DNA of 24,399 nt. Source: a virus. The translations under genes were made by a program, and so were the position numbers. Location of the stretch: the IMG/VR virus record IMGVR_UViG_3300025879_000103, positions 1 through 24,399 of that record, one strand, 5' to 3'. Of the stretch, positions 1-24,399 are shown in pieces (position 1 is the stretch's first letter; each line of letters begins with the position of its first letter). A model generated the notes under the pieces. That model worked only from the letters and a program-made list of their open reading frames with translations. It had not been told where the DNA came from and made no database searches.

Positions 1-254
1 CTAATCGTATAAAACTATACGCATCAGATTCCGTATTAGAAGAGTTTTACTCTGCTTTAGCGTCAAATGATGTAAAAGCCTTTCAGCGTGTACACATTCC
101 TCGTAGTGACGTATTCTACGTAAGAGCACATCTCCGTGAAGTATTCCCTGATAAAGATTTAACCTTAGATTACGTAGAGCGCATCATGTACCTTGAGGGC
201 ATGTTAGACCGTGCTGACGTATTAGACCCTGACAGAGAGCGAAGCTATGGCTAG
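1..254 (+). CDS. 3' end of an unidentified phage protein (partial)
   Basis: An open frame enters from the left edge (first full codon at base 3) and ends at TAG 252-254, giving the last 83 residues of a protein. The tail is charged and probably helical, with a segment reading HIPRSDVFYVRAHL and an acidic/basic end DPDRERSYG. The stop overlaps the ATG of the next gene by 8 bases, typical of this tightly coupled cluster. There are no in-frame stops and codon use matches the genes downstream, so it is very probably real coding sequence. I do not recognise the family; no function is proposed. Confidence 0.75.
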   Translation, partial: NRIKLYASDSVLEEFYSALASNDVKAFQRVHIPRSDVFYVRAHLREVFPDKDLTLDYVERIMYLEGMLDRADVLDPDRERSYG

Positions 255-489
255 AGATTACAAACGTGAGCGTCAGCTACAGAGTACTCCTTCTGAGTTA
301 AAGAAGAATGCTGCACGTAAGGCTGCTAGGCGTAAGTTAGAGAAACAAGGTAAAGTACGTAAGGGTGACGGTAAGGATGTTGACCACAAGGATGGCAATC
401 CTAGGAATAACAAAACGTCTAACCTTCGTGTAACAACCAAGAGAGCCAACCGTAGCTTCCCTCGTAACAGTAAAGCAGGTAAAGCGTAA
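247..489 (+). CDS. Small HNH-like basic protein
   Basis: An 80-residue, strongly basic protein. Residues 44-61 carry an HNH-type core (DVDHKDGNP, then NN and NLR), with H47 as the putative catalytic/metal-adjacent histidine and N51, N54, N55 and N59 as the asparagines seen in phage HNH modules. The N-terminal 40 residues are Lys/Arg-rich helix rather than a zinc-binding domain, so this is a minimal HNH relative whose nuclease activity is uncertain. HNH proteins near terminase genes can help packaging in some phages, but terminase lies 4 kb away here. SD-like GAGAGCGAAG precedes the ATG. The stop overlaps the next start (TAATG). Similar short proteins are familiar from marine phages; the exact role is not known. 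Confidence 0.8.
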   Translation: MARDYKRERQLQSTPSELKKNAARKAARRKLEKQGKVRKGDGKDVDHKDGNPRNNKTSNLRVTTKRANRSFPRNSKAGKA

Positions 490-767
490 TGGCTATTGAG
501 TATCGTGGAGAGAAGTTTGAAGGTTACAACAAACCCAAGCGCACCCCTAAGCACCCAACTAAATCCCACGCAGTACTCGCCAAGGAAGGTGACACCATTA
601 AGCTCATCCGCTTTGGTGAACAGGGAGCATCCACAGCAGGCAAGCCTAAAGAGGGTGAATCTGATCGCATGAAGAAGAAACGTGCCAGCTTCAAGGCTAG
701 ACACGCTAAGAACATCAAGAAGGGTAAGCTCTCAGCAGCTTACTGGGCAGATAAGGTGAAGTGGTAA
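489..767 (+). CDS. Conserved small basic phage protein, unknown function
   Basis: A 92-residue, Lys-rich protein that begins and ends in TAATG overlaps with its neighbours. The central segment (DTIKLIRFGEQG, about residues 35-46) followed by a basic helix (KKKRASFKARHAKNIKKG) and the terminal SAAYWADKVKW is a pattern I recall from cyanophage and other marine phage small proteins. No enzymatic motif is visible. Charge suggests nucleic-acid binding, but that is inference. Its placement in a run of six overlapping small basic genes suggests co-translation with them. Confidence 0.8.
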   Translation: MAIEYRGEKFEGYNKPKRTPKHPTKSHAVLAKEGDTIKLIRFGEQGASTAGKPKEGESDRMKKKRASFKARHAKNIKKGKLSAAYWADKVKW

Positions 768-937
768 TGGCTAAGTCTCCTACCCCTACAAACAAGAAGC
801 TGTATGCTAAAGTAAAGGCTGAAGCTAAGAAGAAGTTTGACGTATGGCCCAGCGCTTATGCGTCTGCTTGGCTCACTAAGACATACAAAGCACGTGGAGG
901 TAAGTACAGTGGCACAACGAAGAACAAAGTCTCGTAG
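767..937 (+). CDS. DUF5872-like protein, N-terminal half
   Basis: A 56-residue ORF starting at the ATG that overlaps the previous stop (TAATG, 765-769) and ending at TAG 935-937. The segment LYAKVKAEAKKKFDVWPSAY followed by ASAWLTKTYKARGGKY resembles the first part of DUF5872-type small proteins of phages and large DNA viruses, in which a helical YPSAY/GGxY region is followed by a GLxKWFxEKW region. Here the second region is in the next, overlapping frame (909-1181). The protein is therefore either a free-standing half or the product of gene fission. Basic, no enzymatic residues visible; function unknown. Family assignment is from memory of the pattern. Confidence 0.7.
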   Translation: MAKSPTPTNKKLYAKVKAEAKKKFDVWPSAYASAWLTKTYKARGGKYSGTTKNKVS

Positions 938-1181
938 TCAACACGTACTGCCGAAAGCTAGGGGTTACTCTGCTGGTGGCTTAGGTAAGTGGTTTGGTGA
1001 AGAGTGGACGGACGTTAAGACAGGTAAGCCTTGTGGAAGACAAGCAGGTGACGGTAGGGACTACCCAGCCTGTAGGCCAAAGGCAGTAGCTTCTAAGATT
1101 AGCAAGAAAGAAGCAGCAAAGAAGACAGGCCCAAAGAAAGTTAAGTGGTCTACAACAGCATCAGGGAGAAAACGGACATGA
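909..1181 (+). CDS. DUF5872-like protein, C-terminal half (GTG start)
   Basis: A 90-residue protein. The frame is open further upstream to an ATG at 837, but GTG at 909 is chosen because a clear Shine-Dalgarno GGAGG lies at 896-900, eight bases upstream, and because the ORF then overlaps its neighbour by only 29 bases. It contains SAGGLGKWFGEEWTDVKTG, then CGR and YPACRPK and a Lys-rich tail ending SGRKRT. This is the second region of DUF5872-type composites, with Cys pairs that could bind metal. It ends in an ATGA overlap with the next gene. Function unknown; probably nucleic-acid binding (inference). Confidence 0.75.
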   Translation: MAQRRTKSRSQHVLPKARGYSAGGLGKWFGEEWTDVKTGKPCGRQAGDGRDYPACRPKAVASKISKKEAAKKTGPKKVKWSTTASGRKRT

Positions 1182-1354
1182 AGTGTAACTGTGGTAAAGG
1201 TGGCGAGTGCAACTGTGGTGGTATGAAAATGCCAGCCAAGAAAGCAAAGATGGCATACGGTGGCATGGCTAAAAAGAAGATGGGTTATTACAAGGGTGGC
1301 TACTGTGGTGCATCTAACCCTGCAGAGCGTCCAATGAAAAAGAGTACGTCATGA
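1178..1354 (+). CDS. Cys/Gly-rich basic miniprotein
   Basis: A 58-residue ORF whose ATG forms ATGA with the preceding stop, making 1178 preferable to the earlier in-frame ATG at 1145. The N-terminus is MKCNCGKGGECNCGG, two CNCG units separated by five residues, a compact possible metal-binding site. It is followed by Met/Lys/Gly-rich sequence (AYGGMAKKKMGYYKGGY) and one further Cys. It resembles the GG-x-x-KKK ending of the large protein at 9018-11642. No known enzyme family. It ends in another ATGA overlap. Coupled overlaps on both sides and consistent codon use support it as real; function unknown. Confidence 0.7.
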   Translation: MKCNCGKGGECNCGGMKMPAKKAKMAYGGMAKKKMGYYKGGYCGASNPAERPMKKSTS

Positions 1355-1656
1355 AGTATTATCTTAAATATAAAGAAGCACTGGAAGCTAAGGGCTACCG
1401 TGTAGATGAGCATGGCTACGTATGGGACTCCATGGGTAATCAATCTGCTGGTGAAGACAACTATGGCAACGTGCAGAGCAAAGACCCTAACGTCAATGCT
1501 ATTTGTCAGGAAGCAGACATTGCAGCTACTAAGCCTAAGAAGAAAGCTAAGAAAGCTACACCTCCTCCAGGTAAGAAACGTGCTCGTAACGCTAAAGGTC
1601 AACTTATTGCTGATGACCCTAACACCCCAGAGAATGAAGCGTGGGTTGACGAGTAA
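1351..1656 (+). CDS. Conserved small phage protein with Lys-rich linker
   Basis: A 101-residue protein starting in an ATGA overlap and ending in a TAATG-type overlap. The N-terminal 35 residues (YKEALEAKGYRVDEHGYVWD) look folded. A Lys/Pro-rich linker (KPKKKAKKATPPPGKK) precedes the end RARNAKGQLIADDPNTPENE, an 'RxxxGQxxADDPxTPExNEAW'-like tail that I recall from several phage proteins, where its role is unknown. No signal peptide or membrane segment. The overlapping frame at 1406-1684 is a shadow. Function unresolved. Confidence 0.75.
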   Translation: MKYYLKYKEALEAKGYRVDEHGYVWDSMGNQSAGEDNYGNVQSKDPNVNAICQEADIAATKPKKKAKKATPPPGKKRARNAKGQLIADDPNTPENEAWVDE

Positions 1657-2015
1657 TGGCAATCACATTATCTCACCAAGGTAGACCTGCTCGTAGGCGT
1701 TCTGTATGGGGTCACAACACTACGACTACTACAGAGGATGTATATACGTGTCCTCCTAACTGTGTGGCTGAGGTAAGCTATCTTCACATCCATAACTTCT
1801 CAGGTAATACAAATATTACTATTGAGTGGTACGTAGCAGCTGATAACTATACATCACACTTCTTAGAGGGTAAAAACTTAGGTGCAGGTGAATACATAAC
1901 CTTTTCTGATATTGAGTTAGTACTTGCTGCTGGTGATAAGGTACAAGTAACACCTGATACAGCAACACACGTAGACACTATCCTAACTGTAACAGAGACC
2001 TTCTCTGGCGTATAA
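1656..2015 (+). CDS. Probable virion-associated beta-sandwich protein
   Basis: 119 residues, neutral, rich in Thr, Asn, Val and Tyr with alternating polar/hydrophobic strands (EVSYLHIHNFSG, NITIEWYVAAD, GEYITFSDIELVLAAGDKVQV). This is typical of small beta-sandwich proteins of phage heads or tails. It is compositionally unlike the basic proteins before it and is the last gene before the 100-bp leader at 2016-2115. A head-decoration or head/tail surface role is likely by composition only; no specific family is claimed. The start shares TAATG with the preceding stop. Confidence 0.75.
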   Translation: MAITLSHQGRPARRRSVWGHNTTTTTEDVYTCPPNCVAEVSYLHIHNFSGNTNITIEWYVAADNYTSHFLEGKNLGAGEYITFSDIELVLAAGDKVQVTPDTATHVDTILTVTETFSGV

Positions 2016-2115
2016 CGAATAACGGGTATGCAAACTTAGCAGAGGTAAATAGTTCTAACATATGTATAACTATGCAAGTCTAGCAATAGCGCTGGGCATA
2101 ACATAGGAAAATACA
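2016..2115 (+). promoter_or_regulatory. Leader of the DUF1127 cassette: direct repeats plus hairpin
   Basis: A 100-base gap in an otherwise overlapping gene array. It holds an imperfect direct repeat: copy 1 at 2019-2041 and copy 2 at 2066-2085, both reading ATAAC-(GGG)-TATGCAA then three variable bases then TAGCA. Copy 2 runs into a short hairpin (CTAGC 2080-2084 with GCTGG 2091-2095, one G-T wobble), then AACATAGGAAA before the ATG. The stretch from 2068 to 2109 closely resembles the gap before the scaffold gene (about 11661-11704). Promoter or operator function is inferred from position and repetition. Confidence 0.5.
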
Positions 2116-2286
2116 ATGTTCACACTTATTATTAAGACCTTCACAGACTTCTTGGCAAGCTTACAAAAGGCACAACAAGCACGTGCAGACTACTGGATTC
2201 TCACTAATATGTCAGACAAAGAACTGCATGACATCGGTATCGCACGTGGTGAAATCCGCAATGTCGTGGCAGGGAACTTTAAATAA
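2116..2286 (+). CDS. DUF1127 family miniprotein
   Basis: A 56-residue ORF, ATG 2116 to TAA 2284-2286, preceded by AGGAAA. Residues 24-51 read ADYWILTNMSDKELHDIGIA then RGEIRNVV, the DUF1127 signature (W at the start, L-x-D/K-x-L-x-DIG-x-xR at the centre). DUF1127 proteins are short, usually Arg-rich, and abundant in Alphaproteobacteria. CcaF1 of Rhodobacter sphaeroides, a member, binds RNA and affects sRNA maturation and RNA turnover. The N-terminal region here (MFTLIIKTFTDFLASLQKAQ) is less Arg-rich than in host proteins. It follows a leader of its own and overlaps the next gene by 26 bases. A role in redirecting host RNA metabolism is inference. Confidence 0.85.
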   Translation: MFTLIIKTFTDFLASLQKAQQARADYWILTNMSDKELHDIGIARGEIRNVVAGNFK

Positions 2287-2500
2287 TCTTGCATTTCTGG
2301 TTTGTATGAGTATAACTACTGCATGTAGTAATTCATCTGTGGTCTTACCTTCCTCTTGCCCGGCTAATGATGCCAAATGCCAACGGAACTTAGATGCACA
2401 AACTCTTACATATATCGGTCAGAAAGACGCCGCTCTACAGCTTATGTGCAGTGACCCTGATCTCCGTGATGTTATTGGGGATGACTGCACAGGCTGGTGA
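2261..2500 (+). CDS. Small probable exported Cys protein
   Basis: 79 residues from ATG 2261, inside the end of the DUF1127 gene (26-base overlap, GGTGAA upstream). A later ATG at 2306 would remove most of the hydrophobic N-terminus and has no SD. Residues 9-22 (NLAFLVCMSITTAC) are hydrophobic and end in TTAC-S, a weak lipobox-like site, but there is no basic n-region, so export is only probable. The rest (PANDAKCQRNLDAQTLTYIG, then LQLMCSDPDLRDV and a last Cys) carries a C-x-R...LMCSDP...C arrangement also seen in the next protein. The last 107 bases are shared with the next gene in another frame. Function unknown. Confidence 0.6.
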   Translation: MSWQGTLNNLAFLVCMSITTACSNSSVVLPSSCPANDAKCQRNLDAQTLTYIGQKDAALQLMCSDPDLRDVIGDDCTGW

Positions 2501-3116
2501 TGTTACAGGTGACTTCTCTACGAGTAACGAGAATAGCACTGTAGACAGTAACAACTCTGAGGAGTCAGTAACTAATAACTACAACGCTACGGGTGCTGGT
2601 TCAGCTGCCCCTGTTATGTCAGCGATAGCTCCTACAATGATGGGTGGCGGCGGTAACGATAGCTGTTTACTACCTAGCTCTACAGGGATACAGATAAGCG
2701 TCTTAGGTTTATCCTCTGGTAAGATGGAGCAGGATGAAGCTTGTAACAGACGTAAGAACGCTAGGCTCTTAGGAGCACCCCAGCAAGTAGGTGGCTTAGG
2801 GTTACAGGTATCAGCTATATCTGTACTGTGCCAAGACCCTGTAGTGTTCCGTAGTATGATGTTAGCGAATACCCCCTGCCCTATTAATGACAGTAAGACG
2901 GGTAAGCTGCTTATGGGTAAGGCAGCGATAAAGAAGTACAGAGAGAGTCCAGCGCTTTATATCGTTGGGTATGAGACAGACAAAGCGTTTTGGGATACCC
3001 TACTTAGGGTAGGAGAGGAAGACACAGATGAAGAGACAGTTGAAGACAATACTCCTAAGCTCAGCCTTAGTGAGCGTTTCCGCAGTAGCAAACGCAGAGT
3101 CACCACCACCCCCTGA
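2394..3116 (+). CDS. Exported phage protein, unknown function
   Basis: 240 residues from ATG 2394 (weak SD GGAAC). The N-terminus is a good Sec signal: basic n-region (MHKLLHISVRK), hydrophobic core (LCAVTLISVMLLG) and AQA cleavage site at about residue 34. The mature protein starts with a Ser/Thr/Asn-rich linker (about 36-75), then GGGGNDSCLLPSS, a Cys-bearing domain (DEACNRRKNARLLGAP ... VLCQDPVVFRS ... NTPCP) that probably forms disulfides in the periplasm, and an acidic stretch followed by a basic end. It resembles an exported family I recall in other marine phages. The signal-peptide region lies within the upstream gene; the last 89 bases overlap the next gene. Confidence 0.75.
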   Translation: MHKLLHISVRKTPLYSLCAVTLISVMLLGMTAQAGDVTGDFSTSNENSTVDSNNSEESVTNNYNATGAGSAAPVMSAIAPTMMGGGGNDSCLLPSSTGIQISVLGLSSGKMEQDEACNRRKNARLLGAPQQVGGLGLQVSAISVLCQDPVVFRSMMLANTPCPINDSKTGKLLMGKAAIKKYRESPALYIVGYETDKAFWDTLLRVGEEDTDEETVEDNTPKLSLSERFRSSKRRVTTTP

Positions 3117-3864
3117 GTATTCACTGACAGGGCAAGAGAAGATTGATATGCTTATCGCTTCTATCAGTGATATACAAGATCGTATAACTGATAGCGCTGT
3201 CTTAACTGTAGGTGCTGTAGGTTATGCTGCTATCGGCGGTGTCATTAACGATGATGCACTTAATGATGGTATTATTACCACAGATGAGCTAGGTGCATAC
3301 CTAGAAGCTAAAGAGCTTGTACTGCAGCATGACTATGCCATTGCTAGTACAGCTGAGCAGTTATTTATGCAGGAACATGCAGCGGCTATGAATAGCTTGA
3401 ACACTGCAGTAGACAACCTGACTGCTGCTACAGCTGTAGTTATGACAGCAGTTGAGGTAGCTTCCGTAGCATCTGAGGCAGACACTAAGCCTGAGCAGGT
3501 TGAGCTACAGGGTATGCTTGAGACAGACGCATATAGCTTAGACGCTGCTGAGGTTAACGAGTATAACGAGGCAGTAACAGCTGTAGAGACTTTTGCTCAA
3601 CAAGCTGGTGCTTTCATGGCTGCGGCTAACAATGATGAACTTACTGCCACTGTAGACAACTACGCTGCACAGGGTAACTACATGGTTGGTAGCTACACAG
3701 CTATCACATATACACAGTCTATTGATGAGTTTGTTATCACTTGGGATGACTCAGGTTTTGGTACAGGCTTCCAGGGTTACTTAACACCTGAGATGAAGAG
3801 TGCTACAGAGATCTACGCAGCAGGTGAATACATTAATCAGTATGGGGCAATGCCAACACAATGA
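3028..3864 (+). CDS. Exported acidic Ala-rich helical protein
   Basis: 278 residues. ATG 3028 has a strong SD (GGAGAGGAAGA) and encodes a textbook signal peptide, MKRQLKTILLSSALVSVSAV ending NA-ES (cleavage after about residue 23). The mature protein is acidic and dominated by Ala/Val/Glu/Thr helices (about 90-200), with an aromatic C-terminal part (YNYM/YTAITYTQ; GFGTGFQGYLTP). No catalytic motif seen. The first 89 bases overlap the previous gene in another frame, and the stop overlaps the next start (ATGATG). Probably periplasmic or surface-associated during infection; role unknown. Context (three exported products plus a membrane coiled coil) suggests action at the envelope. Confidence 0.8.
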   Translation: MKRQLKTILLSSALVSVSAVANAESPPPPEYSLTGQEKIDMLIASISDIQDRITDSAVLTVGAVGYAAIGGVINDDALNDGIITTDELGAYLEAKELVLQHDYAIASTAEQLFMQEHAAAMNSLNTAVDNLTAATAVVMTAVEVASVASEADTKPEQVELQGMLETDAYSLDAAEVNEYNEAVTAVETFAQQAGAFMAAANNDELTATVDNYAAQGNYMVGSYTAITYTQSIDEFVITWDDSGFGTGFQGYLTPEMKSATEIYAAGEYINQYGAMPTQ

Positions 3865-4442
3865 TGGACTTTGAGTTTAGCGTAGGTGGATACAACATTA
3901 AGGGCTGGATGGTTGCTGTGGCACTTCCAGTTCTTTCTACAGTTGCAGGTGGTGTGTATTGGTCTTATGATACACTACAGCGTTTCTACGGTGTAGAGGC
4001 TGGCATTGCAGAAGTTGTAGATAAGTCTGCATCCTTTGACGTTAAAGCTGGTAGCTTAGACAAACGTGTTACGTCTGTAGAGACAGTAGCCCAGCGCAAT
4101 CTTACAGAGGTTAATAATAATCTTAGTAGTGAGATTGTAGCGCTAGACTCTATGTTACTCACTAAGTCTCAGGAGCTAGAGGCTAAGCTTGTATCTCGTA
4201 TTCAAACACTAGAGCAAGCTATTGCAGACAACGATGTACGTGGTTTGAATCAGAAGCTTGCACAGCTAAGCACAAACATGTCACAAATCTTAGAGCAGCA
4301 GAAGGTGCTTTTAGACTTGCGTAGCCAAGTAGATAAGGCTACAACTATTACAGATGGACTAGGCGATACGCTAGATACTCTACAGACAGAAGTAGATGAT
4401 ATATGGAAAGCGTATGATGAGCTAGTCGATAATCCTCTATAA
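3861..4442 (+). CDS. Membrane-anchored coiled-coil protein
   Basis: 193 residues. One transmembrane segment at about 15-35 (GWMVAVALPVLSTVAGGVYW) follows a 14-residue N-terminus. The remainder is mostly predicted coiled coil with regular hydrophobic spacing (about 45-175: LDKRVTSVETVAQRN, LEAKLVSRIQTLEQAI, DVRGLNQKLAQLSTNMSQIL), ending DIWKAYDELVDNPL. The starts ATG 3861 and ATG 3864 are adjacent; 3861 overlaps the upstream stop. An N-terminal anchor with a long coiled coil is reminiscent of inner-membrane spanins, though this protein is long for one and no convincing outer-membrane lipoprotein partner is seen. Similar genes sit just before terminase in marine phages I recall. Confidence 0.75.
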   Translation: MMDFEFSVGGYNIKGWMVAVALPVLSTVAGGVYWSYDTLQRFYGVEAGIAEVVDKSASFDVKAGSLDKRVTSVETVAQRNLTEVNNNLSSEIVALDSMLLTKSQELEAKLVSRIQTLEQAIADNDVRGLNQKLAQLSTNMSQILEQQKVLLDLRSQVDKATTITDGLGDTLDTLQTEVDDIWKAYDELVDNPL

Positions 4443-4452
4443 GGAATACACT

Positions 4453-4824
4453 ATGGCCCGTAACTTAACAGAGAACCAGCAAAAGTTCCTAGAAGTCTTA
4501 TTTGATGAGGCAGGTGGAGATGTTGTTCGTGCTAAGCAATTAGCTGGCTACAGTGATAAAACACCTACACGCCTTATTGTTGAATCTCTTAAAGATGAGA
4601 TTGGTGCTGCTACACGTACACACTTTGCTCGTTCTGCGCCTAAGGCTGTTATGGCTTTAGTTGATGCCCTCTCAGATCCTACTGAATTAGGAATCAAAGA
4701 GAAGATGGCTGCTGCTAAGGACTTGCTTGATCGTGCAGGACTTGGTAAGGTAGATAAAGTAGATGTAACTTCTAATGGAGGTGGCATCTTTTACTTACCA
4801 CCAAAAGAAGGTTCTAACGAGTAA
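4453..4824 (+). CDS. terS: Terminase small subunit
   Basis: 123 residues, SD AAGGA 10 bases before ATG 4453. The N-terminus (LTENQQKFLEVLFDEAGGDV then RAKQLAGYSD) has the helix-turn-helix start typical of small terminases (LTxKQxxFxxxxxxxxGNxxxAxxxAGYS). A central helical oligomerisation part (KAVMALVDALSDP, KEKMAAAKDLLDRAGL) is followed by a short C-terminal tail (IFYLPPKE) that usually contacts the large subunit. It recognises phage DNA and loads TerL. Position, directly before an accessory gene and terL, supports the call. Confidence 0.85.
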   Translation: MARNLTENQQKFLEVLFDEAGGDVVRAKQLAGYSDKTPTRLIVESLKDEIGAATRTHFARSAPKAVMALVDALSDPTELGIKEKMAAAKDLLDRAGLGKVDKVDVTSNGGGIFYLPPKEGSNE

Positions 4825-4826
4825 CA

Positions 4827-5249
4827 TTGTCAAAATATGACTACGATAGAGATCTAGGTTTTTGGGAGCTACCAAAACCTTTTAAGGGTGAGGAGAAAGA
4901 GTGGCATGTAATAGCTCGTGTTTCCTTACGGCAAGTTCCTTTTGGTTATAGAGTTCACCCAGAAAATGACAGGCTGTTAGAACCTATCCCAGAAGAATTA
5001 GAAGCATTAGAGCTTGCCAAGCGGCACTTAAAGCAGTATTCTTATCGTGAAGTAGCGATATGGTTAAGTAAGACTACTGGGCGATACATCTCACACATGG
5101 GATTACATAAGAGAATTAAAGTTGAGCAAAAACGTAAGAAATCAGCTGCAATTAAACGCAAGCTCACCCAGCGGCTCAAAGAAGCGCTCTCGCAGATCGA
5201 AAAACTTGAGCAAGGCCGAGTCGGTAGCTACAGTATCAGAGAAGATTGA
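4827..5249 (+). CDS. Terminase-associated HTH protein (TTG start)
   Basis: 140 residues. The frame opens after a TAA at 4815-4817, and the only plausible start before the conserved sequence is TTG 4827 (SKYDYDRDLGFWELPKPF). A helix-turn-helix-like segment lies at about 70-95 (YSYREVAIWLSKTTGRYISH followed by MGLHKRIKVEQKR), after which the protein is basic and coiled. Related marine phages carry the same two-part layout (a FWxLPKPF N-terminus, then a HTH) next to or fused to terminase. A DNA-binding aid to packaging is likely. The last 128 bases overlap terL in another frame. Confidence 0.75.
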   Translation: MSKYDYDRDLGFWELPKPFKGEEKEWHVIARVSLRQVPFGYRVHPENDRLLEPIPEELEALELAKRHLKQYSYREVAIWLSKTTGRYISHMGLHKRIKVEQKRKKSAAIKRKLTQRLKEALSQIEKLEQGRVGSYSIRED

Positions 5250-6702
5250 AGAGCCTAAAACCGTACCTGCTACAGTTAAGGCAGCTGATTTTGACGTAGA
5301 GTTAGCACAAGAGATAGTATTCAAGCCAAACCCAGGGCCACAGTCATACTTCTTGAGCGCATCAGAACGTGAGGTTCTATATGGTGGCGCAGCTGGTGGT
5401 GGTAAATCCTACGCTATGTTAGCTGACCCTCTACATGGTTTGAACGATCCGAACTTTAGTGGCCTACTTGTACGTCACACAACAGAAGAACTAAGGGAAC
5501 TAATACAAAAGTCTCAGGAGCTATATCCCCGTGCTATTCCGGGTATTAAATGGTCAGAGCGTAAGTCTCAATGGACATCACCTCAAGGCGGTCGCCTCTG
5601 GATGTCATACTTGGATAAGGACACAGATGTTACACGTTATCAAGGTCAGGCTTTTAACTGGATTGGATTTGACGAACTTACTCAATGGTCTTCACCTTAC
5701 GCTTGGGATTATATGAGATCTCGCTTGAGGTCTGCACACTCTAATAAATTAGGCCTCTACATGAGGGCAACAACAAACCCCGGAGGAAGTGGACATGCTT
5801 GGGTTAAAAAGATGTTTATTGACCCTTCAAGATCGAACCAGTCTTTTTGGGCAACTCATCTTGAATCTGGTGAAACGATCACCTACCCTAAAGGTCATAG
5901 TAAAGAGGGCCAGCCTCTATTTAAGCGCCGCTTTATTCCAGCCTCTCTATTTGATAATCCGTACTTATCTGACTCTGGCGACTATGAAGCGATGCTTCTC
6001 TCTCTGCCGGAGCATCAGCGTAAGCAGTTACTTGAAGGTAACTGGGATATTAATGAAGGTGCCGCTTTTCCAGAGTTTGACAGAAAGATACACGTTGTGG
6101 AGCACTTCGAGATCCCTGACTCTTGGGCAAAGTTTAGGGCTTGCGATTACGGTTATGGTAGTTACACTGGTGTTCTCTGGTTTGCTGTAGCACCTGATGA
6201 ACAAGTAATTGTGTACCGTGAGATGTATGTCTCTAAAGTAACAGCTTCTGATCTAGCAGATCTTATATTGGAAGCAGAAGCTCATGATGGTACAATAAGA
6301 TACGGGGTGCTGGATAGTTCTTTATGGCACAACCGTGGCGACACTGGACCTAGCTTGGCAGAGCAGATGAACATGAAGGGTTGTCGTTGGCGTCCCTCTG
6401 ATCGGTCAAGAGGTTCACGTGTCGCAGGTAAGAACGAAATACACAGGCGTTTACAGGTAGATGAGTTTACAGATAAGCCTCGTCTTGTATTTATGAGTAA
6501 CTGTACAAATACCATTGCGCAGATACCAAGCATTCCACTGGACAAGAAGAATCCAGAAGATGTAGATACTCATGCAGAAGATCACTTGTATGACGCTTTA
6601 CGCTACGGTATTATGACACGTCCACGCAGTAGCATCTGGGACTATAATCCCGCAAAACAACGCTCTGGCTTTCAGGCGGCAGATCCCAGCTTCGGCTATT
6701 AA
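5122..6702 (+). CDS. terL: Terminase large subunit
   Basis: 526 residues from TTG 5122 (SD-like AGAGAA); a TTG at 5206 is the alternative. Packaging ATPase and headful/end-cutting nuclease. Walker A GGAAGGGKS at 88-96, Walker B IGFDEL at 181-186 with E185 as catalytic glutamate, coupling motif TTNP at 217-220. The RNase H-like nuclease follows: D342 in ACDYGY, D398 in VLDSS, and D487/D491 in HAEDHLYDAL. All core residues are present and length is normal for the family. The N-terminal 55 residues are basic, low-complexity and encoded in the overlap with the preceding gene, so the exact start is the least certain part. Followed by the portal 12 bases later. Confidence 0.95.
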   Translation: MSKNVRNQLQLNASSPSGSKKRSRRSKNLSKAESVATVSEKIEEPKTVPATVKAADFDVELAQEIVFKPNPGPQSYFLSASEREVLYGGAAGGGKSYAMLADPLHGLNDPNFSGLLVRHTTEELRELIQKSQELYPRAIPGIKWSERKSQWTSPQGGRLWMSYLDKDTDVTRYQGQAFNWIGFDELTQWSSPYAWDYMRSRLRSAHSNKLGLYMRATTNPGGSGHAWVKKMFIDPSRSNQSFWATHLESGETITYPKGHSKEGQPLFKRRFIPASLFDNPYLSDSGDYEAMLLSLPEHQRKQLLEGNWDINEGAAFPEFDRKIHVVEHFEIPDSWAKFRACDYGYGSYTGVLWFAVAPDEQVIVYREMYVSKVTASDLADLILEAEAHDGTIRYGVLDSSLWHNRGDTGPSLAEQMNMKGCRWRPSDRSRGSRVAGKNEIHRRLQVDEFTDKPRLVFMSNCTNTIAQIPSIPLDKKNPEDVDTHAEDHLYDALRYGIMTRPRSSIWDYNPAKQRSGFQAADPSFGY

Positions 6703-6714
6703 GGAAGATAGAAC

Positions 6715-8847
6715 ATGGCAGAGAATAATGAACTTTCGTTTGAGACGGATGATGTAACAGCAGCAGAAGATACTAAAGATAGTATCTTTGAAGAGGCATC
6801 TAGTGTAGTAGGCTTTGTTAAACAGCGCTATACACGTTCAGAAGACTCTCGATATGCAGATGAACAGCGTTGGCTTCGTGCATACCGCAACTATCGTGGT
6901 CTCTATAGTTCTGACGTACAGTTTACAGACACGGAAAAGTCTCGTGTATTTATTAAGGTCACTAAAACAAAAACCTTAGCTGCATACGGATCTATTACAG
7001 ATGTATTGTTTGGTAACAACAAATTCCCTATGTCGGTTGATCCCTCTATACTACCAGATGGCGTAGCTGAATCTGTACACATAAACATGGACCCTAACGC
7101 AGCTGCTGCTGGTGAAGCATTAAACTCTGTTACTCAAAGCCCTGCTCCTAAGCCTTACTTAATTGGTCCTGATACTAAACTTCAGCCTGGCGATACTCTT
7201 GCAGACTTAGCTCGTAGGTTAGGTCCGTTACAGGAAAAACTAGCTAATGTAAGTGAGAAGATAGTTGAGGGTGACGGTACTACTCCTACCACAGTAACAT
7301 TTCATCCTGCTATGATTGCAGCTAAGAAAATGGAAAAGAAGATCCACGATCAGTTAGAAGAATCGGGTGCTTCTATTCACTTACGTTCTATGGCATTTGA
7401 GATGGCTTTACTTGGCACAGGTGTCATGAAAGGTCCATTTGCTGTAGATAAAGAATACCCTAACTGGAACGAAGACGGTGATTATGAGCCTATTGTTAAG
7501 ACTGTTCCAGAAACACAACATGTTTCCTGCTGGAACTTCTACCCAGATCCAGAAGCAGCTTCTATGGATGAAGCAGAATACATAATTGAACGACATAAAA
7601 TGTCACGCACTCAATTACGTGCGCTTAAGAGCCGTCCTTACTTTATGAAGGATGCTCTAGATATGGCTATCGCCAAAGGCCCAGATTACATTCAGAAACA
7701 CTGGGAAATGGCTATGGAAGATGACGATACGCAGCCCGACTCAGAGCGTTGGGAAGTATTGGAGTTCTGGGGTTTTGTAGATACAGGCATTCTAGAAGAG
7801 CATGGTGTTAATATACCACGGGAGTATAAAGACCTTGATGAACTGAACTGTAATATCTGGGTTTGTAACGGTGAGGTTCTGCGCTTTGTATTGAATCCGT
7901 TTAAGCCTGCACGTATTCCTTACTATGCTGTACCTTATGAGCACAACCCTTACTCCTTCTTTGGCGTAGGCATTGCTGAGAACATGGACGATACACAGAC
8001 GTTGATGAATGGCTTTATGCGTATGGCTATTGACAACGCTGCACTATCTGGTAATCTTATCATTGAAGTAGATGAGACTAACCTTGTACCAGGTCAAGAT
8101 ATGTCAGTGTATCCGGGCAAGGTGTTCCGGCGTCAGGGGGGTGCTCCAGGGCAAGGAATCTTCGGCACTAAGTTCCCCAACGTAGCACAAGAGAACATGC
8201 AACTCTTTGATAAGGCACGGGTACTAGCAGATGAAAGTACTGGATTCCCTAGTTTCGCTCATGGACAAACCGGAGTATCTGGCGTTGGGCGTACAGCTTC
8301 TGGTATTTCTATGCTTATGTCTGCTGCTAACGGTTCTATTCGGGCGGTAGTAAAGAACGTAGACGATTACCTTATTCGCCCCATGGGTAAGGCCTTCTTT
8401 GCCTTCAACATGCAGTTTGACTTTGACCCATCTATCCGTGGAGATCTAGAGGTCCGTGCATCTGGTACAGAGAGCCTTATGGCTAACGAGGTACGCTCAC
8501 AGCGTTTGATGCAGTTCTTGCAGGTTGCACAGAACCCAGTCCTAGCTCCCTTTGCTAAGATGGACTACATAATTCGTGAGATTGCTAAGTCTATGGATCT
8601 TGACCCAGACAAAGTGACTAACTCTATGCAGGATGCTGCTATACAGTCTGAGATCTTAAAAGGCTTTCAGGCTCCACCTCCTGCCCCTACAGGCCCAGAA
8701 GGCGTTCCCATGCCCCAAGGTAGCCCAGCGCCAGAAGGACAGGCTCCACAGGGCGTACAGGACACCACAGGAAGTGGCGGTGGGCAGATGGGCGTAGGAA
8801 CAGCACCAACACCGGGTGAGCAAGGGTTTAGCGGTAATGTCGCTTAA
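6715..8847 (+). CDS. Portal protein (P22-like)
   Basis: 710 residues; SD AAGGAAGA before ATG 6715. Forms the ring at one capsid vertex through which DNA is packaged and ejected. Conserved podovirus portal blocks: an N-terminal helical part (RYADEQRWLRAYRNYRGLY, about 45-63), a central KMSRTQLRALKS block (about 298-309), PYYAVPYEHNPYSFFGVGIA at about 403-422 with the following helix NMDDTQTLMNGFMRMAID, and GVGRTASGISMLMSAANGS at about 520-540, a typical portal helix. The last about 60 residues are Pro/Gly/Gln-rich and probably disordered. Length and order (terL-portal) fit a P22/podovirus portal. The end overlaps the next gene by 11 bases. Confidence 0.92.
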   Translation: MAENNELSFETDDVTAAEDTKDSIFEEASSVVGFVKQRYTRSEDSRYADEQRWLRAYRNYRGLYSSDVQFTDTEKSRVFIKVTKTKTLAAYGSITDVLFGNNKFPMSVDPSILPDGVAESVHINMDPNAAAAGEALNSVTQSPAPKPYLIGPDTKLQPGDTLADLARRLGPLQEKLANVSEKIVEGDGTTPTTVTFHPAMIAAKKMEKKIHDQLEESGASIHLRSMAFEMALLGTGVMKGPFAVDKEYPNWNEDGDYEPIVKTVPETQHVSCWNFYPDPEAASMDEAEYIIERHKMSRTQLRALKSRPYFMKDALDMAIAKGPDYIQKHWEMAMEDDDTQPDSERWEVLEFWGFVDTGILEEHGVNIPREYKDLDELNCNIWVCNGEVLRFVLNPFKPARIPYYAVPYEHNPYSFFGVGIAENMDDTQTLMNGFMRMAIDNAALSGNLIIEVDETNLVPGQDMSVYPGKVFRRQGGAPGQGIFGTKFPNVAQENMQLFDKARVLADESTGFPSFAHGQTGVSGVGRTASGISMLMSAANGSIRAVVKNVDDYLIRPMGKAFFAFNMQFDFDPSIRGDLEVRASGTESLMANEVRSQRLMQFLQVAQNPVLAPFAKMDYIIREIAKSMDLDPDKVTNSMQDAAIQSEILKGFQAPPPAPTGPEGVPMPQGSPAPEGQAPQGVQDTTGSGGGQMGVGTAPTPGEQGFSGNVA

Positions 8848-9025
8848 GAAGCTAGTTAACGATAAACAGATATGGGATGCGTTCATTGAGGAGCTTGATG
8901 GGTGCATCTCTTCCACACATAGAAGTATGGAAAACATCTCTGATACTGCAGAGCTATACCGACATCAGGGTGCTATCAAAGCGCTGAGACAACTAAAGTA
9001 CTTGAGGGATAAAGTTAATGGCTGA
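8837..9025 (+). CDS. Small conserved protein after the portal
   Basis: 62 residues from ATG 8837 (AAGGG at 8822-8826). An earlier in-frame GTG at 8816 has no SD, so 8837 is preferred. All-helical and charged (KQIWDAFIEELDGCISSTHR; YRHQGAIKALRQLKYLRDKV). Short proteins with a terminal 'ALRxLKxLRDxVN' helix recur just downstream of portal genes in marine podoviruses I recall; their function is not established. Overlaps the portal end by 11 bases and the next gene's start by 8 bases, suggesting coupled translation and a virion-assembly role. Confidence 0.75.
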   Translation: MSLKKLVNDKQIWDAFIEELDGCISSTHRSMENISDTAELYRHQGAIKALRQLKYLRDKVNG

Positions 9026-11642
9026 CTTAGACAACCAGACAGAGGAAGCTTTAGGTTGGGCTGCAGAGGGCAAGAAGCTTGCAGTCGATATACCAGAGGT
9101 GTCCTTTAAAGATGCTGGTACTTTTGTCGCTAGTATGACACCTATTATTGGTGACGCTATGGCTGCTAAAGATGTCTATGATGAACTACAGAAAGATGAG
9201 CCTAACTACTATTTAGCGGGTGCGCTGGGCGGAGCTGCTCTTGTAGGACTTGTACCAGGTTTAGGTGACGCTGCTGCTAAAGCTATTAAGAAGGGTGCTA
9301 AAGAAGTATTTGATGTAGCTAAGCGTGTAGAGGTAGATCCTAATGCTATGGGTTCTGGTTTAGGCAACTTGAGGCTAAAACCTAAACAAGACGATGTAGC
9401 AGAAGCTGCTGCCATCTTAGATAGTGATGAGGCTCTTTCAGCTTGGCAACAGGCTAATAAGATACCTGAAAATAAACGCCAAGCAAATACAGAAGCTGCT
9501 AAAGCTGCTGCAGAAGACCTATACCAAGGTAGTATCACATCCAAAGAAGCACGTAATATAATCAAAGAAGACTTACCTGTTACTTCAATATATACTGAAG
9601 AGACTATGCCTTCAATGCCTACTGTTGCACAGGTCGCAGGCTCTTTAGGTAAGAAGGTACAAAAGACTGGTGTTGTGGGTGTAAAGGGTTTTGACATACC
9701 TGCAGGCACTCGTGTAGGCTCTAGGTTAGACATCCCTGCGTACAACAACTACGACACTTGGGTAGTATCTATTCATGACGGTAAGAACGACACTAAAGGT
9801 TCTGTTCTAGGTTACGGTCAGGCTGTTCGTCTTAAGAACATTAAGTTTGGGTCTGAGTCACAGGATGCACTAGATATTGCTAGAGGGAAAGCACGATTAA
9901 GGGGTGCAAAAGCAGGTACGGATACTCCAGAGAAGCCTATGGGTAAGGCTACTATTGCTCGTGTGTATGGTGACTACGTTCCAGAAGACCCTTACGTCTT
10001 ACAAGAACAAGCACGTAAGCTTTTATCTGACTCTGAGTGGACACAAGTAGGTATGAACCCTTACAGGCAGAGTAATTTCTATGATAAGAATACAGGTCTT
10101 CCCGTATTTGAGGCTGATGAGGTTATTCAGGTAGGGCCATTAGTATTGGCTAAGGGTGTAAAGAAACCCACTAAAACACAACTAAAAGAGCTTGCTGTTA
10201 GAACTAAAGATGGCAAACTTAGATTATTCAACGAGGGCGGAGCAGTAATGGATGAACAAATGGAAATGGCCTTCGGTGATGAAGGTGAACGTGTAGACCC
10301 TGTGTCAGGAAATGAAGTACCTACAGGCTCACTACCGGAAGAAGTACGTGATGACATCCCTGCTCAACTGAGTGAAGGTGAGTATGTTGTACCTGCTGAT
10401 GTAGTACGCTTCTTTGGCGTTAAGTTCTTTGAGGACATCCGTAATGAAGCCAAGCGAGGCTTTGCTGATATGGAAGCTAATGGACGCATCGGTGGTGAGC
10501 CTATCGGTGAGACTGGCATGGAGATGGGTGGTGATGAATTACCTTTTGACGTGTCTGAGTTACAGATGGTTGATGACTCTTCAGAAGAGCAACCTATGAT
10601 GAACCAAGGTGGTTTTATCTCTGGTTATGCTGAAGGCGGTGAATCCGCTCTACCGTACCACGTTGCCACAGGATCTGATAGCAGCGGCTTTGAGATTCGT
10701 ACCTTTATTGGAGCAGATGGAACAAAGTATTATATTCAGTTTATGAATGGTAAACCTTTAACACCTATTCCTGATGGCGCTACTCAAGAAGCTACTGCGG
10801 CTGAACAGGTATCTACTCAAGTAGAAACAGCAGCAGCAACAGGTACTGCTACATCTAATAACTCTAATGACAATGATAGTACACCACCACCTCCTCCAGC
10901 AGAAGCTTTTGACTGGTCTGACCCTACTGTTGCTACACCTGAAAAGTTTCTATCAACTTACGAAGACATTAAGGGTATGGGTACAGGCCTATCCTATGGT
11001 GCAGGTCTTATGTTAGGTCCGTTAGCAGGACTTGGTGTAAAAGGTCTAATGAAACTACAAGAAAACTCTATGCTTAAAGGCCTTGATAGTCAGATTGAAT
11101 CTCTTACAAATACTGGCAATACTTCTCAAGTTAAAAAGCTAGAAGAAATTCGCAACATTATGCAAGGTAAGAACGCAGACGGCTCTGATAAACTTAGAGA
11201 AGCGCCTACTGGTATTGAATTACTTACAAGTGGTGAGACATACAGAGGTAATAGTATTACAGAGTCCCTTGCCAATATCCTAACAAAAGGAGATGGTAAA
11301 TCTTACAGAAACGGTGTTCTTGTAGATGATGCAACAGGCGCTGTTCTTGAGCCTGGCTTTGCAAACAGCAAGAGTAATGACCCTGTTAGCACTCCTACAT
11401 CTCAACCTTCACAAAATAATGGGGGTGGGAATAATGACAATGACACCCATACTTCTGCGATGAGAGCTGCTAAGGCTGCCGCTGAAGCAAAAACAGCTGC
11501 TGCTAAAGAGACCACAAGTGGTATAACAACAGGTACAAGTACTTCTACTGCATCAGATGATACAACAGCAGGTGGTGCTTCTTTAGACACTGCCTATGGT
11601 ATATCAGGACTAAATAAAGGCGGCTTGATGAAGAAGAAGTAA
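9018..11642 (+). CDS. Large mosaic probable internal virion protein
   Basis: 874 residues, several modules. Residues 41-103 (TPIIGDAMAAKDVYDELQKD, hydrophobic GALGGAALVGLVPGLGDA, then a basic helix) resemble the 'pretoxin'-type transmembrane motif found in phage internal proteins and polymorphic toxins. About 218-384 (ending GMNPYRQSNFYDKNTGLPVF and ADEVIQVGPLVLAKG) resembles a domain of phage polyvalent proteins. Residues 446-485 (DIPAQLSEGEYVVPADVVRF then FGVKFFEDIRNEAKRGF) are a segment widespread in marine phage virion proteins. A second Gly-rich hydrophobic segment is at about 653-678. Low-complexity linkers join these parts. Short N-x-GG motifs occur at 405, 529 and the C-terminus (NKGGLMKKK). 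Between portal and scaffold, a capsid-internal or ejected protein is likely; enzymatic activity is not shown. Confidence 0.8.
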   Translation: MADLDNQTEEALGWAAEGKKLAVDIPEVSFKDAGTFVASMTPIIGDAMAAKDVYDELQKDEPNYYLAGALGGAALVGLVPGLGDAAAKAIKKGAKEVFDVAKRVEVDPNAMGSGLGNLRLKPKQDDVAEAAAILDSDEALSAWQQANKIPENKRQANTEAAKAAAEDLYQGSITSKEARNIIKEDLPVTSIYTEETMPSMPTVAQVAGSLGKKVQKTGVVGVKGFDIPAGTRVGSRLDIPAYNNYDTWVVSIHDGKNDTKGSVLGYGQAVRLKNIKFGSESQDALDIARGKARLRGAKAGTDTPEKPMGKATIARVYGDYVPEDPYVLQEQARKLLSDSEWTQVGMNPYRQSNFYDKNTGLPVFEADEVIQVGPLVLAKGVKKPTKTQLKELAVRTKDGKLRLFNEGGAVMDEQMEMAFGDEGERVDPVSGNEVPTGSLPEEVRDDIPAQLSEGEYVVPADVVRFFGVKFFEDIRNEAKRGFADMEANGRIGGEPIGETGMEMGGDELPFDVSELQMVDDSSEEQPMMNQGGFISGYAEGGESALPYHVATGSDSSGFEIRTFIGADGTKYYIQFMNGKPLTPIPDGATQEATAAEQVSTQVETAAATGTATSNNSNDNDSTPPPPPAEAFDWSDPTVATPEKFLSTYEDIKGMGTGLSYGAGLMLGPLAGLGVKGLMKLQENSMLKGLDSQIESLTNTGNTSQVKKLEEIRNIMQGKNADGSDKLREAPTGIELLTSGETYRGNSITESLANILTKGDGKSYRNGVLVDDATGAVLEPGFANSKSNDPVSTPTSQPSQNNGGGNNDNDTHTSAMRAAKAAAEAKTAAAKETTSGITTGTSTSTASDDTTAGGASLDTAYGISGLNKGGLMKKK

Positions 11643-11710
11643 CTACTAAGACTACCAAATAACTATAAGGCTACCCAGCAATAGTGCTGGCCCCAACATA
11701 AGGAAAGAAA
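11643..11710 (+). promoter_or_regulatory. Scaffold leader: ACTATAAGG box, hairpin and SD
   Basis: A 68-base gap. ATAACTATAAGG ends at 11670. A perfect six-pair hairpin follows (CCAGCA 11675-11680, loop ATAG, TGCTGG 11685-11690), then AACATAAGGAAAG as Shine-Dalgarno before ATG 11711. The layout and much of the sequence match the leader at 2068-2110. The ACTATAAGG box lies 41 bases from the start codon, too far to act as SD. It resembles the ACTATAGG core of T7-type phage promoters, but no phage RNA polymerase is visible in the window, so promoter identity is a hypothesis. Confidence 0.5.
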
Positions 11711-12640
11711 ATGTCAGAAGCCATCCAGACGGACTCAGCGTCCCATAATCGTAACATATCTCGTGTACAACGTGATGAAGAGGAACTAAAAGCTCTGTTT
11801 AAACAAGCAGGGATTCAGACAGATGAAACAGAAGAAGAAGAAACTGTTGAAGCGGAATCCCGTAGCGAAGAGCCTGTCGAGCGCACAGTTCAGGCAGAGA
11901 GTGTTACCAAACAAGAAGAAGAATCACAAGCTGAAGCACAAGATGAAGATCTGAGTGCAGAAGAGAAGAACTTTAAGAAGCGTTACGGTGATCTACGGCG
12001 ACACACTCAAGAGAAAGAGAAAGAGTTTCAAGCACAGCTTGATAAGCTTAAGTCACAACTAGATGCAGCTACAAAGAATGAACTTGTACTACCTAAGTCA
12101 GAAGACGAAGTAGAAGCATGGGCTAAGAAGTACCCAGACGTTGCAGGTATCGTAGAGGCTATTGCTGATAGAAAAGCTAATGAACGTTCTGCTGATTTAG
12201 ATGGGCGTCTTAAAGAGATTGAATCTTTACGTGCTACAGCTAAGCGTGAGAAGGCAGAAGCAGAGCTGTTGTCCTTACACCCTGACTTTCAAGATATTCG
12301 TGCTGATGATGCGTTTCATACATGGGCAGAAAAGCAGCCTAAGGTTGTACAGGATGCACTATACGAGAACAGTGAAGACGCTAAGTCTGTAGCACGTGTT
12401 ATTGATCTCTACAAGTCAGATAAAGGTATCAAGACTAAGAGTAGCTCTAGCTCAGACAAAGCAGCTGCATCCTCAGTTAAATCTAAAGGTCGTACTGCAT
12501 TGGATGCAGATGACTCCTCAAGGTATCTCAGTGAATCACAAGTAGCTAAGATGAGCCTTAAAGAATACGAGAAGCGCAATGATGAGATCTTTGAAGCTCA
12601 GCGCTCTGGTAAATTTATTTATGATATGTCTAAGAAATAA
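11711..12640 (+). CDS. Capsid scaffolding protein
   Basis: 309 residues, highly charged, no aromatic-rich core. The N-terminal about 85 residues are Glu-rich and probably disordered. A coiled coil follows (KEKEFQAQLDKLKSQLDAAT, about 100-119), then a helical middle (DEVEAWAKKYPDVAGIVEAI; LLSLHPDFQDIRADDAFHTW), a Ser/Lys linker and a C-terminal helix (SLKEYEKRNDEIFEAQRSGK). Acidic, helical, ending in a basic C-terminal segment and placed just before the capsid gene: this is the classic scaffold pattern. No protease motif is seen. Preceded by its own leader and SD (AAGGAAAG). Confidence 0.85.
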   Translation: MSEAIQTDSASHNRNISRVQRDEEELKALFKQAGIQTDETEEEETVEAESRSEEPVERTVQAESVTKQEEESQAEAQDEDLSAEEKNFKKRYGDLRRHTQEKEKEFQAQLDKLKSQLDAATKNELVLPKSEDEVEAWAKKYPDVAGIVEAIADRKANERSADLDGRLKEIESLRATAKREKAEAELLSLHPDFQDIRADDAFHTWAEKQPKVVQDALYENSEDAKSVARVIDLYKSDKGIKTKSSSSSDKAAASSVKSKGRTALDADDSSRYLSESQVAKMSLKEYEKRNDEIFEAQRSGKFIYDMSKK

Positions 12641-12641
12641 C

Positions 12642-12675
12642 TTGACACTTATTCAATCATAGATAAAACTATAGG
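12642..12675 (+). promoter_or_regulatory. Candidate promoter for the major capsid gene
   Basis: Directly after the scaffold stop there is a perfect sigma70 -35 hexamer TTGACA (12642-12647). A -10 is less clear: TAAAAC at 12664-12669 (16-base spacer) matches four of six positions. It overlaps AAAACTATAGG (12665-12675), which matches the ACTAT boxes of the other leaders and the core of T7-type promoters. Either reading would start transcription just before or at the hairpin at 12675. Inferred from sequence only. Confidence 0.5.
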
Positions 12676-12715
12676 CATGTACAGTGTCAGGCATAAACTG
12701 CCTGTACATGCTTTT
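12675..12715 (+). terminator. Long hairpin with short T-run between scaffold and capsid genes
   Basis: GCATGTACAG (12675-12684) pairs perfectly with CTGTACATGC (12702-12711). Inside, a further short stem forms (GCA/TGC next to a six-base bulge; an alternative register gives AGGCA/TGCCT). TTTT follows at 12712-12715. This can be a rho-independent terminator for the scaffold transcript, though with few Ts. If transcription starts just upstream it would instead be a 5' stabilising hairpin on the capsid mRNA. Confidence 0.6.
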
Positions 12716-12876
12716 CACTAAGCACTAAAGCCACATCAAAGAACTACCTCAGATTATAGGCCCAGCGCTCAACGGACGGCCATCCTTAGAGCATAGCTGA
12801 CTACCCTACTAAGACGAGCCTCTTTAGTGGATATGTAGTGTATATCTCTCACGCCATATCTATAAGGAGAATTATT
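12716..12876 (+). promoter_or_regulatory. Long untranslated leader of the capsid gene
   Basis: 161 bases with no ORF of note, the longest untranslated stretch in the window. It contains an imperfect stem around CTAAGA-CGAGCC-TCTTTAG (one bulged T) in about 12807-12825 and ends with TATAAGGAGA, whose AAGGAG (12864-12869) is a strong SD seven bases before ATG 12877. No tRNA T-loop or riboswitch pattern is recognised. Probably a 5' UTR for high capsid expression. Confidence 0.5.
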
Positions 12877-13935
12877 ATGGCTATCGGAACCGCTGGTGGT
12901 GGATTTAACGGGAACTTCTCCCCGATTATCTACTCTAAACAGGCACAAATCGCTCTGCGTAAAAGTGCTGTAACTAACGCAATCACCAACAACTCTTACT
13001 TTGGTGAGATTGCAAACCAAGGCGACACAGTTCGCATCCAGAAAGAGCCAGACGTAACCGTCAACGCTCTGCAGCGTCACACAGGTATCTCCGTAGAGAA
13101 ACTTGATGACACAGACTTCTCTTTGACTATTGATAAAGCTAACTACTTTGCTTTCAAAATGGATGACATTGAAGAGCAGTTCTCTCACGTAGACTTCACC
13201 TCTTTGGCAGCCAACCGTGCAGCCTACAAAATGGCAGACGCCATGGATGAAGAATGCTTGGGTTACTTGTCTGGTTACGCTGGTGGTGCAGGCTCTTGGG
13301 CCGTCAACACAACAACTTCTGGCGATAAAGCCAATGCTGCTGCTGGTACTGACGAACTGTTGGCAACCAACAAACTGGACGCAACTGACTTCGGTAACTT
13401 GACCATCTCTGGTACAGCTACTGCAGGTGACTCCATCCCACTCGCTCCACGCCTCCCAGGTGCAACAGCATTGTCTGCGACAACTGTTTCTCCTTTGACT
13501 GTGGTTGCACGTATGGCTCGTAAGCTTGACGTACAAAACGTTGACGCACGTGGTCGCTGGATGGTTGTCGATCCGATCTTTGTTGAAATGCTGAAAGACG
13601 AAGACTCTCGTGTACTGAACGCAGACTTCGGTGGCTCAGGCTTGATGAACGGTTTGGTTCTCAACAACCTGCACGGCTTCCGTATCTACGTATCCAACAA
13701 CCTGCCTTACTTGGGTACAGGTGCTGGTACTAACGGTACAACTGCACAGTCTACTAACTACGGTGTAGTTGTTGCTGGTCAGGACGAGGCTGTTGCTTCT
13801 GCTGAGCAAATCAACAAAGTAGAGAACTACCGTGACCCAGACAGCTTTGCTGACATCGTTCGTGGTATGCACCTCTATGGTCGCAAGATCCTGCGTCCAG
13901 AGGCTCTTATTGTTGCTAACTACAACGCTGCCTAA
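12877..13935 (+). CDS. Major capsid protein (HK97 fold)
   Basis: 352 residues from ATG 12877, chosen over an in-frame ATG at 12838 because AAGGAG lies seven bases upstream and the sequence MAIGTAGGGFNGNFSPIIYS is a typical capsid start. It shows the N-terminal FSPIIYSKQAQIALRKSAV arm, the TVRIQKEPDVTVNAL region with strand-rich E-loop-like sequence, a helical segment (AANRAAYKMADAMDEECLGY; spine-helix-like), RGRWMVVDPIFVEMLKDEDS and FRIYVSNNLPY as in P22-like/podovirus capsid proteins. Self-assembles with scaffold into the shell. Leu codons are almost all TTG/CTG/CTC, unlike neighbouring genes rich in TTA/CTA/CTT, and AAC/TTC dominate, consistent with selection for high expression. It is flanked by a hairpin upstream and a terminator downstream. 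Confidence 0.9.
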   Translation: MAIGTAGGGFNGNFSPIIYSKQAQIALRKSAVTNAITNNSYFGEIANQGDTVRIQKEPDVTVNALQRHTGISVEKLDDTDFSLTIDKANYFAFKMDDIEEQFSHVDFTSLAANRAAYKMADAMDEECLGYLSGYAGGAGSWAVNTTTSGDKANAAAGTDELLATNKLDATDFGNLTISGTATAGDSIPLAPRLPGATALSATTVSPLTVVARMARKLDVQNVDARGRWMVVDPIFVEMLKDEDSRVLNADFGGSGLMNGLVLNNLHGFRIYVSNNLPYLGTGAGTNGTTAQSTNYGVVVAGQDEAVASAEQINKVENYRDPDSFADIVRGMHLYGRKILRPEALIVANYNAA

Positions 13936-13948
13936 TAGGCTTAACATT

Positions 13949-13983
13949 GGGGCTGGCTACATGCTGGCCCCTTTGTGCTTTCT
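13949..13983 (+). terminator. Rho-independent terminator after the capsid gene
   Basis: GGGGCTGGC (13949-13957) pairs with GCTGGCCCC (13963-13971) in a nine-pair stem with two G-T wobbles and a five-base loop (TACAT), followed by TTTGTGCTTTCTT. It lies 14 bases after the capsid stop codon, and the next gene has its own SD (AAAAGGGA). It probably ends or attenuates the capsid transcript. Confidence 0.75.
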
Positions 13984-14008
13984 TCACATATAAAAGGGAC
14001 ATCACAAG

Positions 14009-14446
14009 ATGGCTATCACAACTGCAATGTGCAACAGCTTCAAGCAAGAGCTTCTTGGGGGTGTTCACGATCTGGATACAGATACACTCAAAGTGGCTCT
14101 GATCAAACAGTCGCCTGCTGGTACTTATGGTGCGGCTACTGTTAACTACTCTGATATTACGGGCAACACAGATGAGGCCGTAGGTACAAACTATACAGCT
14201 GGTGGTCAGACACTTGACTCTGCTGTAATCACTTTAACAGGTAGCACAGCTATCGTTGACTTTGCTGATGAGGTCTTTAATAACTTGACTATCTCTGCAG
14301 ACGGTGCAATCATTTATAACGCATCTCAAGGCAACGCTGCTATTGCAGTATTTGACTTTGGTACTACTGTTACTTCCACTAGCGGTGACTTCACTGTTGT
14401 ATTCCCAACAGCAGACGCTTCTAACGCTGTAATTCGTATCAGCTAA
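14009..14446 (+). CDS. Conserved virion protein, probable head decoration
   Basis: 145 residues. MAITTAMCNSFKQELLGGVH, then DTLKVALIKQS and long beta-strand-rich sequence (VGTNYTAGGQTLDSAVITL; TAIVDFADEVFNNLTIS; GAIIYNASQGNAAIAVFDFG), ending DFTVVFPTADASNAVIRIS. This pattern is very common in tailed phages, usually near the capsid or fibre genes, and annotated as hypothetical, head or tail protein. Position directly after the capsid gene makes a decoration or minor capsid role likely, but a fibre-base role is possible. SD AAAAGGGA before ATG. Confidence 0.8.
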   Translation: MAITTAMCNSFKQELLGGVHDLDTDTLKVALIKQSPAGTYGAATVNYSDITGNTDEAVGTNYTAGGQTLDSAVITLTGSTAIVDFADEVFNNLTISADGAIIYNASQGNAAIAVFDFGTTVTSTSGDFTVVFPTADASNAVIRIS

Positions 14447-14469
14447 ACTAACTATAAGGTTATTGCACA

Positions 14470-17400
14470 ATGGCGTTTATCATCAAAGATCGTGTCAAAG
14501 AAGGTACAACCTCTACAGGTACAGGTGCCATCACATTAGGCGGTTCTGCTGCTACCTTTGACACTTTTCAGTCCTACATGACTAATGGTGATACTACTTA
14601 CTACGCTATTGTGCATACCTCCTCCGGTGTAGACGAGTGGGAAGTAGGAATAGGTACATGGAACACAGGTAACACTCTTACCCGTACTACTGTCTTAGCT
14701 GGCTCTAATGGTACATCTGCTGAGAACTTCTCTGCAGGTATTAAAGATGTGTTTATGACATATCCTGCATCCAAAGCGGTATATACAGATGCTAATGGGG
14801 ATATTGACATTAATGGTGGTACTATTGATGGTACTACCATCGGTGCTACTGCAGCAGCTACAGGCAAATTTACTACGCTAGAGACTACTGGTAATGCTGA
14901 AATCGGTGGCTATATTGATCTTGAGGTTCTACCAGATCACCCTGCTCACAAAGAAGGTAGAATATTTTATGATAGCTTACACAAGACGCTCAACTTCTAC
15001 AGTGATGACACTCATGTTGTACATGAGATAGGTATTGAAGAACACCAGCGTGTGTATAACGATACAGGTTCTACCATCCTAAAAGGTAAGCCTCTTTACT
15101 TCAGCGGTAACTATACTGCAGGTAGTATTGATGTACCTACTGTTGGCTTGGCTGATGCTACAGACGTTAACGCATATAACGCACAGGGTCTTGCTGCATC
15201 AGATATTCCTAACAACAGCTACGGCTACTGCATCATTGCGGGTCAGCTAGATGGCTTTGATACGTCAGGTCTTACTGCAGGCACAAACTTCTTTGTAGGT
15301 CTTACTCCTGGTGCGGTACAAAACTCATCTCCTCTATATCCTAACTTCCCTATGTGCCTTGGGTGGGTCGTTAACTCAGACGCTACAGATGGTACCGTTC
15401 TTGTTAATCAACAAAACCACTCCGTAAACAGCTTTCGTGTACGTACATCGGCACACGTAGGTGCTGACCTACAGGTTGACGGTAACTTAACTGTTCTTGG
15501 CTCCACTACTTCTGTGTCTACCAATGACGTTACAGCAGGTGCGCCTTTCTATCGTGCTAACGAGGGTGATGCTATTGGTGAGGCAGGTACTACTTTTAGT
15601 GGTACAGGCCTAGACGATGCCTTCTTTGCAGGTCACTTTACAGGAACTACTCCTACAACATACTATGTTAAGATTGATGGCGTAGGTACAGGTACAGGCG
15701 GGGTGGATACTTTTGCTTGGTCAATAGATAACTTCGTTACAAGTGCAGCTACTGGTGTAGATATTACAGGTGATCCTCAGCTTATTCATAGCGCAGATAA
15801 CATCTCTGTAACCTTTAGTTCTACAACGGGTCACACTCTTAACGATCAGTGGAATGGTACAGCAAGTCCTATCAATGTAGACTCTGGTTTCTTTACTAAC
15901 TACAACACAGGTACTTCTGGTGTAGGTTATACTCATACAGGTTTCTATTACGATGCCTCTGAGGGTAAGTGGGTCTTACTGTCTGAGTATGATCCTGTTC
16001 CAGCAGGAGCTATAGATTTATCAGACTCTAGTGTTTCTTATGCCGCACTAAAAGCAGGTTCTTTTGAAGGTAATCTTGTAGGTAGTGTTACAGGTGACGT
16101 AACAGGTACTGCTACTTCTGCTACAGCACTTGCTACTGCACGTAATATAGGTGGTGTATCCTTTAACGGTACAGCTAACATTGACCTTCCCGGTGTTAAC
16201 ACTACAGGTAATCAAGACACTACAGGTAATGCTGCTACAGCTACAGCCTTAGCCACAGCACGTAATATTTCTCTTGCGGGTGACGTGACAGGTAACGCTA
16301 ACTTTGATGGTACAGGTAATATCAGCATCACAGCTGTTGTACAGGATGATTCACACTCACATGTTATCTCTAACGTAGATGGACTACAGACTGCACTAGA
16401 TGGCAAGACTACCACAGCACGTACTATTAGCGCTGGCTCAGGCCTTACTGGTGGTGGAGACTTAACTGCTAACCGCACTATCTCACACGCTGATACATCT
16501 ACACAGGCAAGCCTCACTGCTCTGACTGGGGCTGCTGTAGTGAGTGACATTGATGTAGATACTTATGGTCACGTTACAGGTCTTGCTACACGTAACATCA
16601 CATTAGCTAACTTAGGCTACACAGGTGAGACTAACGCTACAGCGGATCAGACTATTACTGCAGGTAGTGGTCTTTCTGGGGGTGGTACAGGTAACGTAAC
16701 CCTGTCACACTCTGACACATCTAGCCAAGCCTCAGTAAATAACTCCGGTACTACAGTCATCCAAGATGTTACACTTGACACATATGGACACGTTACAGGC
16801 TTAGCCTCTAAAGCTATGACTCTGGCGGATCTAGGTTACACGGGTGCTACTAACGCTAACTATATCACCAATAACAATCAGCTTACCAACGGTGCTGGCT
16901 ACATCACTCTTAATGAAGTACCTGCGAATAACGGGATTGTTGAGGGTGATACAACTGTTACTGTTGTTGATAACGGTTCTGATGGTAAAGTTGTTGTCAG
17001 AGTGGATAATCAGGACAGCACTGAAATCACAAACAATTACATAAAAGTCCCTTCAGGTACGACTGCGGAGAGACCTGCTAATCCACCTTTAGGGTCTATG
17101 CGTTATAACACCCAGATTGGTTTCTTTGAAACATTTACGGTGTCTGGTTGGGGTTCTATCGCTAGTCCTCCAGTAATAACCAGTATCTCCCCAACTGTCT
17201 TTAATGGTGAAATTGGTGAGAGCTTTACCATTAACGGTGCGTTCTTTGACTCAGGTTCAACTGTTAAATTTGTCGGTAATAATGGTCTTGAGTATACTTC
17301 AGGAACAGTACAGTTTATTGGAGCGACACAACTTATTGCTACTAACGGAGTAAATTTACCTGTAGCTAATGAGCCGTTCAAAATTAGAGTGATCAATGGT

Positions 17401-18768
17401 GCAGGTCTTCAAGCGGAAAGTAGCGCTGGAATTGACGCAGGTACTGTGCCAGCGTTCTCAACCTCCAGTGGAAACGTAATTACTACCTCAAGATGGGATC
17501 AGACCGCCTCAACTACCCTTCAGGCCAGTGACGCAGAAAACCAGATAGCTTCTTACTCTGTAGTTCAAGGGTCTTTACCTAATGGCTACAGCTTAAACTC
17601 AGCCACAGGGGTTATTTCTGGTACAGGACAGAACGGCCCAACAACAACGTATACCTTTACTGTAGAGGTTACTGACTCTGCTGGTAACGCTAATACACGC
17701 CAGTTTAACATCCAAGTAAACAATGCCCCTCCTGTCTGGAGCAGTCCCGCGTCTGGTAGCACTTTAAATTTTACACAAACTGTTAATAGCTCAGTATCTC
17801 TAAGCGCCTCAGACCCTGAAGGTCAGTCTGTAAGTTATAGTTCGCTTTCTTCGCTCCCTTCTGGTCTAATTTTAACAGGTAATACTATTACAGGCACACC
17901 TAGTGGTGCTGTTTCTAACACCGCTGTCACGTTGAGAGCGTCAGATGGTTACTCGTTTGCAGACCGTCCATTCTTTATTAATGTTGGGCCGCAGCTGCAG
18001 CTCCGTAATGGAGATACTTATACTTATCGTGCATCGTCTGAAAACTTCACTTTTGCTGGGTACACAGTAAAATCTGTGAATTTAACCAGATCCGATAACT
18101 CAACATACGCTGGTTTTGTTGTAGAAAGTCTTGCTGAGGAAGACGCTTGGCTTGTTGGTCACATCACAAACGCAGTCAAAGCCGGTGGCGGAGGCAGTCC
18201 GTGGAATCCTATTACTAATATGCAGGGACAAACTGGAGGTTTCCGTGTAGGTAACTTCAGTGGCTGGAATAGTATTCGCAACTCTTCAAGAGTGATCCTT
18301 ATGGGACAAGGTGGTCATGCTGCGTACAACTGGAACGTTACACTAAATAGCCCACCTAAAACTATCGTAGATAATCTTGGTACAAACAATACGAGCAGTG
18401 GTTCTTCATCTACTGGTAGTGCCACAGACCCTAACTACTTTACTGGTAGTTACGGGGGTACACTTTATGAACGTGGTGGGTCAAGTTCGGTAACAAGTGA
18501 TAACCAAGGTAGCTCGGCCTATGTACACCTATACGGTAAAAACAGTAGTTCTGACTCTGATGAATCTGTAATGGCGTTCACATCTTCACGGGGAGACAGT
18601 AATGGTTGGGGCGACTCATGGAGGGGCGATGGTCAGATAGGCACTTGCTGGTCTCTATGGAACGATGACTATGGAAACTTATCTTGGCCGTCAACAGGGC
18701 AAGGTGGTCCGGGCCGGTCAACATCTGCCAGCACAGGAACTGATAATTACATAGTTGCGTACTGTTAA
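14470..18768 (+). CDS. Large tail fibre with Ig-like and Gly-rich tip domains
   Basis: 1432 residues. The N-terminus (KDRVKEGTTSTGTGAITLGG) is the attachment region common in marine phage fibres. Stalk repeats lie at 560-646 (IGGVSFNGTANIDLPGVN ... DGLQTALDGK), and a tandem pair at 655-719 and 731-792, each with GSGL-S/T-GGG ... DTYGHVTGLA ... LGYTG. About 900-987 looks like an IPT/TIG domain (PPVITSISPTVFNGEIGESF), 993-1085 and 1086-1173 like two cadherin/He_PIG Ig-like domains (LPNGYSLNSATGVISG; LPSGLILTGNTITGTPSG). The last about 260 residues are Gly/Ser/Trp/Asn-rich, the probable receptor-binding tip, ending NYIVAYC. ATAAGG serves as SD. Codon choice appears to change near 17040, suggesting a swapped distal part. 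Confidence 0.88.
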   Translation: MAFIIKDRVKEGTTSTGTGAITLGGSAATFDTFQSYMTNGDTTYYAIVHTSSGVDEWEVGIGTWNTGNTLTRTTVLAGSNGTSAENFSAGIKDVFMTYPASKAVYTDANGDIDINGGTIDGTTIGATAAATGKFTTLETTGNAEIGGYIDLEVLPDHPAHKEGRIFYDSLHKTLNFYSDDTHVVHEIGIEEHQRVYNDTGSTILKGKPLYFSGNYTAGSIDVPTVGLADATDVNAYNAQGLAASDIPNNSYGYCIIAGQLDGFDTSGLTAGTNFFVGLTPGAVQNSSPLYPNFPMCLGWVVNSDATDGTVLVNQQNHSVNSFRVRTSAHVGADLQVDGNLTVLGSTTSVSTNDVTAGAPFYRANEGDAIGEAGTTFSGTGLDDAFFAGHFTGTTPTTYYVKIDGVGTGTGGVDTFAWSIDNFVTSAATGVDITGDPQLIHSADNISVTFSSTTGHTLNDQWNGTASPINVDSGFFTNYNTGTSGVGYTHTGFYYDASEGKWVLLSEYDPVPAGAIDLSDSSVSYAALKAGSFEGNLVGSVTGDVTGTATSATALATARNIGGVSFNGTANIDLPGVNTTGNQDTTGNAATATALATARNISLAGDVTGNANFDGTGNISITAVVQDDSHSHVISNVDGLQTALDGKTTTARTISAGSGLTGGGDLTANRTISHADTSTQASLTALTGAAVVSDIDVDTYGHVTGLATRNITLANLGYTGETNATADQTITAGSGLSGGGTGNVTLSHSDTSSQASVNNSGTTVIQDVTLDTYGHVTGLASKAMTLADLGYTGATNANYITNNNQLTNGAGYITLNEVPANNGIVEGDTTVTVVDNGSDGKVVVRVDNQDSTEITNNYIKVPSGTTAERPANPPLGSMRYNTQIGFFETFTVSGWGSIASPPVITSISPTVFNGEIGESFTINGAFFDSGSTVKFVGNNGLEYTSGTVQFIGATQLIATNGVNLPVANEPFKIRVINGAGLQAESSAGIDAGTVPAFSTSSGNVITTSRWDQTASTTLQASDAENQIASYSVVQGSLPNGYSLNSATGVISGTGQNGPTTTYTFTVEVTDSAGNANTRQFNIQVNNAPPVWSSPASGSTLNFTQTVNSSVSLSASDPEGQSVSYSSLSSLPSGLILTGNTITGTPSGAVSNTAVTLRASDGYSFADRPFFINVGPQLQLRNGDTYTYRASSENFTFAGYTVKSVNLTRSDNSTYAGFVVESLAEEDAWLVGHITNAVKAGGGGSPWNPITNMQGQTGGFRVGNFSGWNSIRNSSRVILMGQGGHAAYNWNVTLNSPPKTIVDNLGTNNTSSGSSSTGSATDPNYFTGSYGGTLYERGGSSSVTSDNQGSSAYVHLYGKNSSSDSDESVMAFTSSRGDSNGWGDSWRGDGQIGTCWSLWNDDYGNLSWPSTGQGGPGRSTSASTGTDNYIVAYC
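16147..16407 (+). repeat. Stalk module shared with the second fibre (copy 1)
   Basis: Codes for residues 560-646 of the large fibre (IGGVSFNG ... QTALDGK). About 76 percent identical by hand count at protein level to 23358-23618 in the second fibre, in the same orientation, 7.2 kb apart. Confidence 0.85.
16432..16845 (+). repeat. Tandem stalk repeat in the large fibre
   Basis: Two diverged copies, 16432-16626 and 16660-16845, each coding for a GSGL-x-GGG start, a SH-x-DTS-x-QAS stretch, DTYGHVTGLA and a LGYTG end. Typical of trimeric phage fibre shafts. Confidence 0.75.
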
Positions 18769-19659
18769 ATGCTAGGCTTCACCACTCTATCACAGACCCC
18801 TTTAAGTCAAGTCACTACAGCTGCTTTGGCTCAGGCTTTTCTAAGCGCTTCTACTGGGCAGTCTGCTACGGGTAGTCTACTCTTTGATGCGCAGGGTTCG
18901 GCTTCTATTCTGGGCGTTTCAGCGGTTGGTGTTAACTCTATACTGTTTGACGCTAAAGCATCTACTGTTGTTGTAGGCGCACTGTCTACTACCAGTATTA
19001 ATGACATTGTTTCTACTGGTGCAGCCAATATAACACAACCGCCTGCTACAGCAACCTTCACAGCTGGGACGTTAGACTATCAAGGTATAGCACATATAAC
19101 ACCTACAGGTTCTTTTGTAACAGGTACAGCTGGCGACTTTGGTGATGTAGATGCACAGGCAAGTGCTACTACAGTAGGTACTAGCAGCAGTACTGCAGTA
19201 AATGGCTTTGCAGATGTAACAGGTCTTGCTAAGGTAACGCCTTCTTCCGTATCTGCTTTCCTCACTATCTATATCGGTGACTTTGCAGATGAGGATGCAC
19301 AAGCTACAGCTTTTATATCACCTGTTGTAGCAGTAACCAACACTAGAGAGGTTGACTTCTCAGCTGATTCTAATATAACTACAGATAGTACTTCAGCCCT
19401 GTTTAACGTTTCTACAATAGATGCTACAGGGTTAGCTCATATCACCTTCTCCAGTATACTAGCGAACATATACAATAACCTAGCAGATCCTACTGCTGTA
19501 AAGTTTCCTTATGGTGACTACGCAGATGATTACAACAGAGCTAATACTCTTTATATTGTGTCCTATCAAGGTAGCAACGAAGTACATGTGACTGAGCAGG
19601 ACAGAACAGTTTACATTGAGAAACAACAAGGTAGCAATACCGTCTATATTGCAGCGTAA
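18769..19659 (+). CDS. Repeat-rich virion protein
   Basis: 296 residues; ATG 18769 directly follows the fibre stop, without a clear SD, so translation is probably coupled. Composition is Ala/Thr/Ser/Val. Loose repeats of about 40-60 residues carry 'D-A-x-(G/A)...' and 'GLA-x-IT' strands (DAQGSASILG; DYQGIAHITPTG; DVTGLAKVTPSS; DATGLAHITFSS). The C-terminus differs: YADDYNRANTLYIVSYQGSN, EVHVTEQDRTVYIEKQQGSN and TVYIAA, a beta-hairpin-like end that I recall in several marine phage virion proteins. Probably a fibre accessory or tail surface protein, by context with the adaptor next to it. No enzymatic motif. Confidence 0.75.
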   Translation: MLGFTTLSQTPLSQVTTAALAQAFLSASTGQSATGSLLFDAQGSASILGVSAVGVNSILFDAKASTVVVGALSTTSINDIVSTGAANITQPPATATFTAGTLDYQGIAHITPTGSFVTGTAGDFGDVDAQASATTVGTSSSTAVNGFADVTGLAKVTPSSVSAFLTIYIGDFADEDAQATAFISPVVAVTNTREVDFSADSNITTDSTSALFNVSTIDATGLAHITFSSILANIYNNLADPTAVKFPYGDYADDYNRANTLYIVSYQGSNEVHVTEQDRTVYIEKQQGSNTVYIAA

Positions 19660-19668
19660 GGAATAATT

Positions 19669-19986
19669 ATGTCATACAAATGGCCTGACAAAGATAAAGA
19701 TGAGATTGTAGACTATAGTGTAGACTGGTCACGTTTCTTAAAGGATGACACACTGGCTGCTGCTGTATGGTATGTCAAAGATGCAGCTGGTGTTAAGACA
19801 CAGTTTAGTGACGCTAGTATAATCAACGGTTTACAGTTTGTTACTGGTACACTGTCTGGACAGGTTTCTACTGCACGTTTCTCTTTAGGCACAAATAACA
19901 TTAGATATACTATTATCTGTAGTATTACGACAGGCTCTGGGCTACAATACGAGCGCAGCATCTTTATGCGTGTCAAGGAGAAGTAA
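19669..19986 (+). CDS. Fibre-tail adaptor protein
   Basis: 105 residues, SD TAAGGA before ATG 19669. MSYKWPDKDKDEIVDYSVDW, then DTLAAAVWYVKDAAGV and GTNNIRYTIICSITTGSGLQ ending YERSIFMRVKEK. This small Ig-like beta protein (WPxKDPDExxDYxxDW start, ERS end) is a pattern I associate with phage 'fiber-tail adaptor' proteins, which sit between the tail and side fibres. Its position between fibre genes and the gp11-like adaptor agrees. Family name from memory, so moderately sure. Confidence 0.72.
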   Translation: MSYKWPDKDKDEIVDYSVDWSRFLKDDTLAAAVWYVKDAAGVKTQFSDASIINGLQFVTGTLSGQVSTARFSLGTNNIRYTIICSITTGSGLQYERSIFMRVKEK

Positions 19987-19988
19987 GA

Positions 19989-20678
19989 ATGGCATACGAC
20001 TACATTAGCCTAGTTAACGATATTAACCGCCGCCTTAATGAAGTAGAACTTACGAGTGCTAACTTCCCTGCAGCTACAGGCTATTACAGCTTTGCTAAGG
20101 ATGCTGTTAACGCAGCTATTCGCCACATCAATCAGGAAGAGTTTGAGTGGCCCTGGAACCATGTAGAAGAAACAGAAGTCTTAGCTGTTGGTGAAGTGCG
20201 TTACAGTATGCCTTACGATAGCAAGACTATCAATATGAATACCTTTCGTATCAAGCGTGATGCTGATCTTAATGTAGAAACAGTGAAGCTAAAGACTTTA
20301 TCTTATGAAGAATGGCTTGACAAGTTCGCTGATTATGAGTATAACTCTGAAGCAAGCACTAGAGGAATACCTACTTACGTTGTACGTACACCTAGTAGAG
20401 AACTTATCTTCTCCCCACCACCTGATAAAGAGTATGAAGTAGTATATGAGTATTTCCGTACAGGGTTTGATCTAGAGTCACCTACAGATGTACCTACACT
20501 CCCTGAGCAATACCGCTATACCATCGTTGATGGCGCTATGTATTACGTTTATCAGTTCCGTGGTGACATGCAGGCAGCACAATTAGCATTACAAAAGTTT
20601 GAGCAAGGCATTAAACAATTACGTAGCTTACACATTAATCGCACTGAATACCTGCGAGACACGAGAGTATATTACTAA
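19989..20678 (+). CDS. Head-tail adaptor (T7 gp11 / tail tubular A-like)
   Basis: 229 residues. MAYDYISLVNDINRRLNEVE followed by YYSFAKDAVNAAIRHINQEE, a segment of strands (RYSMPYDSKTINMNTFRIKR), GIPTYVVRTPSRELIFSPPP and a C-terminal helix (EQYRYTIVDGAMYYVYQFRG ... ALQKFEQGIKQLR). The long first helices, 'xxPxxP(D)...Y' strand block and 'D-x-A-Q-x-A-L-x-K-F-x-x-G-I' end are typical of podovirus adaptor proteins forming the ring below the portal. The stop overlaps the next start (TAATG), as usual for the adaptor-nozzle pair. Confidence 0.85.
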   Translation: MAYDYISLVNDINRRLNEVELTSANFPAATGYYSFAKDAVNAAIRHINQEEFEWPWNHVEETEVLAVGEVRYSMPYDSKTINMNTFRIKRDADLNVETVKLKTLSYEEWLDKFADYEYNSEASTRGIPTYVVRTPSRELIFSPPPDKEYEVVYEYFRTGFDLESPTDVPTLPEQYRYTIVDGAMYYVYQFRGDMQAAQLALQKFEQGIKQLRSLHINRTEYLRDTRVYY

Positions 20679-22216
20679 TGGCTACACAGTGGCAGACATT
20701 CCCTATTGAGTTTAGAGGTGGTCTCATCTCTAACCTTAGCCCTCTACAACAGGGTAGTAATGCTGTGGGTTCTGCTACTATCTTGCAGAACTTTGAGTCT
20801 AGCAAAGAGGGTGGCTATTCTAAGATTAAGGGCTTTGTGAAGTTCAGCACTACAGCTGTACCTGGGTCTGGCCCTATACTAGCGCTCAAAGTGATAAGCT
20901 CTGGGCGTATTGTTGTAGCTAGACAGAACGGTTCTAACGTAACAGAGTACTACTACGGCACAGGTACTACGTGGACATCCATGGGTGCAAGACCTTTGCT
21001 TGGTGGTAAGGCTAAGCATGTTCTATATAACCTAGACGGTGACGATAAAGTTATCTTTGTAGATAGTAATAACTACCCTGCTACGTACAACACATCAGGC
21101 AATACTCTCACAGCTATTACAGGCAGCACAGACGTACTAGGTGCAGAGAATGTAGCAGTGTTTAAGGATACAGCATTCTACGCTAAGGGTAACAACCTAC
21201 ACTTTACTGCACCCTTTACTGTAGATGACTTTAGTGCAGCCAATGGCGCTGGATCTATTAACGTAGCTAATGAGATAACAGGTCTAGCTGTCTTCCGTGA
21301 CCAGCTTATAGTCTTTACTACTGACAGCATTAAACGCATAACAGGTAACACCGCAGCAGACTTTCAGGTAGCACCTATTACAGACCGTATTGGCTGTGTT
21401 AATGGTGACACTATTCAGGAAGTTGGTGGTGACATCATGTACCTTGCTCCTGATGGTATTCGCTTGCTGAGTGCTACGGATCGTATTGGTGACTTTGGTT
21501 TGGATATTGCTTCTGATCCTATAGCTAAGGATGCTACCACGTTCCTTGGCAGTACGCCTAGCTTCTGTTCTGTACTTATGCGAGAGAAAGCTCAGTATCG
21601 TATCTTTGCTTATACTGAGTCAGAACAACAAGAAGCAGCTAAAGGCTTAATCGCTACTAAGTTTGTGTCACAAGGTGCATCTGGTATTAGCTGGTCTACT
21701 ACGTATGGTATAAAAGCTTTTGTAGCAGACAGTAGATACACAGATACAGCTGAGACTATTGCTTTTGCTAATACGGATGGCTATGTGTATGAGTTAGATA
21801 CAGGATCAAGCTTTGATGGGCTACCTATTGAGGCTATCTACGAGTCACCCTATATGCCTCTGTCTGATCCTCAGATGCGTAAGTCATTCTACAAGATGAC
21901 ATTGTATGCAGAACCTACTGGCAGTATGACTCTGGATCTTAATGTTAAGTATGATTTCGGTTCATCTACAAACACAGGTGTTATACAACCCGCTACACAG
22001 AGCGTAGAAAGTACGGGTACATCTGTATTCATATTTGGGGACTCTAACTCTGTGTTTAACACCTCTACATACGGCGGTGAGTTAGACAAGATCTACAACA
22101 CAAATATTATTGGCTCAGGTAAGACTATAGCCATTCGTATTGAAGACAATTCTACAAACCCTACATTCACTCTAGACACAGCCCTGCTAGAGTTTAGACA
22201 GAACGATAGACAGTAA
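20678..22216 (+). CDS. Tail nozzle/hub protein (T7 gp12 / P22 gp10-like)
   Basis: 512 residues. FPIEFRGGLISNLSPLQQGS, then LQNFESSKEGGYSKIKGFVK, are the hallmark start of podovirus nozzle or stabilisation proteins. Repeated blades follow (GRIVVARQNGSNVTEYYYG; KHVLYNLDGDDKVIFVDSNN; NEITGLAVFRDQLIVFTTDS; GDIMYLAPDGIRLLSATDRI), consistent with a beta-propeller. The C-terminal strands (MRKSFYKMTLYAEPTGSMTL; TLDTALLEFRQ) fit the same family. It extends the tail below the adaptor ring and forms the channel exit. Start coupled to the adaptor by TAATG. Confidence 0.85.
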   Translation: MATQWQTFPIEFRGGLISNLSPLQQGSNAVGSATILQNFESSKEGGYSKIKGFVKFSTTAVPGSGPILALKVISSGRIVVARQNGSNVTEYYYGTGTTWTSMGARPLLGGKAKHVLYNLDGDDKVIFVDSNNYPATYNTSGNTLTAITGSTDVLGAENVAVFKDTAFYAKGNNLHFTAPFTVDDFSAANGAGSINVANEITGLAVFRDQLIVFTTDSIKRITGNTAADFQVAPITDRIGCVNGDTIQEVGGDIMYLAPDGIRLLSATDRIGDFGLDIASDPIAKDATTFLGSTPSFCSVLMREKAQYRIFAYTESEQQEAAKGLIATKFVSQGASGISWSTTYGIKAFVADSRYTDTAETIAFANTDGYVYELDTGSSFDGLPIEAIYESPYMPLSDPQMRKSFYKMTLYAEPTGSMTLDLNVKYDFGSSTNTGVIQPATQSVESTGTSVFIFGDSNSVFNTSTYGGELDKIYNTNIIGSGKTIAIRIEDNSTNPTFTLDTALLEFRQNDRQ

Positions 22217-22226
22217 GGACTAAAAC

Positions 22227-24086
22227 ATGGCAGGTTATACACGTCAGGATACAGCAAACAACATTGCTAACGGTAACGTTATTGATGCGGATGACTTTGA
22301 TGCTGAGTACAATGCCATTGAGGCAGGGTTTAACGCATCTACTGGTCACGCTCATGACGGTACTGCAGGTGAAGGTGCGCCCATCACTAAGGTAGGCCCA
22401 GCGCAAGACCTTATTGTTTCAGGTACTGCTCTTACGCCTAAGACTACTAACACTCTGGACTTAGGTACAGCCTCTGTACAATATAAGAATGCTTGGTTTG
22501 ATGGTACTGTAGACACAGATGCCTTAACTGTATCAGATAATGCTACAGTAGGTGGTACTCTTGGTGTTACAGGTATCATAACAGCTACAGGTGGTGTTAC
22601 TGGTAACGTCACGGGTAATGTAACAGGTAATGTAACAGGTACAGTATCTGACGTATCTAACCATGACACAGATGCCATCAGTGAAGGCTCAACTAACCAG
22701 TACTTTACTACTGCTCGTGCTAGATCTTCTGTGTCAGCTACGGGTAGCCTTAGCTACAACTCAGGTACAGGCGTTATTAGTTTTACACAAGGTAATACAG
22801 ACACTGTAGCAGAAGGCACAACTAACCTATACTACACAGACGAACGTGCTACTGCAGCAGCAGCGGCTGCTATTACAGCTGGGCTGGGTTTCGTTGACGC
22901 TGGTGGTGACGGTAGCTTAACTTACGAAGATGGTGTTATTACATACACTGGCCCTAGTGCAGCTGAAACACGTGCTCACTTTAGTGGTGGTACAGGCGTA
23001 AGCATTACAGATGGTGTTGTAGCTATAGGTCAGGCTGTAGGTACTACATCTAATGTTACGTTTAACAACACTATAGTTAATGGCAACCTAACAGTAAACG
23101 GCACTACTACCACCGTAAACACTGAGACACTCAACCTTGCAGATAACCAGATCGTTCTCAACTCTAATGAGACAGGCACACCTACACAGAATGGTGGCAT
23201 TGAGATTGAGCGTGGTACAGCTGCTAACAAAACACTTGTATGGAACGAAGCAGACGATAAGTGGACTGTAGGCAGTGAGACATTTGCAGCTGGTACTTTT
23301 CAGGGTGCTTTATCAGGTAATGCCAGTACAGCCACTACACTACAAACAGCTCGTACTATCGGTGGGGTATCCTTCAACGGCTCTTCTAACATTAACTTAC
23401 CCGGTGTAAATACAGCAGGTAATCAGAACACCTCCGGTAATGCCGCTACAGCTACAGCACTAGCAACTACCAGAACCATATCTCTTACAGGTGATGTCTC
23501 TGGTAGTGCCTCTTTTAACGGCACATCTAACGCAACTATTACAGCTACTATTGCTGATGACAGTCACAACCATGTTATCTCTAATGTTGATGGCTTGCAG
23601 ACAGCGCTAGATAGTAAGTATGTTGCATCCACTCAATCCACATCTACTTGGGAATCTGGTACTAGCAGTACTGAAAGTCTCGTATCTCCAGCTAAAGTTA
23701 AGGCTGCTGTAGATGAGTTTTCACCTTTAGACGTGACCACGGGTACGGCTCCTTACTACGGTGCTAGGGCTTGGGTTAGCTTTAACGGCAGTAACGGTAG
23801 TATTAACGCATCAGGCAATGTCAGTTCGGTATCAAGAAACGGCCCAGGTGATTACACTATTAACTTCACTACAGCTATGCCTGATACTAACTATTCAGTA
23901 CACTGCCTACCTACCAGACACAGGTCAGATAGACCGGCTTGGGTTTATCATTTACAACCTAACTCAACAGGTGATATTACAACTACATCTGTAAGGGTCA
24001 AAGGCGGTTACGTTTCTGGTACAAATGATGGTGGCTACAACACAACGCTTGACTTCCCTCAGGTTTCAGTAGTTATATTCAGGTAG
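22227..24086 (+). CDS. Second tail fibre
   Basis: 619 residues, SD AAGGA before ATG 22227. The N-terminus (MAGYTRQDTANNIANGNVID, then DADDFDAEYNAIEAGFN and GHAHDGT) is the common podovirus/siphovirus fibre base. Stalk: four VTGN-type units at 124-139, two EG-S/T-TN-x-YFT/YYT segments (about 150-165 and 194-209), then 378-464, which matches residues 560-646 of the 1432-aa fibre at about 66 of 87 positions by my hand alignment. The C-terminus from about 500 (APYYGARAWVSFNGSNGS, then DYTINFTTAMPDTNYSVHCL) is a frequent fibre head domain. Probably a receptor-binding or auxiliary fibre; the shared stalk with a different head indicates modular exchange. Confidence 0.87.
   Translation: MAGYTRQDTANNIANGNVIDADDFDAEYNAIEAGFNASTGHAHDGTAGEGAPITKVGPAQDLIVSGTALTPKTTNTLDLGTASVQYKNAWFDGTVDTDALTVSDNATVGGTLGVTGIITATGGVTGNVTGNVTGNVTGTVSDVSNHDTDAISEGSTNQYFTTARARSSVSATGSLSYNSGTGVISFTQGNTDTVAEGTTNLYYTDERATAAAAAAITAGLGFVDAGGDGSLTYEDGVITYTGPSAAETRAHFSGGTGVSITDGVVAIGQAVGTTSNVTFNNTIVNGNLTVNGTTTTVNTETLNLADNQIVLNSNETGTPTQNGGIEIERGTAANKTLVWNEADDKWTVGSETFAAGTFQGALSGNASTATTLQTARTIGGVSFNGSSNINLPGVNTAGNQNTSGNAATATALATTRTISLTGDVSGSASFNGTSNATITATIADDSHNHVISNVDGLQTALDSKYVASTQSTSTWESGTSSTESLVSPAKVKAAVDEFSPLDVTTGTAPYYGARAWVSFNGSNGSINASGNVSSVSRNGPGDYTINFTTAMPDTNYSVHCLPTRHRSDRPAWVYHLQPNSTGDITTTSVRVKGGYVSGTNDGGYNTTLDFPQVSVVIFR
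22596..22643 (+). repeat. Four 12-bp tandem repeats in the second fibre
   Basis: Four consecutive 12-base units of the form GTNACNGGTAAY (the last ends ACA), coding for VTGN VTGN VTGN VTGT. A short collagen-like or beta-helix stalk segment in which unit number could vary by slippage. Confidence 0.85.
23358..23618 (+). repeat. Stalk module shared with the large fibre (copy 2)
   Basis: Codes for residues 378-464 of the second fibre (IGGVSFNG ... QTALDSK). DNA is diverged at many third positions relative to copy 1, so the duplication is not recent or has been maintained by protein-level selection. Confidence 0.85.
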
Positions 24087-24092
24087 AGTAAT

Positions 24093-24350
24093 ATGACATC
24101 TATATCCTTGACACCAGACGAGCTAGAAGCTATGCTAGACAGGGCTGCAAGACGTGGAGCTAAGCAGGCTTTGTCAGCTATAGGTTTGCACGATGACAGT
24201 GCAGCCAAAGACATCAACGAAATGCGAGACCTATTAGAAGTATGGCGGGATACACGTAAAGGTATCTGGACTACATTTGTAAAGGTAACAACAATCGCAA
24301 TTATAACATTCATAGCTGGTGCAGTATGGATGCAGTTAGGGAATAAGTAA
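24093..24350 (+). CDS. Holin-like protein (DUF6127-like)
   Basis: 85 residues. A charged helical N-terminal part (LTPDELEAMLDRAARRGAKQ ALSAIGLHDD; AAKDINEMRDLLEVWRDTRK) is followed by a single transmembrane segment at about 62-81 (TFVKVTTIAIITFIAGAVWM) and a short tail LGNK. The RAARRGAKQAL-xxIGLHDD start is a pattern I recall from DUF6127-type proteins of alphaproteobacterial phages, often placed near lysis or internal-protein genes. One TM with a cytoplasmic helical domain fits a type III-like holin or a membrane-attached accessory. No endolysin is visible in this window. Function is inferred. Confidence 0.7.
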   Translation: MTSISLTPDELEAMLDRAARRGAKQALSAIGLHDDSAAKDINEMRDLLEVWRDTRKGIWTTFVKVTTIAIITFIAGAVWMQLGNK

Positions 24351-24352
24351 TT

Positions 24353-24399
24353 ATGGCTAAGAAGTTTGCAGGGTTCACACCAGAACAGATGGGTAAGAT
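24353..24399 (+). CDS. Start of a further gene (partial)
   Basis: ATG 24353 opens two bases after the preceding stop and runs off the right edge after 15 codons (MAKKFAGFTPEQMGK). The opening FxGFTPEQ is one I recall at the start of internal-virion or hypothetical proteins next to holin-like genes in marine phages. Too short to name. Confidence 0.6.
   Translation, partial: MAKKFAGFTPEQMGK

Follow-up and report, generated by a model that had tools for sequence, protein, structure and literature searches.

In the window, the whole 24.4-kb stretch of DNA that was analysed (virus record IMGVR_UViG_3300025879_000103, a fragment), genes N and C are predicted to be two genes that yield separate chains, and C very probably starts at GTG 909 with the help of a GGAGG that lies inside the RGGKYSG codons of N. 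According to our preferred reading, the products would be separate small basic proteins, each comprising one module of DUF5872 and each encoded in a chain of overlapping mini-genes. Translation of N would probably help ribosomes to start C at GTG 909, and the two proteins would be co-produced in linked amounts, as separate chains. The modules would be head-associated and probably DNA-contacting cargo, again acting as individual chains. In T4-like phages, the joined modules have a gp21-type [LI]xE site ahead of each of them, and the chain would be cut in the head, whereas podophages without a PF03420-type protease would obtain the same pieces from overlapping genes. We assign a probability of about 0.75 to this explanation as a whole, i.e., overlapping mini-genes together with a role as head cargo. 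With this explanation, a widespread viral protein family of unknown function is resolved into two modules that can be separated, and the phage head becomes a location that can be tested for them.

The first 6 kb of the window share 81% identity with Roseobacter phage CRP-207 (87% covered), which a table in PMC9038755 lists as an HMO-2011-type phage. By this similarity, the window is assigned to a marine, CRP-207-like podophage of the HMO-2011 type. Positions 3-2015 contain eight consecutive ORFs with successive overlaps of 8, 1, 1, 29, 4, 4, and 1 bases, and thus look like a long chain of coupled genes. The features around the N/C overlap are summarized in Table 1. The original prediction had described the ORFs 767-937 and 909-1181 as lying in different frames with an overlap of 29 bases, and exactly this arrangement was found. 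The spacing between the GGAGG and the GTG is 8 bases.

Table 1. Features of the N/C gene pair and its junctions in the window
Feature	Position	Strand	Description
Gene K	489..767	+	92 aa, basic; phrog_7595, E 2e-42; neighbouring module
TAATG junction	765..769	+	K stop and N start share one base
Gene N	767..937	+	56 aa, ATG start, pI 10.3; DUF5872 first module, core PSAYA
GGAGG, predicted Shine-Dalgarno (SD) motif for gene C	896..900	+	within Gly-Gly codons of N
GTG, predicted start of gene C	909..911	+	within Ser-Gly codons (AGT GGC) of N
Dual-coding overlap, 29 bases	909..937	+	N frame 0, C frame +1
Gene C	909..1181	+	90 aa, GTG start, pI 10.8; DUF5872 second module; W..W.D, CGR, YPxCRP
ATGA junction	1178..1181	+	gene C with next mini-gene 1178-1354

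Selection was quantified with 18 sequences that have the exact geometry of the window, resulting in 153 pairs. The dN/dS value was 0.10 for the 40 codons of N that precede the overlap (153 pairs) and 0.13 for C after the overlap (153 pairs). Both frames, tested outside the overlap, are under purifying selection, and because of these two values the N/C pair is more than a chance arrangement of open frames.

The Pfam model PF19197 (DUF5872) has 116 positions and a cut-off of 27.5 bits. Gene N exceeded this cut-off with its match to profile positions 1-49 (42.6 bits, E 1e-10), whereas gene C, which matched positions 51-103 (23.8 bits, E 7e-5), remained below it. Because these two matches follow each other, the ORFs 767-937 and 909-1181 tile one model in order, in agreement with the earlier proposal of a DUF5872-like protein in two pieces. 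A search of the window record with PF19197 yielded only the first (N) match above the cut-off. In contrast to the Pfam model, the window has two genes, and the two DUF5872 parts do not reside in one chain but in different frames with a 29-base overlap. Judged from the distribution of the matches, DUF5872 is better seen as two modules, which are also found apart or with other partners. In two relatives (L033 and L160), another module precedes C within the same ORF, and in S-BM3 and Sf-CH8 a match for N was found but C had no match at the threshold used. In the open library searched, the only trace of DUF5872 was a table entry for a protein of a giant algal virus (PMC12085832), and this protein is left unexplained by a role as head cargo.

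Several additional observations concern the N module. Two Cys residues flank PSAYA in fused and in some split N modules (L005, L006, and L007), whereas by eye the N of the window is without both of them, so the loss was possibly paired. In Synechococcus phage Sf-CH8 (L012), the N-module protein is encoded downstream of a cytidyltransferase-like gene, and its start region is shared with the cytidyltransferase-like family phrog_764 (E 1.5e-6). A putative cytidylyltransferase is among the virion proteins of S-SM1 in the consulted text of PMC3037559. In S-BM3, only weak PHROG matches (E 0.005 and 1e-4) pointed to a C-like part ahead of N, which is therefore not claimed.

Next, relatives of the window's own sequences were compared. 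Two viral-contig scans yielded 157 loci (L015-L171), and the addition of the window and of 14 loci from named phages gave 172 sources; the loci are the best 80 per query, so that fractions describe these sets and not nature, and related sequences are not independent. HMM searches located N and C modules close together in 164 of the 172 sources, corresponding to 110 regions that are distinct by sequence, the window included. Three of the loci (L005, L059, and L086) have N and C separated by about 220-540 bases. CRP-207 and CRP-2, both HMO-2011-type podophages, have the same two overlapping genes in the +1 frame as the window, and in CRP-2 (L002) the embedded GTG is directly visible. However, the deposited records of these phages differ from the window in gene C. 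In CRP-207 (L001 2591-2848), the deposited gp69 comprises only the last part of gene C. In CRP-2 (L002 2260-2548), the deposited gp69 is an out-of-frame ORF over gene C, and gene C was missed. The latter case shows how automatic annotation can miss the second gene of such a pair.

Fused homologues had been anticipated in the original prediction, and they were indeed found. A genome-contig scan revealed a contig titled as a WOR-3 bacterium (L257), on which N, C, and K reside in a single frame of 408 aa. A scan with the L257 protein, a query that favours fused forms and of which the best 80 loci were taken, had N and C in one frame in 77 of these 80 (68 distinct ORFs). K, detected with an HMM iterated from the gene K protein, was joined as well in 15 of the 77, which together with L257 makes 16 N-C-K loci. 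The three exceptions (L285, L313, and L331) have N and C in separate ORFs; in L313 and L331, N is located behind a Cys-rich domain and C is found in another ORF with a different leader. In addition, Flavobacterium phage vB_FspM_immuto encodes a fused 156-aa protein, immuto35A_186, that has N followed by C with the same cores as the window. It differs from the window pair in being one chain with ILSE and LLQE segments, and its phage has a gp21-type protease.

Head genes were searched in 20 contigs picked by hand, mostly the longer ones, from the loci of the fused query (19 with fused forms and that of L331). Twelve contigs contained a tailed-phage terminase, 12 Portal_T4, and 10 Gp23. Fused N-C proteins exist in T4-like phages. 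The capsid family PF16903, which would indicate a giant-virus origin of the fused contigs, was found in 0 of the 20 contigs, where the controls were likewise silent. The distribution of both forms was analysed with a tree of 52 representatives and 126 columns, which was obtained with a short search, is unrooted, and comes with a long-branch warning. On this tree, the fused and split states required 4 changes (at least 2 by well-supported branches), compared with a mean of 16.2 after shuffling. Junction types among the split forms changed more often than fused versus split, and two split rows (L007 and L256) were located on the fused side. Because the tree is unrooted, fission and fusion are indistinguishable as the direction of change.

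The fused proteins carry [LI]xE in the segments ahead of N and C, often with Lys as the next residue. In T4, gp21 cuts after L/I-x-E (from the consulted part of PMC9026906), and the capsid targeting sequences of the internal proteins are cut by gp21. The fused relatives share with these internal proteins an [LI]xE-ending segment before a basic module and, by analogy, may work like T4 internal head proteins. The enrichment was quantified by residue shuffles after segments had been thinned at 0.7 similarity. [LI]xE was present in 33 of 35 non-redundant N-C linkers (22.9 after shuffling) and in 40 of 40 segments before N (23.4 after shuffling), and in both cases 0 of 500 shuffles were as high. 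The effect was larger for [LI]xEK[KR], with 19 sites in linkers versus 1.3 after shuffling and 15 sites before N versus 1.4. As spacing controls, [LI]E was at chance and [LI]xxE was mildly raised (49 versus 38.9 in linkers and 40 versus 31.8 before N). Inside the fused modules, [LI]xE was found in 0 of 40 N modules (0.4 expected) and in 0 of 62 C modules (3.5 expected).

A second set of segments came from L338-L417 and S-BM3 (81 sources, 48 N-module ORFs, and 27 non-redundant upstream segments). Before N, [LI]xE occurred in 19 of 27 segments versus 8.6, and [LI]xE[KR] had 13 sites versus 2.0. After N, [LI]xE was not enriched (22 versus 19.3 sites), whereas [LI]xE[KR] was (10 versus 3.1). In L285, C and N reside in separate ORFs, each equipped with a leader that, by eye, has LDE-K or IDE-K at its end. 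The immuto protein was found after the motif idea had been formed and was therefore used as a check on it; the segment before N ends with ILSE and that before C with LLQE.

The PF03420 protease was detected in 10 of the 20 contigs (9 of the 19 fused ones and that of L331) as well as in S-BM3, Sf-CH8, and immuto. The fused contigs, of which only 9 of 19 were positive, are possibly fragments. Portal_T4 and Gp23 were both present in 11 records (8 fused contigs, that of L331, immuto, and S-BM3), and all 11 also had PF03420. Three contigs without PF03420 and with one head gene each (G005, G013, and G014) have this gene within about 7 kb of the contig end. On the split side, PF03420 was absent from eight named phages, seven with both modules (CRP-207, CRP-2, C72C1, P-SCSP2, HTVC027P, CRP-902, and DSL-LC04) and one with a C match only (CRP-7), in a search in part of which the controls were silent; the same query was positive in other records. 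It was also not found in the 24-kb window record, which is a fragment. The HK97-type protease PF04586 was found in 0 of 16 records, with positive controls. Among the overlap-class proteins, N contained [LI]xE in 0 of 68 and C in 4 of 68 cases. In contrast to the T4 internal proteins, those encoded by the window lack this kind of leader, and a protease of this type is absent from the window record. Because the protease is general in T4-like phages, its association with the fused form may reflect nothing more than the shared ancestry of these phages. The motif at the module borders is a more specific sign than the presence of the protease. A cut polyprotein and mini-genes would represent two interchangeable routes to the same small basic head peptides, with DUF5872 being not a domain but two cargo peptides that the Pfam model joins; we regard this generalization as possible but rather doubtful. 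If true, head cargo that depends on a protease and head cargo that does not would be connected across very different phages.

A location in the head is also suggested by gene neighbourhoods. In P-SCSP2, the scaffold gene and N overlap and the capsid gene comes two genes after C, and in DSL-LC04 the capsid and cement genes are followed by three small genes and then N. Among the matches listed for the S-BM3 protein (60 rows of 497 records), 3 of 60 were labelled structural or virion protein (RN05-S, S-E7, and S-SCSM1); these are labels only, and the match of S-SCSM1 is confined to the last part and does not include N. Virion proteomics has been reported for S-SM1 in PMC3037559, the consulted text of which does not mention this protein group, and a search of the open-library literature for virion proteomics of the window phage or its podophage relatives returned none. 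The sequence-derived evidence makes a head role of the N and C modules plausible, although at somewhat less than even odds. The modules could alternatively be cytoplasmic nucleic-acid-binding or host-takeover proteins, and the [LI]xE segments would then be ordinary amphipathic linkers. This would be consistent with the strongly basic nature of the N and C products and with the behaviour of the reversed motif E-x-[LI], which was over-represented in linkers (60 versus 40.0 sites) and, in the second set of segments, also before N (19 versus 10.8 sites; 14 of 27 segments versus 8.6). However, the first set showed no enrichment of the reversed motif before N (36 versus 33.5 sites), [LI]xEK[KR] at module borders exceeded the shuffled level about 11-15 times, and the positions of N and C near head genes in P-SCSP2 and DSL-LC04 also speak against this alternative. 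We therefore consider the cytoplasmic alternative a serious one, albeit with the odds against it.

Another possibility is that N and C are the halves of a split protein, whose separate chains rejoin to a two-subunit complex that does the job of the fused protein. The two modules indeed keep close company: N was also present in 81 of 84 loci that had been fetched with the C protein alone (L174-L257), and the three loci lacking N are truncated directly ahead of C. N and C also adjoin in the fused form, and overlapping gene pairs often encode subunits of complexes, as indicated by the title of PMC10666635. The structural prediction, which is of low confidence (mean pLDDT 64.6, pTM 0.31) and too uncertain to decide the matter, does not favour such a complex; in the fused model, N forms two helices, C is predicted as a part of its own, and residues 44-71 between them are below pLDDT 50. 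The model of C alone is of similarly low confidence (mean pLDDT 60.4), and a PDB search with the low-confidence fused model yielded no match. Furthermore, the linkers vary widely in both length and sequence, the modules are in other cases separated or combined with different partners, and S-BM3 and Sf-CH8 yielded an N match but no C match at the threshold used. A rejoining complex is a serious alternative with the odds against it, and two independently acting chains remain the preferred reading.

The start of gene C is embedded in the conserved motif RGGKYSG near the end of N. Its codon usage was analysed in 82 distinct sequences of the overlap class; 56 distinct sequences with an N match that fell short of the motif were left out of the test. 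For the first Gly, 77 of the 82 sequences use GGA or GGG, compared with 13 of 64 sequences of other arrangements that have Gly at this position (Fisher p 3e-21, an optimistic value as the sequences are related). In contrast, just 4 of 82 use GGA or GGG for the second Gly, and therefore a general preference for purine endings is not the reason. The GTG is present in 76 of the 82 sequences, and all 76 of them have GGA or GGG as the first Gly codon. The Ser codon, in spite of its six-fold degeneracy, is AGT in 74 of 74 cases, and the Gly that follows is encoded by GGC in 75 of 76; AGT GGC reads GTG GC in the frame of C. These Ser and Gly codons are the least variable of the degenerate codon columns listed. 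The GGAGG and GTG that had been noted for the second piece are thus conserved at synonymous positions of N, i.e., gene C has its own SD motif and start codon, and both are conserved beyond the needs of N. The six overlap-class sequences without the GTG (L241, L246, L248, L250, L252, and L253) by eye have another GTG a few codons further on in the N tail, and the same is true for L056, L069, and L009. In the adjacent +2 class, an ATGA join was found in 18 of 19 distinct sequences, and the remaining one (L003) has TAATG. In L048, TAA is followed by an ATG of C's own. Because the relatives use ATGA, TAATG, TAA followed by ATG, other GTGs, or distance, a separate start of C is maintained in several different ways, of which the window has the embedded one with 29 bases of overlap.

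An independent start of gene C, as predicted from these codon patterns, is well supported. The window pair is an unusual representative of a known category, namely overlapping genes of which the second is initiated independently. It resembles gene pairs coupled by termination-reinitiation in having an overlapping stop and start within a chain of such genes, but differs from them by its 29-base overlap and by a strong SD motif inside a conserved motif; in the consulted parts of the literature, the common overlap is 1 or 4 bases. The pair is a clean case of a conserved protein motif whose codons also provide the following gene with its ribosome binding site and start codon.

A frameshift fusion had been proposed as one of two origins of the arrangement; here, this would be a programmed +1 frameshift that generates an N-C fusion. 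C is in the +1 frame relative to N in 103 of the 110 distinct regions (and +2 in 7), and in the window the frame of C is open deep into N, from position 816, both of which speak for such a frameshift. However, the conserved signals are an SD motif and a start codon, neither of which a frameshift needs, and the sequence at the N stop varies and, by eye, has no common slippery site. The own ATG of C after the N stop in L048 and the ATGA in the adjacent +2 class also argue against it. Within the overlap, where values are rough due to dual coding, the frame of C is only loosely constrained as protein (dN/dS 0.89, 153 pairs), and the frame of N is constrained more strongly (0.26, 129 pairs). A frameshift fusion is thus very improbable.

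The other proposed origin was a gene fission fixed by a new start site, of which the own start of C is well supported; for the change itself, fission and fusion would both fit the tree. Although fused homologues exist, a recent fission or a sequencing error in the window genome alone has a negligible probability and is ruled out by recurrence, because the same N/C pair is found in 109 other distinct regions, CRP-207 and CRP-2 among them, none of the 110 distinct regions (a set collected by relationship to sequences of the window) has a fused N-C open frame, and dN/dS is about 0.1 in both genes.

Some further observations concern the neighbouring genes. Gene K showed only a weak Pfam match to UPF0240 (E 0.012), below the cut-off; a likeness to DUF6321 was seen by eye only and is not claimed, and no paper on DUF6321 was found in the open library searched. 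The mini-gene 1178-1354, scanned as ORF 1145-1354, had no Pfam match. It encodes a 58-aa mini-protein rich in Cys and Gly, and a basic GG-M/L-like stretch is also located at the end of the 874-aa protein encoded at 9018-11642. Lastly, the ORF 2116-2286 encodes a DUF1127 protein (E 1e-7) and is located upstream of the phage terminase genes.
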